This document shows, one piece after another, positions 1 through 36,519 of a stretch of DNA of 36,519 nucleotides. The notes below the pieces were generated by a model that was given only the letters and a program-made list of their open reading frames with translations, made no database searches and was not told where the DNA came from. The position numbers were made by a program, and so were the translations under genes. Source of the stretch: a virus. Positions within the stretch are counted from its first letter, which is position 1, and every line of letters begins with the position of its first letter. Location of the stretch: the IMG/VR virus record IMGVR_UViG_3300047325_000071, positions 1 through 36,519 of that record, one strand, 5' to 3'.

Positions 1-348
1 GTGAGGCTTTGGCCGACGCCAACCAGCAGGGATCACAAGGACGGGACGGCGGAATCATGCAAGAACGTCCCGGTCAATGCACTGCTCGATCGAGCAGTGC
101 ATACGTTCCCCACTCCGAGAGCGTCGGACGGATCGAAGGGTGTCAGAACGCCGGAGGGTTACGCCAAGAATCGGGCAAGGTACAGGAACGGCGTGGACCT
201 TCCGACGGCGATAGCGACGGGAGTTTCTGGGAGTTTGAACCCGCAGTGGGTCGCGTGGCTAATGGGATACCCGCAAGAGCACATAAGTTGCGCGCCTACG
301 GCAATGCCATCGTCCCGCAAGTTGCGGCGAAATTCATCAAAGCCGTAA
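1..348 (+). CDS. C-terminal part of a phage cytosine DNA methyltransferase-like protein (5' truncated, frame change near the end)
   Basis: The window begins inside this gene. The frame from base 1 carries the WPTP repeat-like segments (LWPTPTSRDHKDG, then TFPTPRASDGSKG) and the LNPQWVAWLMGYP motif seen near the end of phage Dcm-type cytosine methyltransferases. The usual closing motif, LRAYGNAIVPQVA, is present but lies in another frame (bases 284-353). The gene is therefore out of frame between about 268 and 288. As read, the frame-1 product ends SCAPTAMPSSRKL and stops at 348. One missing base would join the two parts. This could be a sequencing error, a real frameshift, or a natural alternative ending, since I recall phage proteins with similar out-of-frame tails. 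The catalytic part would lie outside the window. The gene converges on the minus-strand lysis block with no gap, so there is no room for a separate terminator. Confidence 0.6.
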   Translation: MRLWPTPTSRDHKDGTAESCKNVPVNALLDRAVHTFPTPRASDGSKGVRTPEGYAKNRARYRNGVDLPTAIATGVSGSLNPQWVAWLMGYPQEHISCAPTAMPSSRKLRRNSSKP

Positions 349-353
349 TGTGA

Positions 354-563
354 CTATTTCAGGGCAGCACGAAGGCTGACCCACTCCTCAAGCACGGCAC
401 GTAAAATCGAATCAGGGGGGAGCGCATTATGCTCTTTGGCAATCTGGGCCTGCTCGGCGCGGGTCCAGTCCCTCGGGACAGGCAGAGGGGGGCAGCTTGA
501 CGTCGATGCGCACGACGCCAGCATTAGCAGAAAAATAGGCGGGATAATGCGGATTAATTTCAT
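354..563 (-). CDS. small phage lipoprotein, candidate outer-membrane spanin (Rz1-like)
   Basis: The 69-residue product starts MKLIRIIPPIFLLMLASC, a lipoprotein signal with lipobox LASC, so the mature protein would begin at Cys18 and be anchored in the outer membrane. After it come a proline-bearing stretch (CPPLPVPRDW) and a helical segment with LPPDSILRAVLEEW. It is the last gene of the minus-strand lysis block, and its ATG overlaps the stop of the preceding gene (ATGA), which suggests coupled translation. Position, size and lipobox fit the outer-membrane half of a two-component spanin, which joins inner and outer membranes in Gram-negative lysis. Family membership is inferred from architecture only. 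It could also be an unrelated small lipoprotein. Confidence 0.55.
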   Translation of the reverse strand: MKLIRIIPPIFLLMLASCASTSSCPPLPVPRDWTRAEQAQIAKEHNALPPDSILRAVLEEWVSLRAALK

Positions 564-727
564 AATTTTCCGCCTTTACCCGCATCGGTCCATTCAGCGT
601 CAGTCTTGGGGGCATCGGCCACGGCCTGCGCCTTGACCTTCTGCTCGTGCTTCTGCCAGAGCGCCGTGGCCCAGCGAGTAAAGCCGAGGGCTTGGAAGAG
701 GTAGGATAGAATACTGAAAATCGTCAT
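560..727 (-). CDS. small membrane-associated lysis-block protein, possible inner-membrane spanin partner
   Basis: The predicted product is 55 residues. The first 24 residues are hydrophobic (MTIFSILSYLFQALGFTRW), followed by a charged tail (KHEQKVKAQ). I chose the ATG at 727 because a longer reading from 820 would run through a strong hairpin (745-778) and encode an implausible N-terminus. The Shine-Dalgarno upstream of 727 is weak. The stop overlaps the start of the lipoprotein gene by four bases, the arrangement expected of spanin pairs, where an inner-membrane protein is followed by a lipoprotein. It is shorter than typical Rz proteins, so the role is a guess from position and the hydrophobic N-terminus. 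Confidence 0.4.
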   Translation of the reverse strand: MTIFSILSYLFQALGFTRWATALWQKHEQKVKAQAVADAPKTDAEWTDAGKGGKL

Positions 728-744
728 GGTGGCATCTTTGTTAA

Positions 745-778
745 AATGCCCCCACGCGGGTAAGACACGGGGGGCATT
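745..778 (-). terminator. hairpin followed by U-run on the minus strand (terminator- or attenuator-like)
   Basis: A 9-bp perfect inverted repeat (AATGCCCCC at 745-753, GGGGGCATT at 770-778) with a 16-base loop is followed on the minus strand by TTTT. It sits between the 169-residue gene ending at 795 and the small gene starting at 727. It could end or attenuate transcription before the last two lysis genes. Confidence 0.5.
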
Positions 779-794
779 GATGGCATCCTCGAGC

Positions 795-1304
795 TTATTT
801 CTCGCTCGAGGCCGAGCCACCTTCGGAGCTGAAACCCGCTTTGCTCGAAACCAAGCTCGATGCAGGCGTGCCGCCGGCAGCTGTTACGGGGCCGGCAGTG
901 GTTGCACCGGTGCCCGTCGCAGCAACGATGGACTGTGCCGCCGCAGGAGGCGCCGCAGGGATGGTGGTGATAGATGCCACACCCTCCGAGGCCAGAGTTG
1001 CCTGCAGGGATGTCTGGGCGACCTGCAGGGCGCTCGAGACGGCAAGGTAGGTGGTCTGGATGCCGGCAGCGGTCGCAGCGCTCTTAGCGCGGGACACAAG
1101 CGTGTCCCACGGTGCGCCGGTTTCAGCCACGGCAATCACCTGCAGGGCGATTTTCAGCAGGTCGCTGCCGCCATTGCTTTCGATCACCTGAAGGAAGGTC
1201 TTCAATGCCGGCTCGATATCGGCGGAAAAGAAGCCCTTGATCTTGGTCCACGCGGCCTCAAGATCGGCGGCGGCTTTTTCACGCACTGAGGAAAATAAAG
1301 ACAT
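795..1304 (-). CDS. phage protein of unknown function, alanine-rich, in lysis block
   Basis: The product is 169 residues. An N-terminal helical half (FSSVREKAAADLEAAWTKI and following) is rich in hydrophobic and Ala residues, and the C-terminal third is low-complexity Ala/Gly/Thr/Ser (for example PAAPPAAAQSIVAATG). The ATG at 1304 is preceded by TAGGAG at good spacing. There is no clear signal peptide and no strong transmembrane helix, although moderately hydrophobic helices occur at residues 40-60 and 80-100. Its position between a membrane/coiled-coil protein and the candidate spanins suggests a lysis or virion role. I do not recognise a family. A holin is possible but not supported by a clear membrane topology. 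Confidence 0.6.
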   Translation of the reverse strand: MSLFSSVREKAAADLEAAWTKIKGFFSADIEPALKTFLQVIESNGGSDLLKIALQVIAVAETGAPWDTLVSRAKSAATAAGIQTTYLAVSSALQVAQTSLQATLASEGVASITTIPAAPPAAAQSIVAATGTGATTAGPVTAAGGTPASSLVSSKAGFSSEGGSASSEK

Positions 1305-1399
1305 ATAAAACTCCTATAGAAGATTGTTAATAAAGGTACCTCGGAGAGCGCAATACTCTCACGCCATCGCGGAATTCGCAATTTAATTTATGATAGGGG

Positions 1400-1741
1400 T
1401 CAATTCGCGCGGGGCATAGCGCGCAGGATTTCTTTTATATCGTCGCGCATTTCGCGGCGATCCTCGTTGCCCTCATCGATGCGCTTATGCACCCGATCTA
1501 GCGATTCCTTGTTCTGGGTCGCTGTTGTTTGGAAAAGCTGAATAACCGAATCGTTTGTGGCATATTCCTTCATCATTTCCGTCCTTAATGCTGTTAAGGC
1601 CTGAGTCTGGGCCACATCGGCAGTCTCGAGCTCGTCGATTTTCTTGTCGCGCTTCCGTAGGAAATAGGTCAGCACGGCGATCGCCAGACCGAGGATGGTC
1701 TCCACAAGGGAGTTGCCGGTCGGTAACGGTGCATCCGCCAT
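1400..1741 (-). CDS. membrane-anchored coiled-coil protein of the lysis block (holin- or XhlA-like architecture)
   Basis: This 113-residue protein has one N-terminal transmembrane segment (about residues 12-28, VETILGLAIAVLTYFL) followed by RKRDKK and then a long charged helix to the C-terminus with coiled-coil character (KESLDRVHKRIDEGNEDRR). This is the architecture of XhlA-type haemolysin/holin-associated proteins and of some spanins. It lies just downstream of the lysozyme gene in the same orientation. A purine-rich G-run precedes the ATG at 1741. Its role in membrane permeabilisation is inferred from topology and position. Confidence 0.5.
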   Translation of the reverse strand: MADAPLPTGNSLVETILGLAIAVLTYFLRKRDKKIDELETADVAQTQALTALRTEMMKEYATNDSVIQLFQTTATQNKESLDRVHKRIDEGNEDRREMRDDIKEILRAMPRAN

Positions 1742-1777
1742 TTTGCGCCCCCCATGATAAATTTACTGTTCGGAATT

Positions 1778-2236
1778 TTAAGCCTTGAGAAACAAGGCCA
1801 CTTCGGCTTTTCGTCGGTTGACGAGGCCCAAGCTGACAATCTCTACCCCATCGGGGCTTCGAACATGCACCCAGAGCAGGAACTGGCTGGCCGCACCCGG
1901 ATAATCCTTGGCGGCAAGCTTGCGCCCCACGCCACCCTGCAAGGGGCTAGCGCCTGCGTTAAAGACGAGGCTCACGAGGGCGCCATACTGATTATCGGTC
2001 AGATCGACCGTCACGTCCTTGGCGATCGCCTCATAGGCATCGGAAAGGTCGTCGAGCAGCATGTTATCGGCGTCCTCCTGCGTGATGGTGTCGCCGAGGT
2101 CGAGATCGTCATCATCGACGACGAGGTGCCCCCAGCCGACGGTGGGCTTGCCGCCCTGATCGGCATATACCGTGAGGACGCATTTCTCGAAGGATTTAAT
2201 CAGCTCAAGACCAGCTGCGTTTATAGGACGAACCAT
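1778..2236 (-). CDS. endolysin, lysozyme of glycoside hydrolase family 24
   Basis: The 152-residue product has the phage GH24 lysozyme layout, which cleaves the MurNAc-GlcNAc linkage of peptidoglycan. The catalytic Glu is E17 in IKSFEK. D26 and T32 lie in the YADQGGKPTVGWGH segment, which gives the usual Glu-8x-Asp-5x-Thr spacing. The C-terminal GLVNRRKAEVALF motif is typical of the family. There is no signal peptide or SAR helix, so export would need a holin. It is followed on the minus strand by the membrane/coiled-coil gene and preceded by the exported fibre-like gene. The length is normal for the family. Confidence 0.9.
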   Translation of the reverse strand: MVRPINAAGLELIKSFEKCVLTVYADQGGKPTVGWGHLVVDDDDLDLGDTITQEDADNMLLDDLSDAYEAIAKDVTVDLTDNQYGALVSLVFNAGASPLQGGVGRKLAAKDYPGAASQFLLWVHVRSPDGVEIVSLGLVNRRKAEVALFLKA

Positions 2237-2248
2237 GCTCTACTCCTT

Positions 2249-3310
2249 TTATTGAATGCAAATATAGGTGACGGTGACACCGCTTAAGGCAGAATTGTAA
2301 TTGAAGGTTGCCTGCGTCTGGGTGACCGAGCCAGTGACGATATAGGAGCTGCCCGACGTACTGTTCGCCACGCAATAGGGTGCGGATCCCCAAGTCGTGC
2401 CGAATAAAATCGTGGAGGAAGTCTGCGAAGTGCCGACGGTAAATTTACCTCGTGTGTCCAAGGAACCGCTACTAATAGAAGCGCATCCAGTGCTGCAGGT
2501 AGGTGCAGATGTTCCGCCCGCCGCATTGGCAATATGGCCGCTAATACCAAGGGTGTTTGTATCAGGACGATATATTCCCCCCCCGCCCGTGGGCGTGGCG
2601 CTTGTCGGACTGAAAGTGGCTGCTTGCGATGCTCCTGCAACTATCGGATTAGCAACATACGAGGGCGCTCCAGAGCTTCCGGTATTATTTGCCAAAACAG
2701 TCTCCCCTGGGGCGGAAGTTAAAGTGGCAGTGACAGCACCCGTTGATGCTGAATTACTTAAAATAGTGCCATCCCCGGTAAAGCTGGTGACGCCGGTGCT
2801 CAACGGCGCGATCTGGCTTTCAATCTGGAAATTTGTCCCATCAAAGGCCACACAAACGAACTGATGCAACTGGATTTCCCCCCCCACGAGTCCGATCGGC
2901 CCAGACACACTTTCCTTCGTTAATGACTCAGCCCCGATGCCATTAATGCTTAAAGTCGCTGCGCCTGTATTTGCCGCAGTGGCCTTGAAGCAATAGACCT
3001 CGCCCGTCACATAGGAGATCGGGTAAGACGTGTTGGGGGGTGTAAGCGTGATGGCGTTTGCCGTGCCGCCCACCGTATATTGCGCATTCGCCCTGTCCCA
3101 CCAGCGCTGCAGCGCGCCGAGGGTCGCACGGCCTATGGGCTCGACCTGATTGAAATAGGTGCCCGCTGGCCAGCCGTTAGGACTGGGCGACGTGTTCGAG
3201 GCGTCGGTCTCTGAATAGGTGCCAGAATTGAATTCGGCAGCCTGTATAGGACCAGAGGCCAGAATCAGGGCTAAAAGCCCGGAAAGAAGGGTTTTAAAGG
3301 CGTTTTTCAT
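2249..3310 (-). CDS. tail-fibre-like protein with an N-terminal signal peptide
   Basis: From the ATG at 3310 (AGAGG just upstream, better than the ATG at 3325) the product is 353 residues. It begins MKNAFKTLLSGLLALILASG followed by PIQAAEF, a convincing secretory signal with cleavage near AQA-type residues 25-27. The mature part is Ser/Thr/Gly/Ala-rich with beta-type repeats. It starts with a segment (GRATLGALQRWWDRANAQYTV) like the N-terminal region of some phage tail fibres. The last 50 residues (PYCVAN ... YICIQ) resemble the C-terminus of the protein encoded at 23185-23676. It is the first gene of the lysis-end block, behind a possible promoter. Signal peptides are unusual in tail proteins. 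It may be a fibre, or an exported moron-type protein. Confidence 0.55.
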   Translation of the reverse strand: MKNAFKTLLSGLLALILASGPIQAAEFNSGTYSETDASNTSPSPNGWPAGTYFNQVEPIGRATLGALQRWWDRANAQYTVGGTANAITLTPPNTSYPISYVTGEVYCFKATAANTGAATLSINGIGAESLTKESVSGPIGLVGGEIQLHQFVCVAFDGTNFQIESQIAPLSTGVTSFTGDGTILSNSASTGAVTATLTSAPGETVLANNTGSSGAPSYVANPIVAGASQAATFSPTSATPTGGGGIYRPDTNTLGISGHIANAAGGTSAPTCSTGCASISSGSLDTRGKFTVGTSQTSSTILFGTTWGSAPYCVANSTSGSSYIVTGSVTQTQATFNYNSALSGVTVTYICIQ

Positions 3311-3368
3311 CTTGACCTCTGTCATGAAGTGAGGGAATGGTGCGATATGGTTTATTTAATACTGCTTT

Positions 3369-3374
3369 ATTATA
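3369..3374 (-). promoter_or_regulatory. possible promoter -10 element (TATAAT on minus strand)
   Basis: The 120-base AT-rich gap between the ejection-protein gene and the fibre-like gene holds a perfect TATAAT on the minus strand, but no convincing -35 at 16-18 bases. It could start transcription of the fibre and lysis block. Just before it, at 3427-3442, lies a short GGCG/CGCC dyad with a T-run in its loop. Confidence 0.3.
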
Positions 3375-3446
3375 GTTTGTATTTTCTGATTGGAATGCCA
3401 GTCGGTATTCTAAACGGACTATCTCGGCGCAAAAAATCGCCAGATT

Positions 3447-5333
3447 CTAGCGATATCCTCCATACACAGCACCAGCTCCTAATCCTTGCAGGGCATTCCC
3501 AACGGAAGTGGGTGCAGGATTGACAGCAAGAAGCGCAGCTCGGGTCTTTGCAGGGTCCTGTATAATTTCACGCATCTTTTTAACTACAGCTGAATTTGCC
3601 GATTCATATGGGAGCACTTTTCCGAGAAGAGGAAAATTTGCATTTACAACCCCACCTGTGCCACTAGCCAAAGCATTATTAGAGGCAAGATTGGAAAATG
3701 TATCAGAGCCTGCAGGCTTGAAAGCGGGGCTGTTGGTGAGATTCGAGCGTGCGGCATCTTTGTGTACATTAACAAGGGTATCATATTGCTCTGGTGAAAG
3801 TGCATCCTGAAGAGGCTGCCAACCATGGTAATCGGAATTTATCTGACCATTTTTTATTAAGCTTCCAAGTTTTGCTGGACTTAAGAAGAAATTTCCTTGT
3901 GCATCCTGAGAAGAGTTTTGAACCGTTTTAATAATATTCTGCATATTTTGCATTTGATTTATCGGTTCACTCAATTCACGAAATTTTTGCTGCGCCTGTG
4001 CGAAGAGTGGACTCTGTCCCTCTATGGCTTGTCCAAGGGCATGATTAATAGGCTGCATATAAGCCTTAACCGCAGGTGTAACAGCATTGTCCTGCATCGC
4101 CTTGGCTTGAAGATTATCTCTCATTTCCCTATAGGTTTGTACCAATTGGCTTTGTGGAACAGCCTTCGTGACCCCAGGAGTATTCATGCCTAATTGTTGA
4201 TTGATGGTAGGTGGAGACTCATTAGGAAGAGCAGCTGTTATTTTCGCTCTATAAGCCGTGAGCATCTGCCCTGCTTGAGTTCTTGGCCCCACCTCCTGAA
4301 TAGCCGCATCGATTTGGTCAAGAACTGGCTTTATGGCATCTGGATTTATGGGATTATTTTTTGCAAGCTGATAGAGCGGAGTGGTGGCGGCATCGCGGGC
4401 AGTTATAGCTTTTTGTATATCCGCTTCAGTACCAGCTACCTTTTGTAAGGCTGCCGTGCGAGCTTGATTCTGAGAGACTATAACGTCAGTGGGCTGCTCG
4501 CCAGCATTGAGACCTCTCTCAAGTTTAATAAGACCTGTATCACCAGAAGCAGTGCCTCCGGTAGGATTGCTACCCGGGACAAATTGCTGCGGATTCTCAA
4601 GTGTAGAGGCAGCACCAAACGGGTCGGAAGCGGCCCGAGCTACCGCAGTTTGGGCGAGTTTTTGCTGGCCGCTTTCAGTAAGAGGAGAAATAGCGCCATA
4701 AATTCCTTTAAGGAGCCCCCCAGCCGCAGGCGCGGCAATGGACCCGGCAATAGAGGCTGCTGTTTGGTAGTTTTGATTTAATCCACTCTCTTTCGCAGCC
4801 TCGCCCGCAGCAGACCCTCCGAGGGCCGCTTGATATTGTAAAGGTAAATTCTTTCCAAGAGCGCTTGGAACGAAATAAGAAGCTGCCTCTCCGCCAGCAG
4901 CAGATGAGGGAGCTGCCATTGCGCCACCTGTCGCCACAGCCGCTATAGGCTGTAAAATAGCCTGCTCTCGGTTTTCCCATTTATTTTGGGGTTGCGGCAC
5001 ACCAAGAGCGGTCAAACCCTCGCCGAACGGATTAACATAGCCTACAGATGGAGAAGAAGCTCGGATATCATCCCCCGTTATTTTACTGGCTGCCCAATCC
5101 CCTAAATCCCGGGTTTTATTTGCTATAAATGCCGGAGCATTCGCAGCAGCGGTGGCTAATGAAGTTGCTCCCTGCACACCTGCTCGACCTATAAGACCAG
5201 CTTGTCGGGATAAAAATCCAGTCACAGTGGAATTTGAATTGAAAGCATCGATCGCAGAATTCATTTCATCTGGAGATGCATCATCAGGAAAAAAATGAAG
5301 TTGTCCATTTTCATCGGTTACTTGCTGGGTCAT
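3447..5333 (-). CDS. large internal virion / DNA-ejection protein (putative)
   Basis: The product is 628 residues. It starts MTQQVTDENGQLHFFPDDAS, followed by an Ala/Gly-rich region with weakly hydrophobic stretches (residues 40-65 and 120-215, for example GGSAAGEAAKESG) and a long helical C-terminal half rich in Gln, Asn and Ala. This is the look of ejection proteins of short-tailed phages, which leave the capsid with the DNA and help form a channel through the envelope. It overlaps the upstream gene by four bases (ATGA). The coding sequence is visibly richer in A+T, with more AGA, TTA and ATA codons, than the capsid and portal genes, so it may have been acquired separately. Function is inferred from composition and position next to two other virion genes. 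Confidence 0.5.
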   Translation of the reverse strand: MTQQVTDENGQLHFFPDDASPDEMNSAIDAFNSNSTVTGFLSRQAGLIGRAGVQGATSLATAAANAPAFIANKTRDLGDWAASKITGDDIRASSPSVGYVNPFGEGLTALGVPQPQNKWENREQAILQPIAAVATGGAMAAPSSAAGGEAASYFVPSALGKNLPLQYQAALGGSAAGEAAKESGLNQNYQTAASIAGSIAAPAAGGLLKGIYGAISPLTESGQQKLAQTAVARAASDPFGAASTLENPQQFVPGSNPTGGTASGDTGLIKLERGLNAGEQPTDVIVSQNQARTAALQKVAGTEADIQKAITARDAATTPLYQLAKNNPINPDAIKPVLDQIDAAIQEVGPRTQAGQMLTAYRAKITAALPNESPPTINQQLGMNTPGVTKAVPQSQLVQTYREMRDNLQAKAMQDNAVTPAVKAYMQPINHALGQAIEGQSPLFAQAQQKFRELSEPINQMQNMQNIIKTVQNSSQDAQGNFFLSPAKLGSLIKNGQINSDYHGWQPLQDALSPEQYDTLVNVHKDAARSNLTNSPAFKPAGSDTFSNLASNNALASGTGGVVNANFPLLGKVLPYESANSAVVKKMREIIQDPAKTRAALLAVNPAPTSVGNALQGLGAGAVYGGYR

Positions 5334-6787
5334 TGCGCTACCAATTGTCCATTAACACGAATCCACTTCTGAATTTTTTGCTCATCATTGCTTGTGCTCA
5401 TACCCTTAAAGGGAGGGGTATTTTTGCGCGCAGCATCGATATAATCTTGGGTCTTATGCGCATCATAGAACTTTTGCGCGAAATCATCGGGGAGCATGGA
5501 ATTGCCGTTCTGCAGACGGTTCGCGCGGCCTCCGATGCTATTCCAGCCCTGAATCAAGTCCTGCCCCTGATTGAGCATGCCTTTGGCTTTCGTGAGGACG
5601 CTGAAATTCGCCTCCGGCGTATTGCCGGGATTGATGCCTTTCTCGAGCTGGTTCACGATTTCCGAACCGAATAATCGCGTTGCGGTGCCACCACCGATAT
5701 TGGCATTCGTGTCCTTCATCTGAGCGATCACGTCCTTTTGATGGGCATCCAGCGCGCGCTGCACATTTCCGAGATCGGACTTCACTTCAGGTGGCAGGCC
5801 ATTTGGGAACCATGCATTTAATTTTGCAAGATATTCGGGATTCTGCGCCGTGAAGGTGCCTGACTGCATTTTGTGGTAGGTGTCGATCAGGTCGTCGATT
5901 TGCGCATTCTCATTCGAGAAGCTTTTGCCCAGCGAGGCAAATTCCTGACTGCCCGCCTGCATTTCCTTCTGATTGGAAAGGGCCTGCTCCACCCCCTCCT
6001 TGGTATTCGGGAGGGCTGGCCATGCGGGCTGCCCACTCGGATCAGGCTTAAAAAATGGAAGCTGGTTTGCTTCGGGAATAATGGGCTTTCCATCAAACAA
6101 CTTTGGAACTCCGGATGCGGCCACCGAGGTGGATTTAGATACCTGATTAAGGACATCGTCGAGGTTCTGCGGCGGTACGTCCACATTATCGGGCTGCCCG
6201 TTCGGCATTATCTGCGGCGTGCGTGACGGCGGGGCAACCGGCGGCGCAGAGGATGCACCAGCGCCCGGCATAGGAGGCACGCCCAGCGGGGAACCCGAGC
6301 CGCTTAAAAGGTCACCTGCGCGGCCCCAGGTACCGTCAGCCCTCTGCACGATCCTCTCGCGCTCCTTGGCGGCAACCGTCGTCGGGTCATTTTCATAGAT
6401 AGACGTGGCTGTCGACGCCATGGTCTTGGGGTCGCGCGACATCATGGCGAAGCGCAATGCATTTGCGGCCATGGGATTCATCGCAGGCGAGCCGGGAGCA
6501 CCACCGGCAGGCGCACCGCCACCCGGAGCGGATGGATTCATGCTGCCATACATGGCAAGCATGGAGGGTTGCGCTGCAGATTGTAATTGCAGATTCATAA
6601 GATCACTAGCTTGTTTCGGGATTTCCGAAACGGCTTTACCTGCTGCCTGTAATCCAGATACTGCACCATAAGCAAGCCCCACCGGAACGCGCGATGGCCC
6701 GATCGGCTGAATATTTCCTAGTGCGTTTGCGCCTGCAAGCATGGCGAGGGCATCTGGGTTATTTGTAAGGTTTGAGAATAGTCCCAT
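5330..6787 (-). CDS. putative internal virion / ejection protein
   Basis: The 485-residue product starts MGLFSNLTNNPDALAMLAGA. It has a Pro/Gly/Ala-rich, Met-containing region at about 85-205 (GGGAPAGGAPGSPAMNP) and then a helical C-terminal half. The N-terminus MGLFS is shared with the protein encoded at 8282-8812. The gene overlaps both neighbours by four bases (ATGA), forming a tightly coupled run. In P22-like and N4-like phages, genes of this size between tail and lysis modules encode injected proteins. That is the best reading here, but no conserved domain is recognised. Confidence 0.45.
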   Translation of the reverse strand: MGLFSNLTNNPDALAMLAGANALGNIQPIGPSRVPVGLAYGAVSGLQAAGKAVSEIPKQASDLMNLQLQSAAQPSMLAMYGSMNPSAPGGGAPAGGAPGSPAMNPMAANALRFAMMSRDPKTMASTATSIYENDPTTVAAKERERIVQRADGTWGRAGDLLSGSGSPLGVPPMPGAGASSAPPVAPPSRTPQIMPNGQPDNVDVPPQNLDDVLNQVSKSTSVAASGVPKLFDGKPIIPEANQLPFFKPDPSGQPAWPALPNTKEGVEQALSNQKEMQAGSQEFASLGKSFSNENAQIDDLIDTYHKMQSGTFTAQNPEYLAKLNAWFPNGLPPEVKSDLGNVQRALDAHQKDVIAQMKDTNANIGGGTATRLFGSEIVNQLEKGINPGNTPEANFSVLTKAKGMLNQGQDLIQGWNSIGGRANRLQNGNSMLPDDFAQKFYDAHKTQDYIDAARKNTPPFKGMSTSNDEQKIQKWIRVNGQLVAQ

Positions 6788-7881
6788 CAGTGAATCTCCG
6801 CGTAATTGACCATTTTATATCCGTAAGGACCTTCCATAACGGCGTTCGGGAAAACTTTTTCGGCCTCATCAGCCATAACACCGACGAACTTTTCATCTCC
6901 CCAGATATATTCAAATTCATAGATTGGCAGGCCGCTCGCAAGCGTTCCGCAGCGCTTTATGTTATTTTTAAGACGGCGATCTGAGGCTACCGGGGCTAAC
7001 ATTGATCCGAGAATATACGCAGAAAGAGCAGATCCGCCTATGCTAGTCCCCGCCTGAAGTAGATTCGCTCCAGTATTGCTGAAGTAAGGCGAGGTGGTCG
7101 AGGTCGAGCCGCCCGGGCTGCCGGCAATCATCTGCGCATACTGGTCGAGCATCTGATACGGAAGCGTCTGGTTGTAGTTGTAGCCTTGGACTTGGCTGTT
7201 GATAGTATTCTGCGCGGTATTCTGAGCAGTGCCACCAGCCGTTTGAGCATTAGAATTTGCTGCTATTTCCGAAAGATTATTCTGGGAAGAATCCTGTGCA
7301 GCAGTGAGCTGATTTTGCGACTGCTGGTTATAGTTCTGGTAGGCAAGATTCCCGATCGCGTTATTGAGGCCCTGCGATACGCCGAAGGCTGCCCCCGGGT
7401 TATTCATGTCGTTGCCGGCATTGAAGCTGCTGGTAAGCTGCGGCTGCACCTGCGCTCGCACAGTGTCGGCCATATTCTGGAAATACGGGTTATTCGCCGA
7501 AAGCATGCTGCCATTGTTATAATTCGTGAGCGAAGCGTCCGCCGACTGAAGCGCGGAATTGCCGCCAGAAAGGTTGCCTGCCTGCGTTATGGCATTGCTC
7601 TGGATCGGGTTGAGCTGGGCAACCTCAGAGCCCGACGTCGCGCCCGGGTAAAGTTGCGGGTAATCGGAGGGATTCTGGTAAAGCTTTTGCGCCTGCTGGT
7701 AGGTCTGCGATAGATAGGGCTGCTGGCCAGCCCACGGGTTAGAGACCGTGTTCGAAGTGGTGGTGCCACCGCCCCCGCCACCGAACATTTCATATTTGCC
7801 GGCATATTCTGCGGCATGAAGTCCCACGATCAGCGCGCCGATGCTCGCATAGCGTAGGAGTTTTGCTTTCATATCGGTCAT
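6787..7881 (-). CDS. virion protein with a C-terminal S74-type intramolecular chaperone domain
   Basis: The product is 364 residues. A short hydrophobic N-terminus is followed by a Gly run and a Gln/Asn-rich helical middle. The last 65 residues form an S74 (endosialidase-type) chaperone domain: SDRRLKNNIKR at the junction, YEFEY, GVMADEAEKVFPNAV and KMVNYAEI. In tail spikes this domain trimerises the upstream part and then cuts itself off just before the Ser of the SDRRLK motif. Here it is attached to a Gln/Asn-rich, ejection-protein-like body rather than an obvious beta-helix fibre. The gene overlaps both neighbours by four bases. A second ATG nine bases downstream (7872) is a possible alternative start. 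Confidence 0.7.
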   Translation of the reverse strand: MTDMKAKLLRYASIGALIVGLHAAEYAGKYEMFGGGGGGTTTSNTVSNPWAGQQPYLSQTYQQAQKLYQNPSDYPQLYPGATSGSEVAQLNPIQSNAITQAGNLSGGNSALQSADASLTNYNNGSMLSANNPYFQNMADTVRAQVQPQLTSSFNAGNDMNNPGAAFGVSQGLNNAIGNLAYQNYNQQSQNQLTAAQDSSQNNLSEIAANSNAQTAGGTAQNTAQNTINSQVQGYNYNQTLPYQMLDQYAQMIAGSPGGSTSTTSPYFSNTGANLLQAGTSIGGSALSAYILGSMLAPVASDRRLKNNIKRCGTLASGLPIYEFEYIWGDEKFVGVMADEAEKVFPNAVMEGPYGYKMVNYAEIH

Positions 7882-8285
7882 AATTTCTTTTCCAATATAA
7901 CGTGTTGCTCTTTGTACCCCAGATCCTTGAGAATCTTTTTCCAGCCCGGACGCACGATAGGCTCACACCACTCGCAGCCGAGTTCTTTAGCCCATTCTTC
8001 GAGCTTAATAATCAGAGGTGACCATGTTTCCGCGTCATCGCCGGTCGCGGCAAGGATGCGCAGCACCTTGGTGTGAGGGTATGTGCATATTTCGGTGACG
8101 CAGATTGCTTTGATGATGTTGTCGTCGATGGCATTCCACAGCTGCATGCGCTTGGCATAGACCTCGCGCACGATATCCATCGGCTGGTATTTTCCGCTGC
8201 TTCGCTTACAAGCCTCTAGCAGCATGTCCCAGATATTGGGCAGCCAGTCCTCGAGCTCAGATATGGGGAAATCGACCAGCTTCAC
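7878..8285 (-). CDS. conserved phage protein with a GNAT-like appearance, GTG start
   Basis: The product is 135 residues from GTG at 8285, preceded by GGAGG and overlapping the upstream stop (GTGA). It starts VKLVDFPISELEDWLPNIW and has ICVTEICTYPHTKVLRI in the middle, then IIKLEEWAKELGCEWCEPIVRPGW and LKDLGYKEQHVILEKKL. This pattern is common in short-tailed phages next to virion genes and resembles an acetyltransferase fold (beta strand with TEI, an A-type loop, and a W-A-x-x-x-G-C helix). Whether it transfers acetyl groups is unknown. It may be structural. A longer reading from 8336 runs through the end of the previous gene and lacks a ribosome binding site. Confidence 0.6.
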   Translation of the reverse strand: MKLVDFPISELEDWLPNIWDMLLEACKRSSGKYQPMDIVREVYAKRMQLWNAIDDNIIKAICVTEICTYPHTKVLRILAATGDDAETWSPLIIKLEEWAKELGCEWCEPIVRPGWKKILKDLGYKEQHVILEKKL

Positions 8286-8812
8286 TGCGGAGCACCTCCA
8301 CCGCCTTGGAGCCGCGCCATAAGCTGCTGCAGCCATGAGTTTTGGGGATTAACTTGGGGATTAACAGCGCCGGGCAGCTGACCGCCTCCGGTTTGCGCCT
8401 GAGTGAACGGCCCCATCTGGTACGGGCTGGCGACAGTCTGCGGATATGGCCCCATAGCGCCATTGCCCGTTTGCGTAGCGGCTGCAGCAGCCGGAGCAGC
8501 CGGAGCGCCTGTGGGGGCACCCCCCCCCATACTCTTTGCCAAGGCGGCCATGAGCATGGGGTTATTCGCCAGCCCCTGAAACATGCCCGAGCCGTTTTGC
8601 GGTGTGCCGGAGGCTCCTGCGGGCATCGGCGGCTGCCCCATCATGGGATGAGCGTTCGCACCAGCATTCGCACCCGGAGAAGGAGGGGTGGGCAATTGCG
8701 GCACGCCACCCTGCGGCGCAATCTGGGTATTCGGCGGCGAGCCAGCGCCCGGATAGGTATAGCCGTAAGGCTGCTGCTGTTGGTTGCCCATCAGCATGCT
8801 AAAAAGTCCCAT
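8282..8812 (-). CDS. Gly/Pro/Gln-rich low-complexity virion protein, unknown
   Basis: The product is 176 residues and starts MGLFSMLMGNQQQQPYGYTY. Most of it is Pro, Gly, Ala and Gln, with repeated short blocks such as PAAPAAAAA, and it ends in a short helix (NSWLQQLMARLQGGGG). It resembles the Pro/Gly region of the 485-residue protein downstream and shares its MGLFS start, so the two may be related or paralogous. It lies in a chain of overlapping virion genes. No function is recognised; it may be an injected or disordered linker protein. Confidence 0.5.
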   Translation of the reverse strand: MGLFSMLMGNQQQQPYGYTYPGAGSPPNTQIAPQGGVPQLPTPPSPGANAGANAHPMMGQPPMPAGASGTPQNGSGMFQGLANNPMLMAALAKSMGGGAPTGAPAAPAAAAATQTGNGAMGPYPQTVASPYQMGPFTQAQTGGGQLPGAVNPQVNPQNSWLQQLMARLQGGGGAPQ

Positions 8813-8822
8813 ATATTCCCCG

Positions 8823-9194
8823 TTAATTAATGATTAAGAATCTGATTTTCTGATCCGCCGCCGCACTGTTCGCGTGATGGATCGTTGCTTGCGCAGGCGC
8901 ACCATTGAGCGATGGGAGCACCGTATCGACGTAGATGCCGGCGGCGATCGCAGCAGCACCGTCGGCTGTCATCGCCATGGCCGGGCAAATGATAGAGTTG
9001 ATGCCGATGCGCGCATCTTGGATAACGGTCGAGGTCTGACTCGCCCGAAGGGTAACGTCGAAGTGGACGTTTATTTTACCCTTAAGAATCTGGTTAATGG
9101 CCCGCGCCATTTTGCGGCGGTGCTTCTTCTCGTCGCCCTCCATCTCCGGTACTGGCTCATAGCCGGTGTTTGAGACGGGCTGCGTGGCTGTCAT
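8823..9194 (-). CDS. conserved small phage structural protein
   Basis: The product is 123 residues. An N-terminal charged part (EGDEKKHRRKMARAINQIL) is followed by a compact beta-rich domain with VTLRASQTSTVIQDARIG, a P-A-M-A-M-T-A-D segment and the ending HHANSAAADQKIRFLIIN. The T-x-V-x-D-x-R-I-G and H-A-N-x-A-x-x-D-x-x-(F/I)-R pattern is one I have seen in small proteins near tail genes of short-tailed phages. No enzymatic residues are evident. The ATG overlaps the stop of the TPR-glycosyltransferase gene (ATGA). It is probably a virion or tail accessory protein. Confidence 0.55.
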   Translation of the reverse strand: MTATQPVSNTGYEPVPEMEGDEKKHRRKMARAINQILKGKINVHFDVTLRASQTSTVIQDARIGINSIICPAMAMTADGAAAIAAGIYVDTVLPSLNGAPAQATIHHANSAAADQKIRFLIIN

Positions 9195-10819
9195 GGCATG
9201 GCCTCACGGACGCGCTCTATCACGTCGTCCCACTCGCCCATTTTCGTTTGCCGGAATTGCGTCAGCGACGGGTACCAAGGCGAGTCATCGCGATCCAGAA
9301 GCCAGCGCCAGCAAGTGTCAAAGCGATTGAGCAGGAAAGTATCCTTGCCCATGGCAGCGGCGAGGTGCAGCACGGCGGTGTCGACGGAAACGACAAAGTC
9401 AAGGTTTGCGATGAGGCCAGCCGTATCGCTCCACGATTCGATATATTTCGAGAAGTCGTGAACTGCAGGATCATCGCACTCATTTTGCGCATGCCCTATC
9501 TGGAGGGAAACATAGGCAGTGTTCTTGCGCCCGAGCAAAGGCTTAATCTGCGAAAATGTCAAGGACCGGCGCGAATCGATGCGCATGCAATCCGGGCTAT
9601 CGGGGCGCTTGCCGCCCGCCCAGCAAAGGCCAATACGCACGGCCTCCCAGCTCTCGCCGCACGCCTTATCCACGATGGCCTTCCACTTCGCCTCGAAGTG
9701 CGGCTCTGCCGTGATATACGGGTCGCCAGGAATGGTCTCGAGCGTGGTTTTGAACGCGCGCGGCAGGCTCATGAGCGGGCAGTGATATTCGCAATCAGGT
9801 ATGCCCTCAATGCCCGGGTAATTCTTGGCAATGCCGATGACCGTCGCTTGCGGGAAGTTATGCCGCATCAGGGGAACCATCGTATCGAATGTCTCAAAGA
9901 CCACGTTATTGCCAAGCGCGGCAACCATAGGCACATAACGGCAGAATTGCAGCGCGTCACCATTGCCCTGCTCGGCATGCAGGTGGACCGTGGTCCCCTT
10001 CTCGCCATTCCACAGGGGCCGGCTATTGCGCGCGTGGGCCTTTTCCTCTCCGAGATCATTGCCGATGAACTGCTTACGCACCTCGTATTGTTCCCATGCC
10101 GTCTCATATTCTCCCAGTAGCAGGCTGATAAGCGACACGTTCCACAGCGATTGCTCACAATTCGCTGGCTTCTTTGCCGCCTTGAGGAAACGCTCACGGC
10201 TTTCTTCGTATTCGCAGTCCTCGAGCAGGAAGGATGCGAAGTGGAAATTAACGTCTGGGTGCTCGGGCACCAGTTCAAGCGCTTTGTAATACCACTTTTT
10301 AGCCTCCTCGCGGTCGCCCCCCCACTGCCATGTATGAGCCAGCATAAGGTAATGACCTACCTCGTCGGGCTGCGTATCAGCCGCTTTCGTATAGGCCTCA
10401 ATCGCCTTGGGCCGGTTGCCGGTCTTGAGGTGGATATTTCCGAGGGTCTGCCATGCAAGGGCGGAAACAGGCGGTGGCAATGCGCAGGCATATTCTGCAT
10501 TTGCGATCGCTTCCTTCGGGCGCCCCAGCATAAAGTTCACCTGCGCCAGATAGACGAAGCAGGAGGGTTTTTTCGGATTAAGGCGGCAGGCGTCGGTCAG
10601 CATATCGAAAGCGCTGCCCCAGCGCGCGCGGGTCATTTCAAGGCTTGCCATAACTGTAAGCAGATCGGCCTTCAGGGTGCCCTCGCTTTGGCTGCGCAGC
10701 GGGTCAACCATCGATATGGCCTTAATCCAGCACTCATAGGCGTCAGTGTGGGTGCCTTTTTGGAAGTGCACTTTACCGGCGGTATAGAGCGCATGCGCTT
10801 GGCAGAAATTCTCATCCAT
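9191..10819 (-). CDS. tetratricopeptide-repeat protein fused to a GT-B glycosyltransferase-like domain
   Basis: The product is 542 residues from ATG 10819, which overlaps the nozzle gene stop (ATGA). The longer reading adds 18 residues from inside that gene. Residues 1-265 contain about seven TPR-like helical repeats (for example LAWQTLGNIHLKTGNRPKAI and LVPEHPDVNFHFASFLLEDC). Residues 285-542 match the heptosyltransferase/OGT-like GT-B domain that follows TPRs in bacterial proteins: LHAEQGNGDALQFCRYVPMV, then IGLCWAGG, RRSLTFSQIKPLL, VSLQIG, NLDFVVSVDTAVLHLAAAMG and WLLDRDDSPWYPSLTQFRQT. These proteins usually transfer a sugar from an activated nucleotide donor. The gene sits inside the tail operon, so a virion protein or the host surface could be the target. 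Neither donor nor acceptor can be told from sequence. Confidence 0.75.
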   Translation of the reverse strand: MDENFCQAHALYTAGKVHFQKGTHTDAYECWIKAISMVDPLRSQSEGTLKADLLTVMASLEMTRARWGSAFDMLTDACRLNPKKPSCFVYLAQVNFMLGRPKEAIANAEYACALPPPVSALAWQTLGNIHLKTGNRPKAIEAYTKAADTQPDEVGHYLMLAHTWQWGGDREEAKKWYYKALELVPEHPDVNFHFASFLLEDCEYEESRERFLKAAKKPANCEQSLWNVSLISLLLGEYETAWEQYEVRKQFIGNDLGEEKAHARNSRPLWNGEKGTTVHLHAEQGNGDALQFCRYVPMVAALGNNVVFETFDTMVPLMRHNFPQATVIGIAKNYPGIEGIPDCEYHCPLMSLPRAFKTTLETIPGDPYITAEPHFEAKWKAIVDKACGESWEAVRIGLCWAGGKRPDSPDCMRIDSRRSLTFSQIKPLLGRKNTAYVSLQIGHAQNECDDPAVHDFSKYIESWSDTAGLIANLDFVVSVDTAVLHLAAAMGKDTFLLNRFDTCWRWLLDRDDSPWYPSLTQFRQTKMGEWDDVIERVREAMP

Positions 10820-12672
10820 CAGTATTGCCCCCCGGCTCGCCCTTTGAATTTCGCGCCCATGAAATTTGACCATGTGGCTCCGGCGTTTATATTTACGCGC
10901 GCCCGTATGTACCGTCCACTTTTAATTTGCGGGGCTTCACCGTAGGAATTCATGGCTTTGAAATATTGGCTATTGAGGGCACCGACCGCAGGCACGGTAT
11001 CTGATGTCTTTTCACGCTTCAGGACCGCCACGCTAATCTGCCCCACAGGCACATCGCTCAAGGGACGGACGTTATCGATATTCATCCGGCCGGCAGGGTT
11101 AAACTCACGCTCGGGGGTCTCGATCGTCGCGGCATAATTCGTGCCGTTGAAATACCCCAGCGAGTGGTTCGTATTGCCGTCTGCCGTTGTGGTGAATCCA
11201 CCGAAAAGAAGCGTGCCCCCGGTCCACACCAGCGAATCCATGGGGAAGATATTCGCCGCGGTCGAATCGATTGAATTCGATCCTGCCGAGTCGAGCGTCT
11301 GCCCAAAGGTGTAAGCGCGCAGCAGGCATTCCACAAAGCTGCTGCCCGGGATTAAATCATCAGTGACGGGCGCCCACTTATCCAGAAGCGGGCTATAGCC
11401 GATCATGGCGTTCGGGATGCCGTTTTGCGCGGAATAGGTGCAATAGGCCCACCAGAGCATGCGGTTGACTGGATCAACTGCCGAGGACATGCGCCCGAAA
11501 TAGGCCGGATTCGCATTGGCGAAAAAGGTCTTGTCCACGCGATTCACGCCGATCGGCACGCTGTTCGTCCCATCGAAGCGATAGAAGCCGTCCTCGCCGA
11601 GGTAATAGACATAGGCACCCAGCTGGAGGATGCTGCCCGGCGCAGGAGTGCCACGGGCGCCTTCGCAGGGCGTGAAATAGAACACGTCGGGGGGGCCGAC
11701 ATAGTTTACCGCCCAGACCGCGTGCTGCATGAATATGGCGCCGTTCGCCGTGCCAAGGTTGCCCACGACGCCCTGACACTGGCCACCGTCGCCGTAGAGG
11801 TTATTAAAGCTCGACTGGTAGGTCGCCGCGTTAGCGGTGCCAACAATCGGCCAGTTCGTCGGGTCGTTATCGGCGCTCCACCATGCGCACTGCGGCTGTG
11901 GGCCGTAAGTCGGGTCATTGGTATTAACGCACATCAGGAAGTTCGATATAATCCCGAAATACATCGCATTCGGCGCGATTGTCTGGATGCTCGGGGTAAT
12001 AGAGCCCAGCGTGCCCGCCCCAGCGCCTGCGGGGATGGCGATCGTCGCCGTCTGCGGATAGAGCTTGCCGGTCGCGGTGATGGCGAAACTCGAAAGGACG
12101 CCGCCGGCGACCGTGACGGTACCGGCGAATCCGCTGCCGCTGCCAGCATTGCTCACAGTGAGCGCATAGGTGCCGTTCGTATAGCCGCTGCCCGCAACCA
12201 GCGTCAGGGAGGTAATTCCGCCATTTGCCACAGGGGTAAATTTCGTGGACGAATTCAGCACGAACGACTGGATCGGCGACTCGTAGTCTGTCGCCAGCAC
12301 ACGACCACCGAAAAGGGCAAAATGCCACATGCCCGTCGACGAGCAGTTATAGGGATTCGTCCCATTGCTCACCACCGTCGGATTCAGGCTGTTCGAGGTG
12401 TATTGGTAAAGATTCTGCTGGTCACCGGCGAAGATGTTGACGTTATCCCCGCTATCGAGGTAGGCAGCAGCGCCTTGGCAGGGCAGCGCAAGGCCTCCCC
12501 CATAGGTCGTGAGGCGCATGAGCGGACCATAGCTGATAATGCTGCCGTCGGCGCTTGCCGCCCGCGGGACGGCGTTTAAAATGTTACTGCTGCCGGGGTT
12601 GTCGAGGTCGGGCATATCAGGCGAGTAATCAGCCACGGACACGATATCGGGCAGCCACTGTGAAGAGGGCAT
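10819..12672 (-). CDS. tail nozzle / hub protein, P22 gp10-like
   Basis: The product is 617 residues. The N-terminus DYSPDMPDLDNPGSSNILNA and the C-terminus GRYIRARVNINAGATW are characteristic of the tail accessory (nozzle) proteins of short-tailed phages, which plug the portal-adaptor channel and hold packaged DNA. Repeated beta-propeller-like strands occur between them (YQYTSNS, WHFALFGGRVLATDY, VYYLGEDGFYRFDG). Residues about 150-235 look inserted: GSGYTNGTYALTVSNAG then AGTVTVAGGVLSSFAITATG, a Gly-rich beta module common in phage fibre and adhesin proteins. GGAGG precedes the ATG at 12672. It is next to the adaptor gene, as expected for a tail module. Confidence 0.75.
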   Translation of the reverse strand: MPSSQWLPDIVSVADYSPDMPDLDNPGSSNILNAVPRAASADGSIISYGPLMRLTTYGGGLALPCQGAAAYLDSGDNVNIFAGDQQNLYQYTSNSLNPTVVSNGTNPYNCSSTGMWHFALFGGRVLATDYESPIQSFVLNSSTKFTPVANGGITSLTLVAGSGYTNGTYALTVSNAGSGSGFAGTVTVAGGVLSSFAITATGKLYPQTATIAIPAGAGAGTLGSITPSIQTIAPNAMYFGIISNFLMCVNTNDPTYGPQPQCAWWSADNDPTNWPIVGTANAATYQSSFNNLYGDGGQCQGVVGNLGTANGAIFMQHAVWAVNYVGPPDVFYFTPCEGARGTPAPGSILQLGAYVYYLGEDGFYRFDGTNSVPIGVNRVDKTFFANANPAYFGRMSSAVDPVNRMLWWAYCTYSAQNGIPNAMIGYSPLLDKWAPVTDDLIPGSSFVECLLRAYTFGQTLDSAGSNSIDSTAANIFPMDSLVWTGGTLLFGGFTTTADGNTNHSLGYFNGTNYAATIETPEREFNPAGRMNIDNVRPLSDVPVGQISVAVLKREKTSDTVPAVGALNSQYFKAMNSYGEAPQIKSGRYIRARVNINAGATWSNFMGAKFKGRAGGQY

Positions 12673-12681
12673 GCTCCCTCC

Positions 12682-13419
12682 TTAAAAATAGGTTGGACGG
12701 ATGCGCGGGGTCGCCTTGCGCCTGCGGCTCTCGTATTTAAGGTCGTAAAGGTATCCGCGGTGCGCGGGCTGCATCGGGTCACCATAAATCGCCATTTTCT
12801 GCACGCCTGCCATTTCGAGGTCCTTAAGCTGGTTTGCATAGAGGTCCATGAGGGCCTCGGAACGAATGAGCGGTTCGGCGTCCTGCATCCAGTAATTGGT
12901 GTCCGTCGTCGCCACCAGCGTGGGGAATTTGATAGTGCCCTTAATGTTGATGGGGTAGGTGCCGTTCGGGATGGGATAAAAGCGCAGCTGGCGCGCTTGG
13001 TAAGAGTATTCCGTGGGCTGCCCCGTGACGCTCGGGTTGACGCTCACATCGTCGGCATAGCCGGCAGTGCGCGGTGTGATGGTGTAACGATTATTACTAA
13101 TCGTGCATTTTATCTTAACAATATGGGCGATGTTGGCGAGGTAGGTGTAATCCGTTGCACCATAATATTCTTGCCCGGTCACGGTGTTAAAGGGGACCGC
13201 CTGATTGCTGTCCTCGGTATTTTCCGTGTCGAATTCATTAAACCAGAATGTGACCTTTTCCCACTTTTGAATGGCCGTCTGGATAGCCAGCTGGATGGGC
13301 GTCAGAGCAAGGGAGATATCCACCGGCTGGGCAAGCAAATCCGCACGGTCACCGAGCTGCCAAGCAATAAGGTTTTGCATATTGCCGTAGTTGAAGGGCC
13401 CGGATGACTGTGCGGTCAT
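12682..13419 (-). CDS. head-tail adaptor protein (P22 gp4-like position)
   Basis: The product is 245 residues. The N-terminal half has helices (MQNLIAWQLGDRADLL, IQLAIQTAIQKWEKV) and beta segments. The C-terminal NYWMQDAEPLIRSEALMDLY motif recurs in adaptor-type proteins that dock under the portal of short-tailed phages. It ends with a basic tail (KYESRRRKATPRIRP). It lies directly upstream of the nozzle gene with a nine-base gap. The adaptor assignment rests on the W-x-x-D-A-E-x-L-I-R motif, the size and the neighbours. Confidence 0.6.
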   Translation of the reverse strand: MTAQSSGPFNYGNMQNLIAWQLGDRADLLAQPVDISLALTPIQLAIQTAIQKWEKVTFWFNEFDTENTEDSNQAVPFNTVTGQEYYGATDYTYLANIAHIVKIKCTISNNRYTITPRTAGYADDVSVNPSVTGQPTEYSYQARQLRFYPIPNGTYPINIKGTIKFPTLVATTDTNYWMQDAEPLIRSEALMDLYANQLKDLEMAGVQKMAIYGDPMQPAHRGYLYDLKYESRRRKATPRIRPTYF

Positions 13420-13422
13420 GCT

Positions 13423-13671
13423 CTAATCGTCGCTTTCATCGTGGGGGTTAGATTCACGAATCTTGCCGTGTTTCTTGCCCTTTTCCTCGATGCCATTAAC
13501 TTCGCTCGCATGCGTGCGCAGGGCGGCTTTACCCGGTCCCATGCCGATGGTGAGCTCTCCAGCGCCAGCCTCATGGCCGCCGTGGAATTTAGCCGTCTCA
13601 TGCGGGCTTCCATGCATCCCACCGGGGTGCTTGGTTTCGCGCTCGTATGAGTGTTTTGAGCCTTTTTTCAT
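13423..13671 (-). CDS. small His/Gly/Lys-rich hydrophilic protein, unknown
   Basis: The product is 82 residues from ATG 13671, preceded by AAGGAGAT at ideal spacing; the longer frame to 13713 lacks such a site. The protein is very hydrophilic (HSYERETKHPGGMHGSPHET, then KKHGKIRESNPHDESDD) and has no clear fold. It lies between the adaptor gene and a small virion gene. Possible roles are a disordered virion or scaffold-like component. No family is recognised. Confidence 0.6.
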   Translation of the reverse strand: MKKGSKHSYERETKHPGGMHGSPHETAKFHGGHEAGAGELTIGMGPGKAALRTHASEVNGIEEKGKKHGKIRESNPHDESDD

Positions 13672-13701
13672 CGTGATCTCCTTGAGGTGGTGTGGAAGAG
13701 A

Positions 13702-13721
13702 GGAGGCGGTCACCCGCCTCC
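13702..13721 (-). terminator. GC-rich hairpin between virion genes
   Basis: The perfect 8-bp inverted repeat GGAGGCGG/CCGCCTCC with a four-base loop lies in the 87-base gap between the genes at 13759-14250 and 13423-13671. A short pyrimidine run (CTCTTCC) follows on the minus strand. It may attenuate transcription or protect mRNA ends. Confidence 0.45.
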
Positions 13722-13758
13722 CAAGGCTCGCCAGAACGCGACCCTTTACCCTGCGACC

Positions 13759-14250
13759 TTACGGGTCGTAGGTGTACTCGGTAGCCAGCCTGATCTGGGC
13801 CGTGGTGACAGCCGTCTGAGCCTGCGTTTGGCACTTGAGCAGGATCGTGTAGGTTGCCAGCGACACCGTCGTATAGGTATTGAAATACGGCGCAGCGAAC
13901 GGCTGATAGCCAAGAATGGCAGGCGTGGAGGGAATGGCGTAACCGCCAGTCTTTCCGATGGTGGTGGATGAGAAATACCGAGTCGAGTTTGCGGCATCAC
14001 CCAGATTCAGAAGGATGGCGGGTGTGCCACCGCTATCCAGCTGGTCAACGTCAAGCGTGATGCCTTGAAGGGTCGGGCCGAAACCGTTAGGATTCGACGC
14101 GTCCGATTCGAGGTTAATCATGTTGACGATGTCGTTGGTAGCTAACGCCGGGTTCTGCGTATACAGAGACAAGGCGTTTACGCCACCAGCGGTGGGCAGC
14201 AATTTAGGCTGCACCCCCGCGAGGCACTTGTTTGAGTTATAGGTCGACAT
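13759..14250 (-). CDS. conserved small virion protein (head-associated, putative)
   Basis: The product is 163 residues and starts MSTYNSNKCLAGVQPKLLPT. It is mostly beta-type and Thr/Ala/Ser-rich (SLATYTILLKCQTQAQTAVT), with NPNGFGPTLQGITLDVDQLD in the middle. It is the first gene after the major capsid gene, where decoration, head-fibre or head-completion proteins often lie. It has a good Shine-Dalgarno (AAGGAG). No enzymatic motif is seen. The decoration role is inferred from position only. Confidence 0.5.
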   Translation of the reverse strand: MSTYNSNKCLAGVQPKLLPTAGGVNALSLYTQNPALATNDIVNMINLESDASNPNGFGPTLQGITLDVDQLDSGGTPAILLNLGDAANSTRYFSSTTIGKTGGYAIPSTPAILGYQPFAAPYFNTYTTVSLATYTILLKCQTQAQTAVTTAQIRLATEYTYDP

Positions 14251-14273
14251 GGTGGTCTCCTTGGATTGAAGTT

Positions 14274-14300
14274 AATCGCCTCGGTATTAGGCAGGCGATT
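14274..14300 (-). terminator. hairpin just downstream of the major capsid gene
   Basis: An 8-bp perfect stem (AATCGCCT at 14274-14281, AGGCGATT at 14293-14300) with an 11-base loop lies in the 72-base gap after the capsid stop codon on the minus strand. There is no long U-run. It could be a weak terminator or an mRNA-stabilising element setting the excess of capsid over downstream products. Confidence 0.4.
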
Positions 14301-14322
14301 TACAGTCGGTTAGCTCCCAGAA

Positions 14323-15438
14323 TTAATGCTGGGCGCCGTAGGACGACATGACGATGTTGCCAAACAACGAACTGTTGAACTGAGTGCTGTTAAGCCCCCA
14401 GATCATGCCAGCCGAAACGCCCAGCTGGTTCTCGTAGTCGAACAACTCCTCTACCCATGTCATCTTGTTAGGACCGTTCTCCCTGCCGAAAGCGATGATC
14501 GCCGACTGAGCACCGCAGAAAAGGGAGCGGTAAACGGTCGAGATCGCCGTGGTGGAGGTCGAGCTATTGACGCCGGTGGGCACACGAACATCCGCATGGA
14601 TGATCGTATTGTTGTAAACGCCCAGCGACCCGTCGAAGATGGGATTATCTTCGATCTCGCCGCCCGTCATGGCCGCCTTCTGGATGTCGAGGAACTGACC
14701 GGTCGCAGTGTTCGTGCGCAGGTCGGTCTTCTGGTAGGTGTGGATGAAGGCCACATACCAGCTCTTCCCGGCGATTTTCACGGGCCGGATGGCCGGTGAG
14801 GTCGTCGGGATGCCCTGCGTGCCCATCGTGGTCGCGCGTTCGATTGCGCGGTCAATCAGGGACAGGGTCCAGATGTCCGTCGACGTGATGTTTTCATCGC
14901 CCGTCGCCGCGGTGTGCGCCGAGAGGTAATGAATATCCGTCTTGGGAAGAGTGAACGGAGCCTGCAGGCCGAGGTTCTGCGTGCCACCGGTGCCGACGTA
15001 GACAGGCTCTGCCGTATTGCACCCGAGCTGGTTCATGAAGCCCAAGTCGATCTTGTTGCTCCACCAGTCGACGAGGCCGGAAAGGGCCTCCTCACGGATG
15101 CTGAAAGGCACGCGCTGCTGCGACATGCGCCCGGCGGACCGGACGGCGTGGCGCAGCTGGTTGATGACGATCGAGCCGTTGTAAGTGGTGAGCGACTCTT
15201 CGTTGCCCTCCAAGGTTCCGTCGCCTATAACGCCCACGCCGTTGAGCTGCATGCGCAGCCCGTACGTGATTTTATCGCCCGGACCCTTGGACAGCTCGTC
15301 TTTCACTTGGATGATGTTAGCCGAACCTTCGCCCATAAAACGCTTGGCGTAGGTCTGTTTGAGGGCTTCCACCATCAGGCGCTTAGACCACGTTTTTACT
15401 GCAAGCGGGTCATTTACGCCATATGAGGTTGCTGCCAT
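14323..15438 (-). CDS. major capsid protein, N4-gp56 type
   Basis: The product is 371 residues. The N-terminal region NDPLAVKTWSKRLMVEALKQ, then KDELSKGPGDKITYGLRMQL and GDGTLEGNEESLTTYNGSI, matches the N4-gp56 family of HK97-fold capsid proteins. Other conserved-looking parts are RMSQQRVPFSIREEALSGL, WYVAFIHTYQKTDLR and RENGPNKMTWVEELFDYENQ. The length is close to the family norm. It follows the scaffold gene on the minus strand, with a 186-base gap that allows separate expression control. GGAGAT precedes the ATG. Confidence 0.85.
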   Translation of the reverse strand: MAATSYGVNDPLAVKTWSKRLMVEALKQTYAKRFMGEGSANIIQVKDELSKGPGDKITYGLRMQLNGVGVIGDGTLEGNEESLTTYNGSIVINQLRHAVRSAGRMSQQRVPFSIREEALSGLVDWWSNKIDLGFMNQLGCNTAEPVYVGTGGTQNLGLQAPFTLPKTDIHYLSAHTAATGDENITSTDIWTLSLIDRAIERATTMGTQGIPTTSPAIRPVKIAGKSWYVAFIHTYQKTDLRTNTATGQFLDIQKAAMTGGEIEDNPIFDGSLGVYNNTIIHADVRVPTGVNSSTSTTAISTVYRSLFCGAQSAIIAFGRENGPNKMTWVEELFDYENQLGVSAGMIWGLNSTQFNSSLFGNIVMSSYGAQH

Positions 15439-15590
15439 TAAGGTATCTCCTATGGTATTGGGTTAAAATGATTTCGAGGTGTTATCTCGGTATCGCTGAG
15501 ACATGCGAAGCCACCAGTACGCAGGAGGCAGGCGAAACCACTGATGCGGCCAGTGGGCAGCCGAAGCGCCTTGAATCACCGGCGCGGGCG

Positions 15591-15634
15591 TTATTGTAAA
15601 CTTTAGGCACGGTTATTGTAAGCTTTAAGCCCCG
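15591..15634. repeat. imperfect 22-bp tandem repeat after the scaffold gene
   Basis: Two adjacent units, each starting TTATTGTAA, match at 17 of 22 positions (15591-15612 and 15613-15634). The second unit includes the scaffold stop codon, so the repeat looks like a small tandem duplication of the gene end. The rest of this 186-base gap holds a short dyad around 15539-15558 (CCACTG/CAGTGG). I see no clear promoter. Confidence 0.55.
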
Positions 15635-16680
15635 AAGGCCTCGCGCATCTTCTTGGGATCATTGCTGATTTTTTCCAAGAAAACCTCGAAGTCATGGTCG
15701 CTCATACGGGCCACAGCGGCGCCCGTAATCTCGTCTGCCGGCGAGCTGCCGGTGCCACCGCCAAGGGACTTATTCTCACGCTGTCCCTGCGCGGCATTGC
15801 GTATCTTATCGGCCTCGCTCATCGGCGCGGGTGTGGGCGACGGAGCACCAGCTGGTGCAGGCGTTGCCGTATAGGCGAAACCACGGGCTTTCGCAAGCCG
15901 CATCACCGTTTCGGCAGGGTTTTTGCCCTGCGCCATGGCGACATTTGCCAGCGTCATGGCATCCTGCATCAAGACTTCGTTAATGCTGAAACGGGCCACC
16001 GACCCGTCAGGATTCACGACCCGGTTATTATCGTAACCCAGCTCCCGAAGCTCTGCTGCGCGCTGCCCCTGAAGATGGGCCGCAGCTGCCTGATATTCGG
16101 GCGAATTACCGACCTTTGCGTCATAGTCGGGCAGCGTCTGCAAATAGTCGCGCTCGAGCTGCGCGGCTTTGTTGCCGACGGTCTGAAGCTCATTAACCAC
16201 TCGCTCATTCGCCTTGGCGGTTTCCGCCATGCGCTTAAGCTCCTGCACTTCGGCGACGGTCATTTTCAGGGCACCAAGGGCGTCCTTATCCGGGTCAGGG
16301 GCTTGCCGTTGCGGTGCGGGCTTTTCCTCGCCGGTAATGGCCTTCAGCAGTTTGTCGAGGCGCTGCTCGGTCTGCTTGCGCAGCTCACGCTCCTCGTGGA
16401 GCGCGCCGTGCGGTACCATGCTCTGCTTTTCTCCGGGCGCCGCCGTCGGTGCTGGCGTTGGTGATGGTGCTCCGGCAGGCGCTGCCGTAGGGGCAGGCGT
16501 GGCCGCTGGAGCGGGTGCGGCTGTAGGTGCTGGGGTAGGCGCAGGCGTGGCCGTCGGATCGCCCTGTGCGGCGAGCTTTTCAAGCCTTACTGCCTCCTTG
16601 GTATCGGCATCGCTAGCCTCGTCGTTTTTAAGGAAAGTCTGTTCTTCAGGCGTTAGGTTCTCTTCAAATGATTCAGGCAT
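15625..16680 (-). CDS. capsid scaffolding protein (putative)
   Basis: The product is 351 residues, acidic at the N-terminus (ESFEENLTPEEQTFLKND). A Pro/Ala/Thr linker at about 42-82 (repeats of PTPAP and PTAAP) is followed by a helical charged region with RELRKQTEQRLDKLLKAITG, a second small Pro/Ala block near residue 280, and an acidic/basic C-terminus (SDHDFEVFLEKISNDPKKMR). Lying directly upstream of the major capsid gene, with high helix content and low-complexity linkers, is typical of scaffold proteins, which shape procapsids and are then lost. There is no recognisable protease motif. Confidence 0.7.
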   Translation of the reverse strand: MPESFEENLTPEEQTFLKNDEASDADTKEAVRLEKLAAQGDPTATPAPTPAPTAAPAPAATPAPTAAPAGAPSPTPAPTAAPGEKQSMVPHGALHEERELRKQTEQRLDKLLKAITGEEKPAPQRQAPDPDKDALGALKMTVAEVQELKRMAETAKANERVVNELQTVGNKAAQLERDYLQTLPDYDAKVGNSPEYQAAAAHLQGQRAAELRELGYDNNRVVNPDGSVARFSINEVLMQDAMTLANVAMAQGKNPAETVMRLAKARGFAYTATPAPAGAPSPTPAPMSEADKIRNAAQGQRENKSLGGGTGSSPADEITGAAVARMSDHDFEVFLEKISNDPKKMREAFGA

Positions 16681-16688
16681 AGCAATCT

Positions 16689-16757
16689 CCTCTGCCCGCG
16701 ACTGGCGGGCGCAGAAACCGGCAACTGGCCGGGACAGAAGCCCTCGGATGAGGGAAT
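16689..16757 (-). other. three tandem hairpins in a 77-base intergenic gap
   Basis: Three short perfect dyads follow each other on the minus strand: CCCTC/GAGGG, CCGG/CCGG and GCCCGC/GCGGGC. The last ends a few bases before the scaffold Shine-Dalgarno (AGAGGAG). Such an array could process or stabilise mRNA, or limit scaffold expression. Confidence 0.4.
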
Positions 16758-17027
16758 TTAACCAAGAAGGAAGGTAACGCTGGCCGTGCCGCCGAAGGTG
16801 GCATAGAGGCCTGCACCGAATTTCGCGGGGAAGGGATAATAGGTGCCCGCCACAAGGTTCATCGTCGTCAGGATATTATTTCCCGATCCGGCGCTTGCAT
16901 TGTCATAAAGCGCAAGGGTACCGGACGACGACGAGGCGCAGATAAAACCCAGAATATTGCCGCCGGTGGTCAAGATGCTGCCGGAAGCGGAAGCCACGAC
17001 TGGCTTGCCGAATTGTTGGTCGGACAT
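16758..17027 (-). CDS. small conserved virion protein
   Basis: The product is 89 residues and compactly beta-rich: MSDQQFGKPVVASASGSILT, then GFICASSSSGTLALYDN, LVAGTYYPFPAKFGAGLYAT and GGTASVTFLLG. The S-G-T-L-x-L-Y-D and Y-Y-P-F-P motifs recall small phage head or decoration proteins. It is separated by nine bases from the glycine-rich adhesin gene upstream and is followed by the hairpin-bearing gap before the scaffold gene. Function is not known. Confidence 0.55.
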   Translation of the reverse strand: MSDQQFGKPVVASASGSILTTGGNILGFICASSSSGTLALYDNASAGSGNNILTTMNLVAGTYYPFPAKFGAGLYATFGGTASVTFLLG

Positions 17028-17036
17028 GGTGATCTC

Positions 17037-18899
17037 CTACATTAAAATGATAAATGCGTCCTCGTCGTCTTCACGACGCCGGCGCTCCTGCGCCATTTCT
17101 ATTTCGGCGAGCATCTGGGCTTCCGAAAGGCTATCCATGGCCTCGAGCTTCCTGCGCGTCGGACCGCCGATGGATAGAGGGGCCTGCGTGGGCGTAGGAG
17201 GGGGCACAGGCGTCCCAATGAAGGGAGGCATGACCGTATAGTCCAGCGCAGCTCCCCGCGCCCGTGCGACCTGCACAGGCTGCTGCGAAAACCAGTCGTC
17301 GAGGTTGACGGTACCGGAGGAAAATACTACCGGCAACACGATCGACGTATAGCCGGGCGCAGGCATGCGCATAATCTGCGCAGGCGCATCGCCTATCCAT
17401 TTGTCGATGGTAACGATTTCCTGCGCCGCAATGACGGGCTGGAATACGTTAAAGCCGAAATTTACCCCCGCACGCGACCGGCTGACGTCTGCCTCTGACG
17501 CTATCCATTTATCAAGCGTAACTGGCTGCGGAGCGAAGGGCTCCACGCTGATGCCTGACGGATTCGGCTGGCCCGCCCGACTGATGATGTCGGGTATAAT
17601 GGGGTGCCATTTATCAACCGTTATAATTTCGGCTGCAATTGGCGGCTGAAGCGGATAAATCTGCTGTCCGGTGGGCTGCACTGCAATGGAGCGACGGGCC
17701 TGATCGGGTAAAATTGGCTGCCATTTCTCAACGTAGATGACTTCGTTCGTGACGACGCCTTCAGGATAGAGCTGCTGGCCTCCATCGATCGGGCGCTTTG
17801 CCACCAGATACTGGTCAGGGCGGATGGGCTCCCACTTATCAGGAAACACCACCTCTTTCGTCACAATGCCGAAGGGGTAAACCTGCAGGCCGGTGCCGAC
17901 CGGCTGACGGCGGAAAACTAGGTCGGGGATATGCGGCTGCCACTTGTCGGCATAGACCGTTTCTGTAGTCGCAATCCCGAAATCATAGAAGAAGGCCGGC
18001 GCAAGAGCTGCGCCGAATGCGAGCCGCACGATGACCTGCACATTCGTATCGTAATAGCTCGAAACGGAGGGGGTCGGTGCCGATGGCGTATAGGCGAGGA
18101 CGATAAGGCCGCCTGCGCCCGCGCCGCCGGTGCCACCATAGTCTGAGCCGCCACCGCCACCGCCATAATTTCCACCAGTCCCGCCATTACCCGATGCTGC
18201 AGACCCACCACCACCGCCGCCGCCGCCGCCGTGAGTGGCGTCCCAGTCGGCGCTGGTTGATCCATTGCCGCCAGCGCCGGGGAATGAACCGCCGCCGCCG
18301 CCACCGCCCGCAGAGCCGGCGCCGCCGCCTGCGGCGCCGCCCCCTGTGCCCGCGGACCCTACGCCGCCAGTGCCGCCGGTATTACCGCTGGGCGCATTAC
18401 CTGCAGTGGCGCTCGTTCCGTTCGACCCGCCGCCGCCGCCACCACCGCCGCCTACTGCACTGCCACCGTTTTTACCGGCCCCGTTTAAGCCCGCTGCGCC
18501 ACCGCCGCCGCCGCCGGCGTTACCCGTAGTTGTGCCGCCAGATCCGCCAGCGGTCTTTACAGTGCCCACACAATTGGCAACCAGACCACCTGCTCCGCCT
18601 GAGGCGCTGACCGACGAAACGCCATAATCCGCTACAAGCGTGGCGGAATTTTTAAACTGGGTTTTTGTTGCCGAACCCGCCGCTCCTATCTGTATCGCTT
18701 CGCTTGTGCTCGCTGCGTCGGATAAATTGGTTATCTGCGCGAATGCGCCGCCGCCGCCACCACCGCCGCCTATTGAAGTAGCCGAGTTGCCGTTGCCACC
18801 ACAGCCGATTGCGCTGACCGTATTATTAGACGGATTCCAATCTGATGGCAGTGTCTGCGGCGAGGTTGTTGAGGAGGTGTAATATACAAGTGTTGTCAT
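17037..18899 (-). CDS. glycine-rich adhesin-like virion protein with C-terminal DKW repeats
   Basis: The product is 620 residues in three parts. Residues 1-270 are a Gly-rich domain with many G-runs separated by short polar blocks, like the glycine-rich tail-tip/adhesin domain of phage proteins such as S16 gp38, where stacked polyglycine helices display receptor-binding loops. Residues 285-545 contain seven copies of a unit of about 35-45 residues centred on (V/Y)xDKWxPxxPD: YADKWQPHIPD, FPDKWEPIRPD, YVEKWQPILPD, TVDKWHPIIPD, TLDKW, TIDKW and NLDDW. The last 60 residues are Pro-rich, then acidic/basic and helical (EAQMLAEIEMAQERRRREDD). It is encoded within the head module, not next to fibre genes. 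Role in host recognition is inferred. Confidence 0.6.
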   Translation of the reverse strand: MTTLVYYTSSTTSPQTLPSDWNPSNNTVSAIGCGGNGNSATSIGGGGGGGGAFAQITNLSDAASTSEAIQIGAAGSATKTQFKNSATLVADYGVSSVSASGGAGGLVANCVGTVKTAGGSGGTTTGNAGGGGGGAAGLNGAGKNGGSAVGGGGGGGGGSNGTSATAGNAPSGNTGGTGGVGSAGTGGGAAGGGAGSAGGGGGGGSFPGAGGNGSTSADWDATHGGGGGGGGGSAASGNGGTGGNYGGGGGGSDYGGTGGAGAGGLIVLAYTPSAPTPSVSSYYDTNVQVIVRLAFGAALAPAFFYDFGIATTETVYADKWQPHIPDLVFRRQPVGTGLQVYPFGIVTKEVVFPDKWEPIRPDQYLVAKRPIDGGQQLYPEGVVTNEVIYVEKWQPILPDQARRSIAVQPTGQQIYPLQPPIAAEIITVDKWHPIIPDIISRAGQPNPSGISVEPFAPQPVTLDKWIASEADVSRSRAGVNFGFNVFQPVIAAQEIVTIDKWIGDAPAQIMRMPAPGYTSIVLPVVFSSGTVNLDDWFSQQPVQVARARGAALDYTVMPPFIGTPVPPPTPTQAPLSIGGPTRRKLEAMDSLSEAQMLAEIEMAQERRRREDDEDAFIILM

Positions 18900-19210
18900 G
18901 AGGCAGCGCTCGCGCCGCTGCCGGAAGAGCTACTTTGAGAAATAACCGATCCCGGGTTGCTGATGGGCCCAACTGAGGCCAATTGAATCGCTGAAATAGC
19001 ACTATTTATATACGCTACAAACTGTTTTGGATCAGTAAATGCACTATACGTTGCCGCATCGATATTTATCCAAGTATGCCCAGCTTGCGCAGCATGCAAA
19101 ATATGCGGATTTAGGTCTGAAGCTTTACCACCATTATCATCGGTCACGACAATTGTTGCTTGAATACCATTTATAGGGTCATACCTGACGCCCGCAGCGA
19201 TTATTGCCAT
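18896..19210 (-). CDS. small phage protein of unknown function
   Basis: The product is 104 residues: MAIIAAGVRYDPINGIQATI, a soluble alpha/beta-looking body (LHAAQAGHTWINIDAATYSA) and a Ser/Gly tail (SQSSSSGSGASAAS). The gene overlaps the adhesin gene start by four bases (ATGA), so the two are probably translated together and may interact. Base composition is more A+T-rich than the neighbours. No family is recognised. Confidence 0.55.
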   Translation of the reverse strand: MAIIAAGVRYDPINGIQATIVVTDDNGGKASDLNPHILHAAQAGHTWINIDAATYSAFTDPKQFVAYINSAISAIQLASVGPISNPGSVISQSSSSGSGASAAS

Positions 19211-19216
19211 AAAACC

Positions 19217-19477
19217 TCATGGGAGTATGAGCAGCTTTCCTTTCTCGTAGTCCTCGAGCCGCTTTTCATAGGGATAGCACTGCGTTACGCAATCATGGGC
19301 GCCGCAGACGTGTCCATTGCAGCGTGGGCACCATCCTCGAATGATGCCGGACCCAGGCTTGTGAATCCAGTGCCCTCCGCAATGCACGCACTGTCGCGTA
19401 GGCAAGGTGATGGCAGGCCCGAACTCCGTGGTCACGAGCACTTCACCATTCAGCTGCCTATGCTTAAATCCAAACAT
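19217..19477 (-). CDS. small Cys-rich (zinc-binding) phage protein
   Basis: The product is 86 residues. The core is CVHCGGHW, a GSG turn, RGWCPRCNGHVCGAHDC and a last Cys in TQCYPYE, giving two CxxC pairs plus further Cys/His that could bind one or two zinc ions. Small proteins with this CxxCG ... PGSGxxRGWCxxC pattern occur in structural operons of short-tailed phages. The role is unknown. The protein ends with a short helix (KRLEDYEKGKLLILP). Confidence 0.6.
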   Translation of the reverse strand: MFGFKHRQLNGEVLVTTEFGPAITLPTRQCVHCGGHWIHKPGSGIIRGWCPRCNGHVCGAHDCVTQCYPYEKRLEDYEKGKLLILP

Positions 19478-19480
19478 GCC

Positions 19481-19960
19481 TTATTCAGCGTAGAGGAAAC
19501 TGAATACCGTATTCACAGATGCCGTCGAAACAAGCGACATAAGATTCAGGCTGTTGCTTGCCGTAGCAGGAATCTTGAGTTCGCTGCCCGGTGCCGCAAC
19601 CCAGCGATACGTCGCGCGCTGGTTTGAGGCAAACTGGAAGAGGAATGCGTTTGAGGTCAGCGTCGGGCCGACGGAGGCAAGGCCTTGGTTCGCAGCGGCG
19701 AGAGCAGACGGGTCTGCAGGGTCAAGCGGCTGCGGGGTGATGGCAGCGCCACCGGTGCCTGCCCACGTACCCGCCGAGGTTCCACGCTGCCATGCGTATT
19801 TCGCTGCCTGATCGGCGGGCGTGGCATCAGAACCAAGGCTGAAATCATAGATGCCGGGGCGGATGGTCGCCGCGCCGACAAGGTTTGCGAGGGGCAGCGT
19901 GGTGCTTGCGCCGTTCACGCAATTGCCGACCACGCTATAGTTACGGCCAAACTGTGACAT
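19481..19960 (-). CDS. conserved small virion protein, possible decoration protein
   Basis: The product is 159 residues: MSQFGRNYSVVGNCVNGAST, then IRPGIYDFSLGSDATPADQA, WQRGTSAGTWAGTGGAAITP and RATYRWVAAPGSELKIPATA. The G-I-Y-D-F-x-x-G-S-x-A-T-P-A-D-x-A segment recurs in small phage structural proteins near the portal gene. The product is beta-rich with no catalytic motif. It has a good Shine-Dalgarno (GAAGGATA) and lies 25 bases after the portal gene on the same strand. Function beyond probable virion location is unknown. Confidence 0.55.
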   Translation of the reverse strand: MSQFGRNYSVVGNCVNGASTTLPLANLVGAATIRPGIYDFSLGSDATPADQAAKYAWQRGTSAGTWAGTGGAAITPQPLDPADPSALAAANQGLASVGPTLTSNAFLFQFASNQRATYRWVAAPGSELKIPATASNSLNLMSLVSTASVNTVFSFLYAE

Positions 19961-19985
19961 AAAATATCCTTCTCAAGTTAAGTGG

Positions 19986-22472
19986 TTAATCTTCTTTAAA
20001 GTCCTTCACGCTACCGCGCACACGCTTCTTTTCATCCAGCACGGCCTTATTGGGCGCGAGCGCGATCTTGTTCTGTTTCTCAACGGCCTTGGTAAGCGCC
20101 TCGATGGTGCCCTTGAGGGCCTTACCGGACGCTTCTCCCTCGCGGTGCGTGGAGCGCACACCTTCTGACATGGCTTCGATCGCCTTGGCTATAGGTGTCA
20201 TATCGATATTGATGATCGGCGCTTCCTGTTTCTTGTCGGCTAGCGCCTTAATGAGCTTCTCGAGCTGGGCCGACTTCTTATCCTCGGCCTCGCGCTTGGG
20301 AGCATCCACCTTTGCCTGCGCTGCGGCCTTATGATGGGCATCGGTTTCATGCTTGTGCTTGGCAACACGCTCGTTCGAATCGCGCTGCGCACTCTCGAGC
20401 TTCTGCTGATGGATTATCTTGGCGGCGGTCATGTCGCGGTCGGCCTGCACCTTGGCGGCAGCCAGATCGCGCTCGTTTTGCATTTTCTGGGCCGTGAGGG
20501 CAGTCTCGAATTGCAGTTCGCTCTCGCGTGAATGATTTTCGGCCGCATATTTGGCCTGAATCTCCTGAATGCGTGCTGCACCGGAAGCCTTGATCTGCTC
20601 CATTTTCTGCTGATGGTCGAGCTGAAGCTGGGCGGTATCGGCCTGCGCCTGTGCGGCAATTTCCTGCGCCTTGGGGTCTTGCTTCGGGGGCGCGTTCTTG
20701 ATCTCGTCTGATATCTTGGCGACGAGCGACTCGGGCAACGGCGAATATTTTAGCACGTCGAGCCATACCTGCGCGGGGATATCCATACCCTTCAGGATGG
20801 GCATCATCTGCTGCAGAATCTGCCACGTTGCCTCTTTCGTATTAACGCTGGTGGGCGCGTCATCGATGACAACGTCATATTTCGCGGTCTCGGGGCGCTT
20901 TACCAGCGGCACGAATTTAGCCTGCTCCGGGCCGCCAATCTTCACGAGGCGACCATCGGATAGGTAGCGCGTAATATAGAATAGGGTCAGGCGGCCCTTA
21001 TCCTTGCGGTACTGGCGCAGGGACGCGAAGAGGGTGGCAAGCACGGTCATGGCGGCCTGCTTGCGCATATGCTCGACAATGCCGGGCTGGTCGCGGTCGG
21101 CAGCACCCACCAGCTCGGGGTTGACGCCAGTGACGGACGGCAGGCTGTTTAAGGCCAGCTCGTTGAGGTACTGCAGGCCGGATGGTAACTCACCGACCGG
21201 CTTTGGCATAATCTTGGGGTTCTGGCCCGAGATGGCGCCCTTGGCGACGAAGGTGATGCTATCCGGGCGCGCGTATTCGTCCTGCGCCTCGTCGGCATCC
21301 TCGAAGGCGTCCTCCTCCGCAATGATGCCCCCCTTTGCGCCTGAATTGACGATATGGAGGATCTGCGACATCCACTTGTTTGCCCACTCGGCTGGGCTGA
21401 TCATGGCGCGCACCAGCCCGTACCAGATGCCCTTATTGCGATCGCGCTTGCCGGTCATACACTTCAGCGTGAAACCGCCCATCTTCGGGCCGTCGATAGT
21501 CTCGAGGACCTTATTACCGATGAAAGTCTTGTAATAGACGCGGGTGCGCTGCTTTACAGCAATGATTTCAGGTATCTGCGCGCCGGCATCGCGGAGCTTA
21601 TCCACGCGCGACTTCAGCTTCTTGAAGTCCTCAAGGCTATACATCTCTGCACTGCCGGATATCGGGTCGATGCAGCGCATGGCATAGACGTGTTTCCACC
21701 ACTGCGTCTCGACGATGCGCACCATCTTGCCGCCGTGCAGCTGGTCCACATCGCTCTGGTCATTTTTATAGAAAGGGGCTTCCTGTGCGTCGTGCGGGTC
21801 GCTGGTGGCGCTCATGTCGCCCATAGCCCACTGCGCGTGCAGGTCCTCGACGTCGATGTCGGGGAACATCTCCTTGGCTTCCTCGAGTGGCATATCCTTA
21901 ATTCTGTGGATGCGGCGAGCATCCGCGAGGTTCTTGCGGCGGCTGTTACGGTCCCAATACATCATGAGGGGGTCCTCATGCATGTCGACGTATTTGCCCT
22001 CCGGGTCCTCGTCATACTCCACGCGGCTGTCGGTCCAGCCCATTCCGCAAATCACAAGGTCGAGGAAAGCGTCGGACTCTTCGTCCTCGGCATTGCACTC
22101 GTCGCGGAAATACTTGGCTGCGCTGGTGAGCAGGTCGTCAACGCCGGCATCGCCCTCATGGCGCGGGAAGTAATGCACCTCCTGCCGGTTATTCACCTCG
22201 AGGCCCGCCACGCTATCGACCACTGGGCCGATGCGGTTAAAGGTAATGACCGGGCGCAGCTCTTCCTTCAGCTTGGCAGCATCTTCGCTACTCCACTGGT
22301 TGCCGGCGACGAAGTCGAACTGCTGGCGAGCTTCTATACGCCAGTCCTTGCTATGATCGCGGTCCTGAATGAACCAGTTTTGAAAGCGCTGGAGCTCGCT
22401 TAAATCGGAGCTGTCCTGCTCCGCGCCGGGTTGCGGCTCTGAGCTGGTGCCGTCTGCTGGGCCTTCTGCCAT
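19986..22472 (-). CDS. portal protein, P22-like, with a long C-terminal coiled coil
   Basis: The product is 828 residues. Residues 30-560 have features of P22-type portals: [100 protein letters not shown] and [20 protein letters not shown]. From about residue 600 a charged, Gln/Ala/Lys-rich helix of some 150 residues ([20 protein letters not shown] and onward) forms a coiled coil like the barrel/C-terminal extension of some portals. The tail ends [15 protein letters not shown]. Twelve copies would form the DNA channel at one capsid vertex. AAAGAGG precedes the ATG. Confidence 0.85.
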
Positions 22473-22484
22473 ATTGCCTCTTTC

Positions 22485-22817
22485 TTAATGAAGCGCCTGT
22501 AAGGCAGCTGATTTCGGGGTAAGGAGGGTGCGTACTTTAATGTCGTCGATGGCGCGCTCTATCTCGGACACAACAATCTGAGGGTCCGTGGCGGCGTGCA
22601 CAGCATCGAAGTTGTCCCGCTCCACTATAGGGGTCACGTTTATGCGGATTCGCTTCTGGGTGGGCTTCTTTGTAGCCATGGATAGGAAGGTTACCTCTAT
22701 CCATCCGGTGGGTTCGACCGAAACGGTGGTCGGGTTCCCCTGATAGCGCACCCCACGCTTTATGAGTGTGGCGAGGATTTCCTCCGCAAAGGCTTGGTTC
22801 GAGGACATGCCTATCAT
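22485..22817 (-). CDS. small phage protein between portal and terminase, unknown
   Basis: The product is 110 residues from ATG 22817, which overlaps the preceding stop (ATGA). An in-frame ATG at 22808 is an alternative. It has an alpha/beta look (FAEEILATLIKRGVRYQGNP, then GWIEVTFLSMATKKPTQKRI) and a basic C-terminus. It shares position and style with the next small gene upstream, and both may be virion-assembly accessories. No family is recognised. Confidence 0.5.
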   Translation of the reverse strand: MIGMSSNQAFAEEILATLIKRGVRYQGNPTTVSVEPTGWIEVTFLSMATKKPTQKRIRINVTPIVERDNFDAVHAATDPQIVVSEIERAIDDIKVRTLLTPKSAALQALH

Positions 22818-23185
22818 CAGTGTTCCGTCGCGCGGACGAAGCCCACGCGCCCCAGCTTGATCTCGGCGGTTTTCTGCTTGATGGCCGACTCGATGCGGTC
22901 AATGACATTCATCAGGTCCTTATGGCTGAAGCCGATGGGCGCGGGCTCGCTGAAGCCCACCATCTTGCCTTCGATATCAACCGCCACGCCGATGCCGATG
23001 GCGTCCTTGAAGGGGCGCACCACCATGCAGCTCTCGTCGCTGCCCGGGATGCGCTTCTTGATGGCGTTCTTAATCGTCTTCACGTCCATCGTCGAAGCGT
23101 TCTCGGGTAGCTCGTCGGGCGTAAGCAGCTCCTTGCGCCCACCATCTATTTCGGGCAGGGGCTGCGGCTTTGCGAAGGGCAGCAT
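22817..23185 (-). CDS. small phage protein, unknown
   Basis: The product is 122 residues from ATG 23185, which overlaps the stop of the upstream gene by one base (TAATG). The longer frame to 23305 would begin inside that gene. The sequence runs MLPFAKPQPLPEIDGGRKEL, then MDVKTIKNAIKKRIPGSDES, GIGVAVDIEGKMVGFSEPAP and a terminal helix. It looks like a small globular alpha/beta protein without a recognised motif. There is no strong Shine-Dalgarno, so translation is probably coupled to the upstream gene. Confidence 0.5.
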   Translation of the reverse strand: MLPFAKPQPLPEIDGGRKELLTPDELPENASTMDVKTIKNAIKKRIPGSDESCMVVRPFKDAIGIGVAVDIEGKMVGFSEPAPIGFSHKDLMNVIDRIESAIKQKTAEIKLGRVGFVRATEH

Positions 23186-23676
23186 TATTGCATGCAGACG
23201 TAGTAAAGCGTGGTCGTGGTCGCTGACAGGGTGAACGTCACCGCCGTCGGGCTGATTGCCGTGACGGACGCAACGCCCGCGCCCGAGCCCGCATTTGCCA
23301 CGCAAACGGGGATTTCAGAGGTGCCGGCAGCGTTCGTGTGGGCTGCGGCAAAGTTAAGCGTACATGCCGTGGGCGAACCGCCGCCGAGCGTAATAACGCC
23401 GTCTGTGTCCGTCGAAGTAGCCGAGACGGAAGGCGTGCCCGTGCCGCACGAGGTAAGCGTGGGGACTGCTGCCTGCAGGGTATTAATGGCACTGCCCGCC
23501 GTGCCGTTATTGACGCCGTTCTTGCCGTAAGCGCCGTTGATGGTGAAGGTGGGCGGCACGTTGTCGATGTTAAACACGCCCAGCAGCGTGGTGGTGTCGG
23601 CGAGGGTTTCCCCTGCCATGCCGATCAGAAGTCCGAGGGCGAGTGCGGCGGATGCGCCGAGCAGTTTCTTAAGCAT
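23185..23676 (-). CDS. exported beta-rich phage protein with signal peptide, paralogous C-terminus to the 2249-3310 protein
   Basis: From ATG 23676 (AAGGAG upstream) the product is 163 residues with a clear signal peptide: MLKKLLGASAALALGLLIGM then AGETLADTTT, cleavage near the ETLA-D site. The mature protein is Thr/Ala/Gly-rich and beta-type. It ends PVCVANAGSGAGVASVTAIS ... YYVCMQ, matching the last 45 residues of the fibre-like protein at 2249-3310 (PYCVAN ... YICIQ). Paired cysteines at similar positions would fit a disulfide formed outside the cytoplasm. It lies between the terminase and portal genes. A phage-encoded exported protein may change the cell surface, or may be assembled into virions through the membrane. 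This is inference. Confidence 0.6.
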   Translation of the reverse strand: MLKKLLGASAALALGLLIGMAGETLADTTTLLGVFNIDNVPPTFTINGAYGKNGVNNGTAGSAINTLQAAVPTLTSCGTGTPSVSATSTDTDGVITLGGGSPTACTLNFAAAHTNAAGTSEIPVCVANAGSGAGVASVTAISPTAVTFTLSATTTTLYYVCMQ

Positions 23677-23686
23677 GGGGAACTCC

Positions 23687-23782
23687 TTAATGTGGTGGGT
23701 TGATAGGTTCAAAGAAGATGAGGAAAAGCAGCAGGGCGTTCATTAGGAGCATGAGCGTAATGACGATATTTGGCCACGTCAT
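23687..23782 (-). CDS. 31-residue single-pass membrane peptide
   Basis: A short ORF in the 120-base gap between the terminase and exported-protein genes encodes MTWPNIVITLMLLMNALLLF followed by LIFFEPINPPH, essentially one transmembrane helix. A G-rich Shine-Dalgarno (GGGGGGAC) lies just upstream, and the stop TAA overlaps the Shine-Dalgarno of the next gene, consistent with coupled translation. Tiny membrane proteins of this type occur in many phages. Function is unknown; it could assist the exported protein or act on the membrane. Confidence 0.5.
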   Translation of the reverse strand: MTWPNIVITLMLLMNALLLFLIFFEPINPPH

Positions 23783-23796
23783 AAGGTCCCCCCCTG

Positions 23797-25329
23797 TTAA
23801 ACACTCATTGCGGATAGGCCGCGATCACGTCGCTTTGCCTTCCGTGAGCTTTTTGGCTTGTCGTCGACGCCGAAGGAAAGGACAAAGGCATCAGCCCGGT
23901 CAGGGCTGCGTCCGAAATCCTTTTTATATTCCTTTTTGTCCTGCATCAGCAGCAAGCCGTCCTTGTATTTGTATTTCATGGAGGCCAGCTGCGCGCGGAC
24001 TTCTGAGTCATTGTGCATGCAGACCGGGGCGTCTTTCAGGTAATCCCTCGCAGCCCGCCACAACTGCGCACGGATATTATAATTCTTGTCGTCGGCGACA
24101 GTGGCGCCGGTATGAATGCCCTGCGTGATGGAGCGCAGTGGGCCTTGACGCAAGGTATCGTAGCAACTGACGCCGGGCCCGTCGAGCTCAATGACGATAG
24201 CACGCACGTCCTCGCCTTGGTCCATAAGGTCCTCGGCTATGGCCTTGACGGCACCCGCGAGGGCAGGCCCATCCACTTTGCGGAAGGTCTTTTGCTCGAG
24301 GTTTAAACGCCCCTTTCGGCGGTGAATGACAGCCTCGTCATTGCCGAAGTGGGCAGCATCGACTGATATCACCCAAGCGCCGATCGCTTCGACGTCGGCG
24401 GGCCCATTCTGTTGCGCGTCGAGGACTAGCTGGCCGTGAATCCACGCGTCCGCGACCGAGGCATTGTAGTCCATGTCGATTTCCTGCGCCACGATCACCG
24501 GGTCGAGGATATCGGTCTGCTTGCGGTACCATTCCTTGTCCTTCCGTGGGTCCATGCTCCAGTGGAACGTGAAGACCTCTATCTTGCCGCTGTGCCTCTT
24601 CCTGAAGAACGGGTTTCCGTTGCCGTTCGGGGTGCTGACATCGATCTTGCAATTTGAGGTTTGAGAGAGAGCAGCATCAATTGCCGCAGCGTGCTCATAA
24701 AACGCAGACTCGTCTTTGAAGTAAATGCTCGTGCGGTTGCCTCGTCCAATGTTATCTCCAGCCTCCCCCACAATAGCCGCTTCGTTTTCTGGGTTGACGA
24801 TGCGCATATAGAGGGCATGCTGGCCAGCGGTATAATGCGAAGGGCGAAACTCAACTGGCAGCAGAGTGATGAACTGGCGCACTTTCCAAAACAGGGACTT
24901 AGGGTCGCCGATCTTGTCGACATATTCCTCCTTTCGGGAGCCGAAGCCGATGACGGTGCCGGGGTGGAATAGCCACATCCACACGCCGAAGGCAACGCAC
25001 AGCCACGACACGCCCATATCGCGGGATTTCTCTGTCAGGCCGTCCTCCCTGCTTAACCACTTGCGGTGCAGGTAATCGATGAACTCGCGCTGCCGCGGGA
25101 AAAGGATGAAAGGCACACTGGTGGGCAGGCCGATCTCCGCATTGCGCGGGTCGAACGTCATGCCCCAATCGTTAATGAAGTCCGCAGGATGCGTCTTGTA
25201 GTGCAGCTTCAGGCCGGTAAGCTCGCTATCGCGCTGCTCGGGCTCAAGAGCACGTATGCGCTGCAACCGCTTCTGCCGGAAGGCATAGACGGCCTCATAG
25301 TCCGGGTTCTTGAAATCGAATTCATGCAT
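23797..25329 (-). CDS. terL: terminase large subunit (DNA-packaging ATPase/nuclease)
   Basis: The product is 510 residues from ATG 25329. The longer open frame overlaps the small-subunit gene and is composition noise. ATPase part: a Walker A-type LTEKSRDMGVSW at about residue 100, and Walker B-type SIYFKDESAFY with the DE pair at about 195. Nuclease part, RNase H-like: VISVDAAHFGND with the first Asp, AIVIELDGPGVSCYD with the second, and SPDRADAFVLSFG with the third. The tail is basic (SSRKAKRRDRG). This subunit powers DNA translocation into the procapsid through the portal and cuts the concatemer. The ATG overlaps the small-subunit stop. Confidence 0.9.
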   Translation of the reverse strand: MHEFDFKNPDYEAVYAFRQKRLQRIRALEPEQRDSELTGLKLHYKTHPADFINDWGMTFDPRNAEIGLPTSVPFILFPRQREFIDYLHRKWLSREDGLTEKSRDMGVSWLCVAFGVWMWLFHPGTVIGFGSRKEEYVDKIGDPKSLFWKVRQFITLLPVEFRPSHYTAGQHALYMRIVNPENEAAIVGEAGDNIGRGNRTSIYFKDESAFYEHAAAIDAALSQTSNCKIDVSTPNGNGNPFFRKRHSGKIEVFTFHWSMDPRKDKEWYRKQTDILDPVIVAQEIDMDYNASVADAWIHGQLVLDAQQNGPADVEAIGAWVISVDAAHFGNDEAVIHRRKGRLNLEQKTFRKVDGPALAGAVKAIAEDLMDQGEDVRAIVIELDGPGVSCYDTLRQGPLRSITQGIHTGATVADDKNYNIRAQLWRAARDYLKDAPVCMHNDSEVRAQLASMKYKYKDGLLLMQDKKEYKKDFGRSPDRADAFVLSFGVDDKPKSSRKAKRRDRGLSAMSV

Positions 25330-25735
25330 CGTCGCCGTCCAGCATGCGGCGGTAAGCCTCCTCGGCGGTGGTGGTAGCGACGGCGCTGACGGTGCGCACG
25401 GGATTGCCCGGCTGGCCTCCGATATTGATGGACTGCGAAGGCGTGCCGTCGATGTGCTCAAGGATGGTGCGCGATGCGGCCACGTTACCCTTGGCTGCCT
25501 CGGTATAGAGCGCACCAGCGGCGAGCTCGTTAAGCGTGGGTTGCTGCTTTCCCCCGCGTGTGAGCAGGTCGTGCATGGCACCCTTAATATCGCGCGGGTT
25601 AATGCGCTGCGTGCCAAGGTGCCTGACGGCGTTTTTCATGCTCCACGGCACAGTGGGGTTATCCATTTCCTGATTGCGCTTGGGTGCCCTCTTGCCGCCG
25701 TAGCGCGTATCCTCGTTAGATTTATTCTTCGTCAT
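25322..25735 (-). CDS. terminase small subunit (putative)
   Basis: The product is 137 residues from ATG 25735 (MTKNKSNEDTRYGGKRAPKR). An in-frame extension to 25888 lacks a start signal and overlaps the upstream gene. The body has a helix with DIKGAMHDLLTRGGKQQPTL and the motif NVAASRTILEHIDGTPSQSI, a pattern typical of small terminase-like and DUF5681-like phage proteins in front of terL. It would bind the packaging site and recruit the large subunit. It overlaps terL at its end and the methyltransferase-like gene at its start (ATGA), indicating a tightly packed operon. Confidence 0.65.
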   Translation of the reverse strand: MTKNKSNEDTRYGGKRAPKRNQEMDNPTVPWSMKNAVRHLGTQRINPRDIKGAMHDLLTRGGKQQPTLNELAAGALYTEAAKGNVAASRTILEHIDGTPSQSINIGGQPGNPVRTVSAVATTTAEEAYRRMLDGDDA

Positions 25736-26253
25736 GCGGCCCTCGCTGCTGCTGCCTCCTCGAATGTGACGTGGTCGCGCTGCCGCACGGCATTGGCACC
25801 AGTGAACTGCTGCCAGCGACGGACTGCCATATCGACGTAAAGTGGGTCGAGCTCCATGGCGAAACACTGGCGCGCGGTAAGCTCGCACGCAATCAGCGTG
25901 GTGCCGCTGCCCGAGAAAGGCTCATAGACCTTATCGCCGGGCGCCGAGTTGTTTTCTATAGGACGCTTCATGCATTCGACTGGCTTCTGCGTGCCGTGCA
26001 CCGTTTCCGTGTCCTGATTGCGGTTGGCGATATTCCAGATGGTGGTCTGCTTGCGATCACCCGACCAGTGGCCTTTCCCTTTGCAGCGCACCGCATACCA
26101 GCACGGCTCATGCTGCCACTGATGGTAGCCAGCGCGCCCAATTGCGTCCTTGAGGCGCTTATACGCAGCCCGTGATATTTTCCGAGGATTACGTTCAAAT
26201 GGCCGGAGCTTGGTGAGGAGGACATCTTGCTCTTTCCAACTTATACCAGACAT
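25732..26253 (-). CDS. internally deleted DNA adenine/cytosine-N4 methyltransferase (ParB-like N-terminus joined to SAM-binding C-terminus)
   Basis: The product is 173 residues from ATG 26253. Residues 10-42 match the start of a ParB-like domain (LRPFERNPRKISRAAYKRLK). Immediately afterwards comes WQHEPCWYAV, then HWSGDRKQTTIWNI, HGTQKPVECMKRPIENNSAP, the SAM motif VYEPFSGSGTT and ELDPLYVDMAVRRWQQFTG, which form the C-terminal half of a phage N4/N6 methyltransferase. The rest of the ParB domain and the catalytic (D/N)PP(Y/W) motif are missing, so the protein should bind SAM at best but not methylate DNA. The reading frame is kept across the junction (near 26127-26140). Full-length relatives are roughly twice this size or more. 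Confidence 0.65.
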   Translation of the reverse strand: MSGISWKEQDVLLTKLRPFERNPRKISRAAYKRLKDAIGRAGYHQWQHEPCWYAVRCKGKGHWSGDRKQTTIWNIANRNQDTETVHGTQKPVECMKRPIENNSAPGDKVYEPFSGSGTTLIACELTARQCFAMELDPLYVDMAVRRWQQFTGANAVRQRDHVTFEEAAAARAA

Positions 26254-26283
26254 AATCTGCAACTTATTGAAAGAGTTATGGTC

Positions 26284-26418
26284 TTATCCGCGATCTGCAC
26301 CGGATTTCGGGCAGGCGCCGATGTAACGCTTTGTTTTACCCGTGCGCGACTTCGCGCTGTAGTTCTTTGCTGCCTTCGGCGCTTTCTCGCGCGCGGGCTT
26401 GTCTTTGCTTTTCCCCAT
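26284..26418 (-). CDS. 44-residue basic protein, overlapping gene
   Basis: A short ORF starts at ATG 26418 with GAGGGAG upstream and encodes MGKSKDKPAREKAPKAAKNY, then SAKSRTGKTKRYIGACPKSG and ADRG. It is strongly basic with a K-R-Y-I-G-A-C-P ending that looks like a real protein rather than noise. It overlaps the 3' 83 bases of the 26336-26674 gene in another frame and fills the gap before the methyltransferase gene. A nucleic-acid-binding role is possible from charge only. Confidence 0.45.
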   Translation of the reverse strand: MGKSKDKPAREKAPKAAKNYSAKSRTGKTKRYIGACPKSGADRG

Positions 26419-26674
26419 GGGCAATCTCCCTCTTCAAGGTGTTATAACTGAAGCGTCCACCGCCGAGGTGGGTGATGAAAAACGCGATATCGTTAATCTT
26501 GAGCTCGCGCGGGGCCATATCGATAAAGAAAATGCGCGTCATGTCGGTGGCAGTCGGATTCTCGACCGCGTATGCGCCTGATTGCGTCGACCAAAAGACG
26601 CGCGCATGGGGTAAATAGGATTTGATGATCTCGAGGCTGCGATTACCGATGGCGTTTGGTATGTACTTTTCCAT
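26336..26674 (-). CDS. phage protein of unknown function
   Basis: The product is 112 residues from ATG 26674 (MEKYIPNAIGNRSLEIIKSY). It has mixed alpha/beta character with FWSTQSGAYAVENPTATDMT and IFFIDMAPRELKINDIAFFI, then a basic helix (KREIAHGEKQRQARARE). The extension to 26725 overlaps the upstream gene and has no better start. The last 27 codons overlap the 44-residue ORF, so the true end or the partner's expression deserves checking. No family is recognised. Confidence 0.5.
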   Translation of the reverse strand: MEKYIPNAIGNRSLEIIKSYLPHARVFWSTQSGAYAVENPTATDMTRIFFIDMAPRELKINDIAFFITHLGGGRFSYNTLKREIAHGEKQRQARARESAEGSKELQREVAHG

Positions 26675-26681
26675 GCATCGA

Positions 26682-27170
26682 TTAATCCTCGGCCACTTCG
26701 TTATTGATGACGCCGAGGCCACCATACTTGCGCTTATGGCCGCGCTTCACGGTCGCATACCGGCTGATGCAGGTATAAATCGACCGGGTGAACTCTTCGA
26801 TAGGAATCATGCGATTGCCGCCGATTTCCTGCGCGCCGCCCATAAAGCTCTTTTCATGGATATCCTGCAGCTTGCGCTTGGTACCCAGCGACACCATCCA
26901 CGTTGTGGGCGTGGGGAAGGTGAGCTTCACGGCATAATGCTCATAGCGATCGTCCTCGAGCACGCGCGCGAGAGCTTCTTTCATCTTGCCCTCGGTGAGG
27001 GGGATAACCTGAATCAATTTCTTGCGGATCGGGTCAACCACGCGCTCGGTGCCGGGAGGGGCATCGTCGAGCATTTGCTTTGCAACGTCGGAGGGGTCGT
27101 AGGTCTTAAGTGCATCAAGGCGCGAATCGGTGGGAGCTTTCTTTTGGGCTGCTGATTCGTTTTCCGCCAT
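26682..27170 (-). CDS. phage protein of unknown function
   Basis: The product is 162 residues. An N-terminal hydrophilic part (MAENESAAQKKAPTDSRLDA) is followed by PPGTERVVDPIRKKLIQVIP, YAVKLTFPTPTTWMVSLGTK and a basic C-terminus (KRGHKRKYGGLGVIN). AAGGA lies about 12 bases before the ATG, which is long spacing. It lies with other unrecognised genes between the packaging and replication modules. Function is unknown. Confidence 0.55.
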   Translation of the reverse strand: MAENESAAQKKAPTDSRLDALKTYDPSDVAKQMLDDAPPGTERVVDPIRKKLIQVIPLTEGKMKEALARVLEDDRYEHYAVKLTFPTPTTWMVSLGTKRKLQDIHEKSFMGGAQEIGGNRMIPIEEFTRSIYTCISRYATVKRGHKRKYGGLGVINNEVAED

Positions 27171-27242
27171 ATGAGCACCAATTCCTTATAGCATATTTAT
27201 GCAAATTCCGGGCATAGTTCGTCAGCCGCCAATTTAAGCAAT

Positions 27243-27812
27243 TTACTCAAGCGCGTAGATTTCGTCAAGCTTTTCTCGCGCGCTCTCGAATGCTGCGCGG
27301 TATTTGGAGGCGACCGGGCGTATATTTGGCAGCTCTTTCGTGAGCTCGCGGAGGCCGGTCAGCTTGAAACAGACGAGGCTGATGCGTAGCCAGTCGACCG
27401 CATAAATGGGCGCGACAACGCATTCGCAGTTTTTCCATACCCCGCGCAGCAAACCGAAATAAATGTCATGGGAGGCGAGTGGCTGGGCAAGCTTCTCGAT
27501 CCGCTTGGATGGTGACCGCCCCGCGCCGAGCCTGCGCAGTGCTGCCTCACGCTTGCAGGACAGCTCAACGGCTGTTTCCACGTTATCGGCGGTCAGGAGT
27601 TTCAGGCGCTGCAGCTCGTGCGGGGGCCATTCAAACGACTTTATGCCGCTGAAGTGCATGGTCTCGTCCTCGAAGGGCATGATATCGCCGTGGGCCTGCC
27701 GGGTGCTTCCGATGATGACGACCCGCTCCATTTTGCCAGTAACGGGGTTGAGCTCGCGGGATGGCAAGAACTGGGTAGAGTCAAGCCTAGAATCTTCACT
27801 CATATGCTGCAT
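27243..27812 (-). CDS. phage protein of unknown function
   Basis: The product is 189 residues (MQHMSEDSRLDSTQFLPSRE), or 186 from the second ATG at 27803. The middle holds WPPHELQRLKLLTADNVETA and CKREAALRRLGAGRSPSKRI, and the C-terminal half is helical (LRELTKELPNIRPVASKYRA). It is the first gene of a minus-strand run leading to the packaging genes. Its upstream region is shared with a plus-strand gene pair and contains one weak match to the predicted operator. Function is not recognised. Confidence 0.55.
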   Translation of the reverse strand: MQHMSEDSRLDSTQFLPSRELNPVTGKMERVVIIGSTRQAHGDIMPFEDETMHFSGIKSFEWPPHELQRLKLLTADNVETAVELSCKREAALRRLGAGRSPSKRIEKLAQPLASHDIYFGLLRGVWKNCECVVAPIYAVDWLRISLVCFKLTGLRELTKELPNIRPVASKYRAAFESAREKLDEIYALE

Positions 27813-27840
27813 TTTTAGTGGTTAATCCGCCGTTATATGT

Positions 27841-27854
27841 TATGATTCTTTTCA
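27841..27854 (-). promoter_or_regulatory. weak match to predicted phage operator in divergent gap
   Basis: TGAAAAGAATCATA on the minus strand agrees with the operator consensus seen at 31.34, 33.16 and 33.22 kb at 11 of 14 positions. It lies between the minus-strand gene starting at 27812 and the plus-strand gene starting at 27888, where a regulator could act on both. Confidence 0.3.
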
Positions 27855-27887
27855 CTACATGACCTCTGCAAGCGAAAGGATAATGGC

Positions 27888-28064
27888 ATGAAAATACAGA
27901 ACGTACAATCGGTTTATTGTTTGGAACGCGACGGGGCGATGGTGTTTGCCTCCTCTTCGCTAACCCACGTCTTCAGGGTAATCGGACGTTTGCTGCATAA
28001 ACGTATCAGCGAAATTACCGTGAAAGAGGCCATGGATTGCGGATTCCTCATTCGGAGGGGGTGA
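27888..28064 (+). CDS. small plus-strand gene inside the minus-strand cluster, unknown
   Basis: The product is 58 residues: MKIQNVQSVYCLERDGAMVF, then ASSSLTHVFRVIGRLLHKRI and SEITVKEAMDCGFLIRRG. AAGGA lies seven bases before the ATG. The protein looks globular with two helices. It is followed two bases later by a second plus-strand ORF with its own GGAGG, so the two form a small operon opposite to all surrounding genes. The 354-base gap between minus-strand genes has no minus-strand coding of note, which supports this reading. This moron-like layout suggests a lysogeny, exclusion or regulatory function, but none is recognised. Confidence 0.55.
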   Translation: MKIQNVQSVYCLERDGAMVFASSSLTHVFRVIGRLLHKRISEITVKEAMDCGFLIRRG

Positions 28065-28066
28065 TT

Positions 28067-28315
28067 ATGCGCAGACCCGATGATAACAATCTGGTGGCCC
28101 CCCGCCGCGTACCGAATCCGGCAGCGGCGAAGGGGCGGCGTCCCTCGGGCATGGCCCGGGATATTTTCAACCTACCTGACTCAGAGCCGCAATGTCCTCC
28201 TTTGACAAAGGCCCTTGTTGCGGAATCGGTCCAGCGCCTAAAGGCTGCGCAGGAGAGCCTTGAAGCTGATACACGCTCCTCTGGGTCGGGTGTTTCCCTA
28301 CCACCCCACGCTTAA
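28067..28315 (+). CDS. second gene of the plus-strand pair, unknown
   Basis: The product is 82 residues: MRRPDDNNLVAPRRVPNPAA, AKGRRPSGMARDIFNLPDSE, then a helix (ALVAESVQRLKAAQESLEAD). GGAGG with good spacing precedes the ATG, which lies two bases after the previous stop. The last 149 bases overlap the end of the convergent minus-strand gene, so the C-terminal part may be constrained or spurious. The N-terminus is Arg/Pro-rich. Function is unknown. Confidence 0.45.
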   Translation: MRRPDDNNLVAPRRVPNPAAAKGRRPSGMARDIFNLPDSEPQCPPLTKALVAESVQRLKAAQESLEADTRSSGSGVSLPPHA

Positions 28316-28661
28316 CCAGCTTATTCAGGCGCGTCTGAACCTTCCCGCGCGGCTCGGTGTGCTTGAAGCCGTGCCAGAGCGCAAGAATGATTTTATCCAG
28401 CGTGAAGGGCTGGTAATTCGCCAGCACCTTGAGCAAGCGTTCCTCGGCGATCATGTCATCGGCGCCGATGAGCTGGTTGCGCACCTCCTCGGGGACATCG
28501 TCGAGCTCTGATCCTGCAGCGGTCAGGTTTTCCTTCTCGAGCGCGATAGCCTGCGCGGCTTCGTTCTTTTCCGCGAAGCACATCTCTGCCTTTTTCTCCT
28601 TAAGTTTTTGCTCGAGGTTTTTTTCGCCTTGATTCGGCGTATATCTTGGGTGAATAGCCAT
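28167..28661 (-). CDS. winged-helix-like replication-region protein
   Basis: The product is 164 residues. A charged helix occupies residues 12-50 (EKNLEQKLKEKKAEMCFAEK). A winged-helix-like segment follows at about 73-130: ERLLKVLANYQPFTLDKIIL, then RGKVQTRLNKLVKRGVVGKH and SVYQLQG, with the pattern of recognition helix, basic turn and beta wing. The C-terminus is Pro/Gln-rich. AAGGAGA precedes the ATG. It lies directly downstream of the helicase gene, so a DNA-binding role in replication or its control is likely but unproven. Confidence 0.5.
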   Translation of the reverse strand: MAIHPRYTPNQGEKNLEQKLKEKKAEMCFAEKNEAAQAIALEKENLTAAGSELDDVPEEVRNQLIGADDMIAEERLLKVLANYQPFTLDKIILALWHGFKHTEPRGKVQTRLNKLVKRGVVGKHPTQRSVYQLQGSPAQPLGAGPIPQQGPLSKEDIAALSQVG

Positions 28662-28676
28662 AAAAATCTCCTTCGG

Positions 28677-30020
28677 TTAATCGTCCCGGTAAGGCAAGCT
28701 TTTCTGCGCCGGGACTTGGGACACAGGAGCTTCCGCCGGCGGCTTTTCAGCCTTCGGACGGGTTTTCGGTTTCTTAGGGATGAAGTCGGGAAATTCGGTA
28801 TAGCGCCCGGTGCTGGGGTGGTATTTCAGGATGACGTCGCCGATGTTGCCCATGACGCCCCACTCGCGGACTTTCTCGATGCGTACCATCGTGCCGTAAC
28901 TGTTCGCTTCCTCTCCGGTGAAGCGGTGGACGATCAGGCCGATATCGAATTTGTTTTTCCAGTGACTTGAGTCGGAGATGTTATAAAGGTTCGGTACGTC
29001 GAACTGGCCGTCCTTGTTTTTCTCGAGCTTGGCGGGGTGTGCGACGATGACCGGCGTAACCATATAGCGCTGGGCGAGGCGCTTTATTTCCTTGATGGCA
29101 AAGCCGGTATATTCCGTCAGGCTCATGCCCTGCGGGCGGTCGTGATCCACCTCGTTCCACGGGTCGACGATAACCATGCTCACGTCATGCTGCGTGATGG
29201 CTGCGCGCAGGCGGTCGAGCAGCCATTTGAAAGTGGTAAGTTCGTCTGACATGACATCGGGCACGATGAACGTAAAACGCCGGTTAATCCACTCATCGGC
29301 GCGCGCGATATCCTCGGGGGTCCATTGCAGGAATCCCTCGCGGGTAAACTCGGTCTTTTCGAGGAAATAGGTGCGCAGGTAACGCTGTAAGCCGGCGCGC
29401 GGGCGCGTCTCGAAGCTGCATATGCAAATGTTCCAGTTGTAAAACGATGCCATGTTGCAGGCGATGCAGTTGATAAGCTGGCTTTTGCCGTGGCCGGGGA
29501 TGCCGGTGAGCACGATGGAATCGCCGCGGCGTATTATCAACCGGCCTTCCAGCCCCTCGATATGCGGGTCGTATCCGGTTATGTTCGGCTCCTCCGGCAG
29601 ATCCGACATTTTGAATAGGCCGCCTTGGCTCATGAATTTGGATTTTTCCTTGAGGACCTTGTCGACGCCTTTCTGGCCGTATTTGACAAAAACCTCGTTC
29701 AAATCCTTGCAGCCCTTCGGGTATTGCACCCACATGCAGCGGTGCCAGCCTAAACGCAGGGCGAGCTCTTGGCGCATGACGCGGCCCGGCGCGTCGTCGT
29801 CGACGGCGAGGATGGCCACGCATAGCTTGGGGAAATCCTCAAGGAATTTGAATTTCGCGGTGTCGTCCCCCTCCGTAGGCTTTTCGACGGCTCCCGAAGG
29901 CACGGAAACGGCTAAATGGCCGCACTGAATGGCTATAGCGCAGTCCATCTCCCCCTCGGTGATGATGACCGCTGTAAGGGGGTGATTCTCGCGTTTCTGC
30001 TTTTCCACGGTGCGCAGCAC
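28677..30020 (-). CDS. TOPRIM primase / DnaB-like helicase, 5' part frame-disrupted
   Basis: The open frame encodes 447 residues from GTG 30020. TOPRIM part: AVIITEGEMDCAIAIQ with the catalytic Glu, and AILAVDDDAPGR with the Asp pair. Helicase part: Walker A GIPGHGKS, Walker B-type VSMVIVDPWNEVD, a DnaB-like SFETRPR segment and a late VIVAHPAK motif. It resembles T7 gp4-type bifunctional proteins that unwind DNA and make primers. Codons upstream of the GTG still encode TOPRIM-like residues (VNHKYRTLSGEKKFSQDKGG) back to a stop at 30117-30119, so the GTG is unlikely to be the original start. The original start appears to be ATG 30168 in another frame. Confidence 0.75.
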   Translation of the reverse strand: MLRTVEKQKRENHPLTAVIITEGEMDCAIAIQCGHLAVSVPSGAVEKPTEGDDTAKFKFLEDFPKLCVAILAVDDDAPGRVMRQELALRLGWHRCMWVQYPKGCKDLNEVFVKYGQKGVDKVLKEKSKFMSQGGLFKMSDLPEEPNITGYDPHIEGLEGRLIIRRGDSIVLTGIPGHGKSQLINCIACNMASFYNWNICICSFETRPRAGLQRYLRTYFLEKTEFTREGFLQWTPEDIARADEWINRRFTFIVPDVMSDELTTFKWLLDRLRAAITQHDVSMVIVDPWNEVDHDRPQGMSLTEYTGFAIKEIKRLAQRYMVTPVIVAHPAKLEKNKDGQFDVPNLYNISDSSHWKNKFDIGLIVHRFTGEEANSYGTMVRIEKVREWGVMGNIGDVILKYHPSTGRYTEFPDFIPKKPKTRPKAEKPPAEAPVSQVPAQKSLPYRDD

Positions 30021-30168
30021 GTCGATGTTGTAAAAACACTGCTCGCCGCCCTTGTCTTGGCTGAATTTCTTCTCGCCCGAGAGGGTGCGGTATTTGTGGT
30101 TTACCCCGCTTTTCCATCAGGTCGATAGCCCGGTCTGTGAGTGGTGTTAGCTGTGGCTCCGTGTTCAT
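30021..30168 (-). pseudogene. out-of-frame 5' end of the primase-helicase gene
   Basis: ATG 30168 has an excellent Shine-Dalgarno (AGGGGGA) and begins MNTEPQLTPLTDRAIDLMEK then RG, the N-terminal segment expected in front of a TOPRIM domain. After this the frame turns to noise, while the helicase frame (+1) resumes with KSGVNHKYRTL. The join, near 30104-30117 (GGAAAAGCGGGGTAAAC), lacks the roughly 30-45 residues normally found between these motifs. A deletion between two copies of a short repeat such as TGGAAAAGCGGGG would explain both the missing residues and the frame change. Confidence 0.55.
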
Positions 30169-30364
30169 TCAGTCCCCCTGCAAAGCCACAATGGTGGCAA
30201 TAATACAAAATCAAATCTGCTTCGATCTTCACGCTTAGGCACGGCAATCGTTTTTTCTTGCGCAGGTGCGAACATCGCGGGCAGGTGGTGACGTGCTCCC
30301 CGGTGCCATAATCACGCAAAGAAACGCCCAATTCCTTGAGTTTTTCGATAAGGATGCTGCTCAT
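30101..30364 (-). CDS. zinc-finger primase domain protein
   Basis: The product is 87 residues. A four-Cys zinc ribbon (TCPRCSHLRKKKRLPCLSV, then YYCHHCGFAGGLNE) is like the N-terminal zinc-binding domain of T7-like and DnaG primases, which reads the priming site on single-stranded DNA. It is encoded separately from the TOPRIM-helicase and overlaps that gene's original start (ATG 30168) by 68 bases. Its own ATG overlaps the stop of the upstream replication protein (ATGA). The last 20 residues (THRPGYRPDGKAG) are out-of-frame readings of the next gene and probably unimportant. Confidence 0.65.
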   Translation of the reverse strand: MSSILIEKLKELGVSLRDYGTGEHVTTCPRCSHLRKKKRLPCLSVKIEADLILYYCHHCGFAGGLNEHGATANTTHRPGYRPDGKAG

Positions 30365-31155
30365 TCGAGTGGTGTCAACCCCGCGTCCAGAATGATTTGC
30401 CGGTACTTTTCGGCTTTTGTCATGCCCGATCGATCTGGCTGCGGTTCAAGGTCGTAATCCCGCCAGCGCTCGGCGTTGAGCCAGCTGGAAAAATGGGGGC
30501 AAAACTGCTTCTTTTCGCTTTCCTCCCGGTTATCGGCGTCATAGGCCAGCACGAATTGCTCAAGACCGGCGATGATGATGTTGAAATCGGTATCCTTGCG
30601 GGCTTTGACCCATGCTTTCAGGGCTGCGGCCTTGGCGACCTTTCTTGGCCACTGCAACCAGACGGCGCTGAATTCGTCCTCCGCTGGCTGACGCGTAGCG
30701 GGAAGCTGTAAAAAATTATCGGGTCGATCATCGCGCAAGCGGTGATCAGAATCTTCCTTCTTCCCTTCCACTCCATTCCCTTCCATTCCATTCCCTTCCT
30801 TAGGGAAATGTCGCAAACATTCGTCGAGGACTTTTGGTGGAGGGGGTAAAATGGAGGCTCTTTTTCTATCAACTCGCTGATGTTTGGAGAAACCATTTAT
30901 TTGTAAATACTGAACTTTATCGATTTCATAGAGGCAGATCAAACCGAGTCGGGAAATTTCGTCGAGGATAGCCGAAATATCGATGGAATCAGCAGGCATG
31001 ATCTGCATCTTGATCTTAGATCGACTGCAGATCATTCGACCATCATCATCGGCGAAATTCCATAGTCCGATGTAAACGAGGCGAGCTTCATAGGAGAGCT
31101 GGACCACCTTTTCGTCCGTCCAGAAATCAGGTTTAATAGAGCGAATGCGGGCCAT
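30361..31155 (-). CDS. replication initiator / replisome-organiser-like protein
   Basis: The product is 264 residues from ATG 31155 (GAGGTG upstream). The upstream open frame to a TTG at 31221 is less likely. N-terminus: MARIRSIKPDFWTDEKVVQL, then EARLVYIGLWNFADDDGRMI, the start of a winged-helix domain common to phage replication proteins. A low-complexity EGNGMEGNGVEG linker lies near residue 130, encoded by short tandem repeats. C-terminus: VWLQWPRKVAKAAALKAW and QFCPHFSSWLNAERWRDY, typical of DnaT-like or helicase-loader-like domains. It is followed by the zinc-finger primase and helicase genes, forming a replication operon. It is probably translationally regulated by the upstream leader. 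Confidence 0.7.
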   Translation of the reverse strand: MARIRSIKPDFWTDEKVVQLSYEARLVYIGLWNFADDDGRMICSRSKIKMQIMPADSIDISAILDEISRLGLICLYEIDKVQYLQINGFSKHQRVDRKRASILPPPPKVLDECLRHFPKEGNGMEGNGVEGKKEDSDHRLRDDRPDNFLQLPATRQPAEDEFSAVWLQWPRKVAKAAALKAWVKARKDTDFNIIIAGLEQFVLAYDADNREESEKKQFCPHFSSWLNAERWRDYDLEPQPDRSGMTKAEKYRQIILDAGLTPLE

Positions 31156-31158
31156 GAG

Positions 31159-31259
31159 CACCTCATAGAGAGCTAGATTGCGGAAGGACAAGGATACACA
31201 GAGAGGTATCTCGTACCACAATAGGGGGTCTACTGCGCAATCTAGCCGTCAATGAGGTG
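31159..31259 (-). promoter_or_regulatory. long leader hairpin that would hide the replication gene's ribosome binding site
   Basis: Arms at 31236-31259 and 31159-31182 pair over 24 positions with two mismatches and one G-U: an 11-bp perfect part (CGCAATCTAGC/GCTAGATTGCG) and an 8-bp perfect part (CACCTCAT/ATGAGGTG). The second contains the Shine-Dalgarno GAGGTG of the gene starting at 31155. When folded, the initiator's start would be closed. Confidence 0.6.
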
Positions 31260-31267
31260 TTCGTCAT
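31163..31267 (-). CDS. 34-residue leader ORF upstream of the replication initiator gene
   Basis: An ORF from ATG 31267 (AGAGGA upstream, eight-base spacing) encodes MTNTSLTARLRSRPPIVVRD then TSLCILVLPQSSSL. It spans both arms of the long leader hairpin, and its stop TGA is part of the Shine-Dalgarno of the next gene (TGAGGTG), seven bases before ATG 31155. Translating it would melt the hairpin and deliver ribosomes to the initiator start. The peptide itself looks unremarkable, so a regulatory rather than protein role is likely. Confidence 0.45.
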   Translation of the reverse strand: MTNTSLTARLRSRPPIVVRDTSLCILVLPQSSSL

Positions 31268-31290
31268 AATGGGTATCCTCTAGTTAATTT

Positions 31291-31318
31291 TTTATAGTCC
31301 ATAGTCCCCCTATGTGAT
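31291..31318 (-). promoter_or_regulatory. possible promoter for the replication operon
   Basis: On the minus strand, ATCACA (31318-31313), a 16-base spacer and TATAAA (31296-31291) give a sigma70-like promoter whose transcript would start near 31284, just before the leader ORF. An inverted repeat CCTATG/CATAGG (31309-31314 and 31325-31330) overlaps the -35. The region 31280-31370 is AT-rich and could also be an origin. Confidence 0.4.
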
Positions 31319-31340
31319 GTGCAGCATAGGCATGAGCTTT

Positions 31341-31356
31341 TTATGATTCAAGTCAA
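31341..31356 (-). promoter_or_regulatory. predicted operator copy upstream of the replication operon
   Basis: The minus strand reads TTGACTTGAATCATAA, matching the copy at 33221-33234 at 13 of 14 positions (TGACTTRAATCATA). It lies about 60 bases upstream of the possible replication promoter. Confidence 0.5.
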
Positions 31357-31366
31357 ATTTTATGAG

Positions 31367-31381
31367 CGGCTTATACAGCCG
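31367..31381 (-). terminator. short hairpin after the RuvC-like gene
   Basis: A 5-bp stem (CGGCT/AGCCG) with a five-base loop starts four bases after the resolvase stop on the minus strand and is followed by an AT-rich stretch (CTCATAAAATTT). It could be a weak terminator separating the resolvase operon from the replication operon. Confidence 0.35.
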
Positions 31382-31384
31382 GTC

Positions 31385-31885
31385 TCAGGCGAATTTTAAG
31401 CGCACCATGTGGCGCTCCCATGCCTGCGTAATGAGAAGGGCCAGCGCGTCGGCCTCGTCGTTTAGGAGCGTGCTGCCGGGCACCCCGCCCTTCCAGCCGT
31501 GCCAGCGCGCCTGCTCGCACATATCGATCTTCTCGGCGCGCCCGGAGCCGGTGAACTTCAGCTTCAGGGTGCTGGGAAAGATGCCGATCGTCTCGACGTT
31601 AAAGCCGGCAGCAAACATATTCAGGACCATAAGCAGTCCCTTATAAAGCTCACCGCCGTCGCTGCTTTTCATATTGCCTACGAACTGGACCTTTTCATAA
31701 AAGATCGCGTCAGGCTGGCCGAGGGTGAGGAGGAAATTGTAAAACCGGATGCCGCGTTGTCCGATATGTTCATGCGGCTTGATGCTGAAGTCACGCACCC
31801 CGCTGGCGATGATCCTGTCACCCTCGGAAACGGCCCACCCTGTGCGGGTGCCGAGGTCAAGACCAAGCCAGCGGGGGGACGCCAC
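31385..31885 (-). CDS. RuvC-like Holliday junction resolvase
   Basis: The product is 166 residues from GTG 31885, placed two bases after the upstream stop. The longer frame overlaps that gene out of frame. RNase H-fold motifs are RWLGLDLGTRTGWAV with the first catalytic Asp, IFYEKVQFVGN with the Glu, and LLNDEADALALLITQAW with the final acidic pair. TLKLKFTGSGRAEKIDM in between is the usual basic segment before the last catalytic residues. Such enzymes cut branched DNA formed in replication and recombination so that it can be packaged. The length is normal for phage RuvC-like enzymes. Confidence 0.75.
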   Translation of the reverse strand: MASPRWLGLDLGTRTGWAVSEGDRIIASGVRDFSIKPHEHIGQRGIRFYNFLLTLGQPDAIFYEKVQFVGNMKSSDGGELYKGLLMVLNMFAAGFNVETIGIFPSTLKLKFTGSGRAEKIDMCEQARWHGWKGGVPGSTLLNDEADALALLITQAWERHMVRLKFA

Positions 31886-31886
31886 C

Positions 31887-32498
31887 TTAATACCTGTGCA
31901 CACCGGCGGCGTGGGCATAGGGGTCGACAACCTGCTCGTGCTTGGACTGGTTATCCTCGACACGCTCGCTCTCTGCGACGTCAGCGCGTTCCGGGACCCT
32001 ATTAGCTGCCCCCGTACCCACTTCCTTGCCTGTATGGCCTCCGCTGGCGGCAAGGATAGCCTTTTTATTCTCCTCGCGTTTGGCGTTAAGGGCCTTCAGG
32101 ATCGCCTTCTGCTCGTCAGACAGCGGCATGGAGAGCTGCTCCTCGTAGAGGGCCTCGGTGGCCTTCTTGGCGACGACGTCCTCGGGCTCCATCTTCCGCA
32201 GCTTGCGCACACGGTCGAGGGCCGACAGGTCGACCTTCATTTTGCGCAGCTCGCCGCGCACACCGCGCTTTGCCAGATTCAGCTTCGCGGCCTCGAGCTC
32301 GATCTTGTCCAGCTGGCCGTTAAGGTCAAGGAAGCTTTTCGAGGCGTTCGCTCCGGGCATGTCGGCTGCCATGGTGACAAGCAGCTTATCGGAGGCGGCT
32401 TTCATGGCCTTTTTATTGGCCGCCTTCGTGGCCTTCTTCGCATTGGCCTTGCTCTCCTTCACTTCCTCGTCGGTCTTTTTGGTCGGTTCTTTCTTCAT
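31887..32498 (-). CDS. GapR-like (DUF2312-like) charged helical protein
   Basis: The product is 203 residues. The N-terminus is Lys/Ala-rich (KKATKAANKKAMKAASDK). The central part, GQLDKIELEAAKLNLAKRGV then VDLSALDRVRKLRKMEPEDV and ALYEEQLSMPL, has the layout of GapR/DUF2312 proteins of alphaproteobacteria (long helix, a G/V-D-x-x-A-L hinge, R-x-L-R-K-M and a C-terminal E-x-Y-x-x-x-L-x-M). GapR binds overtwisted DNA ahead of replication and transcription forks. The C-terminal 60 residues are polar and look disordered. The match is from memory and is not strong, so it may be an unrelated helical phage protein. Confidence 0.45.
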   Translation of the reverse strand: MKKEPTKKTDEEVKESKANAKKATKAANKKAMKAASDKLLVTMAADMPGANASKSFLDLNGQLDKIELEAAKLNLAKRGVRGELRKMKVDLSALDRVRKLRKMEPEDVVAKKATEALYEEQLSMPLSDEQKAILKALNAKREENKKAILAASGGHTGKEVGTGAANRVPERADVAESERVEDNQSKHEQVVDPYAHAAGVHRY

Positions 32499-32536
32499 GG
32501 TGGTGACTCCTTAATCGTTAATGGGCAGGCACGGCT

Positions 32537-32872
32537 TTAGGCGGTGAGGTGCTGCTTTGCCCAGAGATAGCCCTCATCGAACTTGAACTGCGCGAGGCTG
32601 CCGGCATCACCGGGGATATTCTCGCGTACGAAACGCTTCAGGTCCTCGACCTTGGCGAGCAACTCGCGGGCCTTCAGCGCCTGCAATGTGGCAAAATGAT
32701 GGGCATGCGAGGGCGTCGATGCCTGATTGATGCCTTCCCCAAGCTGGCTGACAGAAGCAAAGCCCGTGGCGTTACCCGCTCTCCCGTCTGGGCGCTGGTG
32801 GTCGATACTGTCGCAAGCCAGCCGAGGGTTCTTGGCTTCCTCGATTTCTTTGTCTCTATAAGGATCGCGCAT
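32537..32872 (-). CDS. small phage protein of unknown function
   Basis: The product is 111 residues from ATG 32872, preceded by AAGGAGA. The open frame extends upstream through the end of the HTH gene without a better start. It is hydrophilic (MRDPYRDKEIEEAKNPRLAC), with a helix at about 58-85 (HHFATLQALKARELLAKVED) and a C-terminal FKFDEGYLWAKQHL. The A-R-E-L-L-A-K-V-x-D-L-x-R-F helix and the small size suggest a protein-interaction or DNA-associated role. No family is recognised. Confidence 0.55.
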   Translation of the reverse strand: MRDPYRDKEIEEAKNPRLACDSIDHQRPDGRAGNATGFASVSQLGEGINQASTPSHAHHFATLQALKARELLAKVEDLKRFVRENIPGDAGSLAQFKFDEGYLWAKQHLTA

Positions 32873-32885
32873 ATACGTCTCCTTT

Positions 32886-33107
32886 TTAACTGTTAAAATG
32901 ATGGCCATGGGAAGCCATGAACTCATAGAGCTCGTCGGCCTTCTCGATGGTGATGGTACCCCCGGCAGTGAAGCGTTCCCAGAATCTGGCGTTTCCAATG
33001 CCTTTATTGCCGATGGTGGTGAATTTCATGCCAGTTCCGGCCTGAAATGCCTCAACGTCCCGCTTTAAGCGCTGGGTCCACTTATCGCGTATCTGTGATT
33101 TTGCCAT
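32886..33107 (-). CDS. small helix-turn-helix regulator (Cro/repressor-like)
   Basis: The product is 73 residues: MAKSQIRDKWTQRLKRDVEA, then FTTIGNKGIGNARFWERF and TITIEKADELYEFMASHG. The pattern of helix, (F/L)-x-x-x-(A/I)-x-x-x-G-(D/N)-x-R-F-x-x-x-(L/F)-x-x-G-x-x-(I/L)-x-x-x-x-A-D-x-(V/L)-x-x-F-M is that of small lambda-repressor-like HTH proteins found in alphaproteobacterial phages. There is no dimerisation or cleavage domain, as in Cro. It is the first minus-strand gene of the divergent control region and has a good Shine-Dalgarno (GAGGAG), so it is the best candidate for binding the operators at 33163-33240. Confidence 0.6.
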   Translation of the reverse strand: MAKSQIRDKWTQRLKRDVEAFQAGTGMKFTTIGNKGIGNARFWERFTAGGTITIEKADELYEFMASHGHHFNS

Positions 33108-33133
33108 AATACTCCTCTTCTCAGATGGCGTGC

Positions 33134-33162
33134 ATTATTAGACTCGTGTCATGCAATTGCAA
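33134..33162 (-). promoter_or_regulatory. leftward promoter of the HTH gene
   Basis: On the minus strand, TTGCAA (33162-33157), a 17-base spacer and AATAAT (33139-33134) resemble a sigma70 promoter. The palindrome TGCAATTGCA (33152-33161) covers the -35 and may be a further protein-binding site. Confidence 0.5.
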
Positions 33163-33185
33163 GTGATTTTAATCATATTTAGGGG
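33163..33185 (+). promoter_or_regulatory. predicted operator A between the divergent -35 boxes
   Basis: GTGATTTTAATCATATTTAG plus GGG shares a pattern with the copy at 33220-33240. The core TGATTTTAATCA is nearly palindromic. It lies exactly between the leftward -35 (ending 33162) and the rightward -35 (starting 33186), where a bound regulator would affect both promoters. Confidence 0.55.
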
Positions 33186-33213
33186 TTGACTCCCACCCCG
33201 GACTGATTATGGT
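33186..33213 (+). promoter_or_regulatory. rightward early promoter
   Basis: TTGACT (33186-33191), a 16-base spacer and TATGGT (33208-33213) form a sigma70-like promoter. The transcript would start near 33220 and lead into the early operon beginning at 33247. Confidence 0.5.
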
Positions 33214-33219
33214 GGCAAC

Positions 33220-33240
33220 GTGACTTAAATCATATAGGGG
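33220..33240 (+). promoter_or_regulatory. predicted operator B at the rightward transcription start
   Basis: GTGACTTAAATCATATAGGG matches operator A as a direct repeat spaced 57 bases apart. The core TGACTTAAATCA is nearly palindromic (10 of 12 positions). It overlaps the likely start of the early transcript and precedes the Shine-Dalgarno (AGGGGGA) of the first early gene. Confidence 0.55.
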
Positions 33241-33246
33241 GACTGA

Positions 33247-33528
33247 ATGAAAATACACGCAGTTGTCGAGGTTTTGCTTGACGCCGTTGCCATAGAGCAG
33301 GCGCTCATAACCGACGAGAAGCGGATGGGGGGAAAGCGCATCTTTCTGGTGCTTGCCGCCACCTACGCGCACCCGGACGTGATTTCGCTGAAGCTTTTCT
33401 GCGATCGCACGGGCCACTGGCTGGGCTATCTCCACCACAAGGACCTGCCGGAGGGCGCCGTTAAGGTGATGCTCGGCATCCGGCCCAAGACCGATAATGA
33501 GCTGAAGGCTGAGGAGTGCGGCCTATGA
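33247..33528 (+). CDS. first gene of the early operon, unknown
   Basis: The product is 93 residues: MKIHAVVEVLLDAVAIEQAL, then KRIFLVLAATYAHPDVISLK, HWLGYLHHKDLPEGAVKVML and an acidic tail. It is alpha/beta-type with no catalytic motif that I recognise. The 16-base stretch around the start (AGGGGGACTGAATGAA) is identical to that of the primase-helicase gene at 30168. First genes behind an early phage promoter often act on host regulation or defence, but that is not shown here. Confidence 0.6.
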   Translation: MKIHAVVEVLLDAVAIEQALITDEKRMGGKRIFLVLAATYAHPDVISLKLFCDRTGHWLGYLHHKDLPEGAVKVMLGIRPKTDNELKAEECGL

Positions 33529-33629
33529 AATATAACCGCATTTTGAATACCCATGGCCACATCATTTGGATAGGGCTTGCGGTTATAATAGGCGAGCTTA
33601 TCGTAGCTCACCTATGGGGAATTATTTAA
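33525..33629 (+). CDS. 34-residue single-pass membrane protein
   Basis: A short ORF overlaps the previous stop (ATGA) and has GAGGAG upstream. It encodes MKYNRILNTHGHIIWIGLAV then IIGELIVAHLWGII. The C-terminal 22 residues form a hydrophobic helix suited to the inner membrane. It fills the gap between two early genes. The role is unknown; small early membrane proteins of phages sometimes act in superinfection exclusion. Confidence 0.5.
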   Translation: MKYNRILNTHGHIIWIGLAVIIGELIVAHLWGII

Positions 33630-33644
33630 CAAAAGGAAACTAAA

Positions 33645-33917
33645 ATGACCAAAGCAGTTTTGATTACCACCGAGTTCCGCGGCGTCTTTTTCGGCTACCT
33701 CAAAGAGGATAAAAAGGCACCCGAGCAGATTACGCTGACCAACGCGCGCAATTGCATTTACTGGTCTGCCAGCGTGGGTGGCTTCCTTGGGCTAGCCGCA
33801 AAAGGTCCCGATAAGGAATGCCGCATCGGCGTGCGCGTGCCGGAAGTTACACTTTACAAGGTGACCAGCGTAACGGCAGTCGAGGACGCCGCTGTTAAGG
33901 CGTGGGAGGCTGCCTAA
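33645..33917 (+). CDS. conserved phage protein, resembles DUF6948
   Basis: The product is 90 residues: MTKAVLITTEFRGVFFGYLK, then ITLTNARNCIYWSASVGGFL, GLAAKGPDKECRIGVRVPEV and a helix ending KAWEAA. The T-E-(F/Y)-R-G-V-F-F-G, L-x-x-A-R-N-x-I-Y-W, G-x-x-G-L-A-x-x-G-P and R-I-G-x-x-V-P motifs recur in small early proteins of many phages, which I recall as DUF6948. Their function is not established. AAAGGA precedes the ATG, and the stop overlaps the next start (TAATG). Confidence 0.65.
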   Translation: MTKAVLITTEFRGVFFGYLKEDKKAPEQITLTNARNCIYWSASVGGFLGLAAKGPDKECRIGVRVPEVTLYKVTSVTAVEDAAVKAWEAA

Positions 33918-34417
33918 TGCAACAGGCAATCATTACAAAGGCGATTGCAGCGCGAGCTGTGCTCTCCGGCGCTTGCCGAGTTCCCAAAGTGGGGGAACCT
34001 GTAAATACCCTTTCAACTAGCGATCTGGCGTGGGCTGAAACAGTGGGATTCACGCCAGCGGACATAGGGGCATCTTTGCCCCTGTGGACGCTGTACGGGT
34101 ACGGGTACGGGTACGGGTACGGGGACGGGTACGGGTACGGGTACGGGTCCGGGTACGGGGACGGGGACGGGTCTGGGTCCGGGTACGGGTCTGGGTCCGG
34201 GTACGGGTCTGGGTACGGGTACGGGTACGGGTCCGGGTACGGGGACGGGTACGGGTACGGGTACGGGTCCGGGTACGGGTCCGGGGACGGGTACGGGTAC
34301 GGGTACGGGTACGGGTACGGGTCCGGGGACGGGTCCGGGTACGGGTCCGGGTACGGGTCCGGGGACGGGAAAAAAGACCTTGGAAAGATAGTCCTCGCCA
34401 TTTTCACCAGCAAGTAA
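33917..34417 (+). CDS. early protein with a 92-residue (Y/S/D)-G dipeptide repeat
   Basis: The product is 166 residues from ATG 33917 (TAATG overlap with the previous stop). Residues 1-59 are a normal-looking soluble domain (MQQAIITKAIAARAVLSGAC, then VNTLSTSDLAWAETVGFTPA). Residues 60-151 are 46 consecutive X-Gly dipeptides with X = Tyr, Ser or Asp, and residues 152-166 are a basic/hydrophobic tail (KKDLGKIVLAIFTSK). The N-terminal part resembles small phage early proteins ending in I-G-A-S-L-P-L-W. The repeat could form a flexible or phase-separating segment. No homologue with this exact design is known to me. Confidence 0.65.
   Translation: MQQAIITKAIAARAVLSGACRVPKVGEPVNTLSTSDLAWAETVGFTPADIGASLPLWTLYGYGYGYGYGDGYGYGYGSGYGDGDGSGSGYGSGSGYGSGYGYGYGSGYGDGYGYGYGSGYGSGDGYGYGYGYGYGSGDGSGYGSGYGSGDGKKDLGKIVLAIFTSK
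34094..34369 (+). repeat. 46-unit hexanucleotide tandem repeat inside an early gene
   Basis: The run is made of 46 in-frame six-base units: TACGGG most often, with TCCGGG, GACGGG and TCTGGG variants. All six frames are open across it, so antisense and shifted ORFs here are artefacts. Because the unit is two codons long, gain or loss of units keeps the reading frame. Confidence 0.95.
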
Positions 34418-34444
34418 ATGCCAATATAATTTAAGGAGCTTAAA

Positions 34445-34744
34445 ATGCAACGTGTCTCTGCCGGCGATGCCGATAAACCTTTCCTTCATATGCCACGCGA
34501 CACCGTGCCGCCGAATAAGCTGGCCGGCGACTACATCATCGCCTTGGTGCTAACGCTCGAGCGTGAAAGCCTGCGCATCATCGACGGTACGCGCCAGAGC
34601 CGCACCAAGGTCTACCGGCGCAACGACACGACGTACGTCTGCCCGCAGGTGGACGAGGCACCCCCTGGAGGCTATCCGTGGAAAGAGGTCGGGCGCAAGT
34701 ATGGCCGCACTGTGTACAGCTTCACCCGGTGGGACGTCGCATGA
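34445..34744 (+). CDS. early phage protein of unknown function
   Basis: The product is 99 residues: MQRVSAGDADKPFLHMPRDT, then YIIALVLTLERESLRIIDGT, RRNDTTYVCPQVDEAPPGGY and VGRKYGRTVYSFTRWDVA. It is probably a small beta-rich protein. AAGGAGCTTAAA before the ATG is a good ribosome binding site. The stop overlaps the next start (ATGA). No family is recognised. Confidence 0.55.
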   Translation: MQRVSAGDADKPFLHMPRDTVPPNKLAGDYIIALVLTLERESLRIIDGTRQSRTKVYRRNDTTYVCPQVDEAPPGGYPWKEVGRKYGRTVYSFTRWDVA

Positions 34745-34944
34745 CGCAGTATTGCTTCAACTCCCGCAACGAGAAAGGATGTTACCATGTCGTTGCGGGC
34801 GTGGGCACCCTCTGCAAGATGCAGAACGATAAGGCCCACGATTTCCTGACCTATCAGGACAGGCTTTCAGAGATGCCGCCGGATGGCAGGCGCCTTTGCC
34901 CCATCTGCGATGAAATCGCCAAAAGAAAAGGTGCCACCGCATGA
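34741..34944 (+). CDS. small Cys-rich early protein, possible zinc ribbon
   Basis: The product is 67 residues from ATG 34741 (ATGA overlap with the previous gene). Cysteines occur at C5, C14 and C25, with a C-terminal RRLCPICDEIAKRKG. The last CxxC with an upstream Cys or His (CYHVV) could bind zinc. The body is hydrophilic. Small early zinc proteins of phages often bind nucleic acids or host proteins. The stop overlaps the next start. Confidence 0.5.
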   Translation: MTQYCFNSRNEKGCYHVVAGVGTLCKMQNDKAHDFLTYQDRLSEMPPDGRRLCPICDEIAKRKGATA

Positions 34945-35192
34945 GCCGCTATATGGGGAAAAGAGATGCTGCGCTTTATCACTTTAAGTCCCGCGAGGAC
35001 TCAAAAATTATTAGCATTGATGCCGCATTGCTGGGGCAATCTGATAAAGCCTATCTCATTGACACAGGCGATACGGATAAGAAGGGAAAACCTATAGGAA
35101 AATGGGTGCCTAAAAGCCTCAGTGAATATGATGCCACCGACAAGACGTTGCAGGTGGAAGAATGGTTTGCGGTGAAGGAGGGACTTGTATGA
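34941..35192 (+). CDS. early phage protein of unknown function
   Basis: The product is 83 residues: MSRYMGKRDAALYHFKSRED, then AALLGQSDKAYLIDTGDTDK, GKWVPKSLSEYDATDKTLQV and EEWFAVKEGLV. The S-D-K-A-x-L-(I/V) ... W-(V/I)-P-K-S ... E-W-x-A-x-K-x-G-L pattern recurs in small phage proteins next to recombination genes. Its function is unknown to me. The ATG and stop overlap both neighbours by four bases, so it is part of one coupled operon with the exonuclease. Confidence 0.6.
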   Translation: MSRYMGKRDAALYHFKSREDSKIISIDAALLGQSDKAYLIDTGDTDKKGKPIGKWVPKSLSEYDATDKTLQVEEWFAVKEGLV

Positions 35193-36064
35193 GCGCCACA
35201 CAGCAGCATAAAGGCCTCGAGGCCGGCATCTACTTCGGGTTGCCGGAGGATATTTACCACGCCGACCCTGCGGTCTCGCGCTCGGATATCGTGAATATGC
35301 TCGACACGCCTAATACTTACTGGAAACGGTCATGGATGAATCCGGCGCGCGAGAGCGGCATAAAGAGCGGGGAAATGGTCTACGGCAGCGCCTTCCACAC
35401 CATGCTTTTCGAGCCCCAGCACTTCGAGGAGCGCTTCTTCGTTTTCCCCCTCGACAAGTTCGTCCACGGCAAGGCGATGGTCACGGACGGGCAATACAAC
35501 GAGCTGGTGAACAGCATCAAGGTGCTGCGCGCCGGCAAGGACTCGTCGCTATTTCTCTCGGGTGGACTGCCGGAGGTGACGATCGTCTTTGATGACGACG
35601 GGGTGCGGTACCGGACCCGGCACGACTATTTCGGCATCGTGGTGACGACGGAATTCAAGACCGCCGTCAGCCTCGAGGAATGGCACCTGAAGAACGAATT
35701 CCGCAAGCGCGGGCTGGATATCCAGATGGCTCTTTACCTGCGGTCACGGGTGCGCATCCGGGAGCAGATACGCGCCGGCACTGCCCACGTCTATGGCAAG
35801 GTCGAGCCAAGATTTTTTAAGCAGTTCATGAACGAGGAGCTGAACGACTTTATTTTCATTTTCCAGCGCAAGACCGACCCGCACCCCTTCCTGCCGCTTA
35901 TGCCGGAGCAGGACACGCAGGACAGCGGCGAGCGCAAGATCGAAAGCACGAGGCGCATCTACAAGGAATATATGCGAATTTACGGGCCAAACACGCCGTG
36001 GCCAGTGAGCGAGGGGCGCGTGAAGCGCTTCTCGATGATTTACGGCATAGCCGACGAAAGGTAG
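35189..36064 (+). CDS. RecE-like PD-(D/E)XK exonuclease
   Basis: The product is 291 residues from ATG 35189, with GAAGGAGG upstream; the earlier in-frame ATG at 35162 lacks one. The N-terminal segment GIYFGLPEDIYHADPAVSRS is typical of RecE/DUF3799-type nucleases, followed by GSAFHTMLFEPQHFEERFFV. Active site: the Asp of TRHDYFGIVV, the Glu and Lys of TTEFKTAV (E-x-K in place of the commoner D-x-K), and the Gln of LDIQMALYLR. The enzyme would chew 5' ends to leave single strands for annealing by RecT, encoded four bases downstream. The length fits the family. Confidence 0.8.
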   Translation: MSATQQHKGLEAGIYFGLPEDIYHADPAVSRSDIVNMLDTPNTYWKRSWMNPARESGIKSGEMVYGSAFHTMLFEPQHFEERFFVFPLDKFVHGKAMVTDGQYNELVNSIKVLRAGKDSSLFLSGGLPEVTIVFDDDGVRYRTRHDYFGIVVTTEFKTAVSLEEWHLKNEFRKRGLDIQMALYLRSRVRIREQIRAGTAHVYGKVEPRFFKQFMNEELNDFIFIFQRKTDPHPFLPLMPEQDTQDSGERKIESTRRIYKEYMRIYGPNTPWPVSEGRVKRFSMIYGIADER

Positions 36065-36068
36065 GAGT

Positions 36069-36519
36069 ATGGCACCCTCACGCAAGAAACAAGATAAGGC
36101 GCATCCCCAGCAACAGCAAGGTTCGCCGGAGCAGCAAAACCAGCAGCAGGCCCCGCAACAGCCCCCGGAGATCACCAGCATCAAGAACCGCAAGCTGCAG
36201 GTGATCGCCGCGATTCAGAAGCGGTGCGCGGACCCGGTGTGGATAGACCGGCTGCTTAAGATCGCCCACGGCGATGACAGCAAGATTATGCGCGCGGTGA
36301 ACAGCTTTTGCACCTTTATCGCAAACGACCAAGGGTCTGGGAGAAATGATAATAAGAAATATGTCTGCGAGGCGTCCTTGAGCAGCCTGTTTTCCGTGTT
36401 CCTCGAGGCTTTCCAGCTGGGGCTCGACATAGGCGGGGGGCGGGATCTGGTGGCAATCATCGTCTATAACAACACGGCAGAGCTCGAGGTGACATACAAG
36501 GGCTTTGTGAACGCCCTGA
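36069..36519 (+). CDS. RecT-like single-strand annealing protein (3' truncated by window end)
   Basis: The visible 150 residues have a Gln/Pro-rich N-terminus (residues 8-36), then AVNSFCTFIAND, VCEASLSSLFSVFLEAFQLG, then LDIGGGRDLVAIIVYNN and ELEVTYKGFVNAL. The S-x-x-x-x-x-x-E-A-x-Q-L-G-L-D, x-x-x-I-x-Y-N and E-x-x-Y-K-G blocks are those of RecT-family annealing proteins. It would coat strands exposed by the upstream RecE-like exonuclease and pair complementary ends in phage recombination. TAGGAG, overlapping the exonuclease stop, serves as the Shine-Dalgarno. The C-terminal half lies beyond the window. Confidence 0.8.
   Translation, partial: MAPSRKKQDKAHPQQQQGSPEQQNQQQAPQQPPEITSIKNRKLQVIAAIQKRCADPVWIDRLLKIAHGDDSKIMRAVNSFCTFIANDQGSGRNDNKKYVCEASLSSLFSVFLEAFQLGLDIGGGRDLVAIIVYNNTAELEVTYKGFVNAL

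Follow-up and report, generated by a model that had tools for sequence, protein, structure and literature searches.

A putative Sm-like gene and a hypervariable X-Gly array gene form a recurrent two-gene cassette in phages

The 36,519-nucleotide viral stretch analyzed here (the window), which is the entire IMG/VR virus record IMGVR_UViG_3300047325_000071, carries two overlapping genes on the same strand: one for a small protein of the Pfam family DUF6948 and, directly after it, one whose product consists largely of X-Gly dipeptides (Table 1). The two share a TAATG stop/start overlap, which likely couples their translation, and the purine-rich hexamer shortly before the second ATG is likely the start signal of the array gene. 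Such an overlap is also present in the close relatives that we read closely. The initial annotation had regarded the array gene as an early phage gene, a plausible setting given the exonuclease VIII-like gene in the window and the genes neighboring the cassette in related phages, which include those for Erf, Sak4, and RecT annealing proteins, RecE/exonuclease VIII, and SSB.

Table 1. Features of the array locus and its surroundings (positions in the window)
Feature	Position	Strand	Remarks
Putative Sm/LSm-like partner gene (Pfam DUF6948, PF22253)	33645..33917	+	90 aa, net charge +2
Shine-Dalgarno-like GGGAGG	33904..33909	+	Within the Sm-like gene, 7 nt before ATG 33917; read from sequence
TAATG stop/start overlap of Sm-like and array genes	33915..33919	+	Read from sequence
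X-Gly array gene	33917..34417	+	166 aa
Head domain, 59 residues, GAC..PKVG..DLxWAE..PLW	33917..34093	+	Non-repetitive; predicted helical (weakly), pLDDT about 67-77
46 in-frame X-Gly units	34094..34369	+	All perfect, uninterrupted; predicted disordered
Basic C-terminal tail KKDLGKIVLAIFTSK	34370..34414	+	Charge +3; predicted helix at residues 155-164
Exonuclease VIII-like gene	35189..36064	+	Downstream in the same gene cluster; phrog_412, E 1.9e-32

The codon count reproduces exactly what the initial annotation had reported, that is, 46 in-frame (Y/S/D)-Gly units with GGG as the glycine codon in all 46. The X residue is Tyr in 26 units, Ser in 13, and Asp in 7, encoded by TAC (26), TCC (10), GAC (7), and TCT (3). 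The earlier remark that only the first codon of each unit varies is right and can be refined: variation is confined to positions 1 and 2 of this codon, and its third base is nearly fixed (C in 43 of 46 units). Tandem Repeats Finder likewise returned a single period-6 array (34093-34369; 46.2 copies, score 393, no indels). The array itself, together with the same array in relatives, excludes a chance origin. Residues 61 to 152 are predicted to be disordered (pLDDT about 26), in agreement with the flexible segment proposed before, and the protein combines the low complexity and predicted disorder expected of an intrinsically disordered protein. We rejected a TrAA12-like identity (Pfam PF22807), which reached 18.5 bits against a cutoff of 30.9 and covered the repeat region only, and set aside the PDB profile matches of the array protein as low-complexity hits to linkers and dipeptide peptides. 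PHROGs gave no match for the array gene or the window's Sm-like gene, and an Rfam scan of the window gave none either. Elsewhere in the window, low-complexity segments appear as a Pro/Thr/Ala-rich region (16300-16600) in the protein at 15625-16680 and as the Gly-rich N-terminal region of a 620-aa protein (17037-18899).

The key to the locus, absent from the initial annotation, is the upstream gene. Its product matches PF22253 (E 5.1e-22; 78.2 bits against a gathering cutoff of 27), a family without assigned function for which our literature search found no paper; the X-Gly array partner falls outside this family. An AlphaFold2 model built from 59 homologues (mean pLDDT 95.7) displays the five-stranded small barrel of the Sm fold, a likeness of moderate strength: nearly all top Foldseek matches in the PDB are Sm/LSm proteins (E about 1e-3 to 1e-2), led by 3by7 (E 1.7e-3, prob 1.00, TM about 0.55), whose description mentions structural similarity to Sm/LSm RNA-binding proteins, and matches in a viral library include DUF6948 and “Sm-like domain” proteins. 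The nearest solved fold, 3by7, is just 15-17% identical; we take it to be an Sm/LSm-like protein of putative cyanophage origin, and we know of no X-Gly partner for it. Since no solved Sm protein in the PDB is a significant sequence match for the DUF6948 product, and the Pfam search returned no Sm family, we call this product Sm-like by fold rather than a proven Sm protein, and we propose with moderate confidence that DUF6948 genes encode small Sm/LSm-fold proteins. Overall, these proteins are mildly basic, with a mean charge of +1.2.

As judged from gene order, the DUF6948/Sm-like gene and the X-Gly array gene form a near-obligate pair in phages. An X-Gly array follows the Sm-like gene in 72 of 80 DUF6948 loci and in 76 of 80 loci of a second subfamily, where these counts, like those below, come from partly redundant and often metagenomic loci and are not independent events. 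The DUF6948 figure comprises 67 loci with a Y/S/D-rich array close by on the 3' side and on the same strand, three with an array of another alphabet (L374, where it is N/Y/D, L390, and L413), and two in which the contig end falls within the array (L376 and L391). Among the DUF6948 loci without an array, two have a truncated partner gene (L433 and L452), and the contig ends too soon in the remainder. In the second subfamily, 71 of the 80 loci have an array, one is a fusion, and four are cut by contig ends; the four apparent exceptions turned out to carry X-Gly arrays as well, built with Ala, Thr, or Trp. Viewed from the array side, DUF6948 lies directly 5' in 70 of the 101 loci with enough 5' flank and a diverged Sm-like gene does so in about 27 more, bringing the total to about 97 of 101. 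Three of nine diverged proteins tested score above the Pfam cutoff, and the others were linked by profile comparison, with a moderate first link (probability 76, E 2e-5). The Sm-like gene lies downstream of the array in L097, and no Sm-like gene was seen beside the array in L050, L177, and L231.

In one locus (L148), DUF6948 (E 1e-22) runs on into the array within a single ORF (4963-5619); the junction lacks an in-frame start codon, and the stop is followed by a terminator-like hairpin. This sole clear fusion has an Hfq-like architecture, although a sequencing frameshift may explain it. An N-terminal array fusion in L441, L444, and L445 is ambiguous, as an internal start is present; in L444 (2790-2960), a Cys-rich segment (MCPCGHHEGYHNDKGVCLLSRNCRCKG) lies between the short array and the Sm-like domain.

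Homologues of the window's head domain were recovered both by a head search in IMG/VR and through the partner gene, and 13 other loci share the conserved head (alignment A4). Among intact close relatives, none lacks an X-Gly tail: the {Y,S,D}G array follows ...PLW and the gene sits directly 3' of DUF6948. These homologues spell the array with other codons, namely, GGC with TAT/TCT/GAT in L371, GGT with TAC/TCC/GAC in L369, and GGG in L370 as in the window. Hence, even where heads are 85-90% identical, the glycine codon is GGC, GGT, or GGG throughout an array while the Y/S/D-Gly alphabet is kept, so that the codons are lineage specific and the dipeptide alphabet, not the DNA repeat, is what the compared sequences conserve. 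The Sm-like genes of the three compared relatives carry 39 to 45 silent differences in 88 codons; that is, each array has stayed internally homogeneous while its flanks drifted. The initial annotation had read the constant GGG as evidence of recent slippage rather than of protein-level selection alone. We reject this pure-slippage reading on account of the alphabet shared across different codon sets, which instead makes a strong case that amino acid composition is under strong selection, with homogenization acting on top.

Because array-pattern scans bias codon statistics, we repeated these on arrays found solely via the partner gene. In these 67 arrays (1990 units), Y (818), S (646), and D (433) dominate, each other residue occurs at most 20 times, and 64 arrays contain all three main residues. 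Departures from the array majority amount to 25% and 34% at unit positions 1 and 2 but to 1.7% and 1.5% at positions 3 and 6, and GGC is used in 46 of the 67 arrays. Such amino acid-changing variation with almost no silent variation is an unusual signature, suggestive of rapid turnover under composition selection. The commonest codon types track the GC content of the locus, which is 44% for GGC arrays with T as the third base of the X codon and 57-58% for GGC or GGG arrays with C. Across 187 arrays, unit order is near random (YY, 865 observed versus 863 expected; DD, 324 versus 373), and Ala units number 27, whereas independence of positions 1 and 2 would predict 492. Given that identical neighbors are not enriched, single-unit slippage alone does not fit; longer within-array repeats are in excess (7.7 versus 5.5 units), pointing to multi-unit duplication, and the window array has no excess of longer internal repeats. 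Most hits of a scan of cellular genomes for the Y/S/D-Gly pattern were unrelated tracts with one X residue and mixed codons: (SG)n, (DG)n, or (YG)n.

The initial annotation's expectation that unit number can vary in frame is borne out between near-identical phages, including cultured ones. The flanks of L401 and L405 are 99.8-100% identical, yet the arrays have 22 and 15 units; the upstream flanks of L408 and L410 are 99.5% identical, and their arrays (32 versus 47 units) are unrelated and cannot be aligned. Most compared genomes are probably short-read assemblies in which the exact unit order may hold errors, and on these comparisons the arrays evolve faster than all surrounding sequence. Pectobacterium phages Taid, Ymer, and Amona have 99.7-100% identical Sm-like genes next to array genes of 258, 222, and 204 nt, and Rheinheimera Barba isolates differ by a single 6-nt unit at two places. 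Besides these, cultured carriers of the cassette include Rhodobacter phage RcapNL, Iodobacter phage PhiPLPE, Vibrio phage IKEMa6-1, Eggerthella phage PMBT5, and Chlorobiaceae CV-1-33. The partner gene matches 115 records from the Barba phages alone. The alphabet shifts slightly, to include N and C in PMBT5 and N in Barba.

Taken together, we infer a two-gene phage cassette in which the Sm/LSm-fold protein is encoded first and would act with a separately encoded, disordered Xaa-Gly arm (Xaa being mainly Tyr, Ser, and Asp), to which the window's version adds a 59-residue head and a basic tail. By analogy with Hfq, whose acidic or Gly-rich C-terminal tails modulate how nucleic acids bind the Sm core, the array would serve as an Hfq-tail-like arm provided in trans, its composition conserved and its order and length rapidly rewritten; we regard this explanation as evenly poised between right and wrong. 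Selection would keep the composition (aromatic, polar, acidic, and glycine residues) rather than the order of units, so that gain, loss, and shuffling of units would be tolerated, with third bases staying homogeneous within each array. The target might be RNA or, alternatively, the single-stranded DNA handled by the neighboring annealing-recombination genes. In Escherichia coli Hfq, the acidic tail is a nucleic acid mimic that exerts autoregulation on the Sm core (PMC5606850), and the number of GGFGGQ repeats matters in Acinetobacter Hfq (PMC11617691). The phage system resembles Hfq in that an Sm-fold protein goes together with a disordered segment that is acidic or rich in Gly. However, its segment is usually a separate overlapping gene (the same polypeptide only in L148), alternates X-Gly with Y, S, or D, and is hypervariable, and no sequence match between Hfq and the Sm-like protein was detectable. 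Another likeness is offered by the tandem-repeat proteins of Borgs, which include Sm ribonucleoproteins with N-terminal repeats (PMC9879509): these, too, are fast-evolving, perfect in-frame repeats that create disordered regions on mobile elements, some of them on Sm proteins. Borg units are, in contrast, longer and unique to each region, whereas the phage cassette uses a single conserved dipeptide alphabet in a dedicated gene across many phages.

Somewhat more tentatively, the cassette may be an undescribed two-component system of tailed phages, in which composition is selected and fast unit turnover rewrites order, length, and even codon set; it would be the phage equivalent of RNP assemblies with an Sm core and low-complexity tails. 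Our literature search found no dedicated hypervariable X-Gly partner gene (subscription papers and preprints lay outside its scope) and no paper on the array peptide motifs; within the literature searched, the gene pair as a kind thus appears new, Sm proteins with repeats being already known. The pair is spread over many tailed phages, cultured ones included, and has so far been unannotated or misannotated. One partner has an Sm-like fold, and the other is a natural low-complexity protein of minimal makeup, almost nothing but Gly, Tyr, Ser, and Asp, so that it becomes directly testable how function can rest on composition rather than on order.

A related possibility, partly compatible with the Sm-arm explanation, is that the array drives phase separation of a body in which the phage replicates or processes RNA, the Sm-like protein being either its core or a client. 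The predicted disorder and the regular spacing of Tyr by Gly, Ser, and Asp over several tens of units are in keeping with such a scaffold; however, certain arrays are short (15 units) or carry Ala, Thr, or Trp instead of Tyr/Ser, and we consider this role unlikely. Somewhat less credible still is a hypervariable binding or decoy segment, in which array change itself would be selected, as happens in antibody loops, one possible purpose being to bind or escape a changing host factor. Such a role would account for arrays that differ despite near-identical flanks and for positions 1 and 2 varying about 20 times as much as third positions, and Tyr, Ser, Asp, and Gly form a binding-prone alphabet. 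Minimalist antibody libraries use Tyr, Ser, Asp, and Ala, the last of which phage arrays nearly exclude. In bovine IGHD segments, an unrelated system with a similar alphabet, repeated Gly-Tyr codons provide binding diversity (PMC7366855). Against this, the near-random order and similar composition in unrelated phages suit selection at the level of composition rather than of epitopes, and alternating Gly would yield a flexible chain without a fixed paratope.

Chance fixation of the array as a neutral by-product of slippage or as a passive linker seems very improbable: repeats do expand by whole units, and one-unit differences were observed, but the near-obligate linkage to the Sm-like gene, the same alphabet in different codons, the exclusion of Ala, and the many genes that are almost entirely array all speak against it. 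We give even less credence to a DNA-level element, be it a G-quadruplex former or a recombination hotspot, with the protein as a by-product. The GGG every 6 nt in the window fits a G-quadruplex motif, and recombination genes lie nearby; yet the GGC and GGT arrays of relatives have no G-tracts while peptide alphabet and frame are kept, which leads us to reject G-quadruplex formation as the general function, and a DNA element would leave the protein-level alphabet unexplained. An assembly artefact, suggested by the several contigs that stop inside the array, can practically be dismissed as the source of the array's existence, since it occurs in the cultured phages RcapNL, PhiPLPE, PMBT5, Rheinheimera Barba, and Pectobacterium phages, and intact close homologues of the head without an X-Gly tail, which together with misassembly might have marked a one-off event, were not found; the unit order of metagenomic arrays is less certain.

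Contigs often stop within the array (e.g., L376, L377, L381, L383, and L384 of IMG/VR); the locus probably breaks short-read assembly, leaving the cassette undercounted. In public phage records, array genes are misnamed (“adsorption protein” or “lamprin”), lack a gene call, or are annotated in a wrong reading frame (MAMALAMAL...), as seen in L460 (Eggerthella PMBT5; 2782-3108), L455 (2731-3045), L461 (2879-3124), and L457 (1161-1406).

The domains that flank the array differ from phage to phage, which means that heads and tails must contribute functions beyond the Sm-arm model. Relatives of the window have C-terminal tails resembling its own (KDIAVRIAAV and DDIGKKILAIV). A different C-terminal domain, without a match in Pfam, recurs 3' of the array in L425, L428, L432, L453, and others (YWLxTIxxFAxxW..GATIAFWRS..NGG..GPLxLC..LHATxxPxKWKGxRWWxVAL.GEV..DEEKYGxLxREIxGE), and another one, likewise without a Pfam match, follows the array in L138, L234, L241, and L367 (..LTLxPCFVxK..FAHGETLxxA..WHHxLTGSCEMGR..). 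In L386 (3339-4700), three tandem pentapeptide-repeat genes lie between the DUF6948 gene and head-domain paralogues whose YG-rich tails are degenerate, and this type of neighborhood may include other low-complexity proteins as well.
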